This document shows, in pieces, positions 1-64,000 of a stretch of DNA of 64,000 bases (position 1 is its first letter; each line of letters opens with the position of its first letter). Location: assembly GCF_001043175.1 (NCBI RefSeq), contig NZ_CP011494.1:3162001-3226000 (forward strand). Direction: 5' to 3'. A program made the translations under genes and the position numbers. The stretch comes from Marinobacter psychrophilus (lineage in GTDB: Bacteria > Pseudomonadota > Gammaproteobacteria > Pseudomonadales > Oleiphilaceae). A model generated the notes under the pieces. The model did no database searches. It was not told the origin of the DNA and was given only the letters and a program-made list of their open reading frames with translations.

Positions 1-123
1 GATTTTCTCAAATATGTTTGGGTAGACACCACCTGCATCAGGTCCGGTAACGGGAAGGCACGATGCAACCACTACATTGCTCGCCATCAGTGCTATTGCG
101 CCTGCGATGAAAAGTCTAGACAT
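1..123 (-). CDS. Secreted protein, N-terminal part only
   Basis: Only the first 41 codons are inside the window; the gene runs off the left edge. The ATG at 123 follows a good ribosome site (GGAGT-type) in the intergenic DNA. Residues 3-20 are a hydrophobic stretch ending in VVVA before a cysteine, which reads as a Sec signal peptide or a lipoprotein-like leader. It is oriented like the phosphatase gene downstream of position 1109 and could be co-regulated with it. I do not recognise the mature sequence, so no function is given. Confidence 0.6.
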   Translation of the reverse strand, partial: MSRLFIAGAIALMASNVVVASCLPVTGPDAGGVYPNIFEKI

Positions 124-290
124 GGGTTTACTCCTGTCGTATTGACGTTTGGTCTTCAGTTGAGGTTTGTATTTCAGTTGAGTAAGCGTTACCAAGATCG
201 AGCACAGTCGATTACAGCATTCGCAAAACAGCATGCTGCTGTCCCCGGCTGACGGGGTTTCATCCAGATCGAAGATCGCCAGAGTCACTG

Positions 291-1109
291 CTACAACCCG
301 GTGCTTATGAGAGAAGTTGCCACCGGTTTGTTGTGGCCTTTGATACCCAAAAGTTCACAAACAGTGCCGCACAGCTCAAGCTGGCGAGGTGCAGCAGCGG
401 CGTCGTGGGAAAAGGAATCACCTAATACATACAACGGCACTTCACGCTCTTCGGGCAAAATACCGCCGTGGCTCTTGTCGTTATTCATGCCGTGGTCTGC
501 GGTCACCAAAATCTGATAACCAGCCTGCAGCCACTGCAACAGGTGCACCGAAAGGTGAGTATCCGCGTGGCGAGTGGTATTGCGATAATGAGCACTGTCT
601 AACCCGGCCCGGTGTCCGGCATCGTCAATATTCATCGAATGCACTAAAAGAAAATCAGGATCGTGGTGACGGCGCAACCATTCGGCATCCAGATAAAGAT
701 GGCTGTCTGGATAGGTGTCCTGGTGATAGAAAATGCCGTGCTGGATCAGCTGCTCCGGATCGTTGGTAAATCGATCCCGCACTGCATCGTAAGGACTGCG
801 GTTATACAACTCGCTAAACCAATGGTACGCCGCTGCAGCCGTCGTCAGCCCGGCCCTACGGGCAAAACTGAAAACACCCTGTTGATCAGAATTACGAATA
901 ATGTGGTTGTGAACAATACCGCTGTCCGCCGGGGCAACACCGGTCAAAATTGCCTCATACAAAGGCCGTGACATCGACGGCAACTCGCACTGCATTTTGT
1001 ACAGTGTTGCCTTGCCCTGCTCCGTTAGCCCCTGCAAAAATCCCATACACTGTTGCGCAGTCTCATAAGCAAGACCATCCAGCACTACCAGTATCACTTT
1101 CTTCGACAT
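291..1109 (-). CDS. Alkaline-phosphatase-fold phosphodiesterase/pyrophosphatase
   Basis: This 272-residue protein belongs to the type I phosphodiesterase/nucleotide pyrophosphatase branch of the alkaline phosphatase superfamily. Near the N-terminus a hydrophobic strand leads into VVLDGL, which carries the first metal-binding aspartate. Near the C-terminus ADHGM and the later SHGG give the typical metal-site Asp-His and His. The family hydrolyses phosphate mono- or diesters, but the substrate cannot be read from the sequence. I chose the ATG at 1109 because the protein then begins directly before the first beta strand and has a GGTGAA site upstream; an in-frame ATG at 1139 would add ten residues. 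No signal peptide is seen, so it is probably cytoplasmic. Confidence 0.75.
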   Translation of the reverse strand: MSKKVILVVLDGLAYETAQQCMGFLQGLTEQGKATLYKMQCELPSMSRPLYEAILTGVAPADSGIVHNHIIRNSDQQGVFSFARRAGLTTAAAAYHWFSELYNRSPYDAVRDRFTNDPEQLIQHGIFYHQDTYPDSHLYLDAEWLRRHHDPDFLLVHSMNIDDAGHRAGLDSAHYRNTTRHADTHLSVHLLQWLQAGYQILVTADHGMNNDKSHGGILPEEREVPLYVLGDSFSHDAAAAPRQLELCGTVCELLGIKGHNKPVATSLISTGL

Positions 1110-1390
1110 AGCTTTCACCAGACCAGAGTTGTAAACCATGGCCGAAAGGCTACAGACGAATTGTGAATTCTAGAGGACAGATAAAAGATGTTTTGATGAC
1201 AACACGCTATAAACGGTTGCAAGGCAAAGATTTGGTTATGGGTTTACTATAGACAAAAAAAAGCGGTCAGCGACAGCAAAGGGAGACTGGCCCACCCCCC
1301 CTTCATCCTCGCCTATAGCAACGGCTCGGTCGTTGCGATCACCCTATTCTTGATTCATCGGTGATAGAGCCAGAACCAGAAGCTTGGTGT

Positions 1391-2275
1391 TCAGAGTGCT
1401 GTATCGAGAAGCATCATTAAAACAAACCCGATTATAAGCCCACCCGTTGCCCAGCTTTCATGCCCGGCACGATGGGACTCGGGAATGATTTCATGACTGA
1501 TCACAAACAGCATTGCGCCGGCCGCAATCGCCAACCCCCAGGGCAGAAGATGAACCGAAAGGCCGATCAAGGCGACGCCCAACAGGGCCGCGACAGGTTC
1601 CACTAAACCAGATAGAGCACCAACGCCAATCGCTAACCCTTTGCTGTAACCAACGCTCATCAAGGCCAACGCAACCACAAAGCCTTCGGGAATATCCTGT
1701 ATCGCAATACCCACCGCCAGGGCCTTTGCACCCACCAGGTCCGGGCCGGCAAATGAAACACCAATCGCCATGCCTTCAGGAAAGTTGTGCAATACGATTG
1801 CCGTAACAAAAAGCCAGACCCGCTTAAGCCTTGTTGCCTGCTCAATATTGGTTTCGGATCGGGCGCCGCCTTCAAGGCCTTTGACAAAATGCTCATGGGG
1901 CACAACCCGCTCAATCATCAGCAAGCCCAAAGCGCCCAGTATGATGCCACCGCCAACAATACCCCCGGCCAGCCAGGAACCTGCGCCCTGATCAGCGGCA
2001 GCGTCCAGTGCCGGTATAATCAATGAAAACGACGTTGCTGCCAGCATAACCCCGGCGCCAAAGCCCATTAGCGTATCGATAAGACGCTGCGAAAGCTGGC
2101 GCGTCAAAATGGCAGGAATTGTACCCAGTGCCGTCGCACCAGCGGCAAACAGACCGCCCAGCAGAGCGCCTGTCATGTGCGGATCACCCGCAGCCAAACG
2201 CATGTATATGCCGGGCAACAACGCAACGAAACCGCCAATCAGGATCGTCAAAACTACCCAGTATCGCAATGCCAT
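1391..2275 (-). CDS. ZIP-family metal transporter
   Basis: A 294-residue inner-membrane protein with about eight hydrophobic segments. The two ZIP signatures are plain: HNFPEGMAIG in the middle and IQDIPEGF about 40 residues later, which in this family form the binuclear metal site. A histidine-containing loop (PHEHF) lies between the early and middle helices, and HEIIPESHR comes near the C-terminus. The family imports zinc or other divalent metals such as Fe, Mn or Co; the exact metal is not visible. It stands alone between the phosphatase gene and the HxlR regulator. No Zur or Fur box was recognised upstream. Confidence 0.85.
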   Translation of the reverse strand: MALRYWVVLTILIGGFVALLPGIYMRLAAGDPHMTGALLGGLFAAGATALGTIPAILTRQLSQRLIDTLMGFGAGVMLAATSFSLIIPALDAAADQGAGSWLAGGIVGGGIILGALGLLMIERVVPHEHFVKGLEGGARSETNIEQATRLKRVWLFVTAIVLHNFPEGMAIGVSFAGPDLVGAKALAVGIAIQDIPEGFVVALALMSVGYSKGLAIGVGALSGLVEPVAALLGVALIGLSVHLLPWGLAIAAGAMLFVISHEIIPESHRAGHESWATGGLIIGFVLMMLLDTAL

Positions 2276-2445
2276 AAACTCACCTTGTGTTCATTATGTC
2301 GCCAGCGTGGCGCCCAACGCCTGTAGCTGGAATCCGCAGGCGTTCATCATGCTTGAGTTACGTCATTTTCACAAAACCTGGGACTCTCGCAGAGAGTGCT
2401 AAAAAGGCTAACGGGCCAAGCAGAAGGCCTAAGACTTGCAGATTA

Positions 2446-2916
2446 TCAGGCAGAGTCTTTTTTGGTGCCGGGCACCGGCGACGCCGATACGAAAACGTCC
2501 CGCACAGTAATAGGCTCACCTTCGGCGTTCTGTACCTGAACCATTTGGATCGGCTGCCCTGTTGTCCTGTCGTGCAAATCCAACGAGGCGTCGTCGGACC
2601 CGGGATTCCACTTGTTTCCCCACTGACGCAGGGCAATAACCACCGGAAACAGATCCCGGCCTTTCTCGGTAAGCCGGTACTCGAAGCGGGAGCCGTGTTC
2701 GCCAACATCTACTTTTTTCAACACACCGTTGTCCACCAGGCGGGCCAAGCGGTCGCACAGGATATTTTTGGCGATACCCAGCTCTTGCTGAAAGTCCACG
2801 AAACGCCGAGTGCCATACATGGCGTGCAGCACAACAAGCAGAGACCACCAGTCTCCTACTTGATTCAAGGCACGGGCGACGGAGCAGTTCGAATCATCAA
2901 AACGTTTTTTAGCCAT
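2446..2916 (-). CDS. HxlR-family transcriptional regulator
   Basis: A 156-residue winged-helix regulator. The N-terminal half has the HxlR/MarR-like layout: a conserved cysteine in NCSVARAL, WWSLLVV in helix 1, a recognition region around ILCDRLARLVDNG, then the wing GSRFEYRLTEKGR. The C-terminal 50 residues are an extension of unknown role. It is divergent from the flavin oxidoreductase gene at 3056, with 140 bases between the two starts. Divergent HxlR and Old Yellow Enzyme genes are a common arrangement in which the regulator controls the enzyme in response to electrophiles or quinones, sometimes through the cysteine. That link is inferred from layout. Confidence 0.85.
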   Translation of the reverse strand: MAKKRFDDSNCSVARALNQVGDWWSLLVVLHAMYGTRRFVDFQQELGIAKNILCDRLARLVDNGVLKKVDVGEHGSRFEYRLTEKGRDLFPVVIALRQWGNKWNPGSDDASLDLHDRTTGQPIQMVQVQNAEGEPITVRDVFVSASPVPGTKKDSA

Positions 2917-3055
2917 ACGTTAAAGTTTACAGAATTCGGTTGCATATTGAAACCAGATTAAATAAAGTTGCGTTAAGAGACCAAATTAGTGAGGTAGCTA
3001 CTGGCTTTCCCCACCATCCGATTCAACATCGAAATGCTTCAAGGAGTCGTAACGA

Positions 3056-4168
3056 ATGACCATGAACCTGGGCCCCATGTTTGAACCTTTCAACGTTCAT
3101 AACCTGACACTCCGCAACCGCGTTGCCATGGCACCCATGACCCGGAGTTTCTCGCCCAACGGCGTTCCCGGCGAGAACGTGGTTGCCTATTATCGGCGCC
3201 GTGCCGAAGCCGGTGTGGGCCTGATCATTACGGAGGGCACCACCGTGAATCATCCCGCGGCCAGTGGTTATCCCGATGTACCCACTTTTCACGGTGTTGA
3301 TGCGCTGGCAGGCTGGAAAAAGGTAGTCGATGCCGTGCACGAAGGCGGTGGCGCTATCTTCCCGCAGCTCTGGCACGTGGGCTCTGTGCGCAAAGAAGGC
3401 GCAGCGCCAGATCCCTCGGTTCCCGGCTACAGCCCGTCAGGTCTGTTTGCGCCCGGCAAGCCGAGCGGCAGGGCAATGAACAAAGAAGACATCGATAATG
3501 TTGTGACCGCGTTTGCCGACGCCGCACAAGACGCCAAAGCGCTGGGATTTGACGGCGTGGAGATTCACGGCGCCCACGGTTATCTGCTTGACCAGTTTCT
3601 GTGGGAAGGCACCAACCAGCGAGATGACGAGTACGGCGGCAGCATGGAAAACCGCCTGCGTTTCGTGGTCGAGATTGTGGCAGCGATTCGCCACCGTGTG
3701 GGCCCCAAATTCCCCATCATGCTGCGTTTTTCCCAGTGGAAGCAGCAAGACTATGGCGCAAAACTGGTGCACAGCCCGGAACAGCTCGAGCAGTTCCTCA
3801 AGCCGTTAGTTGAAGCCGGTGTGGATATTTTTCATGCCTCAACTCGCCGTTTCTGGGAACCGGAATTCGAAGGCTCTGACCTTAATCTTGCAGGTTGGAC
3901 TCAGAAGCTATCGGGCAAGCCCGCCATGTCTGTTGGCAGCGTTGGCCTGACCGAAGATTTCATTAGCGGCACTATGGCCAGCAAGCAAGAGTCGGTTGAA
4001 CAGTCGGGTATCGACGAGCTGGTAAAGCGCATGAACAACCACGAATTCGAGCTTATTGCTGTCGGCAGAGCACTGCTGCAAGACCCGGAATGGCTCACCA
4101 AAGTGAAGGAAGGGCGACTTGGCGAGGTGGACGATTTCGCCCGTAAATCCCTCACCAAGCTTTACTGA
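3056..4168 (+). CDS. NADH:flavin oxidoreductase, Old Yellow Enzyme family
   Basis: A 370-residue FMN-dependent TIM-barrel ene-reductase. Visible family marks are the N-terminal LRNRVAMAPMTR, the substrate-binding pair in EIHGAHGYL, the following FLWEGTNQRDDEYGGS block, and the phosphate-binding VGRALLQDP near the C-terminus. Such enzymes reduce activated alkenes, nitro compounds or quinones using NAD(P)H. The start has an AAGGAG site ten bases upstream. It is divergent from an HxlR regulator and convergent with pntB, from which a strong hairpin at 4184-4206 separates it. Confidence 0.88.
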   Translation: MTMNLGPMFEPFNVHNLTLRNRVAMAPMTRSFSPNGVPGENVVAYYRRRAEAGVGLIITEGTTVNHPAASGYPDVPTFHGVDALAGWKKVVDAVHEGGGAIFPQLWHVGSVRKEGAAPDPSVPGYSPSGLFAPGKPSGRAMNKEDIDNVVTAFADAAQDAKALGFDGVEIHGAHGYLLDQFLWEGTNQRDDEYGGSMENRLRFVVEIVAAIRHRVGPKFPIMLRFSQWKQQDYGAKLVHSPEQLEQFLKPLVEAGVDIFHASTRRFWEPEFEGSDLNLAGWTQKLSGKPAMSVGSVGLTEDFISGTMASKQESVEQSGIDELVKRMNNHEFELIAVGRALLQDPEWLTKVKEGRLGEVDDFARKSLTKLY

Positions 4169-4183
4169 GTCTAACCAAAGCAT

Positions 4184-4206
4184 ACCCTCTCTATGGCAGA
4201 GAGGGT
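4184..4206. terminator. Bidirectional hairpin between OYE gene and pntB
   Basis: A nine-base perfect stem (ACCCTCTCT with AGAGAGGGT) closes a five-base loop. It lies between two convergent genes that both end within about 20 bases of it, the place expected for a shared terminator. There is no long T-run on either side. Confidence 0.65.
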
Positions 4207-4214
4207 CAAATCAC

Positions 4215-5609
4215 TCAGCCCCGCAACGCACCCACCAGTTTATCGATGCTGTCTTTGGCATCGCCAAAGAGCATGCGGGAGTTGTCTTTGAAGAACAGCG
4301 GGTTTTCCACCCCGGCATAACCCGTGGCCATACCGCGTTTAAGAATCACTACCTGCCGCGCCTTCCAAACCTCAAGCACCGGCATGCCGGCGATCGGGCT
4401 GCCAGGATCTTCTGCTGCCGCCGGGTTCACTGTGTCGTTAGCACCGATAACCAGCACCACGTCGGTCTGCGGGAAATCGCCGTTGATTTCGTCCATCTCC
4501 AGCACGATGTCGTAAGACACATTCGCTTCCGCCAGCAGTACGTTCATGTGCCCGGGCAGTCGGCCTGCAACCGGATGAATGCCAAAACGCACCGTTGTTC
4601 CGCGCGCCTTGAGCAGTTTGGTCATCTCACTAACCCCATTCTGGGCCTGGGCTACGGCCATGCCGTAACCCGGTACGATAATCACCGAATCGGCGTTACG
4701 CAGCTCCTCACACACCTCGTCAATGTTGGTTTCCAAAGCGGTTTGATCAGATCCGGCAGCGGCAGAACTGCTGCTGGTTTGACCGAAGCCACCCAAAATA
4801 ACGCTGACAAACGACCGGTTCATGGCTTTGCACATAATATAACTTAGGATCGCGCCGCTGCTGCCAACCAGCGCACCGGTTACGATCAGCAAGTCATTGC
4901 CCAGCATGAAACCAATAGACGCGGCGGCCCAGCCGGAATAGCTGTTGAGCATCGATACCACTACTGGCATGTCAGCACCGCCAATGGCCATGATTAAATG
5001 CCCACCCAAAGCGGCGGCAATCAGCGTCATCAGTACCAGTGCAATCACGCCCACGGACATGCTGTCGGTGCCAAGGAACCAGGCGCCCAACAGTACCGTC
5101 GCCAATAGCGCTGCCAGGTTTATCAGGTGCCTACCTGGCAATGTAAGAGCTTTGCTGTCGATACGGCCATTCAGTTTGCCGCAGGCAATCAGTGAGCCGG
5201 TGAAGGTGACAGCACCAATGAATACTCCTAGAAGCACTTCCACCAGCTTAATGGTTTGCTCGGCACCGGTTGTTTGTTTCAGCGGCTCGATGTAACCAGA
5301 AAAGCCCACCAGCACCGCAGCCAAGCCGACAAAGCTGTGCAGCAGCGCCACCAACTGTGGCATTTGGGTCATTTCCACCTTATTGGCGATAACAATGCCA
5401 ATGCTGGCCCCCGCCAGCACTGCAATCACAATAACAACCAACCCGCTGTCGCTAACGCTGGCCACCGTAGCCACTAGCGCAATGAGAATGCCGGCAACCC
5501 CGTAAAGGTTGCCGCGGCGCGATGATTCCTGGTGGCTTAAGCCTCCAAGGCTGAGGATAAACAATACGCTGGCGACCACATAGGCCACACTCACAAGTCC
5601 TGAACTCAT
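4215..5609 (-). CDS. pntB: NAD(P) transhydrogenase subunit beta
   Basis: A 464-residue membrane subunit of the proton-translocating transhydrogenase, full length for the family. The first 270 residues hold about nine hydrophobic helices forming the proton channel domain. The C-terminal 180 residues are the NADP(H)-binding domain III, with [29 protein letters not shown] (here [14 protein letters not shown]) and the late [10 protein letters not shown] motif. With PntA it couples hydride transfer from NADH to NADP+ to proton re-entry and so supplies NADPH. The gene begins 12 bases after pntA and has a strong AGGAGG site, so the two form an operon. Confidence 0.96.
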
Positions 5610-5621
5610 AGCGGGTGCCTC

Positions 5622-7199
5622 CTAGCGGCGGAACATTTTAAGCATGCGATGGGTAACCCGAAAGCCACCCCCTACGTTGATGCTGGCAATCAGCACCGCC
5701 ACAAACGCCATGATTCCGACCGCAAGACTCTCCGCCTGAGCCAGGTGCAATATAGCGCCAATCACGATAATGCCGCTGATGGCGTTGGTCACACTCATCA
5801 ACGGTGTGTGCAAAGAAGGCGTTACATTCCAGACAACCTGATAGCCAATAAAACACGCCAGCACGAACACAGTAAAGTGCCTCAGAAAGCTATCCGGTGC
5901 ATGGGCGCCAATGCCATAGAGCGCGGCAACGGTGACAATCAACAGTACGCCCTTACCGATTAAACTGCGGCGGTCAGACTTCTTGCGCGCCGCTGCCTTC
6001 TGTTCCGCTGAGGGCTCTTCCGTGCCGGGCGCAGCCTTGGGACTGACCGGCGTTTGCGGTTGCGGCGGTGGCCAGGTTATTTCTGATTCCAGCACCACGG
6101 TCAGACCACGGATAACATCGTCTTCCATGTTTACCTTTGGCTGGCCGTTTTTCTCTGGGGTCAGTTCGGTAACAAGGTGAAACAGGTTGGTGGAGTAAAG
6201 GTCACTGGCCACTTTGGCCATACGGCTTGGCAGATCTGTGTAGCCGATCAGCGTAACGTCGTGCTTCTCGACAATTTTGCCAGGCTCGGTGAGTTCGCAG
6301 TTACCACCACGCTCGGACGCCAAATCGACAATCACGCTGCCAGGTTTCATGGATTTCACCATGTCCGCGGTAATAAGCTTGGGTGCGGGCCTGCCTGGAA
6401 TAAGAGCGGTGGTAATAATAATGTCGACTTCTTTAGCCTGTTCCGCGAACAGCGCCATCTCGGCCTTAATGAACTCGTCGCTCATCTGCTTGGCGTAACC
6501 GCCAGTGCCACTGCCTTCTTCATCACCAAAATCCAGTTGCAGGAATTCGGCGCCCATACTTTCAATCTGTTCTTTGACTTCCAGCCGGGTGTCGAACGCT
6601 CGCACAATCGCGCCCAAGCTGTTGGCAGCGCCTACAGCCGCAAGCCCGGCTACGCCGGCACCTATGACCATCACTTTGGCTGGCGGTACCTTTCCCGCGG
6701 CTGTCATCTGGCCAGTAAAGAAGCGCCCGAAATGACTCGCCGCCTCCACCACCGCGCGGTATCCGGCAATATTCGCCATGGCGCTTAGCGCATCCATTTT
6801 CTGGGCCCGGCTGATTCGCGGCAGGCTGTCGATAGCGAAAGTAGTCACCTTACGGGTGGAAAGCTTTTCCAGAAGCTCAGGGTTCTGCCCCGGCCAGATA
6901 TAACTGACCAGAAATCCACCTTCCTTCATTAGATCGGCTTCGTGCTGTCCCAGCGCCGGATTTTCCATGGGTGCACGAACCTTCAGAATAAAGTCCGAGT
7001 CACTCCACAAAGCGCCGGCGTCCGCTGCAATGTTCGCGCCCACAGCCTCATAGGCCAAATCGTGATAGTGCGCTGCCTCACCTGCACCCGTCTCTACCGT
7101 AACCTGATAGCCCAGCCCAATCAGCTTATGCACCGAGGGTGGCGTTGCCGCAACCCGTCGCTCGTCTAGGTAAATTTCCTTTGGAATACCGATCTTCAT
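5622..7199 (-). CDS. pntA: NAD(P) transhydrogenase subunit alpha
   Basis: A 525-residue subunit with the fused layout of the E. coli type. Residues 1-380 form the soluble NAD(H)-binding domain I, related to alanine dehydrogenase; [17 protein letters not shown] is the dinucleotide-binding loop and [14 protein letters not shown] the NAD-site loop. A low-complexity Pro/Ala/Lys linker of about 40 residues follows (around [19 protein letters not shown]). Four membrane helices then complete domain II together with PntB. It is the first gene of the pntAB operon and is divergent from the SDR gene at 7516. Confidence 0.96.
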
Positions 7200-7515
7200 G
7201 TGTAGATATCCTTCAGCTGAACCGATGAACCGGATGAATGCTATCTATATCCTAGTGCAACTTTAGGACAATGTCCGTCTTACGCTTTATTGCGAACAAC
7301 AGATTATTGTGCACAACAGAAATCTCGATGAATCGAAAACAGATCGGTGCCAAATCACGCCCAACTTATCCCCGCGCGGTGGCGCGCAACGTCTTTGCCA
7401 GCTAGGTTGAAATAGTGCTGCCGCTTTGTGCGTTGATTTTTAGCGTCATATTTATGGCCGCGCATGTTCATCAACGGGCAAAACCAAGCGCCCCAGGCGA
7501 AATAAAGGAAAAGGT
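7200..7515. promoter_or_regulatory. Divergent pntA / SDR intergenic region
   Basis: No gene is seen here. The region must hold the pntAB promoter and the promoter of the divergent SDR gene. Two small repeats stand out: the palindrome GGACAATGTCC at 7266-7276, and a 13-base direct repeat (TTGCGAACAACAG at 7290-7302 and TTGTGCACAACAG at 7307-7319). Their 17-base spacing makes them plausible tandem operator half-sites, but I cannot name a regulator. Confidence 0.3.
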
Positions 7516-8292
7516 ATGATTCTGGAAGGAAAAACAGCGTTAATCACCGGTGCCGGACGAGGTATTGGACAGGGTATCGCCATGTCACTGGCGGAGGCTG
7601 GGGCCAATATTGTAGCGGCAGATCTGGACATTAACATTGCCCGGCAAACCGCAGAAAAAGTCCAACAACTGGGGCGTAAAAGCTTAGCACTGGAAGTGGA
7701 CGTTACAGACCCGGACTCCATTCATAAAATGATGCAACAGGCCGAGGAGCAGATGGGGCCTATCGACATTGCCGTAAACAACGCGGGCATTCTGAGCATA
7801 CACCCTATCGCCGAACTGTCTGCGAACGCTTGGGACCAAGTGATGAACGTCAACGCTCGCGGCGTGTTTCTGTGTACCCAGGCCGAACTGGCGGTTATGC
7901 GGCCGCGCAAATTCGGGCGCATCATTAATATCGCGTCTATCGCGGGTAAAGTCGGCTTTCCGAATCTGTCCCATTATTCCGCCTCGAAATTCGCAGTTAT
8001 TGGCTTTACCAACGCTGTCGCCAAGGAAGTCGCAGCGGAAGGCGTGACGGTCAACGCATTATGCCCTGGCATTGTCGGAACTGGCATGTGGCGCGGGCCA
8101 GATGGCTTGTCAGCGGCCTGGGCTCAAGACGGCGAATCGGAGGAAGAGTCGTGGGAGCGTCACCAAAAAACACTGCTTCCCCAGGGCGAAGCCCAAACGC
8201 CGGAAGACATGGGACAACTTGCGGTGTATTTGGCCAGCGCCGCCCACGTGACCGGGCAAGCTATTGCGGTGGATGGCGGATTTTCGCTTTGA
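7516..8292 (+). CDS. SDR family oxidoreductase
   Basis: A 258-residue classical short-chain dehydrogenase/reductase. It has the cofactor loop TGAGRGIG at residues 11-18, an acidic residue after the second strand (ADLD), which favours NAD over NADP, NNAG in the central sheet, the catalytic Tyr-x-x-x-Lys in YSASK, and the C-terminal VDGG typical of 3-oxoacyl-reductase-like members. The substrate is an alcohol or ketone that cannot be named from the sequence. The ATG has a GGAAAAGG site upstream. It stands alone, convergent with the chemoreceptor gene. Confidence 0.88.
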   Translation: MILEGKTALITGAGRGIGQGIAMSLAEAGANIVAADLDINIARQTAEKVQQLGRKSLALEVDVTDPDSIHKMMQQAEEQMGPIDIAVNNAGILSIHPIAELSANAWDQVMNVNARGVFLCTQAELAVMRPRKFGRIINIASIAGKVGFPNLSHYSASKFAVIGFTNAVAKEVAAEGVTVNALCPGIVGTGMWRGPDGLSAAWAQDGESEEESWERHQKTLLPQGEAQTPEDMGQLAVYLASAAHVTGQAIAVDGGFSL

Positions 8293-8410
8293 CGAAAAAA
8301 CGCTTTCAGACTTACTCTCTCTGAACACTCGCAAAAAACTGGCTTTTTACCGAATCACAAAACATCAAAAATCAAACCAGTTGGGCCTCGCTGCACCAGA
8401 CCCCAACTGG

Positions 8411-10321
8411 CTAGACGCTGAAGCGCCGTGTGCTTTCGGAAATCACGTTAGCCTGCTCGGACAAACGCTGATTCTGCCTGCCAAGCTCAGCGCCAATGGC
8501 TTGCGTTTCGACACTCTGCCCGCGGATTTCTTCCATTTTTTGCGCAATGTCCTCAGTGGTGACGGAAATTTCCTCCACGGCAACCACCACCTGATCCATT
8601 TCTGAGTTCAGGGTAACAATCGATTGAGCCACCCCACCCATAGCGCCTGCAATCTGCGACGCATGGTGTTCACCTTCTTTCGCGATTTTGAGCCCGTTGC
8701 TAGCGAGGGTGTCCATGCTGGCGGTCTGCAAGTTGAGCTCGTCAATAATGCCAACAATGTTGGTGGTGGCGGCAACGGTTTTTTGTGCCAGGGTGCGAAC
8801 TTCATCAGCCACCACTGAAAAGCCGCGCCCTGCGTCACCCGCCCGAGCAGCTTCAATTGCAGCGTTGAGCGCCAGCAGATTGGTTTGGTCCGCCAAACTG
8901 TTGATAACGCCTATAATGCCGGTGACTTTGGCACTGGCCTGAGTGAGCAGTTTGACATGGCCATGGGTATCTTGAATCACGCCTGACAACAGGCGCACTG
9001 AGGCCACGCTGTCTTCAACCACGCGAGCCCCTGACTGCGCCGACTCGTTGGCGGCTTGAGTTGCAATACCCACCTGCGATGTGCGTTCGGCAACATCGTT
9101 CAGGGTGACGGATATTTGCTGACTGGCAGTGGCTGCCAGAATGGTTTGGGATTCAACTATTTCGTTGTTCTGCGTCAGTCGAACCATGGTTTTTTCAAGC
9201 TCATGATGAACCTCGATCAAATCCCGTGTGCCCGCAATAGACTCTCGCATCAGCACGCCGATTTTGTCGATCATCTGATTGGTAGCACTGCCCAGAACGT
9301 TGAATTCATCGTTATCATTGTCGCCAAGTGACAGTTTCTTGGTGAGGTCGCCCTCTGACACCCGCGACAAGAGCTCAACCACCAGGTTGAGCTGGCTAAC
9401 CAGAGCTCGCGAGGTAAGGAACAGCACCAGAACTAACAAAGGTGCAAACAGTAAAATAGAGCCAATGCTGACCATTTTGGCCGACACTTTGGCGTTTTCG
9501 GCGCTCAAAAGAGTGCTCGCTATCAGACCGGATTGCAGAGTCTCAGCTTGCGCTATAACTTGTTGCTGAAGGTTACCGCCGGCTTGTTCCGCATTGTTGG
9601 AAGTGGTGGCAATTTGCTGCAGAACGGCATCAGCCCGGTCAAACACGGCACGGTACTGGCTCGTGTTCTTGCCAATATCGATGTCTCGCCAATCGTACTC
9701 TTCAACAATGTCTTCCATAACCTTAATGGCTCGGCTTGAAGCTTCCGCCAGCGCGGGATTGCGAGTGCTAATGTAATTACCGGATGTGCTCTCGATTTCA
9801 TTAATAGCCTCATCAGTCAGGCTAAGGGACAGCGTCTGGAGCTCTGCCATAACGACAGCGAGCTCTTGGCGAATTCCGGCCGAATCAGAAAAACCGAGCA
9901 CATTCATCTGCTGCAGCCATTCCCGACGCAGCGTCACATAACGTTTGGCTTCCGTATGAATGGATTCTGCAAAGCGGATACTTCCTGGATCGTTCAGCTG
10001 ATTTGCTTGGCGTTGCAGTGCCTTGGCGTCTGATGTGAGCTCATCAAAATCTGCCAGCAACTCACTCTGGTCATCCCCGGAGAGCGTGGTGAGCTGTTTT
10101 TCAACAGCGTTCCATTTACTGGCAAGATTACTCGCACTGGTTTGGTAGCGTGATATCTGATAAACGGACTCATAGGAAGATGAAACGGTCTCTAATCCCC
10201 AGAGAATGGCCCCGGCAATAATAGTCATACCAGTCAGTGTTGCGATGATGAGCATCTGGAACTTCTGACGCCAGGACAAATTGAACTTCAAAATGTAGTC
10301 TCCATTGGTGTTGTCGGGCAC
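8411..10321 (-). CDS. Methyl-accepting chemotaxis protein
   Basis: A 636-residue transducer. A membrane helix at about residues 17-40 and a second around 290-310 enclose a periplasmic, mainly helical sensor of about 250 residues. A HAMP segment follows ([20 protein letters not shown]), then a long coiled-coil signalling domain whose hairpin tip carries the invariant [20 protein letters not shown]. It should feed CheA/CheW and is probably polar. The periplasmic ligand is unknown. The gene is divergent from the tmm operon, so a role in sensing methylated amines is possible, but that is only position-based. Confidence 0.92.
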
Positions 10322-10455
10322 TTACGTATAAAAGTAAGACATATAATCGAGTTGCTTGATTTGAGTCAATACAAAATTTCTTTTTCTGTTAGTGATATAT
10401 CGGCATTGTAAGGAGTAACTTTAGCTTCTCGATCGTGAACTGGCACCCAGCAAAA

Positions 10456-10620
10456 CGTCGCAGCCCCAGATGTGCTAAGGTGCGGCTCTGACGTGCGAGC
10501 TACAAAGCATTTTCAATATGCTTTAGCCATCCGAGCGCTTCCCTCCAGCGTTTTCTCGACATCTTGCATGCAGATCTGTGGTCTTCCCACGCCTGACGCC
10601 CTGTCTCTTCGGACAGTTGC
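10456..10620 (+). ncRNA. Candidate structured leader element, copy A (upstream of tmm)
   Basis: This block in the 466-base gap before tmm aligns with 26084-26245 upstream of the ABC binding-protein gene. Five stems can be drawn in both copies in the same order. In this copy they are AGCC/GGCT (10462-10487), AAAGCAT/ATGCTTT (10504-10524), CGAG-CGCT with AGCG-bulge-CTCG (10532-10558), GTGG/CCAC (10578-10590) and CTGTC/GACAG (10601-10616). The loop of stem 1 contains GATGTG and CTAAGG in both copies. Several stems differ between copies yet stay paired, and the G-U pairs in the other copy favour plus-strand RNA. It lies about 170 bases before the tmm start. Function is inferred only. Confidence 0.5.
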
Positions 10621-10787
10621 CGTCTATGTCCTATTCCGCCATCGGTCAATCCGAATTTGGTGTGTCTCACTGCGAAACCTCGTGGCTTGATCGTTACCGT
10701 TCAAAGCTGAGCCCTTTTTCGCTTCCAAGTTGTCGCCCTGGCCGCTCTCGCCCGGTGCTCGATACAACGCCCTAAACAGGAAACATT

Positions 10788-12158
10788 ATGAGTTTTAAAA
10801 TTGCCATTTTAGGTGCAGGCCCAAGCGGCTTGGCCCAATTACGTGCTTTTGAAGCAGCCCGCGACGCCGGTGCAGATATCCCCGAAATCGTATGCTACGA
10901 AAAACAGAATGACTGGGGCGGTCTTTGGAACTACACCTGGCGCACGGGCCTGGACGCCTATGGCGAGCCCGTTCACAGCAGCATGTACCGCTATTTATGG
11001 TCAAACGGCCCCAAGGAATGTCTGGAGTTCGCGGACTACAGCTTCGAGGAACATTTTGGGCGCCCCATCCCGTCTTACCCGCCCCGCGCCGTGCTGCGCG
11101 ACTACATTATGGGCCGTGTGGCCAAGAGCAATGTGCGACAGTACATTCGCTTTAATACCGCGGTGCACTGGGTTGACTACAACGAAACCAGCGGCAAGTT
11201 CGCGGTGACCGTGCGAGACCTAAAACAGGACAAACTGAACACCGAAGAGTTCGACCATGTCATCGTTGCTACCGGGCACTTTTCGACCCCCAACGTGCCC
11301 TATTTTGAAGGTCTGGAGCAGTTTCCCGGCCGTGTGCTGCACGCCCACGATTTCCGCGACGCTTGCGAGTTCAAAGGTAAGGATCTTTTGCTGATCGGCA
11401 GCAGCTATTCCGCAGAAGACATAGGCACACAGTGCCACAAGTACGGCGCCAAATCGGTCACCTTCAGCTATCGCTCACAGCCCATGGGCTTCGATTGGCC
11501 AGAATCCTTCACCGAACTGCCGTTGTTAACGGAAGTGATCGGCAAGACGGCCCATTTTAAGGATGGCACCAGCAAAAAAGTTGACGCGATCATTCTTTGT
11601 ACCGGGTACCAGCATCACTTCCCGTTTCTGCCCAACGAACTGACGCTGACCACGCACAACCGGATGTACCCGGAAGGCCTGTACAAGGGCATCGTTTCCC
11701 TGGCCAATCCCAAGCTGATATTCCTTGGCATGCAGGATCAATACTACACTTTCAACATGTTCGATGCCCAGGCCTGGTATGCCCGTGATGTCATGCTCGG
11801 CCGCATCACACTGCCGGCAGACGACGCCATGGCGGCCGATAGCCGTGAATGGGTCGCCCGTGAACTGAAGCTCGTCGATCCCGTCGACGAGATAGATTTT
11901 CAGGCCGCGTACATACAGGATCTGCTTGAATCTACCGACTACCCAGCGTTCGATGTAACCGCCGTTGCCGGTATTTTCAAGCAATGGGAACACGATAAGG
12001 AAGCGGACATTCTTGGCTACCGCAACAAGAGCTACCGCTCCACGCTGACGGGCACCCTGGCGCCGGCACACCATACGCCCTGGATGGATGCGATGGACGA
12101 TTCGCTGGAAGCCTTCCTCAAGGTGAAGCAAGAGCAGCCAGCAAAGGAGACTGTATGA
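10788..12158 (+). CDS. tmm: Trimethylamine monooxygenase (flavin-containing monooxygenase)
   Basis: A 456-residue class B flavin monooxygenase. The FAD loop GAGPSG is at residues 9-14, the family fingerprint reads [11 protein letters not shown], and the NADPH-binding loop is GSSYSAED. The stretch around [16 protein letters not shown] and the overall length match bacterial Tmm, which oxidises trimethylamine to trimethylamine N-oxide with NADPH and O2, rather than longer Baeyer-Villiger enzymes. The gene has an AGGAAA site and heads an operon: its stop overlaps the next start by four bases (ATGA). The structured element at 10456-10620 lies upstream. The Tmm assignment rests on remembered family sequence; another amine-oxidising FMO is the alternative. 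Confidence 0.8.
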
Positions 12159-13246
12159 ATCAACCAAGCCTGAGCCAGGCTCGGTCGCGGTTCACCTCCA
12201 GCAGCATACGCTGGGGCTTTATGTGGGCTATGTGGGCCGCCGTGCTCTGGGGTGCCTGGTATGTGCCAGGCTCCGCGGTGTGGTTTGAAGCGCCCTATAT
12301 TAACTTGAGTTTCGATACCAACGCCCAGTTTCTGCTGGCTGCGGCGGTGCTGACCACCTTCAACGCCATTGCCGTGTTGTTTTTTCTGTTTGTCTGGAAC
12401 GGGGTATTGGGCAAACTGGGGGAATATGTTCGCACCATCAGACAGATGCGTTTTATATCCAAGTGGTTCTTTATCGGCGCCATATTCGGCGGCCCGATGG
12501 CCATCTTTGGCTCGTATCTGGCGATAGGCTACATTGGCGGGGCCTTCGCGGCCATTTCAGCGCTGATGTATCCCATCATCGGCGCCACCCTGGCCAGGCT
12601 CTGGTATCAGGAGAAGATCACCAAACGCGCAGCGGTCGGTATTTTTATCATCCTGGCAGGTGGCGTGACAGTCTATGCACCCGGCATTATTGCTGAAATC
12701 ACAGGCACCGGCGACGCCGGCTGGCTTGGCTATCTGGGCGGCGCAATGGCTGCCATTGGCTGGGGTGTAGAGGGCGCAATCGCAGGCCGCGGTCTAGATG
12801 TGGCCGATCCGGATGTGGGTATTACGGTGAGGTTCACGGCCGAAGTCCTGTATTGGGTTGTGCTGATTTTACCAGCGATCTACCTCTTCACTGACCAACC
12901 GGTTGTTGAACTGGTCATCGCCACATTTAACTGGGCGGTCATCGGCTGGCTGATGCTGGCGGGCGTGAGCTTCGCGTTCTGCTATGTCTCCTGGTACAAA
13001 TCTTTCCCACTGATAGGCGTTGGGCGAGGGCAAGCGATTGCGGCGTTGTACGGGCTTTTTGCCGTTATCTTCCTCGCCGCATTCACCCTCGAATTTCCGG
13101 ATTGGAACTTCCTTGCAGGCTTGGCTCTGTTCGTAATAGGCGGGTTTGTCATGTTCACGGAAAGCGACGAAGTGCTTGAGGTAGTCCGTGCCGTGTCGAG
13201 CGACACCAAAACGTCCACCGCCACCGCGAGTGCGGCCAGCTCATGA
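12155..13246 (+). CDS. EamA/DMT-family permease of the tmm operon
   Basis: A 363-residue inner-membrane protein with about ten hydrophobic helices in two EamA-like halves. It is longer than the usual 300 residues because of an N-terminal tail of about 20 residues and a Ser/Thr/Ala-rich C-terminal tail. Its start overlaps the tmm stop by four bases with a GGAG site inside tmm, so translation is probably coupled. In this setting it may move a methylated amine or its N-oxide across the inner membrane; direction and substrate are inference. Confidence 0.82.
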
Positions 13247-13261
13247 TCACTGGAGCAAACC

Positions 13262-13555
13262 ATGAATAAATTACACATGAAAGGCCGCATTCTACAGCTG
13301 ATACATGACCGGCAGCATGGCGGCATCTGGGACTGGCAAATCGCCGATGCGGTGATGAGTGAATACGGCCTCAGTGGTCCCTACTGGCGCGGCAATACCC
13401 GCGTCACACTGACTGACCTGTTCTCCAGCGGCATTATCGAAAGCGTTGAGGAAGAGCTCGATCATCAAGCCTATTTTGGCGCTGGCCGCGTGTTGTTCAA
13501 ATTCAGGCTCAACGACTTCGGTCGTCAACGGATGCGCGACACCGCACTGGCCTGA
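13262..13555 (+). CDS. Small winged-helix-like protein in the tmm operon
   Basis: A 97-residue protein beginning 15 bases after the permease stop. The pattern of helices and a turn (GRILQLIHDRQHGG, then IADAVMSEYG, then TLTDLFSSGIIESVEE and a short strand pair) resembles a PadR-like or other small winged helix, but no family is recognised with confidence. It is charged, has no signal peptide or membrane segment and should be cytoplasmic. Its tight placement suggests a regulatory or accessory role for the tmm operon. Antisense reading frames over it are shadows. Confidence 0.7.
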   Translation: MNKLHMKGRILQLIHDRQHGGIWDWQIADAVMSEYGLSGPYWRGNTRVTLTDLFSSGIIESVEEELDHQAYFGAGRVLFKFRLNDFGRQRMRDTALA

Positions 13556-13593
13556 TAGCCGGTGCCACCTAAAATTTTGACCAAGGAGACACC

Positions 13594-13704
13594 ATGTCTG
13601 ATTTCTGGGGTTATCCGGGGGCTGACATGCTCGCCGTTGCCGTTATTATTGTGCTCAGTGGCCTGGCCCTGTACCAGGCACGCACCTTTGTAACCAAGCT
13701 TTAG
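13594..13704 (+). CDS. 36-residue single-pass membrane protein, tmm operon
   Basis: A short gene below usual calling limits. It has an excellent AAGGAG site six bases before ATG, starts 38 bases after the preceding stop, and is followed by a strong hairpin. The product has a short polar N-terminus with Trp and Tyr (SDFWGYPG), one hydrophobic helix at about residues 12-27 (LAVAVIIVLSGLALY), and a basic C-terminus ending in TKL, so it should insert with the N-terminus outside. Small proteins of this shape often modulate a partner membrane protein; the EamA permease of the same operon is the obvious candidate. Function unknown. Confidence 0.65.
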   Translation: MSDFWGYPGADMLAVAVIIVLSGLALYQARTFVTKL

Positions 13705-13712
13705 ACGCAAAC

Positions 13713-13739
13713 GCTGGCCGCCCTTTCGGGCGCGCCAGC
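13713..13739 (+). terminator. Hairpin ending the tmm operon
   Basis: An 11-base-pair GC-rich stem (GCTGGC-CGCCC with GGGCG-GCCAGC, one bulged C) closes a TTTC loop just after the last tmm-operon gene. There is no T-run, so it may work as a bidirectional or Rho-assisted terminator, also serving the convergent gene that ends at 13751. Confidence 0.65.
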
Positions 13740-13750
13740 ACCCATTGTAG

Positions 13751-13990
13751 TCACACCTTCCCCGTATGATTTCCTTCAAATGTTGATAGATACAGGTCTT
13801 CAACCTTATCTCTGGCCCACTGGGTTCTGCGTAAAAACTTCAACGACGATTTGATGGACGGATCGCTCTTAAAACAATTTATGTTGATTCTTTGAGCCAA
13901 CCCCTCCCAGCCGTAATGCTGTTCCAGCCTGGTCACAATCTTCTCAAGCGTCACTCCGTGCAACGGGCTATTCGGTTGTTCTTCACTCAT
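13751..13990 (-). CDS. VF530/DUF2132 family DNA-binding protein
   Basis: A 79-residue protein matching the small VF530 family almost end to end: [19 protein letters not shown], then the highly conserved [19 protein letters not shown] block and [15 protein letters not shown]. The family has been described structurally as a small helical, putative DNA-binding fold; its cellular role is unclear. The gene stands alone, convergent with the tmm operon. Confidence 0.85.
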
Positions 13991-14045
13991 GCTTTAAATA
14001 CACCATTATTTATTGAAGGGGAGCCGGTGGCATCCAGACCGAAGA

Positions 14046-14552
14046 CTAATAAAATCTTCGAGCCTGACTGATCCGGCCGCGCCAGTAGAAGCCATTAAGG
14101 GATGAACGCATAACGCCAGACGATGTCGATGCGTGAATAAAACTGTCATCGCCCATGTAGATGCCTGCATGCTGATCCTTTCCCTTTATCGTAAAAAACA
14201 CCAGATCGCCGGTGCGCAGGTCGTCCAGGGGAACTCTTTCTCCGGCAGCCAGCATCTGATGAGTGGTGCGGGGTAAACGGCGCCCTATGGCTTCGTGGTA
14301 TGCAGTGGTGATGAAACCAGAGCAATCAAAACCACTGGCAGACGTACCTCCGTAGCGATAAGGCGTGCCTTCATAACGGTCGAACACCCGCCAAAGTTGC
14401 TGGGCTGTCGCCATTTCACTAACGGTAGCGGGCGATTCTGACGGCTGCCAGCGATTGTTGTCTGATGTACCAAGATTCTGAGTGCTGGCACAGCCGCCAA
14501 GGCCAAACAGTATCGCGATAGTCAACAGCGTTAACAGCGATCGCCATGTCAT
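14046..14552 (-). CDS. NlpC/P60 family lipoprotein peptidase
   Basis: A 168-residue cell-wall hydrolase of peptidase family C40. A lipoprotein signal ends in the lipobox LGGC within the first 25 residues. After a short linker comes the catalytic domain: YRYGGTSASGFDCSGF carries the catalytic cysteine, DLVFF follows, and HAGIYMGDDSFIHAS carries the two catalytic-site histidines. Such proteins cut D-Glu to diaminopimelate bonds in peptidoglycan peptides. I chose the ATG at 14552 because it has GAGGG eight bases upstream and opens directly on the signal peptide; an ATG at 14579 is possible. It stands alone. Confidence 0.88.
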   Translation of the reverse strand: MTWRSLLTLLTIAILFGLGGCASTQNLGTSDNNRWQPSESPATVSEMATAQQLWRVFDRYEGTPYRYGGTSASGFDCSGFITTAYHEAIGRRLPRTTHQMLAAGERVPLDDLRTGDLVFFTIKGKDQHAGIYMGDDSFIHASTSSGVMRSSLNGFYWRGRISQARRFY

Positions 14553-14676
14553 TGGAATTGCCCTCGAAACGTTCAGCATTAACCTACTGTAAAAGCCCGT
14601 GTGCTCCGTGTCAGGTTAAACATTGCATTTAAGTGTGTCTTGTCCGCCGACTGAAAAAAGCTGGCGCACGATAGGG

Positions 14677-15570
14677 TCACTGCGCCGGTTGTTTGCGCCC
14701 CGTAACCGCAAGTGCCACACCGGTGATAGACACCACACCACCGGCTATGGCCAAGGCGCCCAGGCGCTCATCGAACAACCAAAAGGCTTGCAGCGCGGTG
14801 ACCGGCGGCACCAAATAAAACAGACTGGCCACCTGCGACGCCGCACCCCGACGAATCAGCAACATGAGCAATAGAATGGCACCGATCGATACCCCGAACA
14901 CCAGCCACGCCATAGACAACTGTAATTGGATATTCCAGACTACCTCACGGGTTTCAAGCGCGAACGCACCGATCGCGAAAAACACTGCGGCGGCACTGTA
15001 TTGAATAAAGGTTCCCGCTACCAGGTTAACGCTCTCACCATGGCGCTTCTGGTAAACCGTGCCTACCGAAATACCGAACAATGACAGCATCGCCCACCCC
15101 AGAGTCCACAGGGGAAAGCCCTCTATTCCGGGCCCGCCACCCAGCTTTTCCGTCAGCACCAGGCTTACGCCCAGCAATCCCAGCGACAAACCCACCCACT
15201 GCCGCAGCGTAACCGACTCACGCAATATCACCACCGCCGCCAACGCCGTGACCAGCGGCTGCAGCCCAACAATCAGTGAAATAATCCCGGACGGCATGCC
15301 ACCCTGAATAGCGTAATAGACACCGCCCAGGTAACAGCCATGCACCAGCAAACCGGTAACCGCAGTGTGTCCCGCCCCGCGCCAAGACGGCCAGGTAACC
15401 TTTAGCACTAGAGCCAGCACGCCCAACAGCACCAGCGTGAACAGCATCCGGTAAAGCAACAACGTGAAAGGTTCGGCGTAGGGTAAGCCGTACTTGGCAC
15501 CAATAAACCCGGTGCTCCAGAGCCATACAAACACGGCGGGCACAACATAAATCTGGAACGCAGAACGCAT
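14677..15570 (-). CDS. EamA/DMT-family transporter
   Basis: A 297-residue inner-membrane protein with ten hydrophobic helices in two EamA repeats, of typical length for drug/metabolite exporters. The first repeat carries WLWSTGFIGAKYGLPYAEP, the usual start of the fold, and each repeat ends with a conserved Gly-rich helix. Members export amino acids, metabolites or drugs; the substrate is not visible. It is unrelated in detail to the EamA protein of the tmm operon. Short frames on the opposite strand are shadows. Confidence 0.85.
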   Translation of the reverse strand: MRSAFQIYVVPAVFVWLWSTGFIGAKYGLPYAEPFTLLLYRMLFTLVLLGVLALVLKVTWPSWRGAGHTAVTGLLVHGCYLGGVYYAIQGGMPSGIISLIVGLQPLVTALAAVVILRESVTLRQWVGLSLGLLGVSLVLTEKLGGGPGIEGFPLWTLGWAMLSLFGISVGTVYQKRHGESVNLVAGTFIQYSAAAVFFAIGAFALETREVVWNIQLQLSMAWLVFGVSIGAILLLMLLIRRGAASQVASLFYLVPPVTALQAFWLFDERLGALAIAGGVVSITGVALAVTGRKQPAQ

Positions 15571-15764
15571 GCAAATAGCCTTATAAACGTGGAGTAGTGA
15601 CTGACATCCGGAACGCGCCTATTTTCCAGCCATAGAGCGGGTAAAGCAAAAGGTTCCAAAATGAACTTGGGTTTGGAGGAGATTTTCCGGTTAACGATTG
15701 ACCCCCGAGCTCACAGCGATTAGCTTACAGTCAACCCGACCCCACAAGGGCAATCCCCTTTGGG

Positions 15765-15980
15765 AGATCCAGGCTCAAAGCTATTGTAGCCGCACACAAC
15801 ACCTCTCGTGGTCCCGTTCTGGGCGGTTGCAGAATGTTCCCCTATCCCAGCGATGAAGAAGCCCTGCGCGATGTGCTGCGCCTTTCGAATGGCATGACTT
15901 ACAAATTCGCGCTGGCCAATCTTGACCTCTGCGGCGGCAAATCGGTGATCATCGGCGGCGTCGCCCGAGCGGCTTGTTAA
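15765..15980 (+). pseudogene. Leucine/Glu-Phe-Val dehydrogenase remnant
   Basis: The plus strand encodes a well-conserved stretch of an amino-acid dehydrogenase N-terminal domain. [33 protein letters not shown] and [10 protein letters not shown] are clear, followed by a glycine-rich loop with the position of the catalytic lysine region ([10 protein letters not shown]). Then it stops. The start is frameshifted near 15780, upstream codons are unrecognisable, and the cofactor domain (over 200 residues) is missing. No long frame covers it in this reading; a 150-residue minus-strand frame over it is a shadow. It lies just before the NSS symporter gene, so an amino-acid utilisation pair may once have existed here. 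The 500-base gap from 15571 to 16074 holds nothing else recognised. Confidence 0.8.
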
Positions 15981-16074
15981 CGTTGGATAATGAACGGCAT
16001 TTGCTTTACAGGGCGGTGATCCATTCACGACGTCTGCTCTTTGAAACAAAAACAACGATCTAACAGGAAAAAAT

Positions 16075-17484
16075 ATGTCTGAATCACAAGCGCCCACGGT
16101 GGAAGCAAAAGAAGGCTCCAACGCCAAAAGGGGGCTATGGTCCTCACGCTTTGCTTTTATTCTTGCGGCCACGGGCTCTGCCGTGGGCTTGGGTAATATC
16201 TGGAAATTCCCCTACATCACCGGTGAAAATGGCGGTGGCGCCTTTGTACTGGTTTATCTTCTGTGCATCGCCGCGATTGGCCTACCGATCATGATGGCCG
16301 AAGTGTTGATTGGTCGCCGCGGCGGTCGCAGCCCGGTTAACAGCCTCAAAGCGATTGCCGGTCACGACAGGTTGAACCCGGCCTGGCGCATGGTCGGTGT
16401 CATCGGAGTGATCGCCGGCTTCCTGATTTTGTCGTTCTACTCGGTGATTGGTGGCTGGGCGGTATCCTATGTGGGCACAGCAGCCAGCGGGCAACTCACA
16501 GGCCAATCTGCGGATGCCATTGGCGCCATCTTCTCTGACCTACTGGCAGACCCCTTAACGCTGCTGATGTGGCACACCCTGTTTATGGCGCTGGTTATGT
16601 TTGTGGTCGCAAAGGGCGTTCGTGCAGGGCTTGAGCGTGCAGTCACCCTTCTGATGCCGGCCTTGTTCCTGCTGTTGCTCACGGTTGTAGGCTACGCCAT
16701 GACCACCGGTGAGTTCGGCCGAGCTGTGACATTCCTGTTCCAACCGGATTTCTCCAAACTTACCACCTCGGGCATTCTGGTGGCGCTGGGCCACGCATTC
16801 TTCACTCTAAGCCTTGGCATGGCGGTGATGATGGCTTATGGCTCTTATCTGCCGAAAGGCATATCCATCGCCAAAACCTCCATTGCCGTCTGCGTCATCG
16901 ATACCGGGGTGGCGCTGCTTGCCGGCCTGGCCATCTTCCCGATTGTGTTTGCGAACGGCCTTGAGCCCGGTGCCGGCCCTGGGCTGATCTTTCAGACCCT
17001 GCCGCTGGCATTCGGCCAGATGCCCATGGGCAGCTTGTTCGGAACCCTGTTCTTTGTATTGCTGATATTCGCCGCTTGGACGTCGGGCATTTCCCTGCTG
17101 GAGCCCATCGTTGAATGGCTGGAAGAACAAAAAGGCATGAACCGCACCCGCAGCACGCTGGCCGCAGGCTTCGTGTGCTGGCTACTTGGCATTGCGTCGA
17201 TTCTTTCCCTGAACCTTTGGTCCGATTTTGCGCCACTGGGCTGGATCGGCATGCTTGAGGGCAAAACGATCTTTGATCTTCTCGACTTCTTCACCGCCAA
17301 CATTCTGCTGCCCCTGGGCGGACTGCTGGTTGCCGTGTTCGCCGGCTGGGTGATGTCGCGGGAGGCGATGGAAAAGGAGCTGGCGCTGTCAAAGCCTATG
17401 TTCCGCCTGTGGTACATCACCGTGCGCTACATTACGCCAGTGGCTGTGGGCGCCGTATTTATCTACAACCTGTTCGGATCGTAA
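16075..17484 (+). CDS. Sodium-dependent NSS-family symporter
   Basis: A 469-residue neurotransmitter:sodium symporter with about twelve membrane helices. Helix 1 has the family signature FILAATGSAVGLGNIWKFPY, whose unwound segment binds Na+ and substrate in LeuT-like proteins, followed by ENGGGAFVLVYL. Bacterial members take up amino acids or related small zwitterions. The remnant of a leucine-dehydrogenase-like gene directly upstream hints at an amino acid, and the nearby choline and betaine genes hint at a methylated one. Neither can be decided. An AACAGGAAA site precedes the ATG. Confidence 0.9.
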   Translation: MSESQAPTVEAKEGSNAKRGLWSSRFAFILAATGSAVGLGNIWKFPYITGENGGGAFVLVYLLCIAAIGLPIMMAEVLIGRRGGRSPVNSLKAIAGHDRLNPAWRMVGVIGVIAGFLILSFYSVIGGWAVSYVGTAASGQLTGQSADAIGAIFSDLLADPLTLLMWHTLFMALVMFVVAKGVRAGLERAVTLLMPALFLLLLTVVGYAMTTGEFGRAVTFLFQPDFSKLTTSGILVALGHAFFTLSLGMAVMMAYGSYLPKGISIAKTSIAVCVIDTGVALLAGLAIFPIVFANGLEPGAGPGLIFQTLPLAFGQMPMGSLFGTLFFVLLIFAAWTSGISLLEPIVEWLEEQKGMNRTRSTLAAGFVCWLLGIASILSLNLWSDFAPLGWIGMLEGKTIFDLLDFFTANILLPLGGLLVAVFAGWVMSREAMEKELALSKPMFRLWYITVRYITPVAVGAVFIYNLFGS

Positions 17485-17516
17485 GCAGCGCCGGGTAATT
17501 AGATTTTCTATAACGG

Positions 17517-17545
17517 AATGGGGAGGCCTGCAAGGCCTTCCCATT
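17517..17545. terminator. Bidirectional terminator between NSS and Sel1-repeat genes
   Basis: A 13-base stem with one G-T pair (AATGGGGAGGCCT with AGGCCTTCCCATT) closes a three-base loop and lies between two convergent genes, 33 bases after the symporter stop and a few bases before the stop of the next gene. Confidence 0.7.
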
Positions 17546-17548
17546 GGT

Positions 17549-17971
17549 TTAGCTCCCCACCTCGGCGCGTTGTTCCCAATACCGGGCCCGCTCCGTATCC
17601 ACTTGCACGCCCGTGCCTGTCCGGTAAGCCTTTGCTGTTTCCTCTATACCGAACCGGTCGCCTGACTCTGCCAGTTTGAGATACCATTGAAAGGCATTTG
17701 TATCACTTTGCTCTACCCCTTTTCCTGCCGCGTACATGTTGGCGACGTTCAGTATGCCCTGGCGGTTGCCATCTTTAGCCAGGGTCATATAGCGTTCAAA
17801 CGCCAGATCATACTGGCCCATTTTATACACTGCGTAGGCTTCCAGCACCCGGATCATATCCCGGGCAACACGAGTCTGGTCGTCTGCCGGCTGTGCCTGT
17901 GTTGTGGTCGGCACCAGAGCAATCAGGACCACAAGCGCCATCGCCTTGAGTGCGTGCCTGATGGGTTGCAT
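17549..17971 (-). CDS. Sel1-like repeat periplasmic protein
   Basis: A 140-residue protein with a Sec signal peptide (hydrophobic residues about 8-25 ending in TQAQA) followed by two to three TPR/Sel1-like helical repeats. YDLAFERYMTLAKDGNRQG and NAFQWYLKLAESGDRFGIEE show the W/Y-L-A-A-x-x-G-like spacing. Sel1 repeats mediate protein-protein contacts, often in the periplasm near envelope assembly or signalling complexes. It has no operon partner. The specific role is unknown. Confidence 0.75.
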   Translation of the reverse strand: MQPIRHALKAMALVVLIALVPTTTQAQPADDQTRVARDMIRVLEAYAVYKMGQYDLAFERYMTLAKDGNRQGILNVANMYAAGKGVEQSDTNAFQWYLKLAESGDRFGIEETAKAYRTGTGVQVDTERARYWEQRAEVGS

Positions 17972-18184
17972 AAGAGCGTCCTTTGCGGGTGGCGTGAAGT
18001 TTGTTTGATCGATTCACGTTAGCAGCACAGGCGGGGAAGGTGAACGGTACTTAAGTACCTTATCGCTCGATTAAACACGCCTGAACGCTGGCTGGCAGCT
18101 TCAGTCCTGCGGAAAGATAGGAAAGTCCTGGTGGTTTGCGAAGCCCGCGAGCATTGCGCCGCGGGCCGGGATGGTGAAGCGGCG

Positions 18185-19870
18185 CTAGCTCTGTTGCCGC
18201 TTTGCCTCTCCTGAACGCTGACGTACCTGCCATTGCTCATCCATAACAACAGGTGCCTCTAAAGATTGGAGGGTTTCCTTGCCCCGGATCAGATCAGCGG
18301 CGCGTTCCGCAACCATGATGGTAGGCGCGTTCAGGTTGCCATTGGGTATCGTTGGAAAAATCGATGAATCCACAACACGCAGATTTTTGATGCCATGAAC
18401 CCGAGTTTGTGGATCTACCACTGCATGCTCATCGATACCCATCTTGCAGGTGCAGGATGGGTGATAAGCGCTCTCTACCGTCTGCCGAACAAAAGCGTCA
18501 ATTTTTTCGTCGCTGTCAACCGCGGTACCTGGCTGAATTTCCTCCCCGCGGTACTCATCCATTGCTGGCTGATTAATAATCTCTCGGGTCAGGCGAACGC
18601 ACGCCCGAAAACCTTCCCGGTCGGCTTCGTGCTGTAAATAGTTGAACTGTATCCGTGGCGCTTCTTTTGGATCAGCAGAATGTACGTGCACAGTGCCGCG
18701 GCTTTTGGGTTTATTGTGGCCAACGTGCAGCTGAAATCCGTCGCCGTCAAACGCTTCTTTGCCGTCATAACGCATTGCCGCAGGCAGGAAATGGTATTGC
18801 ATATCGGGCCATTCCACGCCCGCTTTGGAACGGATAAAACCACAAGATTCGAAGTGGTTGGTGGCACCAAGGCCATCTTTTTTCAGAATCCAGCGCACGC
18901 CTATTTTCAGTTTGTTCCACCAGTCGAGTTTGCCGTTTAACGACACCGGCTGTTCACATCGAAACTGAAAATAAAACTCCAGATGATCCTGCAGGTTTTC
19001 ACCCACCCCCGGCAGCTCGTGCTTGACCTCAATGCCGGCCTTTTCCAGAACTTCGCGGTTACCAATGCCGGAAAGCTGCAACAGGTGCGGAGAACCGATG
19101 GACCCTGCCGATAAAATCACCTCTTCAGTGGCTTTTACCTCGTGGATCTTACCGCTCTGTTCGTAACGCACACCCGTAGCGGTATGACCGTCGAGAAGCA
19201 CTTTGTGTACCAGAGCGTGGGTAACCACGGTCAGGTTGGGGCGACCCATAGCCGGCCGCAGATACGCATTCGCAGTAGACCAGCGACGACCATTTTTGAC
19301 CGTCATGTGCATGCTGCCAAACCCTTCCTGCTGGGCGCCGTTATAGTCTTTTGTAGGCAAATAACCGGCGTCCTGACCTGCGTTAATAAAGGCCTTATAC
19401 AGGGGGTTTTGCATATTGTTGCCGTTGTTTACGCCCAACGGACCGTCACCGCCACGGTAGCGATCACCGCCGAATGCCCAGGTCTCCGCTTTTTTGAAAT
19501 ATGGCAGTACCTGTTGGTAATTCCAGCCTTCTGCGCCTTTCGATTCCCATTCATCAAAGTCGCGGGCGTGGCCACGCACATACACCATGCCATTGATGGA
19601 CGACGATCCGCCCAGCACTTTGCCACGTGGGCAATGCATGCGACGGTTGTCCAGATAAGGCTCCGGTTCGGTTTCGAACTGCCAAGCGAACTTTTTGGTG
19701 TTCATAGGGATGGATAAGGCGGTCGGCATTTGAATAAAGATGCTTTTGTCGCTACCACCGGTCTCCAGCAGCAAAACCTTACGCTGGGTATCTTCGGTCA
19801 GGCGGTTAGCCAGCACACAGCCAGCAGAGCCGGCGCCCACAATGATGAAGTCATATTGGTTTCCTTTCAC
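18185..19870 (-). CDS. betA: Choline dehydrogenase
   Basis: A 561-residue GMC flavoprotein, full length for BetA. The FAD loop [18 protein letters not shown] is at the N-terminus, the GMC signature [17 protein letters not shown] around residue 85, and the catalytic-site histidine region near the C-terminus ([12 protein letters not shown]) is followed by the FAD-binding [17 protein letters not shown] block. It oxidises choline to betaine aldehyde, with electrons passing to the membrane chain. It is the third gene of betI-betB-betA, starting 26 bases after betB. Confidence 0.95.
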
Positions 19871-19896
19871 ACACGTTCTCCTTTATATCTCCGAAA

Positions 19897-21366
19897 TTAA
19901 AATGGTGCGTCGATGTCTTCCATACCTACATACACAGCTTTGAGCTGGGTGTAGTGAGAGATCGTCTCGCGGCCATTTTCGCGGCCAATACCAGAGAGTT
20001 TGTAGCCGCCCACGGGCATTTCAGCCGGCGAAGCTCCGTAGCTGTTAATCCAGCAAATACCTGCCTGCAGCCGATGAACAACCCGATGAGCACGGCGAAT
20101 ATCATTGGTAAACACGCCTGCCGCCAGTCCGGTTTCAGTCGAATTCGCGCGATCAATCACTTCATTTTCGGTGCTGAACGTGAGCACCGACATCACCGGC
20201 CCGAAAATTTCTTCCCGCACGATGGCCATATCGTCAGTGCAATCAGTGAAGATGGTCGGTTCAACAAAGTAGCCGCCCTTGGAATCTTCCGGCTCAAACG
20301 CGTGACCTCCATGACGGAGCGTTGCGCCTTCTGCCACACCTTTAGCGATAAAGCTCAATACCAGCTCGCGATGCTTTTCAGAAATAAGCGCACCAAAGTT
20401 GGTTTGCGGATTCATCGGATCGCCCGGCAGGATGTTATTGCGAGTGCGCTCCAACAAGCGCTCCATGAATTTCGAGTAGATATCCTCGTGCACGAACACT
20501 CGGGTGCCGTTGGTGCAGACTTCGCCCTGGGTATAAAAATTGCCTACCATGGCGGCCGAGATGGCATTCTCAAGATCAGCGTCGTCAAAAATGATGAGCG
20601 GGGATTTGCCACCTAGCTCCATAGTGACACTTTTCAACGTAGTCGCCGCAGCGGCCATGACCTTTTTGCCGGTACCTACTTCGCCAGTAAACGACACTTT
20701 GGCGATTTCAGGATGGTGGGTCAGCCAGGAGCCGACTTCCGCCGCGCCCTGTACGACGTTAAATACACCGGCGGGAACACCTGCTTCAATATAAATCTCA
20801 GCCAGTTTGGTGGCGCCCATTGGGGTTTCTTCAGACGGTTTGAAGATCATCGCGTTGCCACACGCCAGGGCCGGGGCAGACTTCCAACAAGCGATCTGTA
20901 GCGGGTAGTTCCAGGCGCCGATACCGGCGCATATTCCTAGCGGCTCTCGGCGGGTGTAATAGAAGTCACCGCCAAGATCCTGTTGGTTACCCTCGATCGA
21001 CGGCGCCAAACCAGCAAAAAACTCAATAGTATCGGCCCCGGTTGCGATGTCCACCGCTTGCGCTTCCTGCAAGGGTTTGCCGGTGTCCCAAACCTCAATG
21101 GCAGCCAGCTCATCGTTACGCTCACGCAGTAATGCGACGGCTTTTAGAAGAATGCGGCTGCGCTGCACGGCGGGCATGGCAGCCCACTCTGTAAATCCAA
21201 CCCGGGCGCTCTCAATGGCGGCCTGCTGCACAGATTCGTCCGCTATTTCTACTTCGTAGATCACTTTGCCCGTGGCCGGATTGACCACTGGAAACACCTC
21301 ACCGGTATTGTTAGCAAAGAAGCGACCGTGAATGAAGTTCTGTAATCGAGGTATTGAATGGGACAT
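19897..21366 (-). CDS. betB: Betaine aldehyde dehydrogenase
   Basis: A 489-residue NAD(P)-dependent aldehyde dehydrogenase with the expected catalytic residues: the general base in [12 protein letters not shown], the nucleophilic cysteine in [16 protein letters not shown], and EEIFGPV further on. It converts betaine aldehyde to glycine betaine, the osmoprotectant product of the bet pathway. I place the start at the ATG at 21366 (an MSHS start), which has an AAGG site; another in-frame ATG lies four codons upstream. It sits between betI and betA in the usual order. Confidence 0.95.
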
Positions 21367-21380
21367 AAAAACATACAACC

Positions 21381-22034
21381 TTAACGTGAATAATGGATTG
21401 TTCTCTCGGGCGGTTGTTCTCTCTCAGTGACGCTAACGGATGTTGTCCGGGGCTGAACCAGCGTGTCCTGTACAAAGCGCTTACACAGCCGCTTGCCCGC
21501 TTCGAAACTTTCCTGTGGGTCCAGACTCAACGCACTGCGCAGCCAGAAGCCGTCTATCATCGCAGCCGTTTGCCTCGCCGCCTCCGTCGCTGCTGTAGGC
21601 TCCATCACTTGAGCGAAGGCGTAGCGCAGGTTGGTATACAGACGCGCATTGTTGATCTGTTGCAAACGCTGCAGCCCGGGCTCATGCATGGACCGCGCCC
21701 AGAAGCTCAACCAGGTTTTTGCCGCCAGTTCTGAGCGCTGGAAATTGGAAAAGTTGGCATCAACGATGCTGTTAAGACGCTGTTCCGGCGACCCGTCGGT
21801 CTTCTCCATACTTTCAAGAAGCTCTTTTCCGAGCTGATCCAGCAAATATCGAAGCGCCGCTTCAATCAGACCCTGCTTACCACCGAAATAATGGCTGATG
21901 ATGCCCGACGACATTCCCGCGCGTTTGCTGATGCTGATAATGGTGGTCTTCTGCATCCCCAGCTCGGCAATCGACTCCATCGTTGCTTGAATAAGCTGCT
22001 GTTTCCGGGTGTCTTTTACTCCAACTTTTGCCAT
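21381..22034 (-). CDS. betI: TetR-family repressor BetI
   Basis: A 217-residue regulator. The N-terminal helix-turn-helix follows the BetI pattern ([22 protein letters not shown] then [22 protein letters not shown]), and the C-terminal helical domain binds choline in the family. The frame stays open another 58 codons upstream, but that part runs through the promoter and a perfect operator palindrome. The ATG at 22034 is therefore the sensible start. In characterised systems BetI represses the bet genes until choline is present. It is first in the betIBA operon. Confidence 0.92.
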
Positions 22035-22066
22035 GATTATCCGATGTTTTGTCGTTCTTAAATCAT

Positions 22067-22084
22067 TAATTGAACGTTCAATTA
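22067..22084. promoter_or_regulatory. BetI operator palindrome
   Basis: TAATTGAACGTTCAATTA is a perfect 18-base palindrome located 33 bases before the betI start codon. Its core ATTGAACGTTCAAT closely resembles the BetI sites known from E. coli (ATTGAACGTCCAAT type). Autoregulation of betIBA is the natural reading. Confidence 0.8.
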
Positions 22085-22241
22085 GTTTTAAGGCTACAGA
22101 AACTAAGTGATAGCTGCAACCTGCAGGAGTACAAGAAATAACCGATCTAAGTCTGGTAAGGCGGTAGACGAGGATCAAAAAGATACCCCCTACCACCGGG
22201 GCGAGCATGTCACTTACGAAGAAGAAATGCAGCCTCCCCAG

Positions 22242-22547
22242 CTAATGGTCTCGCCGGATGAATGATCGGTCTTGCCATTGAATCTGATCCCGAGGGCAGT
22301 TCAGGCTCTCTACCTTTTTATCTTTAAGCCAAACTGTCTGCCCTTGATAATCATGTGCTTTCCAGTTTTCTGTCACTTTAATACAAAAGCCGGGGCGGTC
22401 AGGAAGAGACTTGATAACCATTTTTGGGTACCCATCCGGCTTTTCGCCAATGACAGCGGAGTCCACATCATTCAGGTTAATGACACCTTGTTGCGTTGAA
22501 CAACCGCCGAGGAAAGCGGCAAGAGCAATAGTGATGATTTTTTTCAA
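22242..22547 (-). CDS. Small lipoprotein of unknown function
   Basis: A 101-residue protein with a clear lipoprotein signal: a KK charge, a hydrophobic core and the lipobox LGGC at residues 13-16. The mature part is short and hydrophilic with no recognised domain; two further cysteines (in GFCIKV and SLNCPRD) could form a disulfide. It has no close partner: betI is upstream on the same strand, more than 200 bases away. Confidence 0.65.
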   Translation of the reverse strand: MKKIITIALAAFLGGCSTQQGVINLNDVDSAVIGEKPDGYPKMVIKSLPDRPGFCIKVTENWKAHDYQGQTVWLKDKKVESLNCPRDQIQWQDRSFIRRDH

Positions 22548-22659
22548 TGTTCTTCTTCTTTGTCGTCAGCACATCGACTATTGCTCCGCGTCGTCTGCGG
22601 AACAATGCCCCAAATTTCGCTGGCCATGTCAATCTTGGTCACAGTGGGCCTTTAGCGCC

Positions 22660-23697
22660 TTATTGTTGACCGGATAAAATGTGGTGCAAGCTGCCACACT
22701 CCACCATGGGATCGTCACAGTTGACGACGATATCGGAACGGGCAATCACATAACTCTTGCCGGTAATCTGGTTCTTAACCATCTGGACTTCGCCGCTCTG
22801 CTCCACAGCACTGAACTCGCCGATGAAGCTGGTTTCCCGCAAAGAAATCGTTTCCAGCCGGTCACCGGGTTTGATGCTGCCTTCGTAATTCATCAAGGCC
22901 AGCCGCGCCGACGTCCCGGTACCGGTGGTGCTGCGGCAGATAACGCCGGGATGCACATAAGTAGCTGAACGGGAGCGGTAATAGCCTTCACCCACATGCT
23001 CCACTGGTCCCATGAAGTGGAGGAATGGCAAGGGCCCCACATCGCCTAACGTGTGATGGGAGAAACGTCGTTCCGCCTGCACCGCTTCAACAATGGCATG
23101 AGCCGCTTCGGCAAGCCTGCGCTCTTCGTCCAGCGTCAGGTCAAACCCCAGCTCTTTCGCATCTACCAGCGCATAGAAACCGCCACTGTAAGCAACGCTG
23201 TAAGTCACCCTCCCCAAACTCGGCACCTCAACGGTAGCCCTGTAGGTGTGAATGTAGCTGGGCAGACCTTCACAGGTGATGGATTCCACCACCCCGTCGC
23301 GCACCGTTGCGTCTATTTGCACCAGCCCGGCTGGCGATTCCAGTAGAAACTGTTGCCTGCCTTCCTGCTTGGGCACAATGCCCGCTTCCAGAACAGCGGT
23401 GGCGGTGCAGATGGTGTTGGAACCGGAGTAAATCGGATAACCCATCACCTCCATGATGATGTACCCGGCCGCTGCAAGTGGATCTGTCGGCGGCACCAGC
23501 AGGTCTACCGACATCTCGGGAATACCGTAGGGCTCTTCCAGCAACAACCGGCGCAAGCCATCGGCATGGTCCCGCAGGTATTCCATCTGGGCGCGCACGG
23601 TGTCCCCCGGCAGCGAAGCAATACCGCCGGTGACAATCCGGCTGACATCGCCACCGGCATGGGTATCCATCAACTGAATGGTCAGTTCCGGTTTCAT
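22660..23697 (-). CDS. Proline racemase-family protein with Ser/Thr active-site pair
   Basis: A 345-residue member of the proline racemase / hydroxyproline epimerase / trans-3-hydroxyproline dehydratase family. The fold marks are TIQLMDTHAGGDVSRIV at the start, YSGSNTICTATAVLE for the first active-site loop, and STTGTGTSARLALM for the second. In racemases these loops carry two catalytic cysteines. Here the first is Ser91 and the second Thr258, and the usual Asp before the second loop is Cys254. Known dehydratases have a Cys/Thr pair, so this is not a standard racemase; a dehydratase-like or new activity is more likely. The ATG at 23697 overlaps the upstream dehydrogenase stop (TGATG), so the two are translationally coupled. 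Confidence 0.82.
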   Translation of the reverse strand: MKPELTIQLMDTHAGGDVSRIVTGGIASLPGDTVRAQMEYLRDHADGLRRLLLEEPYGIPEMSVDLLVPPTDPLAAAGYIIMEVMGYPIYSGSNTICTATAVLEAGIVPKQEGRQQFLLESPAGLVQIDATVRDGVVESITCEGLPSYIHTYRATVEVPSLGRVTYSVAYSGGFYALVDAKELGFDLTLDEERRLAEAAHAIVEAVQAERRFSHHTLGDVGPLPFLHFMGPVEHVGEGYYRSRSATYVHPGVICRSTTGTGTSARLALMNYEGSIKPGDRLETISLRETSFIGEFSAVEQSGEVQMVKNQITGKSYVIARSDIVVNCDDPMVECGSLHHILSGQQ

Positions 23698-24839
23698 CAC
23701 ACGTTCCCCAGGGTAAAAAGCTTGCCATGCTCGTTCCACTGCGCGTCGGGAACAATCACGATCTTGCCGAGGTAATTGCTGCCCCGATTCTCAAAATAAA
23801 CCTCGGCGTGATGCAGATCCGACAGTTTGAACGCGCCGTGAAGCACCGGCTTCAATTGCCCGCCTCGAATCCAGGCCATAAGTTGATCGGCTTCCTCCCG
23901 GGTACCGTGAGACACCCCAAAAATTTGTACCTGATAAAGGTAAATACGAGTCCAAAGAATCTCGCTGATGTTGCCACCACTGGCACCGGCAATGCTCAAC
24001 CTCGGATAGGTACTGCGAGCATTCATATCAAAGATCATGGTGTCGATGAACGTGTCAGTCATCTCTCCACCCACCAAATCCATCACCGCGTCAAACGGTT
24101 TGCCGCCCGTTACCGCCTTTACCCGGTCAACAAAGCTGCTCATATCAGAGCGGTCCAATACGGCCTCGGCCCCAAGCTTAAGTAACGCATCGGCCTTGTC
24201 GTCTTTACTCAGAGCATAGGGGATAGCGCCCACAATGCGGCACAACTGGATCAACGCGGTACCCACGCCGCCACTGGCACCGGTAACCAGTACCCGCTCG
24301 CCTGCCTGAATATTGGCGGAGGTAACCATGTGGTAAGCGGTCTGATACGAGCACATACCCATGGCGGCCAGTTCGGCGTCAGCCAGTTCCGGGTTGGGAA
24401 TGTGATGAAATTGGTCCGAGGGCAGTGCGACATACTCTGCATAGCCACCGTCTGCACCGTGGCCGAAGTAATCAGGGGTCAGGTTGATGTCCCTGCGGGC
24501 ATCGGCGTAGATGTTAAAATCCAGTAACCCACGCTCGCCCAGGCAACTTTCACTAACGCCCTCACCCACCGCCACCACGCGACCCGCTATGTCGGCGCCC
24601 TGAATGCGGGGAAAAATCAACGTCGGCTTGCCACCCATCTGGAAAGACGTCATCTCTCCCTTTTTGGTGGGATAAAGCCCTTCGCGAGCTTTACGGTCGG
24701 TGTTGTTCTTGGCGGTTGCCGTTACCTGCACCAGCACCTGCCCAGGCGCCGGATGCGGTGTCGGTACGCTTTGGTATTTGAGCTTGTCGATCCCACCGTG
24801 ACCGGTAAGAACCATCGCTTTCATAGTATTAGGAATCAT
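23697..24839 (-). CDS. Zinc-type/quinone-reductase-like medium-chain dehydrogenase
   Basis: A 380-residue MDR protein. Its N-terminal GroES-like part includes GQVLVQVTATAKNNTDRKAREG and HGADGGYAEYVALP. The Rossmann part has the NADPH loop VLVTGASGGVGTALIQLC, typical of quinone oxidoreductase-like members that lack catalytic zinc. It has a GGAGGG site nine bases before ATG. Its stop overlaps the start of the proline-racemase-family gene, so both probably act in one pathway, perhaps degradation of a hydroxyproline-like compound. The substrate is not visible. Confidence 0.82.
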   Translation of the reverse strand: MIPNTMKAMVLTGHGGIDKLKYQSVPTPHPAPGQVLVQVTATAKNNTDRKAREGLYPTKKGEMTSFQMGGKPTLIFPRIQGADIAGRVVAVGEGVSESCLGERGLLDFNIYADARRDINLTPDYFGHGADGGYAEYVALPSDQFHHIPNPELADAELAAMGMCSYQTAYHMVTSANIQAGERVLVTGASGGVGTALIQLCRIVGAIPYALSKDDKADALLKLGAEAVLDRSDMSSFVDRVKAVTGGKPFDAVMDLVGGEMTDTFIDTMIFDMNARSTYPRLSIAGASGGNISEILWTRIYLYQVQIFGVSHGTREEADQLMAWIRGGQLKPVLHGAFKLSDLHHAEVYFENRGSNYLGKIVIVPDAQWNEHGKLFTLGNV

Positions 24840-24906
24840 AGGCGAACCCTCCGTGTCAGATTACAAATTGTACCTGAAATAGACTTGGTCCGGTTTGTAG
24901 TGACTC

Positions 24907-25350
24907 TTATTCCAGCACCCCGGGCCAATTTGCGTTGGCCTTGCGAATAAAACCTTCCGGGTCTGCAAGCCATTGGTCGTGAACTGATTTGTTGACGTTC
25001 AGATACAACCGCCCGTTTCTGATAGCCCAATGCTGCGGGTCGCCCTTGGCCAGATAGCCTTGGCTTACAGCCCAGGCACAATAACCTCCGTAGGAAGGCG
25101 CGTAGCGTTGTGGATCGTTTTTGAATCTGGCAAGATTTTCAGGGTTCGCGAAGCGCCAGGTGGCGCCGTTATACTCGGTTGCGTGCCCGGCGGAGCCCTT
25201 GGCTGGCTGCCCTGACTCAAAGTAGCTTACGCTGTCGTAGCCACCTAAAGCGGTGTTACTCAGCAAGCCGGTGTAAACGAGTGGTTCAGACGCCAGCGCG
25301 CTGCTGGTGAAAAGCAGAATTATGGTCATCAGAGAGAAGTGCCCGGTCAT
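24907..25350 (-). CDS. Periplasmic YHS-domain protein
   Basis: A 147-residue protein with a signal peptide (hydrophobic residues about 5-20, then ALASEP). The YHS-type core follows: GGYDSVSYFESGQPAKGS, YNGATWRFANPENLARFKNDPQRYAPSYGGYCAWAVSQG, then LYLNVNKSVHDQWL. YHS domains are small modules that often bind metal and occur in metal transporters or redox proteins. The single cysteine in GGYCAWA is typical of this secreted group. No operon partner is evident. Confidence 0.82.
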   Translation of the reverse strand: MTGHFSLMTIILLFTSSALASEPLVYTGLLSNTALGGYDSVSYFESGQPAKGSAGHATEYNGATWRFANPENLARFKNDPQRYAPSYGGYCAWAVSQGYLAKGDPQHWAIRNGRLYLNVNKSVHDQWLADPEGFIRKANANWPGVLE

Positions 25351-25534
25351 GTCATTTTTCCTTCAAATGGAGGGGGTAATGACTAGACACTATCGAACAA
25401 ATTTTGTTACCAAAGGCTTTGAATATTTTGCTTCAAGCTGCACACCAAACACACGAGCCAAGCACAACCTGCCGTTGCGGCAGTCACGTCAGGCCAGCGT
25501 ACTGGCCTGACACGGTCTGCTCAGAGACGCTTTT

Positions 25535-25924
25535 CTAAATCTTAACAACCGCTCTCTGTACCGCCACATAATGCGTGACCTTAGCCCCGTCCATCACCGG
25601 AGATACCTTCCATTCAATATTGAAAGGGCTACCGTCTTTGCGATAATTAACAGTGCTACCGTGGAAAGTCCGATTGTTCTTCAAATCATCAGACAAACGA
25701 TCTGTCTCTGCTTTATCGGTTTTCGGCCCCTGTAGCAGACCAGGCGTTTTACCGAGTACTTCGTCAGCCGAATAGCCTGTCAGGTCAGTGAAGGCCTCGT
25801 TGACATAAATGATCACTGAATTCGTGTGGTCATCGGTAACGTCCGTTACCATTACCGACTCGAAAGCCAGACCCGCAACCGACTGAAAAAGTGGGGATTG
25901 CAGTAATTCTGTGGAATGGTTCAT
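25535..25924 (-). CDS. Single-domain PAS protein, LOV-like but without the photoactive cysteine
   Basis: A 129-residue protein consisting of one PAS domain. The order of elements is that of LOV domains: IIYVNEAFTDLTGYSADEVLGK, a LLQGPKTD loop, then NYRKDGSPFNIEWKVSPV. In true LOV photoreceptors the loop reads NCRFLQG with a cysteine that bonds to flavin; here it reads TPGLLQG, so that bond cannot form. With no output domain it must act through a partner. It could still bind flavin or a small ligand. It lies next to the upstream region of the ABC importer, divergently oriented. Confidence 0.8.
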   Translation of the reverse strand: MNHSTELLQSPLFQSVAGLAFESVMVTDVTDDHTNSVIIYVNEAFTDLTGYSADEVLGKTPGLLQGPKTDKAETDRLSDDLKNNRTFHGSTVNYRKDGSPFNIEWKVSPVMDGAKVTHYVAVQRAVVKI

Positions 25925-26083
25925 ACATTTCCTTTTATATTTCGAAACTGATCCGGGTTTGCAGGATCACCCTTCAAGTATATGCACAGCGGCCAGTGCT
26001 GTATCAACTCCGGCAACACGGTGGGCGGGGCACATTCATTTTTCAGAACTGGCTTTAACCGGTTTTCCTCAAGCGAAAAAACG

Positions 26084-26245
26084 CTCGCAGCCAGGATGTG
26101 TTAGCCTAAGGATTCTGGTATACGAGTTATCAAGTAGTTTTCTGCTTGACCAGTTCGAGCGCTCTCTTCCGGCGTATTCTCGAGATCTCGCGTTTCATCG
26201 GCGGCCTGCCCGCCCTCGGCCCTCTGTTTCACCGACAGATAAAGC
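26084..26245 (+). ncRNA. Candidate structured leader element, copy B (upstream of ABC importer)
   Basis: This element matches 10456-10620 in order and structure. Stems here are CCAG/CTGG (26091-26118, loop with GATGTG and CTAAGG), TCAAGTAG/CTGCTTGA with a TTTT loop (26130-26149, one G-U), CGAG-CGCT with GGCG-bulge-CTCG (26156-26182, one G-U), GGCGG/CCGCC (26200-26214) and TCTGT/ACAGA (26223-26239). Compared with copy A most stems change bases but keep pairing. The remainder of the 599-base gap (25925-26523) holds an imperfect hairpin (GGCGC with GCGCC) near 26354-26410 and a likely -10 box at 26464. Because that promoter lies between the element and the gene, the element could be a leader or a separate small RNA. 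Confidence 0.5.
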
Positions 26246-26463
26246 CTGCTCAAAGACAGATACAGCCTTCATAGAATTGCGCCATTAATACATTCGACCC
26301 TGGCGCGCACTACCAAAAAATCAAAGTCGTTATGGCTTTTAGAAGTACTTTTTGGGGCGCTGAATTACTAACGTGCTTTTTTAAGAAAGCTCGCGGCGCC
26401 GTCATTATCGTCAATTTTTTTGCCCAATATAATTTTGCGCCAAAAACAAGACAGGACTTTGCC

Positions 26464-26469
26464 TATAAT
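26464..26469 (+). promoter_or_regulatory. -10 box (TATAAT) before ABC binding-protein gene
   Basis: A perfect TATAAT lies 55 bases before the ATG at 26524 in AT-rich DNA. No convincing -35 hexamer was seen at the right spacing, so an activator may be needed. Confidence 0.4.
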
Positions 26470-26523
26470 CAAAGAAAGTACGAAATAATCCATTATGGAT
26501 AACAATACTTTTCGGAGATGTGT

Positions 26524-27453
26524 ATGAGATTTTTAAATAAACTTGCGACTGCCGCTGCAGTTAGCTCACTGGTGTTTGGCGCGACTGTAGCCCAAGCAGA
26601 TTCAAAAGAGCCTATTGTAATTGCCACCCATAACTGGACCAGCCAAATTACTATGGCTTACGTTATTGGCGGTATTTTTGAAAGCATTGGCGATAACGTT
26701 TCTTACGTACCTGCTGATAGCCAAGCGGTTTACGAATCGGTTCGTAACGGCGACGTCACTATTGCTCACGAAGTATGGCAATCTACCTTTGGCAAGTCTT
26801 TTAACAACGCTTTAGACGCTGGCGGTATTATTGATGTGGGCACGCACGCCTCTGCGACTCAAGAAGAGTGGTGGTACCCTGCATACGTCGGCGATTTATG
26901 CCCGGGCCTACCCTCTTGGGAGGCACTTAACGATTGTGCCGAACTGTTTGCAACGCCAGGCAGTGGCGGAAAAGGGCGTTATCTGGACGGCCCTATGGAT
27001 TGGCATGGCCAAGAGACCCTGGATCGCATTGAAGCACTGGACATGAACTTTACCGCCAAATTTGCCGGATCATCCGGTGCACTTTGGGCTGAACTGGAGT
27101 CTGCGGCTAAAGACAACCGTGCCGTGGTGGTCTTTAACTGGTCACCCAACTTTACCGATGCCGGTGACGGTGGCAGCTTCGTTAAATTCCCCGCTTATAC
27201 AGATGGCTGCAAGAAATCAGACGGCGGTGATGGCAAGTGTGGCTCGCCCCCAGCCGGTTGGTTGAAGAAAGCTGCGTATTATCAAATGCCCGCAAAATGG
27301 CCAACTGCTTATAAAATCTTTAACAACGTATCCTTTACCAAAAGCGATATAGGCAACATGGCAGCATTGGTAGACATCGATGGTATGACCCACGAAGCAG
27401 CCGCTACTAAATGGCTGGCTGATAACGAAGCAATCTGGAAAGCCTGGTTGTAA
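26524..27453 (+). CDS. Quaternary-amine ABC importer, periplasmic binding protein
   Basis: A 309-residue OpuAC/ProX-type substrate-binding protein with a signal peptide ending at VAQA. Tryptophan-bearing segments typical of the aromatic cage for trimethylammonium groups are spread along it: THNWTSQ, HEVWQSTF, EEWWYPAY, GPMDWHG and FNWSPNF. It should bind glycine betaine, TMAO, choline or a similar compound. The ATG at 26524 is preferred over the one at 26518, because CGGAG directly abuts the latter and is well spaced for the former. A strong hairpin follows the gene, then the ATPase and the fused permease. Confidence 0.88.
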   Translation: MRFLNKLATAAAVSSLVFGATVAQADSKEPIVIATHNWTSQITMAYVIGGIFESIGDNVSYVPADSQAVYESVRNGDVTIAHEVWQSTFGKSFNNALDAGGIIDVGTHASATQEEWWYPAYVGDLCPGLPSWEALNDCAELFATPGSGGKGRYLDGPMDWHGQETLDRIEALDMNFTAKFAGSSGALWAELESAAKDNRAVVVFNWSPNFTDAGDGGSFVKFPAYTDGCKKSDGGDGKCGSPPAGWLKKAAYYQMPAKWPTAYKIFNNVSFTKSDIGNMAALVDIDGMTHEAAATKWLADNEAIWKAWL

Positions 27454-27462
27454 GGCAAATAC

Positions 27463-27493
27463 GCTAACCTGAGCGCACTGCGTTCAGGTTAGC
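27463..27493 (+). terminator. Intercistronic hairpin after the binding-protein gene
   Basis: A ten-base perfect stem (GCTAACCTGA with TCAGGTTAGC) encloses an 11-base loop just after the binding-protein stop, followed by T-rich DNA. It probably stabilises or partly terminates the transcript so that the binding protein is made in excess over ATPase and permease. Confidence 0.6.
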
Positions 27494-27657
27494 TCTTATA
27501 TTCAGAATCTCTATTTTTTTATTCTGTTTTTTCAGTAACAGCAGAGCTATTGACGCGGTGCAACAATAATCTATTGCGCTTATTCGTCCGATATATCCAC
27601 TGAACTACTGCCATCAACCTTATCTCTTAGCACCACTTTTTATACGGGAATTTGATT

Positions 27658-28710
27658 ATGTCAACGTCAGCTCAGCCGGTCATCAAGTGCGAGTCTGTCT
27701 ATAAAATTTTTGGCGCTAACGCTGTAAAAATTCTGGAACAATCAGGCGGAAAAGTAGATACAGCATCGTTACTTAAAGCAGGATGTGTCATTGGCGTTAA
27801 CAACGCTTCTTTTGAAGTACACAAAGGTGAAATGCTCGTCATTATGGGCCTGTCAGGCTCTGGCAAATCCACACTTCTGCGTTGTATTTCACGGCTGATC
27901 GACACCACTGCGGGCGATATTTTTATTGATGGTGAAGACCTGCTTGCGATGAATGCAAAGGAACTCATCAACATCCGGCGTAATAAAATGGGCATGGTAT
28001 TCCAAAGTTTTGCCCTTCTGCCTCACAAAACCGTTCTCGAAAACATTGCCCTACCATTACAAGCAAAAGGCATAAGCACTCGCGACAGCATGGCCCGTGC
28101 GATGGACATGGTGAACCTGGTAGAGCTCACAAATTGCGAAAACGACTTTCCCCGCCAACTCTCCGGTGGACAACAACAGCGTGTCGGCATTGCCCGCTCA
28201 TTGGCCGTAGAACCTGAAATCTGGTTTCTCGATGAGCCCTTCTCAGCTCTGGACCCACTGATTCGCAGGGAAATGCAAGACGAGTTCCTGCGCTTACAAA
28301 GTGTCTTGCACAAGACCATCTTATTCGTTACCCACGACTTCGATGAGGCACTACGCCTTGCCGACCGCATCGCCATTATGAAAAACGGCGTTATCGAGCA
28401 AATTGATACCCCAGCCAACATCGTACTCAAGCCAGCCACGGAGTACGTCGCCAAATTTACCCGTGGCGTGCCCCGTGAGCGCGTACTTTCTTGCAGAGCC
28501 ATCATGGAAGAATACGACGCCACCGCCAAGATGAGCGACGTCACTGTTTCTGACCACGCCATCATCGAAACCGTAGCCGGGTCTGTGCTAACCGAGCAAA
28601 ACCCGGTGGCTGTCATTGATGCCGAGGGCAACATTGTTGGCGCTCTAAACCGCCGCATTATGATAGACGTCTTATTTGGTGAGACTAACAGCATGCCAGT
28701 TAATAACTAA
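27658..28710 (+). CDS. Quaternary-amine ABC importer, ATPase
   Basis: A 350-residue ProV/OpuAA-type ATPase. Walker A is GLSGSGKST, the Q-loop is in VFQSFALLPHKTVLEN, the signature is LSGGQQQRVGIARSLA, and Walker B is IWFLDEPFSALDP with the switch histidine in FVTHDFDEAL. The N-terminal FGANAVKILE region is typical of the glycine-betaine subfamily. The C-terminal 80 residues resemble a degenerate CBS-like sensor, used in this family for osmotic or ionic control. The ATG at 27658 is preferred over a TTG two codons earlier. Confidence 0.93.
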   Translation: MSTSAQPVIKCESVYKIFGANAVKILEQSGGKVDTASLLKAGCVIGVNNASFEVHKGEMLVIMGLSGSGKSTLLRCISRLIDTTAGDIFIDGEDLLAMNAKELINIRRNKMGMVFQSFALLPHKTVLENIALPLQAKGISTRDSMARAMDMVNLVELTNCENDFPRQLSGGQQQRVGIARSLAVEPEIWFLDEPFSALDPLIRREMQDEFLRLQSVLHKTILFVTHDFDEALRLADRIAIMKNGVIEQIDTPANIVLKPATEYVAKFTRGVPRERVLSCRAIMEEYDATAKMSDVTVSDHAIIETVAGSVLTEQNPVAVIDAEGNIVGALNRRIMIDVLFGETNSMPVNN

Positions 28711-28727
28711 GTTATGAGCAAAGCCTA

Positions 28728-30788
28728 ATGCAATATTTTACCGAACATAAATGGATGCAGTTTGTCGCCTTATTGGTGGTGTTCTTTGCGCTTGTAATGG
28801 CGATAGATCCCGCCACAGGTGGCAACCTCTGGCGCCTGCAAGAAACCCGGTTCTGGTTGCTGCCTGACGTTGTTAACGATGGCCTCAAGTTCCTCATCAA
28901 TGACTTTTGGGTGGTCGAAACTTACGATGCCGAGTTAGACATCATCGAACAATCAACCATGATGAAAGAGTTTACCCGCGACCTGTCTGGTGTGGTTCTG
29001 TTCAGCATCAATTTGATTCGTGAGATCCTGTTAGGGGGCGTCAAAACCGTTGTGGCCTTCACCAGCTGGGACTTTATCAGCGAAAACGAGTGGGCTCGAA
29101 TCCCCGCACTGCCGTGGCCTACTGTTGCTGCGGGTGCATTTTTAACAGGGCAGTATCTTGGTGGCCGCAACCTGTCACTTTTAGCCGGCATCAGCACTAT
29201 TTACATTGCCGTGTTTGGTCAGTGGACCCCCGCCATGCAAACCCTATCGTTTGTGTTGGTGGCCGTACCTTTATCGGTTTTTCTGGGGTTAACCCTTGGC
29301 ATCATCGCCTTCAGGAACAAAACCTTCGAGTCTGTCCTCGCACCACTGCTGAACGTGGCTCAAACCATGCCCCACTTCTCGTACCTGATCCCGGTCGTAG
29401 TGTTCTTCGGCATTGGTGACCAGGCGGGTGCTATTTCAACGGTTATTTTTGCCACTCCACCAATGATTCGTCTTACCATTCTAGGCCTGAAGAAGGTCTC
29501 TCCAGAAGTGGTGGAAGCCGGCATGATGAGTGGCTGCAACTCACGCCAACTTATGTTTAAAGTACTCATCCCTACGGCACGCCATGACATTTTAATCGGT
29601 GTTAACCAGGTCATCATGCAGTGTTTGGCCATGGCCGTTATCGCATCGTTTATTGGCGCAAAAGGCTTAGGCTACGACTTACTGGTGTCTTTGAATATGC
29701 TCAAGATAGGCCAGGCTCTCGAACTTGGTATATCCATTGTCTTAATTGCAGTGGTTCTGGATAGGTTATCCCTGGCCTGGGCCAAAAAGCAGGTTGATTA
29801 CTTTGCAAACGTACCGTTTTATGTGCGTCACAAGTACTCACTCGCTTTCGTGGGGATTTTCATCTTCACCTCCATTATTGCCTATGTCGCGTCTGTGATT
29901 TTTCCAGACAAGGCCAACTACTTTTATTTTATTCATGAATCACAGGGGCTTACTACCGAAAAGTTCTGGGATTCTATTGTAGACTGGATCATCACCAACA
30001 CTTACGACAGCGTGCAAAGCTTCAACTTCTTCATGATTACCTCGATTTTGATGCCCATGAAAGAAGCCTATTTATCGATGCCCGTCGCGGCAACTCTGTT
30101 CCTGGTGGCAGGTACCGGTTACATCGTTGGCGGCCTTCGCTCTGCGATTGTTGCGACGGCTCTTATTGCCTTTATTGCCCTAACACCCTGGTGGGACCGC
30201 GCCCTGATTACGGCCTATATGACCACCTTTGCCGTCATCATTTCCGTAACGATTGGCTGTAGCGTCGGCATTTTGTGCTCGCGCAACCCCAAAGCAACCA
30301 AGTTTATGTTGCTGGTGTGTGACACGTTTCAGACATTTCCGTCGTTCGTCTACTTAATCCCGGTCATCATGCTGTTTGGTGTCAGCGATTTATCAGTGCT
30401 TATTGCAGTGATCGTGTACGCCACCATCCCTGCCACACGTTACACCGTAGAAGGATTGTGTAACGTGCCGAAAAGCTTGCAGGAAGCCGGCTCCATGTCA
30501 GGAGTTAACCGCACGCAGCGTTTACTGAAAATTGAACTGCCCCTGGCGTTCCCTCACATCATGCTAGGCATCAACCAAACCGTCATATTCTCATTGTTTA
30601 TGATCATCATCGGCGCCTTTATCGGTACCGACGATTTAGGTCAGCTGATCATGCAGTCTTTGTCTCAAGCCAACGGCATGGGCCAAGGCATCGTGCTCGG
30701 CTTGTGCGTCGCCTTTATTGGCCTGGCCGTAGACCACTTGATTCACACCTGGGCAGAGCAGCGTAAGAAAGTGCTTGGGCTTAGTTAA
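28728..30788 (+). CDS. Quaternary-amine ABC importer, fused double permease
   Basis: A 686-residue inner-membrane protein made of two ProW-like permease domains in tandem. Each half has several helices and its own EAA loop: VEAGMMSGCNSRQLMFKVLIP in the first half and LQEAGSMSGVNRTQRLLKIELP in the second, each preceded by the similar TMPHFSYLIPVVVFFG and TFPSFVYLIPVIMLFG. The standard subunit is about 280-380 residues and forms a homodimer, so this gene encodes both halves as one chain. It starts 17 bases after the ATPase stop and completes the importer operon. Confidence 0.92.
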   Translation: MQYFTEHKWMQFVALLVVFFALVMAIDPATGGNLWRLQETRFWLLPDVVNDGLKFLINDFWVVETYDAELDIIEQSTMMKEFTRDLSGVVLFSINLIREILLGGVKTVVAFTSWDFISENEWARIPALPWPTVAAGAFLTGQYLGGRNLSLLAGISTIYIAVFGQWTPAMQTLSFVLVAVPLSVFLGLTLGIIAFRNKTFESVLAPLLNVAQTMPHFSYLIPVVVFFGIGDQAGAISTVIFATPPMIRLTILGLKKVSPEVVEAGMMSGCNSRQLMFKVLIPTARHDILIGVNQVIMQCLAMAVIASFIGAKGLGYDLLVSLNMLKIGQALELGISIVLIAVVLDRLSLAWAKKQVDYFANVPFYVRHKYSLAFVGIFIFTSIIAYVASVIFPDKANYFYFIHESQGLTTEKFWDSIVDWIITNTYDSVQSFNFFMITSILMPMKEAYLSMPVAATLFLVAGTGYIVGGLRSAIVATALIAFIALTPWWDRALITAYMTTFAVIISVTIGCSVGILCSRNPKATKFMLLVCDTFQTFPSFVYLIPVIMLFGVSDLSVLIAVIVYATIPATRYTVEGLCNVPKSLQEAGSMSGVNRTQRLLKIELPLAFPHIMLGINQTVIFSLFMIIIGAFIGTDDLGQLIMQSLSQANGMGQGIVLGLCVAFIGLAVDHLIHTWAEQRKKVLGLS

Positions 30789-31100
30789 CCGATAAACCGG
30801 GGAGTCGGAAAGAAGCAAAACGAGACTTGAAATTGTCGATAAAACTTGCCCAATGACCGCAAGTCCCGATAAATAAGTCCTAACGGTCGAAGCCTGATGT
30901 AAGAATCGGGCCTAGTCAGTTTCGCCGACTGAACCAGCGCCATCATCGCGGCAGAATACGTAATTGGTGCGGGTTTCAAAAAATTGTTACAGTTAATCCG
31001 ATAGTAAATATGTCGATATAGCGACGTTTACACAATCGCAGGGATGAGTGTCATGCTGCGTGTACGTACGCATTGATGCTGTAGATAAGGAATCAGATAC
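30789..31100. other. Intergenic region without a recognised gene
   Basis: The 312 bases between the fused permease and the EAL-protein gene contain no convincing frame. A 64-codon minus-strand frame at 30785-30979 has no ribosome site and no recognisable sequence. The promoter of the EAL gene should be here; I could not single out its boxes. Confidence 0.4.
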
Positions 31101-32711
31101 ATGGCGAATGGCACATGGAATTGGGATCCGCACAGCTTCCTCGATGATTTTCCAGTCGAAGATACCCCCGGTATAAAGCTTTTGCTTAACGGTGCTGGTG
31201 TTCTTGTAGCCGGCAGTGGCGAAAGTATCGACAAGATTCTTAATACAGATCAACATTCGCTCGGGGAATACATCGACACCTTATTCCCCGAAACGGCGGG
31301 AAACCGGGGCTTACGAGAAGCCCACTCCAAGGCTATGGGAGGCGACCTACAGAATTGTCGCCAGCGAGTTGGCGGCATGGATGTAGCCTGGGAACTCATT
31401 CCTGTGGATACAAAAAGAGGCCAGGAAGTGCTCGCGTTGGCCATTGTACTGACCGACAACCAACCTCTGGAGGATAACCCTCACGAACTCCAAAAGATGG
31501 ACCCTACCACGGGCATTCCAACCCGGTGGGTGGTCATGGCACAAGCTGAAGAAGCATTCAACCGCAATCCCAACACTCAATGGGCCGTCTTTCGGCTTAA
31601 AATCGAAGGCTTCAGGCGCATCAATCAGGCCTTGGGCCAGGATCTGGGTGATCACGCGTTCCATCAAGCTGTCGGGCGTATCGTGCGATCGCTAGCCGAG
31701 GATGAGTGCGTTGGCCGGGTAGCCGGCAACGAGTTTATTCTGCTCATTCAGCATGAAAGTGACGACCATACCGTTGAACGTATTAAGGCTATAAACCTGT
31801 TGTTTGATGAACCACTGAAGGTTGGTCTGCTTCAGTTCATGCTTCGCATAAATGTGGGCATTGCCCGCTCTCCTCAGGACGGCTCAACTGCAAAGGATCT
31901 GGAACGGCGGGCCACCATCGCCCTTGAACGGACCCGGCATTCCGGCCTCAACCACGCATTTTTCAGCTTGGCTCTCGAGGACCACGTATTAGCCCACAGC
32001 TGGGTACCGGCTGAAGCCCAACGCGCCCTTCGTAAATCTGAATTTCAACTCTATTACCAGCCGGTGGTTGACACACGTACCGGGGAAACGGTTTCTATGG
32101 AGGCCCTGATCCGCTGGCAACACCCGTGGCGGGGACTGATCCTGCCCGGACACTTTATTCCAGTGATTGAAGAAATGCAGCTTATCGTTAATCTCGATCT
32201 TTGGGTCCTTGAGCGTGCGTGTCATGAAGCGATGTCCATGGGCAAGCCGGTAGCGGTCAACATTACAGCCAATACCATTACGGCCCCGGACTTTTTGAAA
32301 AGACTGGATCGAGCCCTGACCAAGAGCAAGCTGCCACCAAGCTGGTTGACCCTAGAGATCACAGAGAGGGTATTCAGTTCACCGAAGCTGGTGCTGGAGC
32401 CTTTAAAGGCAGTACACGAACGCGAGGTTCAGATTGCTGCCGACGACTTCGGTGTGGGCTACTCGTCGTTGTCTTACCTTTGGCAGTATCCGCTGGATAA
32501 GCTCAAGCTCGATGGTTCTTTTGTCCGCGCGGCGGTGCTGGATCAGCGTGCCCAGGATCTGGTAACCGGTCTTGTACCACTCATAGATACCCTTGGAATG
32601 ACGCTGATTGCGGAATGCGTTGAGACGGAAGAGGACCGGGCCTGGCTGCACGAAGCAGGCGTGTTTTTCCAGCAGGGATACTACTTCGCACACCCCGCTC
32701 CTTTCTCATAA
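31101..32711 (+). CDS. PAS-like/GGDEF/EAL protein, probable c-di-GMP phosphodiesterase
   Basis: A 536-residue cytoplasmic signalling protein. Residues 1-130 form a PAS-like sensor without membrane segments. Residues about 135-285 are a GGDEF domain whose active-site motif is degraded to AGNEF, so cyclase activity is doubtful. Residues about 290-535 are an EAL domain with the catalytic MEALIRWQHP, the ITERVF motif, the DDFGVGYSSLSYL loop and KLDGSFV, all consistent with active hydrolysis of cyclic di-GMP. The dead GGDEF may still bind GTP and tune the EAL domain. No operon partner. Confidence 0.9.
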   Translation: MANGTWNWDPHSFLDDFPVEDTPGIKLLLNGAGVLVAGSGESIDKILNTDQHSLGEYIDTLFPETAGNRGLREAHSKAMGGDLQNCRQRVGGMDVAWELIPVDTKRGQEVLALAIVLTDNQPLEDNPHELQKMDPTTGIPTRWVVMAQAEEAFNRNPNTQWAVFRLKIEGFRRINQALGQDLGDHAFHQAVGRIVRSLAEDECVGRVAGNEFILLIQHESDDHTVERIKAINLLFDEPLKVGLLQFMLRINVGIARSPQDGSTAKDLERRATIALERTRHSGLNHAFFSLALEDHVLAHSWVPAEAQRALRKSEFQLYYQPVVDTRTGETVSMEALIRWQHPWRGLILPGHFIPVIEEMQLIVNLDLWVLERACHEAMSMGKPVAVNITANTITAPDFLKRLDRALTKSKLPPSWLTLEITERVFSSPKLVLEPLKAVHEREVQIAADDFGVGYSSLSYLWQYPLDKLKLDGSFVRAAVLDQRAQDLVTGLVPLIDTLGMTLIAECVETEEDRAWLHEAGVFFQQGYYFAHPAPFS

Positions 32712-33102
32712 CTTGCAGAACAGCTGGCGCGGCCCAGTTCTATGGCGAGTGCCAAGCCTGTTCTGGGAACTACCGATATGACGGCTGCGGCACTGAGCTC
32801 AAGATGGGATTAGCTACCACCGGGCCGGCAAAAGAAAGTCGAGCGTGGCCAGCCACTGCCGCCGGGCTGGCAGAAAAAGTTGAATTATCGGAAAGGTAAT
32901 CATTTCGACTAAGAGCTGTTGCGCTTCGGCAATATCCGCGACGTCGATCGCAACCGTCTGCGGGTAAAGATCGAGGATCGAGTTTATACGATTATCAAAG
33001 ATACCCGAGAAATCATCGATATTCTCAACCAGTAACATCAAATAAGCCGGGACAGATTTATTTTCCAATCCCGGACTCCCTGAAGTTATAGAACCTTGTG
33101 GG
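32712..33102. other. Intergenic region with decayed fragments
   Basis: No convincing gene is present. A minus-strand frame of 84 codons (32814-33068) has no recognisable motif. The plus strand between 32923 and 33033 reads as a short peptide-like stretch ending in EIIDILNQ before a stop, with a stop just before it, so it may be the tail of a lost gene. At 33050-33075 the phrase GGGACAGATTTATT resembles short repeats seen again near 55460, 58748 and 59575. Confidence 0.3.
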
Positions 33103-34317
33103 TCACACTAAAGCGCCATTCACTATGCCCCGCAGTTCCTGGCGGATGGGGTAAGACGACGAGGGGATCAGTTGCGTCATGAAAATCATGACCAGTTCCT
33201 CAACCGGATCGATAAAGAAGTTGGTGCTCGCCAGACCGCCCCACCCGTACTCGCCGGCCGATCCGTTAGTCTGGGATTTGACAACGTCTGTCTTAACCGA
33301 GAAACCCAGGCCAAAGCCGGTTCCGGCATAAGGTGTTTCGCTGAAGGCTCCAACCGCAAAGCCTGGCAGATCCTGATTATCCGGCAAGTGGTTGCGACGC
33401 ATGAATTCCAGAGTTTTTCGACCAATAATCCGCCGCCCCCTAAACTCTCCGCCCTGGCAAAGTGTCTGGGCAAAATGGAAATAATCGTCAATGGTGGAAA
33501 CCAGCCCGCCGCCGCCTGACACAAACTTGTTTTTTTGCCGAAAAGGAGACGTCTCCGGATCGTCTTGCAACGCAAGCTGATCGCCCGACTGGTGCTGATA
33601 GCAGGCAGCGAAGCGGTCGAGCTGATCATCACGAACCTGGAAGCCGGTGTCTGGCATGTCCAGGGGGTCAAATATATTGTCGCGCAGATACTCGTCTAAC
33701 GGCTGATCCGCCAGCAACTGCACTAAATACCCCAGCACATCCGTGCTGACGGAATAGTTCCAGGCCGTACCCGGTGAAAACTCGAGCGGCAGCTCCCCAA
33801 GTTGGTTCACCAGTGCTTCCAGCGTCAGGTTCCGGCTGCCATCAAGCCTTAACTCGCGGTAGGCCGCGTCAACGTTGGTGCGATTCATGAATCCGTAAGT
33901 CAGGCCCGACATGTGGGTGAACAGGTCGCGAATGGTCATGGTGCTGGTGGCCGGCGTGGTCAGAAAATTAGGATAAACACCGCTTTTATAAACCTGCAGG
34001 TTTTTCCACCCCGGAATGTACTTTTGTACCGGATCATCCAGCAAAAACCGCCCCTGCTCGTAAAGCTGCATCATAGCGATCGATGTGATCGGCTTAGTCA
34101 TCGAGTAAATGCGGAAAACCGTATCCCGGCAGACAGGTTTGTTGCGTTCCACATCCATCAATCCCTGGGCTTTCACGTAGGCAATTTCCCCCCTCCGGGC
34201 TACCAGTGTCAACGCGCCAGGCAACTTTCCAGGCTGGATATAGCGACGATCAAGATGACGTTCAATGTTGCGAAGCTGGTCTGCTGAAAGGCCAGCAACC
34301 TGTTTGAATTCCGTCAT
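33103..34317 (-). CDS. Serine hydrolase, class C beta-lactamase/esterase family
   Basis: A 404-residue protein of the beta-lactamase-related family. The nucleophile motif S-x-x-K is in [14 protein letters not shown] near residue 74, a Tyr motif appears in [14 protein letters not shown], and a late [13 protein letters not shown] segment (here EYGWGGLAS) stands where the third active-site motif is expected. No signal peptide is seen, which points to a cytoplasmic esterase or amidase rather than a secreted beta-lactamase. The substrate is unknown. Confidence 0.87.
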
Positions 34318-34429
34318 AGAGAAAGCACCTTGTCGTGTGATTTTTTTAAATTGTTGCGTAGTTTTGAAATCATTGCGTCACAATAAACCCATGACCCCTA
34401 AAACTCGCGAAAAGCCGCAATAATACAAT

Positions 34430-35500
34430 TTACTGATCAAGGGCCGCATCTGGATCATCCACCAGCCGCGCCCGAACCTTCGGCAAATATTCCGGATAGT
34501 TGGCTTGAACAAAAGTCACCAACCCCTCCCGCACCGCGCAACGTAAATCCCAGGCCTTGCTGGAATTCGAGGCACTCATCAGGAAGCGTATCTGTAACAC
34601 ACGCTCATTCGAGTCGGTCACCTGCACTGTCTCCGTTTTTCCGTCCCACAGGGAAGAGTGTCTGAGCAGCCGCGCGAATTCCTCGCGCAACGGCGGCACC
34701 GGCATGGCGTAATCAACTGAGAGCAAAACCGTCACCATCAGATCGGTCGTATTGCGCGACCAGTTCTCAAACGGGTTCTCGATAAACCACTGCAACGGCA
34801 CGATCATGCGGCGCAAATCCCAGACCCGCAACACCACGTAAGTCGCTGTCACTTCTTCGACCCAGCACCACTCGCCCTGAACATGGAGTACATCGTCTAT
34901 ACGAAACGGCTGGGTCAGCACAATCTGCATACCCGCCAGCAGATTGCCCAGCACCGGGCGAGCCGCGAAACCCAAAACAATACCGCCAATGCCGGCGGAA
35001 GCCAGCAGGCTGCCACCAACGTGGCGCACGCCGTCAAAGGTCATCAGGGCGCCCCCTAACCCTATGATCACAATCAGAACATTGAGGCCACGAACCAAAA
35101 AACGGGTCTGTGTTTCAACTTTTCGAGCACGTTTCCATTGGTGCTCAAGCGCTGGGTTGAGTATAACAACCACATCCCCGATGGCCGAGGTGCAGCGCAC
35201 CGCCGACCAGGTCATCGACAAGATCAGCAGCAGCGTGGCGAAATGCTGCAGCTCCGCCAGCAGGGGAAGACCTTCAGGTGCGGTTTCCAGAACCCCGTTC
35301 AGCACCAGCAAACATGAGAAGACACCCAGGGCGCGGGCGGCAGCGTCTAGAAAGATGCGGGGAACGGCCTTGGAGCGGGTAACCCGACGTGTCACTCCCA
35401 ACGCAACGCGGAAGGTAGCGTAGGTTGCTACCAGCGCCAGTAACGCGGATGCGCCCGGCAGTAGCCACGCGGTTAGACCGGCCTCGATCGACTCCAACAT
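34430..35500 (-). CDS. MscS-family mechanosensitive channel
   Basis: A 356-residue protein with four or five membrane helices followed by a soluble MscS beta/alpha domain. The pore-lining helix is represented by GGSLLASAGIGGIVLGFAA, followed by RPVLGNLLAGMQIVLTQPF and then the beta domain beginning IDDVLHVQGEWCWVEEVTATYVVLRVWD. Such channels release solutes under hypo-osmotic stress, which fits a region rich in osmolyte transport. The ATG at 35500 has an AGGGG site; the frame extends six codons further. Confidence 0.88.
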   Translation of the reverse strand: MLESIEAGLTAWLLPGASALLALVATYATFRVALGVTRRVTRSKAVPRIFLDAAARALGVFSCLLVLNGVLETAPEGLPLLAELQHFATLLLILSMTWSAVRCTSAIGDVVVILNPALEHQWKRARKVETQTRFLVRGLNVLIVIIGLGGALMTFDGVRHVGGSLLASAGIGGIVLGFAARPVLGNLLAGMQIVLTQPFRIDDVLHVQGEWCWVEEVTATYVVLRVWDLRRMIVPLQWFIENPFENWSRNTTDLMVTVLLSVDYAMPVPPLREEFARLLRHSSLWDGKTETVQVTDSNERVLQIRFLMSASNSSKAWDLRCAVREGLVTFVQANYPEYLPKVRARLVDDPDAALDQ

Positions 35501-35652
35501 CCCGTACCCCTGCAACAATAATTATTTGGAAGTCGTCAAACTAGCGCATGCCGCGGGTGCTAGCAAAAGAAAGTGGGAAAAGAGGTAATAGGAAAGTCAA
35601 AGTGCGCGAGTCTGCTACCATGAACCAACTTCCACGCAAGAGCAGACGCATA

Positions 35653-37083
35653 ATGGATACAACCAAGTTCTACATTAACGGAAAATGGGTAACGCCTGAG
35701 GGCACCCAAACCATAGACGTTATCAACCCTTCTGATGAAACCGGATTTGCCAAGATTACTCTGGGTTCTGAGGCTGATACGAATATGGCCGTCAGCGCCG
35801 CAAAAGGTGCGTTCCCGGCCTGGTCGATGTCGACCAGAGAACAACGTATTGACCTGCTTGAGCGCTTGCTGGAGACCTACAGCGCGCGTGCTGAAGAGAT
35901 GGCACAAACCATCAGTAAAGAAATGGGAGCGCCCATCAATTTGGCAAGAACGGCCCAAGTCGGCGCCGGCGCTACGCATCTGAAAAACACCATTCGTGCG
36001 CTAAAAACCTTCAACTTTGAGCACGCCCTGGGTGACCACGCGCCAGAGAACAGAATTATGCACGAACCGGTGGGCGTTTGCGCTCTGATAACCCCCTGGA
36101 ACTGGCCGATGAACCAGATCATGCTGAAAGTGCCGGCGGCAATTGCGGCCGGCTGCACGGTGGTTCTCAAGCCGTCAGAGATTTCACCGTTGTCGGCAAT
36201 GCTGCTGGCAGAAATGATCGACAGTACGGGCTTTCCAGACGGCGTGTTCAACCTGGTTAACGGCGATGGAGAAGGCGTTGGTTCGCAACTTTCAAAGCAC
36301 CCGGATATTGATCTGGTCAGCTTTACCGGTTCAACCCGTGCCGGCAAAGCCATCACCATTGCCGCAGCAGACACCGTGAAGCGAGTTGGCCTGGAACTGG
36401 GTGGCAAAGGCGCTAACATCATCTTTGCGGACGCCGATGAAAAAGCCATAACGCGTGGCGTGCGCCATTGCTTTGCGAACTCAGGCCAATCCTGCAACGC
36501 GCCCACACGGATGCTTGTCGAGAAGTCACTTTACAAGCAGGCTGTTGAAACCGCCGCATTGATTGCCAGTCAGACAGATGTTGGCCCCGCCGACGTAGAC
36601 GGCCGCCAAATCGGCCCCGTGGTTTCTGAACAACAGTTCCAGAAAATTCAGGCACTGATCAAAAAGGGTATTGCAGAAGGCGCGACGCTGGTATCCGGCG
36701 GCGAGGGCCGGCCAGAAGGGCTGAACAAGGGCTATTTTGTAAGGCCAACTGTTTTCGCAGACGTCACGCGCGAAATGACCATCTGGAGCGAAGAAATTTT
36801 CGGCCCGGTTCTGGCCATTACAGCGTTTGAAACAGAAGAAGAAGCGGTGAAGATGGCAAACGATACCCACTATGGGCTGACCAACTACATCCAGACCTCC
36901 GATAAAGAAAAAGCCCACCGATTGGCGCGGCAATTGCGGTCGGGCATGATCGAAATTAACGGCAAATCCGGATCGTCAGGTTTCCCGTTCGGCGGCATGA
37001 AACAGTCAGGCAACGGCAGCCGGGAAGGCGGCGTGTGGGGGCTTGAAGAGTTTCTGGAAGTGAAATCCGTCACTGACTGGTAA
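35653..37083 (+). CDS. NAD(P)-dependent aldehyde dehydrogenase
   Basis: A 476-residue aldehyde dehydrogenase. It has ITPWNWPMNQ and the FTGSTRAGK cofactor loop, the catalytic glutamate in LELGGKGANIIF, the nucleophile in FANSGQSCNAPTRML, and EEIFGPVLAI. I place the start at 35653 (MDTTKFYINGKW), where the family normally begins; the open frame extends 35 codons upstream without homology. The substrate cannot be deduced. It stands alone, convergent with the small ABM-domain gene. Confidence 0.9.
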   Translation: MDTTKFYINGKWVTPEGTQTIDVINPSDETGFAKITLGSEADTNMAVSAAKGAFPAWSMSTREQRIDLLERLLETYSARAEEMAQTISKEMGAPINLARTAQVGAGATHLKNTIRALKTFNFEHALGDHAPENRIMHEPVGVCALITPWNWPMNQIMLKVPAAIAAGCTVVLKPSEISPLSAMLLAEMIDSTGFPDGVFNLVNGDGEGVGSQLSKHPDIDLVSFTGSTRAGKAITIAAADTVKRVGLELGGKGANIIFADADEKAITRGVRHCFANSGQSCNAPTRMLVEKSLYKQAVETAALIASQTDVGPADVDGRQIGPVVSEQQFQKIQALIKKGIAEGATLVSGGEGRPEGLNKGYFVRPTVFADVTREMTIWSEEIFGPVLAITAFETEEEAVKMANDTHYGLTNYIQTSDKEKAHRLARQLRSGMIEINGKSGSSGFPFGGMKQSGNGSREGGVWGLEEFLEVKSVTDW

Positions 37084-37395
37084 CTAGTCGGTCGGGTTAA
37101 CCACCCACTCCGGATCTTCAAACTCGCCAAGGGGCCGGATTTCACAGAAAGGCGCCGCTCTGCGGATAATGTCAGCCACGTCGGGATTGTGTTGTGACTC
37201 CATCGCATCCCGGCTGGCTTTTTTGTCCCAGTGGGCAATGGCTATAAGCGTATTCGGTTCACCGATCTTGCGATGCAATTCCGTTCCCCGCGCGCCCGGT
37301 GCGCGCTGAATCAACTCGCTTGCACGCATCCAGGAATCCGCGTAATCCTCGGCGGTATAGCCCTCTCTGATCTGCACTTCGAAAATGTATTTCAT
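37084..37395 (-). CDS. ABM-like dimeric alpha/beta-barrel protein
   Basis: A 103-residue protein with the beta-alpha-beta pattern of the antibiotic-biosynthesis-monooxygenase fold: IFEVQIREGYTAEDYADSW, GARGTELHRKIGEPNTLIAIAHWD, and a helix starting KASRDAMESQHNPDVADIIR. Members of this fold are usually homodimers acting as small monooxygenases, or in haem or quinone chemistry. It ends at the base adjoining the aldehyde dehydrogenase stop on the other strand. Confidence 0.7.
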   Translation of the reverse strand: MKYIFEVQIREGYTAEDYADSWMRASELIQRAPGARGTELHRKIGEPNTLIAIAHWDKKASRDAMESQHNPDVADIIRRAAPFCEIRPLGEFEDPEWVVNPTD

Positions 37396-37559
37396 ACCAG
37401 CCCGTCCTTCCTGATAAACAGATCCGACATTCGCGTAGGTCGGTCAATTGTCACTTTCCTGCAAAAGAAAGTAGATTCTTCTGTCGGCCATTGAGTCTAG
37501 CCCAAAACTCTCACAGAAAATAAAGAGGTTAGTGATTGGGGTTAAGATTGGGGAAGCAC

Positions 37560-38582
37560 ATGAGTAATAAGGATGACATCGTCGCCGGATGAACAAGCCT
37601 GGTGGCCTTATGTGCCCTTCCTGCGCCTGGCCCAAACCCAAGAACTACAGCGCGTTTGAATTCTGCGAAAGCGGCGCAAAAGCGGTCATGTGGGAGTTAA
37701 CAAAAGACCGCTGCACACCCGCTGCGTTATAACCCACAAAGCGACCGCTACGAAGAAATCGACTGGGAATCGGCGTTCAAAGACATCGCGGATAACCTCA
37801 ACGTACTCGATCCCGAAAGCGCGGTGTTCTATGCCTCCGGCCATGCCGGGCTTGAGGCCGCCTATCTTTACGCACTGATGGCGCGACTGCACGGCAATAA
37901 CAATCTGCCGCAAAGCTCGAACATGTGCCACAAAACCACCTCTGTTGGCCTTAGCAAGGTAATTGGCTCTCCCGTCGGCACCAACACTGCCAGAGAACCC
38001 GAAGGTAAAATGGGAAGAGTGGACCGCAGACTATTCGCTGGTGCGGGATCTGATTGAGCAGACATGCCCAACGACTTTGGCGATTTCAACGCAAGGATGT
38101 TCGAGCCCGGTGGTTTCTATCGCGGCATTGCTGCCCACGAACGAATCTGGAAGACGTCAGAGAAGAAAGCACTGTTCACCACGCCAGAGCGGCTGACATC
38201 CTTGGGATTTGGCACCAAACCCGGCCGTTACAGCTTGCTGACCATGCGCTCCAACGATCAATTCAACACCACCATTTATGGCTATTCGGATCGTTTTCAT
38301 GGCATTGAAGGAACGCGGGATGTGCTGCTGATGAACCCGGATGATATTAAACGTGCCGGGCTATCGGGTGGAGACCGTGTCCAGATGATCACAGACTTGG
38401 ACGATGGTGTGGATCGCCGCCTTGGCGGCCTGGTGCTAACGCCCTACCAGATTCCGGCAGGCACCGTGGCCTGTTACTACCCGGAGTGCAATGTGCTGGT
38501 GCCGGTCAGCCATCATGATCAGCTATCGAAAACGCTCGGTTCAAAGTCAGTTCCGGTGCGGATTGAGCGGGAACAGGCGTAA
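37560..38582 (+). pseudogene. Decayed FdhF/YdeP-type molybdopterin oxidoreductase
   Basis: Parts of one large oxidoreductase are visible in several frames. Early pieces read [20 protein letters not shown], with the Cys-x-x-Cys of this family, and then SDRYEEIDWESAFKDIADNL and LPQSSNMCHKTTSVGLSKVI. The last 170 codons from 38064 are the intact C-terminal molybdopterin-binding domain, with NDQFNTTIYGYSDRFHGI and VACYYPECNVLVPVSHHDQL. The family is about 750 residues long, so roughly 350 central residues are deleted and there are at least three frameshifts or stops. The remaining frame starting at 38064 is the tail of this dead gene. Confidence 0.85.
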
Positions 38583-38703
38583 GTCAGCCCTACCCTGCGG
38601 CTTTCGCGAAAGCGACTCAAAGCGCGATGGTGGTGAACCAAAACGTCATTTCCAGCCTACTTTACTGATGTACACTCTTTTTCGACGCGAACAGGATTTC
38701 AGC

Positions 38704-39372
38704 ATGATTACGGTTCATCACCTCAATAACTCCCGCTCACAACGCATTCTTTGGCTGCTTGAAGAGCTGGGAGTGCCCTACGAGATCCAGCACTACGAGC
38801 GTGATGCCAAATCCATGCTGGCGCCTGACAGCCTCAAAAAAATACACCCGCTGGGTAAGTCGCCGGTAATCACCGACGGCGATTTGGTTATCGCGGAGTC
38901 CGGCGCCATTATCGAATACCTTGCCCACACTTATGGCAAAGACACCATGCTGCCGAAGAGCGGCGGCCAGGCTTGGCTTGATTACACATACTGGCTGCAT
39001 TACGCCGAAGGCTCTTTGATGCCGCCGCTACTGATGCGTTTGGTGTTTGAAAAGGTAAAAACCAGCCCGATGCCGTTTTTTGTCAAGCCGGTGGCAAGAG
39101 GTATTGCGAACAAAACCAACGAGGTTTTCATCGGCCCGATGATCAAAACGCACCTCGATTTTATCGAATCTCACCTAGCAAAGAATACCTGGTTTCTTGG
39201 CGATAACCTGAGCGCTGCGGATATTCAGATGAGCTTTCCGCTGGAAGCCTCAGTGGCCCGGGGCATCACCGGCAAGAACCGACCTAGTATAGTAACCTGG
39301 GTGAAGCGTGTGCACGCCAGACCGGCTTACCAAAACGCTCTTGAAAAAGGCGGGGAATACGATTTTGCCTGA
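38704..39372 (+). CDS. Glutathione S-transferase
   Basis: A 222-residue two-domain GST. The N-terminal thioredoxin-like half has SRSQRILWLLEELGVPYEI and the glutathione gamma-Glu-binding VIAESGAIIEYLAH. The helical C-terminal half has the FLGDNLSAADIQMSF N-capping segment typical of the superfamily. The ATG at 38704 starts the beta strand ITVHHL directly; a longer frame upstream overlaps the decayed FdhF gene and is not credible. Probable roles are detoxification or glutathione-linked redox chemistry. Confidence 0.88.
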   Translation: MITVHHLNNSRSQRILWLLEELGVPYEIQHYERDAKSMLAPDSLKKIHPLGKSPVITDGDLVIAESGAIIEYLAHTYGKDTMLPKSGGQAWLDYTYWLHYAEGSLMPPLLMRLVFEKVKTSPMPFFVKPVARGIANKTNEVFIGPMIKTHLDFIESHLAKNTWFLGDNLSAADIQMSFPLEASVARGITGKNRPSIVTWVKRVHARPAYQNALEKGGEYDFA

Positions 39373-39414
39373 GTAGACGGTGGAGAGCTCGGGCCTCCCC
39401 CCCGCTTTGTGCCA

Positions 39415-39795
39415 CTAACTCAGATCCACAGAATGCTTCTTCAGGTCCGCAAGGTCACAAACTTCCAACGCGGCTAGATGCGTCGCCTTCAGCCGAACCC
39501 TGGGTGCGCAGCCCGCATCCAGCGCTTCACGCCAGCGTCCCGCGCATAGGCACCAGCCGTCTCCCGCTTTTAAACCCGGAAAGCCAAACTCTGGGCGGGC
39601 TTCGGTCAGATCGTTACCCCTGCTGCGGGAGAACGCCAGAAAATCGTCAGTTACCACCGCACATACCGTATGGTTGCCCATGTCCTCGGGCCCCGTATTG
39701 CAGCAACCATCCCGGAAAAAGCCGGTCACTGGATCTTTGCCGCAGACTTCCAATGGCTCACCAATAACGTTGGTGGGTTCTTTCTTTGCCAGCAT
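39415..39795 (-). CDS. DUF2237 family protein
   Basis: A 126-residue protein matching DUF2237 along its whole length: NVIGEPLEVCGKDPVTGFFRDGCCNTGPEDMGNHT at the start, then VVTDDFLAFSRSRGNDL, PEFGFPGLKAGDGWCLCAGRW and APRVRLKATHLAALE. The cysteines in these blocks are conserved in the family, but no biochemical function is established. It is a single gene. Confidence 0.85.
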   Translation of the reverse strand: MLAKKEPTNVIGEPLEVCGKDPVTGFFRDGCCNTGPEDMGNHTVCAVVTDDFLAFSRSRGNDLTEARPEFGFPGLKAGDGWCLCAGRWREALDAGCAPRVRLKATHLAALEVCDLADLKKHSVDLS

Positions 39796-40028
39796 GCTGG
39801 GTTGCTCCTTATATATGTGGACAATATGATAACCAATATACGCTATAGACGGGCACTACATCACCCATTGACCGTCAGCAAGCGTAAACCGACGTCAGTT
39901 TTACGTCCCACTGCTGTATTCAGGTAATCTGCCGCTCCCGGCACGTTGCACTGATAATTGAGACAGCTTGAATCATAATAATTCCCGCCCACGGTGAATA
40001 CCTAATTCTACAAGGCAAAACGAAACAC

Positions 40029-41249
40029 ATGAGTATATGGAAAACGTACAAAGAAACGTCGCTGGTGATTAAAATGTCAGCGGGGTTCTTTCTGGGCATT
40101 ACTATCGCCATCATCTTCCGCGAACAAGCCGCTATTCTCAGCCCCTTGGGCACTATTTTTATCCGCCTACTCAGCTTAATTGCGACACCCGTGATTTTTT
40201 TGACGGTCACGCTGGCAATTGGCAAGATGAATATCAGGCAGATGGGTAGATTAAGCGGCAAGCTCATACTCTTTTACGCTGTCACTACGGCTATGGCCGT
40301 GTGCATTGGCGTTTCCCTGGCTCTACTTTTTAATCCGGGAAATAATTTAAGTTTGCCCGAGGTGGCTGTCCAACAACCTGAGATACCGGGCGCGTCTGCC
40401 ATGCTGTTGAAAATCGTACCCGATAACCTGTTAGGGGCCTTTGCAGCGGGCGATTTAATGGCCATTCTGTTCATTGCCATTATTATAGGCATTGCTATTT
40501 CAACCATGACCTTTTCACCCGATGGTCAGACAAAAGAGCAGGGTTTGCTGCTGGAGCGTTTTTTCAACGCTTTTAACGAGTTATTTTATAAAATACTGGG
40601 CGGCATTTTACTTTATGCTCCCATTGGCGTAATGGCGATCAGTGCCACCACTTTCGGTACTCAAGGATGGGCCACCCTCAAGTCATTGTTGGTGTTTACT
40701 GCCACGTTTTACCTGGGTCTGGTTGTTTTATGGTCGTTGGTATACACCGGATTTTTAAAATTCTACGGCTACGCTGCCCTGCGCTTTTTTGGCGACATTA
40801 AAGAGGCTTTTGCCACTGCATTTTTTACCTCAAGCAGCCTAGCGACATTACCTGTCGCTATCTCTGCTGCAAAAAAAGCAGGCGTATCGGCCAAAACTGC
40901 CAATTTCGCCCTGCCGCTAGGTGCCATTTTTAACTCCGACGGTGGCGCACTGCGCATGGGCGTATCTTTGGTTTTCGCCGCTAACATCATAGGGCTGGAT
41001 TTGGCATTGGTTGATTTGGTGACCATCGTGGTGATCGGAACTGTGCTGTCTATTGGTACAGCCGGAGTGCCCGCCGCCGGCCTGGTTACGTTATCAGCAG
41101 TTCTAAGCATGTTTGGCTTACCGTTGGAAATAGTCGCCCTGATTGCCGGCGTAGATGCTCTGATTGGCATGGGCGGTACCGCTTCCAACGTAGTCGGCGA
41201 CATCATTGGCGCCGCCGTAATTGATGAGAAAGAAGCCGTTACTCCTTAA
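40029..41249 (+). CDS. Dicarboxylate/amino-acid:cation symporter (DAACS family)
   Basis: A 406-residue inner-membrane protein of the glutamate-transporter fold. Eight helices and two hairpins are suggested. The hallmark serine-rich hairpin reads AFFTSSSLATLPVAIS, the sodium-site segment follows in FALPLGAIFNSDGGALRMG, and the second hairpin GTAGVPAAGLVTLSAVLSMFGLP precedes the DALIGMGGTASNVVGD helix that normally carries substrate residues. It imports C4-dicarboxylates or acidic or neutral amino acids with Na+ or H+. A strong terminator follows it. Confidence 0.9.
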   Translation: MSIWKTYKETSLVIKMSAGFFLGITIAIIFREQAAILSPLGTIFIRLLSLIATPVIFLTVTLAIGKMNIRQMGRLSGKLILFYAVTTAMAVCIGVSLALLFNPGNNLSLPEVAVQQPEIPGASAMLLKIVPDNLLGAFAAGDLMAILFIAIIIGIAISTMTFSPDGQTKEQGLLLERFFNAFNELFYKILGGILLYAPIGVMAISATTFGTQGWATLKSLLVFTATFYLGLVVLWSLVYTGFLKFYGYAALRFFGDIKEAFATAFFTSSSLATLPVAISAAKKAGVSAKTANFALPLGAIFNSDGGALRMGVSLVFAANIIGLDLALVDLVTIVVIGTVLSIGTAGVPAAGLVTLSAVLSMFGLPLEIVALIAGVDALIGMGGTASNVVGDIIGAAVIDEKEAVTP

Positions 41250-41270
41250 GCGGTGGTGGGAAGCCAGCTA

Positions 41271-41309
41271 AAAAACCAAGGGCAGATTTCAAATCTGTCC
41301 TTGGTTTTT
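41271..41309 (+). terminator. Rho-independent terminator after the DAACS gene
   Basis: A 19-base stem with one G-U pair (AAAAACCAAGGGCAGATTT with AAATCTGTCCTTGGTTTTT) closes on a very short loop and ends in a T-run. It separates the symporter gene from the second ABC operon. Confidence 0.85.
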
Positions 41310-41552
41310 CATCGACGATCCGACTGGAAAAATACAACCGTAACGTCGAATTTTCAGCGGTCCCGAAAATTAATCACTTGTAACTCTTCCCCAAATCATT
41401 ACTCTGGTAGCTAAGTATTAACCGAGGTCTATACGTTTGCACTGCCTTTCAAATACGCTTTCAGAGCGCGAAATCATATCCCGAGAAGTCTTCAGGACTC
41501 CCTCAGCGGCCCCTGTGCCGTGTACTTTTAATTCCAAAATGGAGTACCCATC
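41310..41552 (+). promoter_or_regulatory. Upstream region of second ABC operon with three small hairpins
   Basis: This gap must hold the promoter of the operon starting at 41553. Three short hairpins follow one another just before the gene: CGCT/AGCG (41456-41468), AGTC/GACT (41487-41499) and CGGC/GCCG (41507-41520). Further upstream CTAAG and TATACG also occur, as in copy B of the structured element at 26084. The likeness to that element is weak and stem 2 is missing. Confidence 0.3.
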
Positions 41553-42521
41553 ATGCGTAAACTAACGCCTGTGGCGCTTTTATGCGCCCTGTCTGCACCC
41601 TCGCTCGCTGTCGCCGAATGCGGTGAAGTATCCATTACCCAGATGAGCTGGGCCTCGAACGCCGTAGTCACCGGCGTCGCCACTTTTATTATGGAACAAG
41701 GCTACGGCTGTGACGTAACCGTGATTCCCTCGGACACCGTTCCTGCCGTCACATCGGTCGCTGAAAATGGCGAACCGGACATCGTGACCGAGCTTTGGCT
41801 GAACTCTGCCGGCGAGGCCTACCTGCGCCTGGAAGAGCAAGGCAAAATCAAGCGCGTAGCCGAAGTACTGGACCCAGGTGGTATTGAAGGCTGGTGGATT
41901 CCCACGTATCTGGCCGAGAAACACCCGGAACTGAAGACCATCGAAGGCATCATGGCGAATCCGGAACTGGTGGACAGCCGCTTTAACAACTGCCCGAGTG
42001 GATGGGGCTGCCGTGTTGTCAGTGACAACCTGGTCCGCGCTCTTGATCTCAAAGCATCAGGTATCACGGTATTCGATCACGGATCCGGTGAAACCCTGGC
42101 GACGTCTATGGCCTCCGCGGTTCAGAGCGAAGAGCCCTGGTTCGGTTACTACTGGGGCCCAACTGTACCACTCGGCAAGTACGACATGACTCGGGTTAAA
42201 ATTGGCGATTACAAGCCAGACGTTCATACCCGTAACCAGACCCAAATGGCCGAAAATCCCGGTGTTTCCGAGTTCCCTGCTGCCACCATTCTGACCGCAG
42301 TCACCACCAGTTTCGGTGAGCGCGAGCCTGAAGTGGTTGAGATGCTAGGCAACATGACCTTCAAAACCAGCACCATGAGTGCCCTGCTGGCTTGGATGGA
42401 TGAAAACAACGCCTCCGCCGAAGAGGCTGCCGTTTACTTCCTGAGTAACAATACCGACGAGTGGTCTAGCTGGCTGAATGCTTCAGCCACCGAGAAACTC
42501 GCCAACGTGCTTGGCCAGTAG
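41553..42521 (+). CDS. Second quaternary-amine ABC importer, binding protein
   Basis: A 322-residue periplasmic binding protein of the OpuAC family with a signal peptide ending SLAVA. It belongs to a different branch from the protein at 26524: the motifs are ITQMSWASNAVVTG, NGEPDIVTELWLNSAGE, GGIEGWWIPTYLAEKHPELK, CPSGWGC and WFGYYWGPTVPLGKYDM. This arrangement resembles TMAO and glycine-betaine binding proteins of marine bacteria, whose ligand sits in a cage of tryptophans. Choline, betaine or TMAO are all possible. A GGAG site precedes the ATG, and a strong hairpin follows. Confidence 0.87.
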   Translation: MRKLTPVALLCALSAPSLAVAECGEVSITQMSWASNAVVTGVATFIMEQGYGCDVTVIPSDTVPAVTSVAENGEPDIVTELWLNSAGEAYLRLEEQGKIKRVAEVLDPGGIEGWWIPTYLAEKHPELKTIEGIMANPELVDSRFNNCPSGWGCRVVSDNLVRALDLKASGITVFDHGSGETLATSMASAVQSEEPWFGYYWGPTVPLGKYDMTRVKIGDYKPDVHTRNQTQMAENPGVSEFPAATILTAVTTSFGEREPEVVEMLGNMTFKTSTMSALLAWMDENNASAEEAAVYFLSNNTDEWSSWLNASATEKLANVLGQ

Positions 42522-42529
42522 ATGTTATT

Positions 42530-42557
42530 AAGAAGAGCCGGTTCGCCGGCTCTTCTT
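42530..42557 (+). terminator. Intercistronic hairpin after second binding-protein gene
   Basis: A 12-base perfect stem (AAGAAGAGCCGG with CCGGCTCTTCTT) closes a TTCG loop region and is followed by TT. It stands between the binding-protein gene and its permease, in the same position as the hairpin of the first importer operon, and probably sets subunit ratios. Confidence 0.75.
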
Positions 42558-42622
42558 TTATAGATCCAATAAAAATCACACCGAATACCCCATTCTGAAT
42601 GCGCAAGGAATATCGAACGCTC

Positions 42623-43654
42623 ATGGCAACCTATGACTTCCTATTTTCATCGCTTGGACTCACGGAGTGGTGCGCTGAAGGCAAGAGCGACGCGCCCATG
42701 TCGATGGCCGCACTACTCAACAAATCCAAAGGTACGGAAGCCGAGCAATCCCTTTGGGACGTGCCGTTTCCATCCATGGATGCACTCAATGACTCCTGCG
42801 CAGCCTTCCCTCAGTCCCGGGAATTAACCCAGGGGCTGGAGCAAGGTTTTCTTGCCGTCAAAGACAATCTCAGTATTGTGCTGGACCCCATTACCCAGCC
42901 TTTGAGTTGGGCCCTTGATGGCACTCTTTACGGCATGATCACGACGCCCTGGTGGATCGTTATTCCGATTCTGCTGGCGGTTGTTCTGCTTGTCACCAAA
43001 TCCTGGAAGCTGGTCGGCTTCGTAGCTGGCAGCCTGTGCCTGCTTGCCTTCATCGACTACTACATATACGCCATGCAAACACTGGCGATTATATTTGTCT
43101 GCGCGTTCATCTGTGTGCTGCTGGGCGTGCCCATTGGTATCGCCATGTCCCGAAATAACATGATGCAGAGGCTGACGATCCCGGTACTCGACATGCTGCA
43201 GACCCTGCCGCCTTTTGTGTATCTAATCCCGCTGATTTTTCTGTTCAGCGTGACCGAGTCCAAACTGTACGGCATCGCCATCATTCTTTACGCCATTGTG
43301 CCCGTTATACGCATGACCAACCTGGGTATCCGGCTGGTGGACCCAGACGTGATTGAAGCGGCGAATGCCTTCGGCATGACCAGCCGGCAAAAGCTGTACA
43401 AGGTACAGATTCCGCTGGCGCTGCCTAACATCATGGCAGGGGTAAACCAGACCATCATGATGAGCCTCGCCATGGTTGTTATTGCCTCCTTGGTGTCGGC
43501 GCCCGGCCTTGGCGTGCTGGTACTCCAGGGCATACGCAATCTAGAACTCGGTGTTGGCCTGGTAGCGGGTCTTGGCATTGTTATTCTGGCGGTCATTCTG
43601 GACCGGGTAACCAAAGCATCGCTGGCGCGTATTAACGCCTCGCAAAAACAGTAA
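42623..43654 (+). CDS. Second quaternary-amine ABC importer, permease
   Basis: A 343-residue ProW-type permease. A hydrophilic N-terminal region of about 95 residues precedes six or seven helices. The central LDMLQTLPPFVYLIPLIFLF and the EAA loop (PDVIEAANAFGMTSRQKLYKVQIPLALPN) are as expected. Unlike the permease at 28728 it has a single domain and should work as a homodimer. I prefer the ATG at 42623, which has an AAGGAA site upstream, over the one at 42599. The stop is 11 bases before the ATPase start. Confidence 0.88.
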   Translation: MATYDFLFSSLGLTEWCAEGKSDAPMSMAALLNKSKGTEAEQSLWDVPFPSMDALNDSCAAFPQSRELTQGLEQGFLAVKDNLSIVLDPITQPLSWALDGTLYGMITTPWWIVIPILLAVVLLVTKSWKLVGFVAGSLCLLAFIDYYIYAMQTLAIIFVCAFICVLLGVPIGIAMSRNNMMQRLTIPVLDMLQTLPPFVYLIPLIFLFSVTESKLYGIAIILYAIVPVIRMTNLGIRLVDPDVIEAANAFGMTSRQKLYKVQIPLALPNIMAGVNQTIMMSLAMVVIASLVSAPGLGVLVLQGIRNLELGVGLVAGLGIVILAVILDRVTKASLARINASQKQ

Positions 43655-43665
43655 GGAAGCGCATT

Positions 43666-44724
43666 GTGGATCGGGACATTAAAATTTCAATCCGGAACCT
43701 ATACAAGATTTTCGGCCCTACTCCCGACGTTGCCCTTGAGTACGTAAAACAAGGCATGGGAAAGGCCGAACTGCTCGAAAAGCATCAGCACGTGCTGGGC
43801 CTTCAGGATATCAACGTGGATATGCGCGAGGGCCATGTAACCGTCATCATGGGGCTGTCGGGATCTGGCAAGTCCACGCTCATTCGGCATCTCAACCGGT
43901 TGATTGAACCCACCGGCGGTGAAATCGCAGTCGATGGCGAGAACGTACTGGCGTTTGACGAAGACCAGTTGCGCAACCTGCGCAGGGAACGCATGTCGAT
44001 GGTGTTCCAGAAATTCGCGCTGCTGCCGCACAAAACCGTTCTTGAAAACGCCGGGATGGCGCTTTCCGTGCGCGGCCATAAAATTGAGGAATTTGAAGCA
44101 GAAGCCAAAAAATGGATCGCCCGCGTGGGCCTGGAAGGCAACGAATACCAGTACCCGCACCAATTGTCTGGTGGTATGCAGCAGCGCGTTGGTATCGCCC
44201 GGGCACTGGCCTCTAACTCACCGATCATGCTGATGGACGAGGCCTTCTCGGCGCTGGATCCGCTGATACGGTCAGACATGCAAGACCTGCTGCTGGAGCT
44301 TCAAGACGAGCTGCATAAGACCATCGTTTTCATTACCCACGATCTGGATGAGTCACTGAAACTGGCAGACCACCTGGTCATACTCAAGGAAGGTTATATT
44401 GTTCAACAGGGTGAGCCGCAAGAAATACTGATGCACCCGAACGATCCTTACATCGTCAACTTTATCAGCGACATCAATCGTGCCCGGGTACTGCGGGTTC
44501 GGTCCATCATGAAGAAAACCACGGAAGCGCCTGACAACGTGGCCGGCGATATCGGTGAAAGAGACAACCTGGAATCAGTGATTGCGCTGTCTGGAGGCGA
44601 CACCAGCCTCACCTATCGCGTGGTTCGCAAAGGTGAGCAGGTTGGAGTTCTGGAAGTCCAAGACCTGTTCAAGGCTCTGGTGCCTACCGAAAGCCCAGAA
44701 TGCGACACCCGCTCGCATTATTGA
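43666..44724 (+). CDS. Second quaternary-amine ABC importer, ATPase
   Basis: A 352-residue ProV-type ATPase starting at GTG with an AAGGAAG site. Walker A is GLSGSGKST, the Q-loop is in VFQKFALLPHKTVLEN, the signature is LSGGMQQRVGIARALA, and Walker B is IMLMDEAFSALDP with the H-switch in FITHDLDESL. The tail after residue 270 is shorter and less CBS-like than usual. The protein completes the operon binding protein, permease, ATPase, an order different from the first importer. Confidence 0.93.
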   Translation: MDRDIKISIRNLYKIFGPTPDVALEYVKQGMGKAELLEKHQHVLGLQDINVDMREGHVTVIMGLSGSGKSTLIRHLNRLIEPTGGEIAVDGENVLAFDEDQLRNLRRERMSMVFQKFALLPHKTVLENAGMALSVRGHKIEEFEAEAKKWIARVGLEGNEYQYPHQLSGGMQQRVGIARALASNSPIMLMDEAFSALDPLIRSDMQDLLLELQDELHKTIVFITHDLDESLKLADHLVILKEGYIVQQGEPQEILMHPNDPYIVNFISDINRARVLRVRSIMKKTTEAPDNVAGDIGERDNLESVIALSGGDTSLTYRVVRKGEQVGVLEVQDLFKALVPTESPECDTRSHY

Positions 44725-44730
44725 AAGAAC

Positions 44731-44779
44731 GAAAACCGGGGTAGGTCTGGTCTTCTGAATCAGGCCTACCCGGTTTTCA
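44731..44779 (+). terminator. Terminator of second ABC operon
   Basis: A long stem (GAAAACCGGGGTAGG with CCTACCCGGTTTTC, extended by CTG/CAG) closes a loop of about 11 bases directly after the ATPase gene. The A-rich left arm and T-rich right arm make it usable from both directions, which suits the convergent dehydrogenase gene. Confidence 0.8.
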
Positions 44780-44819
44780 ATCAAATGACCGGATTTACTC
44801 TGCCAAGACCCTCTTCAGC

Positions 44820-45896
44820 CTAAGGTATCAGGACGAATTTACCCACATGCTTCTTCATAAGAAACTCCGCTTGAGCTTCCGCAATGGCAGACAAGGGGAA
44901 GGTCTTCGCTAGAATCGGCTGAATCTCACCTTGCTCGATGTAGCGCACAATATTGGGAAAAACCACTTCGTCCCAAGCCGTTGTTCCCATTAGGGTAATG
45001 TCTTTTAAATACATATCACGCATATCAAGGTCAACAACTGGCCCGGCAATAGCACCTGATGAAACAAGCCGCCCGCCTCGTTTCAACAGCTTGAGCATGG
45101 TAGGAAATCCACTCCCGGCCACGTTATCCACAACAACATCTACAGATTGCTCCCCGAGCTCTGCGAGCAGATCAGCGGATCTTCCTAGCAGTCTGTCTGC
45201 ACCGATCCGAGCCACTTTTTCATGCTTGTCATCACCCGCAATGGCGATAACTTTTACGCCCCTGCGCTTTGCAAGCTGCACAGCAGCAGAGCCCACGCCG
45301 CCTGACGCCCCCACCACCAAAATCGTTTCACCTGGCCTTAAATTGGCCCTATGAAGCATGTTCTCAGCCGTTCCGTAGGCACAGGGAATGGTTCCAAGTT
45401 CGGCATCCGTCCACTCACAGGTCACCGGAAACACGTCACTTGCCCGGATTTTTACATACTGGGCAAATGCACCATCAAAATCAGACCCCATCCAGATATT
45501 ATCGAGGGAGCCAAAACCGTGTTCGCGAATACACGGGCGGATAAGAACACGCTTGTTGATGAGGCTTTTGTCGCCATCCTCGCCCACATTGACCACAAGG
45601 CCACAGCAATCTGTGCCCTGAATCAGCGGAAAAGGCGTCTGATTATTCCAGCCACCGTCACTCTTTGGCGCAGCCGGCGCGGCCTTTGCTTCCGATGCGT
45701 CATTCGTAGAATCGTTAACCGAAGAGGAATACCAACCCAGTCGCGTATTGATCTCTGTGTTATTAACGCCTGCGGCCAACACTTTCACCAGAACGTCGCC
45801 TGGCCCGATGTCAGGGACCGGCACGTCTTTGCATACCAGCTTTTCATAGCCACCATTACCGGTGGTGACGATGGCTTTCATTAACGTGTGGGTCAT
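44820..45896 (-). CDS. Zinc-independent medium-chain dehydrogenase
   Basis: A 358-residue MDR protein of the quinone-reductase/alcohol-dehydrogenase family. The GroES-like part has GDVLVKVLAAGVNNTEINTRLGWY and FPLIQGTDCCGLVVNVG, and the cofactor loop is ILVVGASGGVGSAAVQLAKRRG. An Ala/Lys/Asp-rich insert of about 20 residues near position 70 (around NDASEAKAAPAAPKSDGG) is unusual. It is distantly similar in layout to the dehydrogenase at 23697. The substrate is unknown. Confidence 0.85.
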   Translation of the reverse strand: MTHTLMKAIVTTGNGGYEKLVCKDVPVPDIGPGDVLVKVLAAGVNNTEINTRLGWYSSSVNDSTNDASEAKAAPAAPKSDGGWNNQTPFPLIQGTDCCGLVVNVGEDGDKSLINKRVLIRPCIREHGFGSLDNIWMGSDFDGAFAQYVKIRASDVFPVTCEWTDAELGTIPCAYGTAENMLHRANLRPGETILVVGASGGVGSAAVQLAKRRGVKVIAIAGDDKHEKVARIGADRLLGRSADLLAELGEQSVDVVVDNVAGSGFPTMLKLLKRGGRLVSSGAIAGPVVDLDMRDMYLKDITLMGTTAWDEVVFPNIVRYIEQGEIQPILAKTFPLSAIAEAQAEFLMKKHVGKFVLIP

Positions 45897-45996
45897 GGCT
45901 GTTAGCTTCCATTTACTGAATGCAATGGCATAGTGAATTTAGCCAAGTGATGGAAGCTGCACTCTTGTTGGCCAAAAATCTATCCAGCGAGTTCTG

Positions 45997-46482
45997 CTAC
46001 GTGCCTGGACGATGAAGTGCCTTATAACGCTCTTCTAACTCAACACGAATCGCACGGCGCTCCTGGCCATTCGCAAATCGCCTGATTTGATCATCAGTGA
46101 GAGGCTTCAATGTGGGCACTTCGACGGATTTTCCATTTTCATCCACCGCCACCATCGTGAAAAAGCAGCTATTGGTATGTCTGACCAGCTTTTCACGGAT
46201 GTTCTCCGTGATCACCTTAATACCCACCTCCATCGACGTGCGCCCGGTGTAATTAACGCTGGCCAGAAAAGTCACCAGCTCGCCCACATGAACGGGTTGA
46301 AGAAACATAACCTGGTCGACGGACAGAGTAACGACATAAGCACCTGCATACCGGCTGGCGCAGGCATAAGCCACTTCATCAAGATGCTTAAGCAAGGTAC
46401 CACCGTGCACATTGCCGGAAAAGTTGGCCACATCCGGCGTCATCAAAACGGTCATGGTCAGTGTTGCAGATCCAGGTTCCAT
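45997..46482 (-). CDS. Acyl-CoA thioesterase, hotdog fold (YciA/BACH type)
   Basis: A 161-residue single-hotdog thioesterase. Its catalytic segment is ANFSGNVHGGTLLKHLDEVAYACASRYAG, with the usual N..G..H..D arrangement, followed by SVDQVMFLQPVHVGELVTFLASVNYTGRTSMEVGI. Members hydrolyse a broad range of acyl-CoAs and form hexamers. No partner gene is close. Confidence 0.9.
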   Translation of the reverse strand: MEPGSATLTMTVLMTPDVANFSGNVHGGTLLKHLDEVAYACASRYAGAYVVTLSVDQVMFLQPVHVGELVTFLASVNYTGRTSMEVGIKVITENIREKLVRHTNSCFFTMVAVDENGKSVEVPTLKPLTDDQIRRFANGQERRAIRVELEERYKALHRPGT

Positions 46483-46542
46483 AGCTCGCTCTTTGTTATC
46501 GGGCCTTTCAGTGTATGCGTAGAACGCAGGTCTTGGAACTGG

Positions 46543-46797
46543 CTAGAGGTAGAAGGCTTCAACAGTGCCTTTTAACGTGATCATCAAAGGCTGGCCACGA
46601 CGATCCAATGCTTTCGGCGACTGGACTTTTATCCAACCTTCGCTGACGCAGTATTCATCAACATCTTTACGCTCTTTGCCATTCAGCCGAATGCCGATGG
46701 GGTGCTCGAAAACCTCTTCCGAATGGTGCGGGCTACGAGGATTGCCCGCAAGACGATCTGGCAAGGTTGGTTTTGAGTTTGTGTCGCTCATATTCAT
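46543..46797 (-). CDS. DUF3297 family protein
   Basis: An 84-residue protein matching DUF3297: LPDRLAGNPRSPHHSEEVFEHPIGIRLNGKERKDVDEYCVSEGWIK and then SPKALDRRGQPLMITLKG, which is nearly the whole family sequence. The family is sometimes labelled glutathione peroxidase, but no catalytic basis for that is visible. Function unknown. Confidence 0.85.
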   Translation of the reverse strand: MNMSDTNSKPTLPDRLAGNPRSPHHSEEVFEHPIGIRLNGKERKDVDEYCVSEGWIKVQSPKALDRRGQPLMITLKGTVEAFYL

Positions 46798-47100
46798 GAC
46801 CCGAAATATGTGAAAAGTGTGCCATTGTAGATAATGTAAGGCTTGCGCTCAAGAAGCGTAAAACCGGGGCAGATTTGTTCTCTGGTGCAAACTCGATACG
46901 TCGCCATCAACACTACACCTGGGCCAATACCGAAGAGTATTAAGCCTGGCGCAAGGTAGGTTCCGACTCTTCGAAGGCGGATTCGGTAGTGAGAGAGATG
47001 CAGATATCGAAATCTTGGGCTTATTTCTGAACAATGGTCGTGTTTTTTTGCTACTTTCTACCTGTAAATCATAGCCATACACTGTGGAATATCTTATCCG
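46798..47100. other. Intergenic region, no gene recognised
   Basis: The 303 bases between the DUF3297 gene and the Gfo/Idh gene, which are divergent, hold no credible frame. Near 46865 the text CCGGGGCAGATTTGTT resembles the CCGGGACAGATTTATT phrases found elsewhere in the window, so remnants of a small repeat family may be present. Confidence 0.3.
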
Positions 47101-48978
47101 ATGGATCTGTTCACGAAAGTTAGCACCAAACCACATTACGAATCCTATACGTGGGGCAAGCACCGCAGTATTTTTGCATCGGTTATTTACTGGTTGATTT
47201 TCATTCTCAGGATTTTCTCGCCACTGCAGTGGATAAAGCTCAGCTTCCGGAAACCGCAGGCGGCGAATAACGACGAGAAAGAGAGAGTAGATTTTCACGC
47301 CATGCACTCAGAGCTCTATCTGCTGGTTGTGCTGTGCCTGTCGCTGGCCTTCTATTTTATTCCGTCCTTCATTCCGGCCCTTCCGGGTATCCCTGAGGCA
47401 ATAATCTCCGGGCTGGATCTGCTCTCGTACCTCATTGTATCGCTGCTGCTGTTTGAATCGGTGATGTGGCTTATCTACTACATGCTGCTTCGGATTCTTA
47501 TCGAAAAGCACCTGACCATATTTAACGAAGCGGAGTACTTTATTGCCTTGCCATTTGTACTGGCAACGCAGTTTTTCCTGCTGGCAGAGCTCCTTGGTGT
47601 AGGCGTGTCTGAGGTGTTGGCGCTAGCGCTGAACCTGGATTTCGAAGGTTATCAGGCAGCCCAAACGACGCAGCTGGCGATAGGCACGTTTGGATACATC
47701 TATACGGCACTCATTATTGCCAACATTATTAATCTGATACCAGCCATTCCCGTTGGTCGTCGGCCAAACATCACGATTATCGGCGCGGGCGATGTGGTCA
47801 GGCATCGCATGCTTCCCGCCTTACTTGGTAAAAAGCTGTATTTGCCCGGACAGGTTGCCATCATCAGCTCTGACATTGACCAGAGCTTTCAGGATCAGCT
47901 CAAGAAAGATGGCGTGGCGTTTCAGGTGCTGAAGAGCGGTGCGTCCAGTGAAGACAAAGTGCAGGAGGTCGTTAAATTTATAAAAAAACGATCGTCTTAC
48001 GCGATTATTGCAACGCCTACAGAGAGCCATTTTGGATACGTTTCAGCTCTGGCCAAAGAAGGTATTGTTTTTGGCGTTGAAAAACCTCTGGTCGCCACTG
48101 CTGCCGAACTGGCGGTTCTCCGGCCGTGCCAGGATCAGCTGATGGCACGGGGTTTCCTGTTCAGTTACTACTGGCTGGAAAAAGCATTGCCCCTCAACTA
48201 TTTCCTCACGTTGAATCCGCAGTACCACCGTTTCCTCGATATCAACGTAAACAGCAGTCCAGAAAACCGCCCAGTGGGGCCTGATGCGCTTGCCTATCTT
48301 CGTCTGCAACTCGGGAAGCTGACCAGCGTTGATATCACCTTTTTGGAAGGTGATGATCCCCGCGAATGGAGCCTGGCGAAGGAGACCGGAGGTCTGTTTT
48401 TTGAGACCCTAATACACCCCATAACGCTGCTAAACCATGTGCTGGACACACCGTTGCGACTGAAAGACTTGCGTGCTGAATGGTACGTTTTGAAAGATTT
48501 GCCGGAGGTGCTAAACAGCAACTCGCTTGTCTTAAACGATTATGGCGCCAGCTATGTTTCATTACGCTCACACCCGGATGCTACCTGTGCAATTAACATA
48601 CGCACGGGTAAGTTTATGGCGGTTGAAGAGCGCTTGATGGTAATGGTGTTTGAAAACGGTGTTATCCGTATGGATCTGGATACCCGGAAATGTTCAATCA
48701 GCTGCCCCAAGGCGGGTTCACTGGCTAACGTCACAATTCAGGCGCGTCCAGAAATGGCCAATGGAGGAGGGGCTCCGAAATACGATATACAAATGACGCT
48801 CTTTGACAGCTTTGTTCATAACCAGGGGCACTGGAATGCGCAACGTTATGATGATTATCCCAGCCAGATAGACGTGCTGTCTGCGATGACAGATTGGCTG
48901 AAAGCTGACGAGGAGGAGTCGCACTTTTACCGGCCAACACCTCTAAGTAAAGCGGATTACAGAAAACTCGGATTGTAG
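47101..48978 (+). CDS. Membrane-anchored Gfo/Idh/MocA-like oxidoreductase
   Basis: A 625-residue protein of unusual architecture. Residues 1-220 contain about six hydrophobic segments and a short charged loop (residues about 45-65). At residue 222 a Rossmann domain begins: NITIIGAGDVVRHRMLPALLG is the dinucleotide-binding loop, and SYAIIATPTESHFGYVSALAKEGIVFGVEKPL contains the E-K-P motif that carries the catalytic-region lysine in Gfo/Idh/MocA enzymes. The remaining 250 residues are a C-terminal alpha/beta domain of this family. The enzyme is thus tied to the inner membrane with its dehydrogenase part probably cytoplasmic. Substrate unknown, perhaps a sugar or cyclitol derivative. Confidence 0.78.
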   Translation: MDLFTKVSTKPHYESYTWGKHRSIFASVIYWLIFILRIFSPLQWIKLSFRKPQAANNDEKERVDFHAMHSELYLLVVLCLSLAFYFIPSFIPALPGIPEAIISGLDLLSYLIVSLLLFESVMWLIYYMLLRILIEKHLTIFNEAEYFIALPFVLATQFFLLAELLGVGVSEVLALALNLDFEGYQAAQTTQLAIGTFGYIYTALIIANIINLIPAIPVGRRPNITIIGAGDVVRHRMLPALLGKKLYLPGQVAIISSDIDQSFQDQLKKDGVAFQVLKSGASSEDKVQEVVKFIKKRSSYAIIATPTESHFGYVSALAKEGIVFGVEKPLVATAAELAVLRPCQDQLMARGFLFSYYWLEKALPLNYFLTLNPQYHRFLDINVNSSPENRPVGPDALAYLRLQLGKLTSVDITFLEGDDPREWSLAKETGGLFFETLIHPITLLNHVLDTPLRLKDLRAEWYVLKDLPEVLNSNSLVLNDYGASYVSLRSHPDATCAINIRTGKFMAVEERLMVMVFENGVIRMDLDTRKCSISCPKAGSLANVTIQARPEMANGGGAPKYDIQMTLFDSFVHNQGHWNAQRYDDYPSQIDVLSAMTDWLKADEEESHFYRPTPLSKADYRKLGL

Positions 48979-49071
48979 TGGTCAAAAATCAGGCGAAATG
49001 GCCCGACTTTTAAGGTGAGCTTTGCAACCAGCTACGAGCTGATAGAGCATATCAGTTGATGGTTACCGAGC

Positions 49072-49260
49072 TTAATGCGGACCTTTTTCGGCGGAGTTGC
49101 CACAGCCATCAGCACTGCTACTGCCGCTACTGCCGCTACTACTGCAACCGTTACAGCTGCCACAACCTGAAGACTTCTTACCCAAACCGGGTATCCACCG
49201 GCGCGCCACGAAAACCACCGCTGCCAATACGCAAAGCCCGACAATAATGTTCTGCCACAT
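49072..49260 (-). CDS. FeoB-associated Cys-rich membrane protein
   Basis: A 62-residue protein. An N-terminal membrane helix (residues about 4-20) is followed by a short basic stretch and a Ser/Gly/Cys-rich tail with four cysteines (SGCGSCNGCSSSG and DGCGNS). Proteins of this shape are commonly encoded just after feoB and are thought to assist ferrous-iron uptake, perhaps by binding iron. It starts 21 bases after the feoB stop in the same operon. Confidence 0.8.
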   Translation of the reverse strand: MWQNIIVGLCVLAAVVFVARRWIPGLGKKSSGCGSCNGCSSSGSSGSSSADGCGNSAEKGPH

Positions 49261-49281
49261 AGTACCTCCTCAACAAGATTC

Positions 49282-51156
49282 TCAGTAAGTCAGTAACGCC
49301 GAGATTTGGTACGTTGCCCAAGCTGCAAAATAAGCCAGACCGAATAGGTAGAACGTAAACAGCGCGGTTGATTTCACCGAGTTGGTTTCTCTTCTGACAA
49401 CCGCAATGGTGGCAATACACTGGGGCGCGTAAACAAACCAGGCGAGATAGGCAAAAGCCACGGGTAAACTCCAGCTGCTGTACAACGCACTGCCCAATGC
49501 GTGATCTCCGCCAGCCACGGCGTAGACTGTCGCTAATGCACTTACAGCCACCTCTCGTGCGGCCATAGAAGGAATCAGTGCAATACACATCTGCCAGTTA
49601 AAACCAAGAGGGGCAAAGAAGGGCTGCATCCAGTTACCCAACATGCCAGCAAAGCTGTACTCAATCGCTGATCGAGTGGCGTCCACAGGAGCGCCGGGGT
49701 AACTGGCCAGAAACCACAAGATGACCGAAAGCGACAAAATGATCGTGCCGACACGGCGCATGAAAATCCACACTCGCTCCCGCAAACCGATGAAGACGTG
49801 ATACGCCATAGGCCATCGGTAACTGGGCAATTCCAGTAATAGCGGGAACTCTTCACGGGCCTGACGGCGCCGCATTATCCAGGCGACCAATGAAGCGCTT
49901 GCAACCCCGGCAAAATAAAGCCCGAAGAGGGTTAAACCCTGCAAATTGAATACGCCTGCTATCGTCTTGCGAGGAATAAAAGCCCCGATAATCAAGGCAT
50001 AAACCGGTAAGCGCGCCGAGCAAGTCATCAACGGCGCCACCATAATCGTAATAAAACGCTCGCGCGGATCCGATATCGTTCGGGTAGCCATAATGCCCGG
50101 CACTGCGCAGGCGAAGCTGGACAATAAGGGGATAAAAGACCTTCCTGAAAGCCCGAGCCCGCGCATGGGGCGATCTAGCAAAAATGCAGCACGTGTAAGG
50201 TAGCCACTGTCTTCCAGTAGCAAGATAAACAGAAACAGAAGGATAATCTGGGGAAGAAAAACGATAACGCCGCCAACACCGGCGATAATACCGTTTACCA
50301 AAAAGTCGCGCAGAATACCGACAGGTAGAATATAGGTCAATAAATCACCCAGCATACCAAAGCCCGCATCTATGGCATCCACAGCGGGTGTGGCCCAGGC
50401 AAAAACAGCCTGAAAAACCACCAGCAGTATCGTAAAAAGAACCACCAGACCCAAAACAGGGTGCATCGCCACCTGATCCAAACGATCCTGCCAGCGCGGC
50501 GTTTGAGCAGGTTGAATGACGTGAGAACGTATTAGACTTGCGATCTTATCGTACAGTGCCTCAACCGATTCCTGGCGGTCGCTCAGTGCCAGTGCCTGGG
50601 CATCCCCAGTCTGCTCGTGGGCATATTGGTTCAGCTGATGTTTGAGTGCATCCACACCGTGGCTGTTTACGGCGATCGTCTCAATCACTGGAATGCCAAT
50701 GTCTTTAGACAAGCTGGCCGTATCGATGCTTATCCCCCGACTGCGGGCCGTATCCATCTGATTCAGAGCAAGAATCAGGGGCCGATTCAAACTGCGCAGT
50801 TCCATTACCAAGCGCAACCCCAGGCGCAGGTTGGTGGCGTCTACGACCGCAATAAGCACATCAGGCCTGGCTTCGCCCCGAATATTCCCCAGAATAAAAT
50901 CACGTGCAACCTGCTCGTCAGGAGAGGTTACAAAAAGACTGTAGGTGCCGGGAAGGTCGAGGAGTTCCGCTTTTTTACTGAGGCCGTTAATCATGCCCGA
51001 ACGCCGTTCAACGGTAACGCCGGGGTAATTGGCCACCTTGGCTCGTGCACCGGTTAAACGGTTAAAGAGAGACGTTTTTCCGCCGTTAGGGTTTCCTATC
51101 AGTGCAAAACTTAGCGGTGCCTTGTCAGCGTCGATATTTGCTTTAATTTGGCTCAA
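49282..51156 (-). CDS. feoB: Ferrous iron transporter B
   Basis: A 624-residue protein if started at TTG 51156. The N-terminal G domain has G1 GNPNGGKTSLFN, the G2/G3 region VTVERRSG and DLPGTYSL, and G4 NQMD. Two Gate-like regions with several helices and SFACAVPGIMATRT follow, then the second half with MAAREVAVSALATVYAV. It transports Fe2+ across the inner membrane. The frame continues to 51279, but this overlaps feoA; GTG 51171 or TTG 51156 are more credible starts. Middle gene of feoA-feoB-Cys-rich protein. The length is slightly below the 750-residue E. coli form. Confidence 0.93.
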   Translation of the reverse strand: MSQIKANIDADKAPLSFALIGNPNGGKTSLFNRLTGARAKVANYPGVTVERRSGMINGLSKKAELLDLPGTYSLFVTSPDEQVARDFILGNIRGEARPDVLIAVVDATNLRLGLRLVMELRSLNRPLILALNQMDTARSRGISIDTASLSKDIGIPVIETIAVNSHGVDALKHQLNQYAHEQTGDAQALALSDRQESVEALYDKIASLIRSHVIQPAQTPRWQDRLDQVAMHPVLGLVVLFTILLVVFQAVFAWATPAVDAIDAGFGMLGDLLTYILPVGILRDFLVNGIIAGVGGVIVFLPQIILLFLFILLLEDSGYLTRAAFLLDRPMRGLGLSGRSFIPLLSSFACAVPGIMATRTISDPRERFITIMVAPLMTCSARLPVYALIIGAFIPRKTIAGVFNLQGLTLFGLYFAGVASASLVAWIMRRRQAREEFPLLLELPSYRWPMAYHVFIGLRERVWIFMRRVGTIILSLSVILWFLASYPGAPVDATRSAIEYSFAGMLGNWMQPFFAPLGFNWQMCIALIPSMAAREVAVSALATVYAVAGGDHALGSALYSSWSLPVAFAYLAWFVYAPQCIATIAVVRRETNSVKSTALFTFYLFGLAYFAAWATYQISALLTY

Positions 51157-51160
51157 TTTT

Positions 51161-51466
51161 CTATCTACCACCCACTTGGGTGACCTCTTCAACACAAATT
51201 TTAGCCGCTTCGGCACGGCGTAAGGCGAACTTGGTTCCATTGACCTGAACCGCCATGGGGTCGCCACCAAACAGACCAAAACCTATCACCTTAAGATGAG
51301 CACCCGGAAGGAACCCAAGCTCTTTAAGCCTTAGGCCAACTTGCTCGTCATGGGAGCCAAATAGAGATTGCGGGAGTAAGCCGGTGACCCTCAAAGTCGC
51401 GCCCTTTCGGCACTGATCGAGGCGGGTTTGGGTCTGCAGTGCACTGGGAAATACAGCCGAATTCAT
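51161..51466 (-). CDS. feoA: Ferrous iron transport protein A
   Basis: A 101-residue SH3-like protein. The core reads LRLKELGFLPGAHLKVIGFGLFGGDPMAVQVNGTKFALRRAEAAKICVE, the standard FeoA domain, with about 30 extra residues at the N-terminus. I place the start at 51466 (MNSAVFPS), since the frame upstream of it overlaps a likely Fur box. FeoA is cytoplasmic and needed for FeoB activity. It ends within a few bases of the feoB start, so translation is coupled. Confidence 0.9.
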   Translation of the reverse strand: MNSAVFPSALQTQTRLDQCRKGATLRVTGLLPQSLFGSHDEQVGLRLKELGFLPGAHLKVIGFGLFGGDPMAVQVNGTKFALRRAEAAKICVEEVTQVGGR

Positions 51467-51491
51467 AGGGGTAATACTCACTAGTCGCAAA

Positions 51492-51506
51492 TGAGATTGA
51501 TTTTCA
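51492..51506. promoter_or_regulatory. Fur-box-like palindrome before feoA
   Basis: TGAGATTGATTTTCA matches the 7-1-7 Fur consensus (TGATAAT-N-ATTATCA) at 11 of 14 positions and lies 26 bases before the feoA start codon. Iron repression of feoAB by Fur is the expected control. Confidence 0.55.
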
Positions 51507-51667
51507 AGTAGAGTAGCGCACTTACAATGCTCCCGCAATCAGTAGGAGGCTCCTCTTTATTGACTCAGAGCAAGGTTTCGCGGGGTTTTTATTCGGGGTG
51601 TACAGCTGGGCAGCAGATTACTCAAACGCCCCAGCCGTATCGTAAAAACTAATGGAAATCGACCAAC

Positions 51668-52768
51668 TTACTCGTACACATCCAGCAGAGTCAGCTTCTC
51701 AAAATCTGGAACCACACCCAACCCCGGGCGATCACTGAGGATCATCCGGCCGGAACACACCTCAGGCGCTCCCGTTGCCAACTGGGAGGTATTGTAATTG
51801 TGAAGATCGGTTGTCGTCAGCAACGCTTTTGCCGGAGTGCTGGCCGCCAGATGCGCAAAAGCAGCTGTGGCTATACCGCTGCCCCAGGCATCTTCAATGG
51901 TCATTGCTGTGCCAGCATCTACGCACACGTCCCGAATGACCCGTGATGGCGTCAAACCGCCAACCCGACTGATTTTCAGGGCCATGGCGTCCATCGCATC
52001 GTCACGCAAGGCCCGCTGCACATCGGCCAGGCAGTTCAGGCTTTCGTCCAGTTTAACCGGGTGGCGGATTCGACGGCGAACCGACAGGCACTCCTCATAG
52101 CTGTAACAGGGCTGTTCGAGATAGATCTCCAAATCTTCAAGCGCCCGCGAGAATCGCACGGCTTCATCCTGGCGCCAGGCGCGGTTGATGTCGCACATCC
52201 AAAGCTCGTCTGCATGTTTGCCCTTGCTCAGAGTGCGCACCAGATCGATATCTTCCTCAACACTATGCCCCAGCTTGATCTGAAACCGGCGAAAGCCTTC
52301 TGATCGAAACTGACGCAAAGATTCTTCCATCTGATCCGATTCCGCCAAAGGGACATTTCGGTGCAGCGGCATAGACGGCGAGAGCAGCCCGCCGAGCAAG
52401 GCGTAGACTGGCAGCCCAGCATGCTTGCCCAACAAATCCCAGCAGGCAATATCAATGGCCGCCTTGGCAACCGCATGCCCGGTCAGCGCCTGGTTCATGC
52501 ACTCGTGAATACGCGTGGTGTGCGTGGGATCCTCACCTATCACACTGGGCGCCAGCAGCGACAGGCAAGAGGGAATCCCCTCCGAAAACGCCGCCATATA
52601 GTTAGGGCCGCAGGGGCAGGCTTCGCCGTAGCCATGCAGCCCCGTATCAGTGGTCACCACCACCACTGTACTGGTAAACACCTGATGCGATCTTCCTCCC
52701 GCAAAGGCATACGCCTTACCCGTGTAGGTTAAATCGGCCGTATACACCGCAATACTCTCAATACGCAT
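51668..52768 (-). CDS. Enolase-superfamily (MR/MLE) enzyme, HpbD-like
   Basis: A 366-residue member of the mandelate racemase/muconate-lactonizing group. Catalytic lysines stand at K165 (FQIKLG) and K265 (MALKISRVGG), and metal ligands at D193 (MCDIN), E219 (LEQP) and D241 (LDES). This lysine-lysine set is that of dipeptide epimerases and N-methylated proline 2-epimerases. Spacing and the flanking text resemble the hydroxyproline-betaine 2-epimerase (HpbD) described in marine bacteria. That would fit the betaine transport and proline-racemase-family genes in this window. Specificity is inferred; other proline-betaine or N-succinyl substrates remain possible. Confidence 0.82.
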   Translation of the reverse strand: MRIESIAVYTADLTYTGKAYAFAGGRSHQVFTSTVVVVTTDTGLHGYGEACPCGPNYMAAFSEGIPSCLSLLAPSVIGEDPTHTTRIHECMNQALTGHAVAKAAIDIACWDLLGKHAGLPVYALLGGLLSPSMPLHRNVPLAESDQMEESLRQFRSEGFRRFQIKLGHSVEEDIDLVRTLSKGKHADELWMCDINRAWRQDEAVRFSRALEDLEIYLEQPCYSYEECLSVRRRIRHPVKLDESLNCLADVQRALRDDAMDAMALKISRVGGLTPSRVIRDVCVDAGTAMTIEDAWGSGIATAAFAHLAASTPAKALLTTTDLHNYNTSQLATGAPEVCSGRMILSDRPGLGVVPDFEKLTLLDVYE

Positions 52769-53076
52769 GTCGCGCCTCCTCGTCCGGCAGCATTCAATTT
52801 GTCTTCAGCATAGTAGTCAAAGGCTTATGGCGCCGAGATTTCCTTACACGAATCCGCGACCTCGCATAGCCCTTAAGGGAAGGGTCGTTGCCTGAGCAGG
52901 CAAAAGCGTAAGTTTAAGGTAGAAAAATCGAGGTAAATTGTGAAGAGCAGACTCACTGTGGAATTACCGGACGCTTACCGAAAACTGACAAAAAGGCGCA
53001 GCGGCAAAACGCAAGATTTGGCCTCGGTACAGCCCTATAGCAAAGAGTACAGAGGGTGCCGCACCTGGTTAGATTG
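52769..53076. other. Intergenic region before the toxin gene
   Basis: No gene is recognised in these 308 bases. A plus-strand frame of 64 codons from 52940 begins MKSRLTVELPDAY and has a weak ribosome site, but it overlaps the toxin gene and matches no family I know. Base composition starts to become more AT-rich to the right. Confidence 0.3.
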
Positions 53077-53358
53077 CTATCGTTCACCCTCCAGGCTGTG
53101 CCATACCCGCAGAATGATGATGACACTGGCGTGAACTGAATATCGAACGATGTACTTTCCGAAAATCATATCTCGAATGGAATTAGGCACTGGTGCCATT
53201 TCCACTTGAGTGCCCATTTTGGGGAAATCTGGAAGCAACTCGATTTTACCAACCAATTCGATGGCGATCCTGGCCGCCGCCGACGGGTTGTTAACCGCGA
53301 TGAACGCCCTGAGGCGCTTTAAATCTTCAATGGCTTCATCCGTGTAAACCAGTTTCAC
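53077..53358 (-). CDS. RelE/ParE-family toxin
   Basis: A 93-residue protein of the ParE fold. It has an N-terminal strand and two helices (YTDEAIEDLKRLRAFIAVNNPSAAARIAIEL), then LPDFPKMGTQVE and strands ending in YIVRYSVHASVIIILRVWHS. The conserved RVWHS/E-like ending is typical of ParE toxins, which inhibit gyrase, although RelE-type RNases share the fold. Its start overlaps the stop of the upstream antitoxin by four bases (ATGA), the standard toxin-antitoxin layout. Confidence 0.9.
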   Translation of the reverse strand: MKLVYTDEAIEDLKRLRAFIAVNNPSAAARIAIELVGKIELLPDFPKMGTQVEMAPVPNSIRDMIFGKYIVRYSVHASVIIILRVWHSLEGER

Positions 53359-53627
53359 TTGCCTGACCTAGGCGCATCCTGCTCGTTCTCGGTTCCCCAA
53401 CTATTAAGCCAACGGTGTACTTCACTGGCATCAACCAACTTGCCTTGTGCGGCAGATTCCATTGCTTCCAGCGTTTGCGTCCATCGCTCCTGCTCTAGCT
53501 GCTGCTTTTCTATGTATTCCGACAATGCCTGGTTGATTACCCAGCTCTTACTCCGATGAAGCCTACCGGCGATGGCTTCCAGATGCTGCTCAACTTCTGC
53601 TTGAAGACGAACTGTAGTGACACTCAT
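53355..53627 (-). CDS. Ribbon-helix-helix antitoxin
   Basis: A 90-residue protein whose first 50 residues form a ribbon-helix-helix DNA-binding domain: TVRLQAEVEQHLEAIAGRLHRSKSWVINQALSEYIEKQ. The C-terminal part (EAMESAAQGKLVDASEVHRWLNSWG) would wrap the toxin. It should neutralise the downstream ParE/RelE toxin and repress its own promoter; a minus-strand TATAAT lies about 40 bases upstream near 53665. The pair is a typical accessory or integron-borne addiction module. Confidence 0.9.
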   Translation of the reverse strand: MSVTTVRLQAEVEQHLEAIAGRLHRSKSWVINQALSEYIEKQQLEQERWTQTLEAMESAAQGKLVDASEVHRWLNSWGTENEQDAPRSGK

Positions 53628-53870
53628 GACGAAACCCTCAGACCCAATAACTACACTGTATTACATTATAGTCGGTAAAGGTGCGGCGGTCATCGTCAGA
53701 TTCAAAAATCATCTCACGCCGATTTCGGCGAAACCTCGAACGGCAGAACTTACCGACAAATTCCAGTCGCCGCTGCCTGGTCATTCCCTGGCTCCTTCCA
53801 CGGTTCTAATCGATGCCGGATAAAGTGAAAGATTACAGCGAAAAGGCAAGACCTGACCCCGGCACTTTAC

Positions 53871-54362
53871 TTAAATCTCGTCACATCGATTTGTAAATAC
53901 ACGAACAACTTTTTCACGTAGTGTTTTATAGTTCAAGTAGTAATCAGGCGACCTATAAATAATACCATTTTCATCATCGCTATCTGGCTTACCATTAATC
54001 CGCAAAATATCTTTCTTAAAGTCTCCAATGAAAACACCACCAGCTGTTCCTTGAAATGGGCTGTCAAACCTAAGGGTAGTTAATTCACCAGACATACTAA
54101 AGAACACCCATATACCATACTTTTTGAAACGATAATATTTTTTATTAATCCTTAGTAAAAGCTGGTCAGTGATGTGCTTAGGGCGATTATTATCGGTGAT
54201 CATTAGTTCAGGCTCTTCAGCAACAAAATATCTACTTTTAAACTCCTCAATTGTCATTCCTGAGCTAATATCACACCTATATTTAGACATCCCCGAAGCC
54301 TGACATGTTAATGACAGTGCCATCAAAAACATTATAAAAAGTAATTTACTTAAATTACTCAT
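53871..54362 (-). CDS. Secreted protein of unknown function
   Basis: A 163-residue protein with a signal peptide (residues about 4-22, LLFIMFLMALSLTCQASG). A GGGGGAG site precedes the ATG at 54362, which is why I prefer it to the longer frame starting at 54404. The mature part holds GMTIEEFKSRYFV, a family-free strand-rich region, and three cysteines. I do not recognise a domain. It is AT-rich compared with the left of the window, consistent with acquisition. Confidence 0.65.
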   Translation of the reverse strand: MSNLSKLLFIMFLMALSLTCQASGMSKYRCDISSGMTIEEFKSRYFVAEEPELMITDNNRPKHITDQLLLRINKKYYRFKKYGIWVFFSMSGELTTLRFDSPFQGTAGGVFIGDFKKDILRINGKPDSDDENGIIYRSPDYYLNYKTLREKVVRVFTNRCDEI

Positions 54363-54449
54363 ATCTCCCCCATAATCTTTAAAGCTGAGCGCACCGGTTG
54401 ACATTGACGTAGCCGAGCGGAGTCAAGGGTCTCAGTGTGGCGCGAATGG

Positions 54450-54818
54450 CTATACACCCGACTTGGGCTCGTGAATCAGGGTCACCAAGTCCGGCGCGAT
54501 TGGCATTTTCCTGAACGGGCTAACATTAGCGCCACCCGTATTACCCTGGGATACCAGACTAAATACCGTTTTAGTCGCAGCGTCAACGATCCAAAAAAGC
54601 TGACCTACAGCTTCTTTGGCTGAGCGACTGCGAAAGGCCCATACCAGCATCAACACATGAACTTCAACGTGCCAAAAAGTCGATTCATGGCCAATCACAT
54701 GGGCTCGTTCCAGATGGGCAAACTCCTGCTGAGCGTCCTCAACTGACTCTGCCCAACAAGCATTCGCCAGTTCGGCTTAAACGAAGGAGGCAATCCGCTG
54801 TGAATAAGTGCGTTTCAT
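54450..54818 (-). pseudogene. DUF3703 gene with in-frame stop
   Basis: Read in one frame from the ATG at 54818, the sequence gives a complete DUF3703-like protein interrupted by one TAA after residue 13 (QRIASFV-stop-AELANACW). The rest is well conserved: SVEDAQQEFAHLERAHVIGHE, HVEVHVLMLVWAFRSRSAKE and QGNTGGANVSPFRKMPIAPDL. The same stop is present in the truncated copy near 58890, so the mutation is older than the duplication. Reinitiation at an internal GTG (54698) would give 82 residues. DUF3703 has no known function. Confidence 0.75.
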
Positions 54819-55479
54819 CAACACCTCCATCCAATCACACTAAAATCGGGAATCATTTTCACACGGGACCCCATCGTGATCCCCATCCATTTTAGTGTTT
54901 GGACAATTTTTGACAAAATACTCAGCTTCAGCTTTTGAGTTCATTTGACTGCAGTGTTGTCTGCCATCACATTTGAAACTTGATTTTTTTTGGTTACTGC
55001 TCTGGTTAGCGCTTACGGCTTCACTAGAAACGATTGTTAATGAGCCTTTAACGGACTCTCGCCTTTCACATACAGTTCCTTGGGGCACGCTGCCGTATAA
55101 AACTCTACCGTCTTTTGTGATGCACTTTAATTGTTCACCAGATCCAGAGTAAGTCTCCGAGTTTTGCATGAACGGCAAATCATTTTGTTGGTATAAAGAG
55201 TTTCCGTACCACCCAGCAACCAAAACTATGGCAAGTATGAAGATTTTGTTCATTGCGGAGGTGTTTTTCCCTTTTCAGTTGATCCTAACGAGGCTGCAAA
55301 ATAACTATAGAGCCTTGTTACAATGATGCTCCTACGCAGAATCTAGACGTTTTTTCGATGACAAGTGCTCCAGATTTTTAAAATCGGCGCTATTTTTGGA
55401 TTACTTATTGACCAATTCTAGATCCAATAAAGCCTCCGACCTTTTTCTACTGCCTTAAATAAATCTGTCCCGGTTTTCG
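54656..55479. repeat. 824-bp direct repeat, copy 1
   Basis: This segment and 58769-59592 have exactly the same length and differ only by scattered substitutions. Each contains the first part of the DUF3703 pseudogene, the complete excalibur-domain gene, an imperfect inverted repeat (CCTAACGAGGCT with AGAGCCTTGTTA) upstream of that gene, and the phrase AAATAAATCTGTCC at the right end. The copies are 4.1 kb apart and flank a chemoreceptor, a binding protein and an IS3-family remnant. Confidence 0.85.
54840..55253 (-). CDS. Excalibur-domain protein, copy 1
   Basis: A 137-residue protein with an N-terminal hydrophobic helix (residues 3-16) that acts as signal or anchor. A middle region has two cysteines (LKCITKDGRVLYGSVPQGTVCERR), and a C-terminal excalibur domain follows: SFKCDGRQHCSQMNSKAEAEYFVKNCPNTKMDGDHDGVPCEND. 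The aspartate-rich DGDHDGVPC loop resembles EF-hand calcium sites and is the hallmark of the domain, found in secreted proteins and some nucleases. No nuclease residues are present. An almost identical second copy is at 58953. Confidence 0.85.
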   Translation of the reverse strand: MNKIFILAIVLVAGWYGNSLYQQNDLPFMQNSETYSGSGEQLKCITKDGRVLYGSVPQGTVCERRESVKGSLTIVSSEAVSANQSSNQKKSSFKCDGRQHCSQMNSKAEAEYFVKNCPNTKMDGDHDGVPCENDSRF

Positions 55480-55501
55480 CGTTCACGTTGACATTCGACA
55501 C

Positions 55502-57073
55502 TTAGACCTTAAATTCAGCGATGCTACTATTTAAGTCAAGAGCCGTTTTCACCAAAGATTCGGCAGAACTCGCCATTCCTTTTGCTTCCTCTGCACCTTG
55601 CGAAACTCGTCCGCTAATCTCAGTCAGATTTTTGTTAATCTCTTCTACTGTGCAAGATTGCTCAACAATAGCCGCTGCAACTTGGGTGCTCATATCGCTA
55701 ATCGATTCCACTTGGCGACTGATAGCTTCGAGTACCTGGTTACTCTCCAAGACTGCAACCACACTGGATTGTACTTGCTCTTGCCCTGTTTTCATGACTT
55801 TGCTGGCATGCGCCGATTCTTGCTGCAATGTCGAGATAATAGATTGAATATCTTCGATCGATCCTTGCGTTTTTTGTGCCAGCATCCTGACTTCATCAGC
55901 AACAACGGCAAAACCTCTGCCTTGCTCGCCGGCTCTTGCTGCTTCTATCGCTGCGTTAAGGGCGAGAAGGTTAGTTTGATCTGCGATACTCCTTATGACA
56001 TCCAGTATCGAACCTACATTACCTGCTTGAATGGCTAAATCAGCGACGACATCTGTTGCCTGGCTAATCACTGACGATGTTTTTTCCATACTATCGCCAA
56101 CATTTTTGGCATAATCCAATCCTTTCACCGTTTCAGCTCGTGCATCAAGCGCCGCATCGGCAACGAACTGAGTGTTCTGGGCCACTTCCTGAATAGTTGC
56201 CCCCATCTCCGTTGTGGCAGTAGCGGCTAAAGACAGCTCTAAACTTTGTTTTTCGGCATCGCTATCAAGTCGATTGCTTGATTTACTCATGGTTTCAGAA
56301 GCCATCTTCACTTCACTTGCCTGAGTCATACCCTGAATTAAGTGCCGACGGAACTTTGCTAACAGCCTATTAATATTAGCCGATGCATGGCCGATTTCAT
56401 CCTTTCCGGAGTGCTCGACCTGCAAGCTAAGATCGGAGTTTGATTCAATAGAATGAAGGCGTTCAGATAATTTTCTAAGCGGGGATGTAATCCAGTGATG
56501 GCTAAGAAAAATAGCGAGTCCCGCAACGATTAGACCCGCAGCGGCTAATAGCCCTTGCATACTGGCTAACTTATTGACTTTCTGAGTCGCACTTTGTTCG
56601 TACAATGCCGACAATATTTTTGCTTTTTCTTCAAGCGGTTGCCACACCTGATTTATTTCACTCGTAATATTGTAAAACTCATCAGACGCCACAACGACGT
56701 TATCTGCCAGCAACACGTTAAGCTGACTGATTATAGCTTTCCATTGATTGACCATTGACTCAATGTCAGGGCTATTTGGGGACTCGCTTTTTAGCAAAGC
56801 CATGTCTGTTTGATAGCTGTCAATCAAACTGAGAAGGTCTTGCCCAAGCTTATCTGTACTTAATTCGCTTTCAATCGCTCTTATCAATAATCCGGTGCCA
56901 TTTTGAATATTCAGAACGGTCGTTTGGAGTCTGTTTGCAGCGCCGATCAAAGCAGCATCATTTTTTTGAGAATGAGCCACCCAATATGTTGATGCTGTTG
57001 AAATGAGAATAAATAGGGTCAACACCCCAAATAGTAAAATTAATCTTGCTCTGATCGACGTAAACATACTCAA
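55502..57073 (-). CDS. Methyl-accepting chemotaxis protein
   Basis: A 523-residue chemoreceptor. A first membrane helix spans residues about 9-30, a periplasmic helical bundle of about 140 residues follows, then a second membrane helix near 175-190, a HAMP segment ([21 protein letters not shown]), and the signalling domain with [25 protein letters not shown] at the tip. The gene starts 18 bases after the stop of a PstS-like binding protein, so the two are probably co-transcribed and may work as a ligand-capture and receptor pair. AT-richer than the chemoreceptor at 8411. Confidence 0.9.
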
Positions 57074-57091
57074 TTATCCTTACCTTGTGGC

Positions 57092-57865
57092 TTATCTAAC
57101 GCCAACAAAGCGTTGCTTTAGAACTTTCTGGCCCTGTGCAGATCGGACCCAGTCTATAAAAGCCTTGGTTTCACCTGCGGGTGCACCGTTTGTCGTGAGA
57201 TACAATGGTCGAGTAATCGGGTAATTGGAATTTTCAACTGTGGCTTCCTGGCCGTCTACCGAGACCGGTACAACCCCGGCATCACCTTCCAGAAAGGCAA
57301 AGCTGATTTGACCAATACCTGCTGGATCACGCGATATTGTGGATACGATTTTGGCATCGGGAGTTATGACCTCAGCCGTTTGTCCATAATCAATGCCGCT
57401 TAGCGCATGCTTAGCGAACACCTTACGGGTCGCCGACCCTTGCTTAACGATATAGACGTTAATAGCCTGATCATTACCGCCTATTTCCGACCAGTTTGTG
57501 ATTTTTTGAGAAAAGATACCTCTTAGTTGCTCGGTGGATAACGCCTTAACAGGATTCGCTGAGTTAACCACTGCGGCGATGGCATCTTTACCAATTAATG
57601 TCGCTGTTACTCCCTTATCAAGATACTTCTGGTTAACCTCACGGGCGACTCCGCCGAAATCGCATTTGTTAAACGCCGCACAACGTTCACCACCGGCGCT
57701 TTCCGTTTTAGTTTTCAGTACCAGTTGGGATGCTGTGTAGGCTTTACTGGCATCAGCAATGAATTTGCCCACCGTAGAGGAACCTTCATAGTCAAGATTT
57801 CCAGCAGATGCTAGCGATGCAGACAGAACCATAGATCCAATCAATGCTTGCTTAATTAACTTCAT
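57092..57865 (-). CDS. PstS-like periplasmic binding protein
   Basis: A 257-residue phosphate-binding-protein-like molecule with a signal peptide (KQALIGSMVLSASLASAG). The ligand-loop pattern of the PstS group is seen in YEGSSTVGKFIADASKAY, VVNSANPVKALSTEQLRGIFSQKITNWSEIGG and KQGSATRKVFAKHAL, and ISRDPAGIGQISFAF follows. It has no permease or ATPase nearby; the chemoreceptor gene follows directly, which suggests a sensory rather than transport role. The ATG at 57865 has AAGGA eight bases upstream; 57871 is also possible. Confidence 0.82.
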   Translation of the reverse strand: MKLIKQALIGSMVLSASLASAGNLDYEGSSTVGKFIADASKAYTASQLVLKTKTESAGGERCAAFNKCDFGGVAREVNQKYLDKGVTATLIGKDAIAAVVNSANPVKALSTEQLRGIFSQKITNWSEIGGNDQAINVYIVKQGSATRKVFAKHALSGIDYGQTAEVITPDAKIVSTISRDPAGIGQISFAFLEGDAGVVPVSVDGQEATVENSNYPITRPLYLTTNGAPAGETKAFIDWVRSAQGQKVLKQRFVGVR

Positions 57866-57984
57866 GTTCATGTATCCTTGTAAGTATCGAACGGCGCCAA
57901 GAGTATCCCTTTCAGATAAGTGCATTATTGACATGAAACAATTCTCCGAAGTTAAGAGAGACTTCGTGTGGCGTTCGATTAGCG

Positions 57985-58700
57985 GTGATTTGCAACCCAG
58001 TTTTCCAAATCGCTGAGCTTAAACAGCCTGTTTTTTTGCGTTCAATTTCCTGCAATTTTTCAGGGCTGAAAGACACGGCTCCGGCAACTTCCCTATGTCG
58101 AATGTCACCAGACCAGCGCTTGGGATTCAGGTTCTTTGCTCGTTGATAAACCGCTTCGTATTTGGCGATCAACTCTGTATCAAGACCCTGGTGCTGTGGT
58201 GCTGGCGTAACCAAATTAATGCCGTCGTGCAGGTGCTCGTCGTTATAGGCTTGCTCGAACAGCCGAATCCATTGACGCCCCGCCACCATTGACGACGAGC
58301 TTTTAGCGGGTCACTTCGGGCGGTACTTCAGCGGTCTTGAACAACGACGCTGAATACGGGTTATCGTTGCTCACCCTGGGTCGGCTTTAACACATCAACA
58401 TACCCCGTTCTACCGGCTGAGCTTTCAGCGTGCAGGACGTCATCGGACGCGCCATTATCTGAGTGCAACTGCGGTGGGTTTTGCCAACATCTCGCGCGCA
58501 ACAAAGAGCGATCAATGAACTTTTTAGCAAGCTCGCCGGATCTCTGTATCGTGGATTTTCCAGGCCTTGATCTGGCGGATGTAGATGCCCATGCTTAGGT
58601 ACAGATACTGATGCTGACCGAGCACCTCTGAAGGGCAGTAGCGGATGGCCCCTGCACCGTCTCTACTATTGGGCCATTACCACAGGAGGGTTAGACATTG
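57985..58700 (-). pseudogene. IS3-family transposase (OrfB) remnant
   Basis: Reading the minus strand from about 58700 in shifting frames gives pieces of an IS3-family DDE integrase: QYLYLSMGIYIRQIKAWKIHDTE, then a damaged SDNG-like segment, VSNDNPYSASLFKT, EQAYNDEHLHDGINLVTPAPQHQGLD and YQRAKNLNPKRWSGDIRH. The order fits the C-terminal two thirds of OrfB. Multiple frameshifts and stops make it non-functional, and terminal inverted repeats were not found. The last part survives as a frame ending at 57912. Together with the start of repeat copy 2 it accounts for the gap from 58290 to 58952. Confidence 0.75.
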
Positions 58701-58768
58701 GCCAACTTCCGGATCCTACTCGGCTTTGCTGTATTTGCGAGAACCCGGGACAGATCTATTTCTGATTG

Positions 58769-59592
58769 CATGAACCTTAACGTGCCAAAAGGTCGATTCC
58801 TGGCCAATCACATGGGCTCGTTCCAGATGGGCAAACTCCTGCTGAGCGTCCTCAACTGACTCTGCCCGACCAGCATTCGCCGGTTCAGCTTAAACGAAGG
58901 GGCCAATTCGCTGTGAATAAGTACGTTTCATCAAGACTTCCATTCACTCACACTAAAATCGGGAATCATTTTTACACGGGACCCCATCGTGGTCCCCGTC
59001 CATTTTAGTGTTTGGACAATTTTTGACAAAATACTCAGCTTCAACTCTTGAGTTCATTTGACTGCAGTGTTGCCTGCCATCACATTTGAAACTTGAATTT
59101 TTTTGGTTACTGCCTTGGTTAGCGCTTACGGCTTCACTAGAAACAATTGTTAATGAGCCTTTAACGGACTCTCGCCTTTCACATACAGTTCCTTGAGGCA
59201 CGCTGCCGTATAAAACTCTACCGTCTTTCGTGATGCACTTTAGTTGTTCACCAGATCCAGAGTAAGTCTCCGAGTTTTGCATGAACGGAAAATCATTTTG
59301 TTGGTATAAAGAGTTTGCGTACCACCCAGCAACCAAAACTATGGCAAGTATGAAGATTTTGTTCATTGCGGAGGTGTTTTTCCCTTTTCAGTTGATCCTA
59401 ACGAGGCTGTAGAAAAACTATAGAGCCTTGTTACAATGATGCTCCTATGTAAAATCTAGACGTTTTTTCGATGATAAGTGCTCCAGGTTTTTAAAATAGG
59501 CGCGATTTTTAGATTACTTATTGACCAATTCCAGATCTAAAAAAGCCTCCGACCTTTTTCTGCTGCATTAAATAAATCTGTCCTGGTTTTCG
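58769..59592. repeat. 824-bp direct repeat, copy 2
   Basis: Partner of 54656-55479, of identical length. Here the DUF3703 sequence is cut off at 58769 after about 55 codons, next to unrelated DNA from the IS3 remnant side. The right end, at 59592, touches the stop codon of the C39-like frame of the first recognised integron cassette. Confidence 0.85.
58953..59366 (-). CDS. Excalibur-domain protein, copy 2
   Basis: A 137-residue paralogue of the protein at 54840, identical but for about seven residues. The signal or anchor helix, the two-cysteine middle region and the excalibur domain are all kept; the last acidic residue of the loop is changed (DGVPCK instead of DGVPCE). It lies in the second copy of the 824-bp repeat with the same upstream inverted repeat. 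Confidence 0.85.
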   Translation of the reverse strand: MNKIFILAIVLVAGWYANSLYQQNDFPFMQNSETYSGSGEQLKCITKDGRVLYGSVPQGTVCERRESVKGSLTIVSSEAVSANQGSNQKNSSFKCDGRQHCSQMNSRVEAEYFVKNCPNTKMDGDHDGVPCKNDSRF

Positions 59593-59853
59593 TTATGACT
59601 CAAAGGGTGCCTCTTTTGGCGAAGCCGATATTCCACAACCACCTAGGAGCTGTATGACGTATTTAGTCTCCGACAAAGGGGGTGTGTCTGCGGCATAAAC
59701 ACCCAAATTACTAGCTTTTTTCTTGGCCTCAGCATAGCTGAGACCGGCAAGCGCAGCAGTAGCGGCAATGCCGCAGCCAGTTATCTCTCCTTGGATGACT
59801 ACTTGGATGTCTTTGTCTATTAACGCCCAAAGCAGGCGCGGCGCTTTTGCCAT
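59593..59853 (-). CDS. C39-peptidase-like fragment, cassette gene
   Basis: An 86-residue protein. Its central part, IQGEITGCGIAATAALAGLSYAEAKKKASNLGV, looks like the start of a papain-like C39/BtrH-type domain, where the GCG cysteine is the nucleophile. The rest of such a domain, including the His and Asp region, is missing. The only ATG lies inside the attC-like site of the neighbouring cassette, so the first 14 residues would be translated from recombination-site DNA. It may be functional in short form or be a truncated remnant. Confidence 0.5.
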   Translation of the reverse strand: MAKAPRLLWALIDKDIQVVIQGEITGCGIAATAALAGLSYAEAKKKASNLGVYAADTPPLSETKYVIQLLGGCGISASPKEAPFES

Positions 59854-59876
59854 CGCCCTGCCTTTGCTTGTTATAC
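59820..59876 (-). other. attC-like site 1
   Basis: On the minus strand GGTATAAC begins the site and GCGTTAATA ends it. The arms CAAAG-GCAGG and CCTGC-CTTTG pair with one unpaired G, the extrahelical base typical of folded attC sites. The stop codon of the RusA-like gene lies in the first core box, as is normal for integron cassettes. Confidence 0.7.
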
Positions 59877-60560
59877 CTTTTCACTAGTTGCACCCAAACA
59901 TGCAAATTCACTTAGTGACAATAGTTTAAAATTATTGACTCTCGTTCGATGGAACGGTTGCCCTCCACCTAAAAAACCTGCAACTTCCGGGTAGCTTACT
60001 CCTAACTTTTCTAGGATATTTTTGCTCGTCTGATTTGTCTTGAGCATGCCAGCCCATAAAATTTTGGCAGCTGATGGCCAATTCAAATTTACAGGAGTAC
60101 AAAGTGCTCCATCTAGCTGAATGAAAGCAAGCTCCTCCTTTAAAGAATATTGATCAGCTTGGAATTCAAATTCAAAATGAAGCCGCTCATTGTCTGACTC
60201 AATATTACGCCAGCATATATATAACCCACGTAGTTGGCAGTCATCTATAAAGAAACCATCCGGCCCAGTAAATGCGTCAATTATAGGTTTCAAGCAATTA
60301 TCAATATCGACTTTTGCATCAGTTTCATATCGATTTTTGGCCGGAAGCAGCCAAGTTACATTAAGTATCAAATCACCTGTTAATAAGTATTTTTTCTCCT
60401 TGAGCTGCTCTCTTATTGCATTGATATACTCCTCCCGAACAGCCTTTTTAGATTGCACTGAAGCAGGTGATCCAAGTACCTCAAACTCCGCCTTACCAAA
60501 CGGCGAAGGTACGGTTCCAGAATTTGCCAACGCTAATTCTTCTATTAATTCATCACTCAT
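59871..60560 (-). CDS. RusA-family Holliday-junction resolvase
   Basis: A 229-residue protein. Residues about 25-145 match RusA: the acidic site is D85 and D87 (KVDIDN), with K91 and D106 (FFIDDCQ). The spacing among these four residues equals that of E. coli RusA (D70, D72, K76, D91). RusA cuts four-way junctions and is usually phage-encoded and about 120 residues long. The extra 85 residues at the C-terminus, including AKILWAGMLKTNQTSKNILEKLG and GGGQPFHRTRVNNFKLLSLSEF, are unusual and unassigned. The gene is a single-gene cassette between two attC-like sites. Confidence 0.8.
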   Translation of the reverse strand: MSDELIEELALANSGTVPSPFGKAEFEVLGSPASVQSKKAVREEYINAIREQLKEKKYLLTGDLILNVTWLLPAKNRYETDAKVDIDNCLKPIIDAFTGPDGFFIDDCQLRGLYICWRNIESDNERLHFEFEFQADQYSLKEELAFIQLDGALCTPVNLNWPSAAKILWAGMLKTNQTSKNILEKLGVSYPEVAGFLGGGQPFHRTRVNNFKLLSLSEFACLGATSEKV

Positions 60561-60582
60561 ATATTGTTCGGTCTACTTTAGG

Positions 60583-60655
60583 TATAACGCCGCCATAAAC
60601 AGAACGAGCTTGCGAGTGTCCAGCGACCAGAGGGAGCGTATTTAATGGCTTTGTT
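60583..60655 (-). other. attC-like site 2
   Basis: The minus strand reads TTTTTAACAAAGCCAT at one end and ATGGCGGCGTTATACC at the other, giving paired AAC/GTT core boxes and GCCAT/ATGGC arms. It directly follows the stop of the HEPN gene and precedes the RusA-like gene. Confidence 0.6.
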
Positions 60656-60670
60656 AAAAATGAATATTCA

Positions 60671-61255
60671 TCAACTAGTAATCCTGAACCAATCTCTAAG
60701 TGCCAGCTCCAACCTAAGAACTTCATCTTCTGCCAACAGTGAACAGTGCGCAATTGGATTCCTTAAAGAGTTTAGAGCGAACATCACTTTTTCCATTGCT
60801 TTTTGATCGTTAAACACCACCCCACCGAACAAACTCCAATTGGCTTTAATTATCTCGCCGAGTTCTCCGAATGTAGTGTAATCAATAGGGTCTGAGGACC
60901 TTGGTGTTACCGCAGCCTCTTTTTCTCTTTTTATGCTTTTTTTTGCGTTTATCCTTACAACTTCTGGGACAAGATTTTCCCACCAATTGGGGTCTTCTGT
61001 TCCTTCAAATACATCTACAATTAGCTGCCTTATCGATTTTTCGAGGCAATAAAATACTTCGTAATGTTTTGCCATGCTGTGAGCTTCAATCCGTAAAGCT
61101 GCATCGAACTGAGGATAATAAGCATCTTCTATCTGGCTGGCTTTATCAGTTCCGCGGCCTAAATCTACCTGATATTTTTTCTCAATTAGATCAAGATCAG
61201 CTTCTAAAAGCATATTGGTCATAGCGAAGCTTTTAATTGCGGCTGCTCGATTCAC
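60671..61255 (-). CDS. Swt1-like HEPN-domain protein
   Basis: A 194-residue helical protein. The N-terminal part (residues 1-60) is acidic and helical. The C-terminal part has the HEPN pattern, with conserved segment VFYCLEKSIRQLIVDVFEG and the RNase motif R-x4-H at R165-H170 (SLRNPIAHCSLL). Swt1-type HEPN domains occur in toxins and defence proteins that cut RNA. The gene begins three bases after the stop of the DUF5343 gene, so the two are co-translated. A toxin role with DUF5343 as partner or antitoxin is inferred. Confidence 0.75.
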   Translation of the reverse strand: MNRAAAIKSFAMTNMLLEADLDLIEKKYQVDLGRGTDKASQIEDAYYPQFDAALRIEAHSMAKHYEVFYCLEKSIRQLIVDVFEGTEDPNWWENLVPEVVRINAKKSIKREKEAAVTPRSSDPIDYTTFGELGEIIKANWSLFGGVVFNDQKAMEKVMFALNSLRNPIAHCSLLAEDEVLRLELALRDWFRITS

Positions 61256-61258
61256 AAA

Positions 61259-61897
61259 TTACTCCTGGATTAAGTGTTGTTTTAAACTTTTAAAGATAGC
61301 ATTAAACACTTCAATATCTGTAGTGGTAGGTAAGTTTAAATTTATCGTATATGACAAATTAATGCCTTCGCCTCCATTGTTGCCTGACCGCTGACTATGT
61401 ATTTGAGGCATGGCGTATGTGGATGCTGAATCTGCGGCCTCTGCTGAAACCTCAATTTCCTCTTCTGAAAAAAAATCAAAGTCTGCAATTTTTCTTAATG
61501 CTTGAAACGTTGAAAGAGTCTTGCTTACGACCGTAGAGTTTTGCTCTGCGCCAGTTGCCTCTACAATTAACCCCTTAAGAAGGTTTAGATTCGTATCATG
61601 TATATACTCATTCATCTCGAACAGCTGCTCGTATAATTCACGCATAGCAGATGCGATCGCAGTTCCGGATTTAGCTGGATTACGGAATTCCTTGTACCTC
61701 TCGGTCGGAGTACCGTCGGTAGCAACAAGCCCCATTTTTTTTATAAATGGGATGATCGATCTAGGAGTGCCACCCTTCATAAGGAGTTTTTCAGCTACAA
61801 AATCTTGTGAGAACTTCTCTGGAACTGATGCTGTCTTGATTTTATCGAGCATCGTTATCAGCGTTGCCGTACGTTGTGCATATGGAAGATTTTCCAC
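61259..61897 (-). CDS. DUF5343 protein
   Basis: A 212-residue protein. Residues 1-140 carry the DUF5343 features: VPEKFSQDFVAEKLLMKGGTPRSIIPFIKKMGLVATDGTPTERYKEFRNPAKSG, resembling a winged-helix reading head, followed by helices. The C-terminal 60 residues, after an acidic linker (FFSEEEIEVSAEAADS), end in a strand with LSYTINLNLPTTTDIEVFNAIFKSL. DUF5343 proteins are often found beside restriction or toxin-like genes, but their function is unknown. First gene of a two-gene cassette with the HEPN protein. Confidence 0.75.
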   Translation of the reverse strand: MENLPYAQRTATLITMLDKIKTASVPEKFSQDFVAEKLLMKGGTPRSIIPFIKKMGLVATDGTPTERYKEFRNPAKSGTAIASAMRELYEQLFEMNEYIHDTNLNLLKGLIVEATGAEQNSTVVSKTLSTFQALRKIADFDFFSEEEIEVSAEAADSASTYAMPQIHSQRSGNNGGEGINLSYTINLNLPTTTDIEVFNAIFKSLKQHLIQE

Positions 61898-61933
61898 TTC
61901 TTTCTCCTTATTTTGGTAGAGTGCTGATGATTT

Positions 61934-62018
61934 CTAACGCTTCGCATAACCGGCAGCATAAAGTTGCATAGCGAAGCGGTGCAGCGTTATGCTGCCCGAG
62001 TCTATGCTATTGTTAGGT
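61934..62018 (-). other. attC-like site 3
   Basis: This is the best-formed site. On the minus strand it opens with ACCTAAC and closes with GCGTTAG. The arms GGCAGCATAA and TTATGCTGCC pair perfectly over ten bases, and GCATA pairs with TATGC nearer the ends. The TAA stop of the DUF6602 gene is inside the opening core box. Confidence 0.85.
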
Positions 62019-62771
62019 TTCAAGTTGTGCGGCGTATGCATTCCAGTCAATAGCCGGAACAGTGCCTAATGATTGAAGCTGTTGAAGAACCCGAAACAGG
62101 AAATAAATTAACGCGTTTTGAGATGGACCAAAAGTAAAAGAGTCATCATCATTAAAAGTATCGAACGATGCACCACTTACAGCCAAACCACAATTAATTC
62201 GTTGCAACGGCTCTAATCCTTTAAACGCTAAAGTGAAAGCAACGCCAAAGTCGTCTGCCCAACTAATATTAGTGGCTATAATCCCTGCAATAATTTCAAA
62301 ATGTGGTTTTGCTGGATAAACGCCACCTGCATGAACGATTGGCACGCTCGTTCTATGAAGGGCTCTTACCGATTTCGCTTTTTCTCCTGCATATTCCAAA
62401 TAGGCTTTGTCAATGTGAGGTTTAACTTCAAAAACAGCGTAGACAGATTCAGCAGGTATAAATCTATGATTCTGTTGATCAAGAAGTGTTGGTGTGTACT
62501 GATTATCGAAGACAACAACATCAATTTGGTCGCTAGTTTTTCCTTTGGAGTCAATAACAATTCCTGTATCCACAGCATAACGATCAGGCAAGTATTTCCT
62601 AATCATTTCAATAAAGTGTTTTTCGTTTACATCGCCCATGGTTCCGTTGTGCGTAATAGACGCACTTGACATTTCAAGCTGTGTTTTTAGCATGGCTTGT
62701 TGCATAGAGAAGGACTGTTGCAAAAATTCCTTGCCATTAATTTTTGATGCATTTTTCGCTTTGCTGCTCAT
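62013..62771 (-). CDS. DUF6602 protein, PD-(D/E)XK nuclease-like
   Basis: A 252-residue protein. A helix with E50 (GDVNEKHFIEMIRKYL) leads to D84 (KTSDQIDVVVFD) and then E115-x-K117 (YAVFEVKP), which together form the E-D-ExK pattern of PD-(D/E)XK nucleases. DUF6602 itself has no assigned function that I can cite. The gene overlaps the nucleotidyltransferase stop by four bases (ATGA), so the two proteins are made together. A nuclease effector controlled by its partner's nucleotide product, as in CBASS, is a reasonable but unproven model. Confidence 0.78.
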   Translation of the reverse strand: MSSKAKNASKINGKEFLQQSFSMQQAMLKTQLEMSSASITHNGTMGDVNEKHFIEMIRKYLPDRYAVDTGIVIDSKGKTSDQIDVVVFDNQYTPTLLDQQNHRFIPAESVYAVFEVKPHIDKAYLEYAGEKAKSVRALHRTSVPIVHAGGVYPAKPHFEIIAGIIATNISWADDFGVAFTLAFKGLEPLQRINCGLAVSGASFDTFNDDDSFTFGPSQNALIYFLFRVLQQLQSLGTVPAIDWNAYAAQLET

Positions 62772-63520
62772 GCTACAACGTACTTCCAGAATTTTTGACT
62801 GGCGCTATTTTTTGCGACAGTCGCAATTCTTTTTTTCTCAACTGCACTGATCTGATCAGATATGCAATTATTCGTATTTGACGGGTCGAAATAACTGTTG
62901 GACTCTATATTTGATGCGATGAAACTAAGTGCAGCAACGAAATTTGTATCGATTGCGCCAACTGTCTTGTTATAAAGAGCATCCATGATTATCAATTCCA
63001 AATAGAAAGATGGAAAATCTAGGTTGTTTGCGTTTCGCCATATTTTTGCGAGCTTTATTTCGTTTAATCTACTTGAATTAGAAACCTGATAAATATGGGT
63101 GCTTATATTCGTTTTTGTCCAAGAGTTCTTTTTGCTCACATATAAACTATGATCATTGCCATACTGATTTTGTCGCCTTCCTGGTACAAGATCAATTTTA
63201 TTCAAGTTATGGTTAATTCCAATTGACACATTCTGACGCCTTGCCGTAAATCCTTTCCCACCCATATAAGAAAAAAGGGACTCATATATTTCATTGAGCG
63301 TATTTTTGGTTGTAGAAGTCAAGGAGATAAATAAGTCAACATCTGTACCGCTTGAAACAGCTGTTCCTTTTGCTGACGAACCAGATACTTTTACATCAAT
63401 CAAATATCCATTCGCCCATTCCATAATATATGGAAGAAAAAGGGTGTGGTACTGAACGGCTTTATTTGGGTCAACAGCATATTTCTTAAGTACGCCATTT
63501 ACATATTCTAAACCCGTCAT
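62768..63520 (-). CDS. Nucleotidyltransferase, CD-NTase-like
   Basis: A 250-residue protein of the pol-beta nucleotidyltransferase fold. The active site is complete: GSSAKGT at residues 47-53, D60 and D62 in GTDVDLFISL, and a third acid at D110 in NKIDLVPGRRQ. The following NSWTKTNISTHIYQVSNSSRLNEIKLAKIWR and FPSFYLELIIMDALY resemble oligonucleotide cyclases and related NTases of defence islands. AAGGAG lies eight bases before the ATG at 63520; the frame upstream of that crosses an attC-like site and is not real. It is paired with the DUF6602 gene in one cassette. Confidence 0.8.
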   Translation of the reverse strand: MTGLEYVNGVLKKYAVDPNKAVQYHTLFLPYIMEWANGYLIDVKVSGSSAKGTAVSSGTDVDLFISLTSTTKNTLNEIYESLFSYMGGKGFTARRQNVSIGINHNLNKIDLVPGRRQNQYGNDHSLYVSKKNSWTKTNISTHIYQVSNSSRLNEIKLAKIWRNANNLDFPSFYLELIIMDALYNKTVGAIDTNFVAALSFIASNIESNSYFDPSNTNNCISDQISAVEKKRIATVAKNSASQKFWKYVVA

Positions 63521-63538
63521 ACAAACTCCTTGGTGAAA

Positions 63539-63616
63539 CCTAACGCCCGCGATCACCGGTGACAAAACCGGCGCGAAGCATAGGTTTTGGCATCCGGTGC
63601 ATGGCCTAGTTATGCT
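63539..63616 (-). other. attC-like site 4
   Basis: The minus strand runs from GCATAACTAGGCCATGCACCGG to CCGGTGATCGCGGGCGTTAGG. The CACCGG/CCGGTG arms pair perfectly, TAAC pairs with GTTA, and GCC with GGC. It sits between the stop of the small gene at 63615 and the start of the nucleotidyltransferase gene. Confidence 0.7.
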
Positions 63617-63785
63617 ATTTCCCCCGGTTTCTGCTGCCAGACTCGTTGATTTGCTGCTTTTTCTTCTCAATTTCCGGAATTTTGTGGTCCAGAACAAAGG
63701 TCACCTCAGGCGGCGGAGTATTTCTATCTGGTTCCGCAGAGGTTTCTTGTTGGCTTGGCTGATTTTGGTCATCTTTACCCGACAT
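63615..63785 (-). CDS. 56-residue Pro/Gln-rich charged protein
   Basis: A short gene with a GGAGT site seven bases before ATG. The product is hydrophilic: an acidic, Gln/Ser/Pro-rich N-terminal half (QNQPSQQETSAEPDRNTPPP), then VTFVLDHKIPEIEKKKQQINE, which looks helical, and a basic end. It starts nine bases after the stop of the truncated membrane-protein gene, and its stop codon touches an attC-like site. It is therefore the last gene of a cassette. No family recognised. Confidence 0.6.
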   Translation of the reverse strand: MSGKDDQNQPSQQETSAEPDRNTPPPEVTFVLDHKIPEIEKKKQQINESGSRNRGK

Positions 63786-63794
63786 ATTTGACTC

Positions 63795-64000
63795 CTAATT
63801 TTCAAAGAAACTCGTCGAAACGATGAGGATAGCAGAGATGCTGAGAGCCCACATTGCTACTCCAATATCTCGATAGCCCTTGATAAGAAGTTGAGACTTC
63901 TCTGCATTTCCTGATCTGGCATACTCCAAGGCTGTTGAACACGTCCGCATCAAGGAAAAATGTATGGTTGGGAGAGACTTAGGTTCGTACTCATTAATAA
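63795..64000 (-). CDS. C-terminal end of a membrane protein, runs off the window
   Basis: The frame is open to the right edge of the window and ends with TAG at 63795. The visible 68 codons contain a helical segment (TIHFSLMRTCSTALEYARSG) and one membrane helix close to the C-terminus (IGVAMWALSISAILIVSTSF). It is followed nine bases later by the 56-residue protein gene in the same cassette. The family cannot be determined without the missing part. Confidence 0.55.
   Translation of the reverse strand, partial: INEYEPKSLPTIHFSLMRTCSTALEYARSGNAEKSQLLIKGYRDIGVAMWALSISAILIVSTSFFEN

Follow-up and report, generated by a model that had tools for sequence, protein, structure and literature searches.

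This locus raises the question of why two operons of the window (the whole 64-kb stretch of DNA analyzed here), one starting with tmm and the other encoding an ABC importer, are preceded by similar sequences. The initial annotation had read these sequences as two copies of a structured RNA, here copy A and copy B, and its alignment of 10456-10620 with 26084-26245 was borne out, with a mean column identity of 74%. A profile built from copies A and B alone, run over the best 80 of 351 tmm loci and a few others, located the element about 330 nt ahead of tmm not only in Marinobacter but also in Halopseudomonas, Pseudomonas, Psychromonas, Dasania and Halomonas (best match E 4e-32, at the Halopseudomonas locus L009), and the likeness of the two copies is thus not due to chance. 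Promoter, fold and gene association were observed directly; together with a probable action in cis, they make it likely that these leaders constitute a real and new RNA family serving both trimethylamine (TMA) oxidation and TMAO import. The genes concerned are as follows.

10788-12158, + strand: tmm, trimethylamine monooxygenase (NF058570, 828 bits, cut-off 675)
26326-26362, + strand: apparent decayed start of a lost tmm (alignment with four relatives; blastn of the window weak, E 0.005)
26518-27453, + strand: tmoX, TMAO-type substrate-binding protein (PDB 4xz6, E 5.6e-103; PF04069)
27652-28710, + strand: probable tmoW, ABC ATPase, named by position and family
28728-30788, + strand: probable tmoV, ABC permease, named by position and family

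The PDB entry 4XZ6 is TmoX of Ruegeria pomeroyi, for which PMC8918994 gives the residues of the TMAO pocket; in an alignment read by eye, the window protein shares the motifs HNW, EVWxxxF, EWWYP and FNW. Given this TmoX-like substrate protein, the importer is of the TMAO type, a point missed when it was initially described as a quaternary-amine ABC importer. Nearby, an EamA-family transporter gene (12155-13246, + strand) overlaps the end of tmm by 4 bases and is possibly co-translated with it, and choline dehydrogenase and betaine-aldehyde dehydrogenase genes (18185-21378, − strand) occupy part of the interval from tmm to tmoXWV. A methyl-accepting chemotaxis protein gene (8411-10321, − strand) is divergent from the tmm leader, and its product could be a methylated-amine chemoreceptor.

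Promoter and folded domain

The first of five stems proposed initially (AGCC/GGCT in copy A, CCAG/CTGG in copy B) was rejected as a conserved helix. Its two versions do not share one offset from the −10 element, and at either offset 4/4 pairs form in 1/38 of the type-1 members described in the next section, the window copy itself. What had been taken for its conserved loop, GATGTG..CTAAGG, is instead an extended −10 promoter, whose pattern TGTGnTAnnnT is exact in 34/38 type-1 members and one letter off in the other four. The strict pattern TGTGNTANNNT was found within 450 nt upstream of tmm in 34/54 beta- and gammaproteobacterial loci, compared with 1.3 in base shuffles (these loci being related rather than independent), and in 0/26 alphaproteobacterial or unassigned loci. 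A consensus promoter scan demanding a −35 box listed the extended −10 of neither window copy. The RNA would start just downstream of the extended −10, at about 10488 for copy A, and type-1 tmm leaders, reckoned from this predicted start, are about 285-300 nt long. Long leaders behind a far-upstream extended −10 were also seen at the beta- and gammaproteobacterial tmm loci L029, L036, L040, L041, L051, L053, L055 and L056, which belong to none of the similarity groups. The parts of the two window copies, all on the + strand, are listed below.

Copy A
10471-10481, +: extended −10 promoter TGTGCTAAGGT of tmm (TGTGnTAnnnT conserved; hexamer 10476-10481)
10488-10670, +: conserved 5′ domain of the tmm leader, folded into P2-P7 (R1 match 10525-10672; fold z −7.2)
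10504-10524, +: P2, AAAGCA 10504-10509 / TGCTTT 10519-10524 (initial stem 2)
10532-10558, +: P3, CGA and GCGC 10532-10538 / GCGT 10548-10551 and TCG 10556-10558 (contains initial stem 3)
10578-10590, +: P4, GTGG 10578-10581 / CCAC 10587-10590 (initial stem 4)
10595-10624, +: P6, GAC 10595-10597 / GTC 10622-10624, around P5 (covariation alignment)
10601-10605 / 10612-10616, +: P5, CTGTC / GACAG, inside P6 (initial stem 5)
10637-10662, +: P7, CGCC 10637-10640 / GGTG 10659-10662 (covariation alignment)
10642-10645 / 10651-10654, +: inner hairpin of P7, TCGG / CCGA
10671-10787, +: rest of the tmm leader, no conserved fold (z +0.15), sequence still similar

Copy B
26097-26107, +: extended −10 promoter TGTGTTAGCCT (identical in 5 genomes; hexamer 26102-26107)
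26114-26313, +: folded leader domain (P2-P7) upstream of tmoXWV (R1 E 9.6e-30; fold z −4.8)
26130-26149, +: P2, TCAAGTA 26130-26136 / TGCTTGA 26143-26149
26155-26183, +: P3, TCGAGCGC 26155-26162 / GCGT 26172-26175 and TCGA 26180-26183
26200-26214, +: P4, GGCGG 26200-26204 / CCGCC 26210-26214
26218-26267, +: P6, GGC 26218-26220 / GCC 26265-26267, around P5
26223-26227 / 26235-26239 (or repeat 26256-26260), +: P5, TCTGT / ACAGA, inside P6
26278-26307, +: P7, TGCGCC 26278-26283 / GGCGCG 26302-26307

Stems 2 to 5, corresponding to P2, the inner part of P3, P4 and P5, recur in 38 homologues with sequence changes that preserve the pairing. To these are added the outer helix of P3, P6, and P7 with its inner hairpin, so that the domain reaches to about 10670 in copy A and 26313 in copy B. 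The proportion of cells paired is 87% for P2, 95-100% for P3, 98% for P4 and 100% for P6; P7 and its inner hairpin (83% and 88%) are among the weakest helices, and a P7-like hairpin is also found in type 2, the diverged form described below. Both members of the pair have changed in 4/7 pairs of P2 and 3/5 pairs of P4. One P4 pair is U-A in 18 members and C-G in 16, and one P6 pair is G-C in 29 and A-U in 7 (numbers of sequences, not of events), while in type 2 one inner pair of P3 is C-G in 4/11 and G-C in 4/11. The linkers from P3 to P4 and from P6 to P7 contain unpaired segments that are conserved. In copy B, the inner hairpin of P7 has one A-C mismatch in the window and is paired in four relatives; a 21-nt insertion repeating ACAGATAnAGCCT and common to five genomes lies in P5/P6 (26235-26268).

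The fold was assessed by a structure-directed test on a plain MAFFT alignment of the 38 type-1 sequences (38 pairs, 1426 cells), in which 92.4% of the cells were paired. Both-side changes were found in 17/38 pairs compared with 7.8 in shuffles, and the covariation score was 0.217 compared with 0.158 ± 0.006 after shuffling, with 0/500 shuffles as high on either measure. These shuffles ignore relatedness; slid controls, which keep it, gave covariation scores of at most 0.072 and were all far worse than the proposed structure. The measure of further pair types was reached by 52/500 shuffles with 34 sequences and by 2/500 with 38. In type 2 (11 sequences), both-side changes occurred in 6/24 pairs compared with 2.1 after shuffling. 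RNAalifold gave z −7.2 for P2-P7 in 15 tmm copies (0/200 shuffles as low), the consensus fold of nine tmoX copies gave z −4.8 (representatives at most 90% identical, or 98% for the tmoX copies), and the remaining 118 leader columns gave z +0.15, with no conserved fold. Taken singly, type-1 leaders had folding energies only modestly below those of shuffled sequence (mean z −1.6, 12 shuffles per leader). The covariation looked for on the basis of the initial annotation was thus found for the proposed structure against shuffled and slid controls, but a blind all-pairs test with a phylogeny-preserving null gave 0 significant pairs among 46,665 (best E 3.7, for a non-complementary pair). Because the set used in the blind test is small and clade-structured, weight is placed on the structure-directed tests, by which the domain has a conserved secondary structure with compensatory change.

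The pairs also indicate the strand. G-U occupies 129 cells and A-C 50 (38 pairs in 34 sequences), which favors transcription of the plus strand, as proposed at the outset, because an A-C on the plus strand would read as G-U on the minus strand; a minus-strand RNA, considered in view of the pyrimidine-rich plus strand, is disfavored by the same counts. It is very improbable that the similarity reflects DNA elements, such as the promoter and regulator sites, and not an RNA. The promoter is indeed among the most conserved blocks and inverted repeats can be protein sites, but the fold begins only after the −10, both-side pair changes occur in 8/9 helices counted, and G-U cells outnumber A-C cells.

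The view that no known RNA class has this pattern agrees with a search of Rfam 15, which gave 0 matches at the gathering threshold across the 64-kb window, none over copy A at E ≤ 10, and near copy B two weak matches only, far under the gathering score; on seven homologous loci it gave two tRNAs and nothing else. No conserved leader peptide was found among 15 type-1 leaders, in which reading frames vary in position and length, with L017 lacking any of at least 20 codons.

Distribution of the leader family

The search for further homologues, suggested initially as a check, returned 38 distinct type-1 sites by covariance models, 26 before tmm and 12 before tmoX, in addition to type 2. The type-1 model, R1, was built from 20 of the 38 sites (19 at tmm and copy B), and 18 of these 19 tmm sites are loci that had been fetched by their tmm gene; the other 18 type-1 sites (7 at tmm, 11 at tmoX) came solely from the search with the model. 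Strong R1 matches were present in 21/40 genomes behind the loci, 11/124 genomes of the genus, 7/341 of the order, 8/37 of the Halopseudomonas group, 4/298 of a Pseudomonas group and 1/369 of the class, the last being the window's own genome, and they sit at two genes only, tmm and tmoX. Where more than 40 genomes were scanned, the filters were stricter and weak matches are lost. Entries judged from identical coordinates to represent the same genome (G109=G058, G130=G079, G139=G059 and G1238=G074) and two copies of the window (L001, L004) were dropped, and L123 was counted under tmoX despite an intervening tmm stub. A transposon end, which had been named as a possible source of the similarity, or any other mobile element end or repeat is not supported: the window's genome holds two sites only, and comparison of copy A with plasmids and of copy B with phages gave no match.

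Type 2 is the tmm leader of Halomonas relatives and of a few Marinobacter. A scan of 124 + 275 genomes with its model, R2, yielded 9 strong sites, each of them before tmm; 7 had been used to build the model. Although built from type-2 sequences only, R2 recovered 12/16 of the type-1 sites that the searched sequences contain (E 0.0007 to 0.63 over 686 kb; best match 21 bits), with only 2 other rows, both non-element, in the 686 kb; R1 in turn found the type-2 locus L028 at E 1e-4. Both types are therefore homologous and belong to one family. The weak R1 rows L108 and L114 are likewise genuine type-2 tmm leaders. In the Marinobacter genomes G006 (L156, L117) and G079/G130 (L139, L118), tmm carries a type-2 leader and tmoX a type-1 leader. 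This suggests that tmm was replaced by transfer and looks as if each RNA type moved together with its promoter-gene unit.

Several matches were judged to be due to chance. For R1 these are L137 (E 0.0018, in the 298 genomes), which overlaps an unrelated frame, L109, L115/L122, L116, L083, the second row of L119 and one row in the 40-genome set; for R2 they are L141, L142 and L149, which lie inside coding frames, and the two rows of the 686-kb search.

The tmm loci of a group informally labeled Xanthomonadaceae (L037-L058, L062; Stenotrophomonas, Lysobacter, Luteimonas) have structured leaders about 190-310 nt upstream, with z −4.4, and most have a far-upstream extended −10 pattern. The fold test of this third type used 10/15 leaders and 80 shuffles, leaving out L037, L044, L050, L057 and L062 as shorter or more divergent. 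R1 matched none of these leaders, and R2 none of those sampled.

Copy B and the probable loss of tmm

The presence of the same leader before an importer can be understood from the gene order in relatives. The order leader-tmm-tmoX-tmoW-tmoV is intact in one Marinobacter genome (L150), in another (L151) tmoX lies about 1.7 kb after tmm, and in L123/L155 the leader and tmm codons 1-123 abut tmoX. In the window's lineage, a short, decaying tmm start follows the RNA, with blastn E 1.5e-9 to 6.7e-14 in four relatives and the weak match given above in the window. No tmm remnant was found by blastn in L096, L107 and L129; ahead of the tmoX upstream stretch, L096 and L107 keep more of the leader and L129 little beyond P7. 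A second genus of the order contributes three genomes with the leader before tmoX, one of them with a tmm relic (L161, E 6e-8). Copy B is thus probably left over from a leader-tmm-tmoXWV operon whose tmm has gone, and this loss accounts best for the element's place before the importer, better than a separate origin at two loci. A protein-coding remnant, raised initially as an alternative identity for the element, does follow copy B, but the RNA itself lies upstream of it. In L123, the tmm stub is separated from tmoX by a stretch with a GC-rich inverted repeat (L123:2140-2186) that is terminator-like by eye and has no T run.

Loss of tmm could have left copy B a functionless fossil of the lost operon, with copy A alone of importance, a reading that we regard as improbable. 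It would account for the decayed tmm start after copy B, and tmoX may have a promoter of its own, since the conserved tmoX-proximal stretch contains a TATAAT, although the consensus scan lists none there. Against it, copy B keeps its fold, and leader-tmoX fusions with other breakpoints occur in L096, L107, L129 and L123 and in the second genus. Among the five genomes with the arrangement of copy B, moreover, variable columns number 23/190 in the RNA, 40/125 in the relic (Fisher p 2.4e-5), 98/310 at tmoX third positions (p 5.6e-7 compared with the RNA) and 20/77 in the tmoX-proximal stretch (p 0.009 compared with the RNA), so that the odds of a variable column are about 3.4-fold lower in the copy B RNA than in the relic or at tmoX third positions. 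Mean pairwise identities are 94.1% for the RNA, 84.9% for the relic and 84.6% for tmoX third positions. Because it changes far more slowly than either, the copy B RNA is still under purifying selection.

The intact operon, tmm stub, relic and clean fusion together form a natural deletion series, an unusual experiment in nature in which the RNA stays under selection once its original gene is lost, and which points to P2-P7 as the working domain.

Mode of action and relation to known systems

Judging from sequence, the leader is probably transcribed and acts in cis. The extended −10 promoter would start a transcript whose first ~185 nt fold into P2-P7; the same RNA would read on into tmm, or into tmoXWV where the lineage has lost tmm, and P2-P7 would set how much TMA-oxidation or TMAO-import message is made or kept. 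We infer an action on transcription elongation or message stability, not on masking of the ribosome site, because in the B group and L129 little is left beyond P7, and the P2-P7 domain stands about 205 and 76 nt from the start codon of a tmoX with which it has not evolved. Masking of the ribosome site also found no support in 15 type-1 leaders, where the mean unpaired value was 0.31 compared with 0.25 with shuffled leaders; type-2 leaders were left out of these figures, the Shine-Dalgarno site being misplaced in 4/9 and two giving no value.

The version that we tentatively prefer, at less than even confidence, is a conditional C-rich Rho-type attenuator whose folding would respond to a methylated-amine or nitrogen signal. 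Leaders are pyrimidine-rich in 53/53 loci and have C in excess of G in 51/53, with a median C/G ratio of 1.29 compared with 1.07 in tmm coding regions, and in both window copies the richest 80-nt C>G stretch lies inside the P2-P7 domain. Because 42/53 tmm coding regions also have more C than G, this stretch as a putative Rho-loading region is suggestive only. No intrinsic terminator was found in copies A and B.

That the signal is a small molecule bound by the leader RNA is conceivable, though doubtful. The same grade of doubt attaches to the reading of P2-P7 as a TMA- or TMAO-binding riboswitch, in which a methylated-amine aptamer would switch the operon. The conserved unpaired segments of the two linkers noted above would suit such an aptamer, strong matches precede genes of TMA oxidation or TMAO import, and retention at the importer after loss of tmm fits a common ligand. 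However, there is no recognizable expression platform, the window copies having no terminator and the ribosome site being no more hidden than in shuffled leaders, and the Xanthomonadaceae-type tmm leaders escape both models. The leaders are, furthermore, A-poor (median 16%) and pyrimidine-rich, and most aptamers differ from them in composition. We know of no RNA sensor of trimethylamine or TMAO, and we consider it rather unlikely that P2-P7 is one that rules both oxidation and uptake and was kept for the importer after loss of the oxidase.

It is unlikely that mRNA stability is set by a protein bound to the leader (for example Hfq, ProQ or one specific to the operon), although the pyrimidine-rich conserved linkers and the distance from the start codon, which suits stability control, would fit this reading. 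Still less probable is a small RNA that acts in trans and is made from a promoter of its own before tmm, with tmm transcribed separately or by read-through. Such an RNA would explain why the domain outlives the loss of its downstream gene and why the conserved fold stops short of the gene-proximal part. All 38 type-1 sites, however, are upstream of and co-oriented with tmm or tmoX, the distance from the profile end to the tmm start is held at 160-172 nt in 18 type-1 tmm loci, the next ~118 nt are still similar in sequence, and a terminator is missing from both window copies.

The leader family shares features with two kinds of known leader. Like the riboswitch leaders among the cis-regulatory entries of Rfam, the present family has a structured 5′ domain with pairing-keeping changes, genes of one pathway downstream and a promoter immediately upstream; unlike them, it has no Rfam match, neither a terminator nor a ribosome-site switch was found, and any ligand is putative. 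The mgtA leader is a Rho-dependent attenuator. Leaders of the mgtA type resemble the present ones in being long and C-rich, in standing before a transport or catabolic gene and in showing no intrinsic terminator; they differ in that the leaders studied here have no conserved leader peptide and the role of Rho is that of a candidate.

The 104 candidate bacterial RNAs of PMC2864571 are also motifs found by comparative genomics, several of them in Pseudomonas; the main text of that paper contains none of the words monooxygenase, trimethylamine, Marinobacter and betaine. A literature search, of little weight because subscription journals lay mostly outside its coverage, found no paper joining tmm or TMAO genes with a structured RNA; the review PMC11446756 has a single mention of either term.

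Much of the importance of methylated amines lies in their being a major part of the dissolved organic nitrogen of the sea. In Ruegeria pomeroyi, two DNA-binding proteins control tmm: TmoR, whose effectors are dimethylamine or TMAO, and TmaR (PMC13390433). The words riboswitch and untranslated are absent from the main text of that paper. That system concerns the same gene, tmm, there under methylated-amine-dependent control, and differs from the present one in acting through DNA-binding proteins, where the Gammaproteobacteria have a conserved and putatively transcribed RNA. Our results suggest RNA-level control of tmm and, in some species, of the TMAO importer genes. Since the known Roseobacter regulators of tmm are proteins, the leader RNA of Gammaproteobacteria would, if this is true, be an RNA-level layer of tmm control that is additional or alternative to them.
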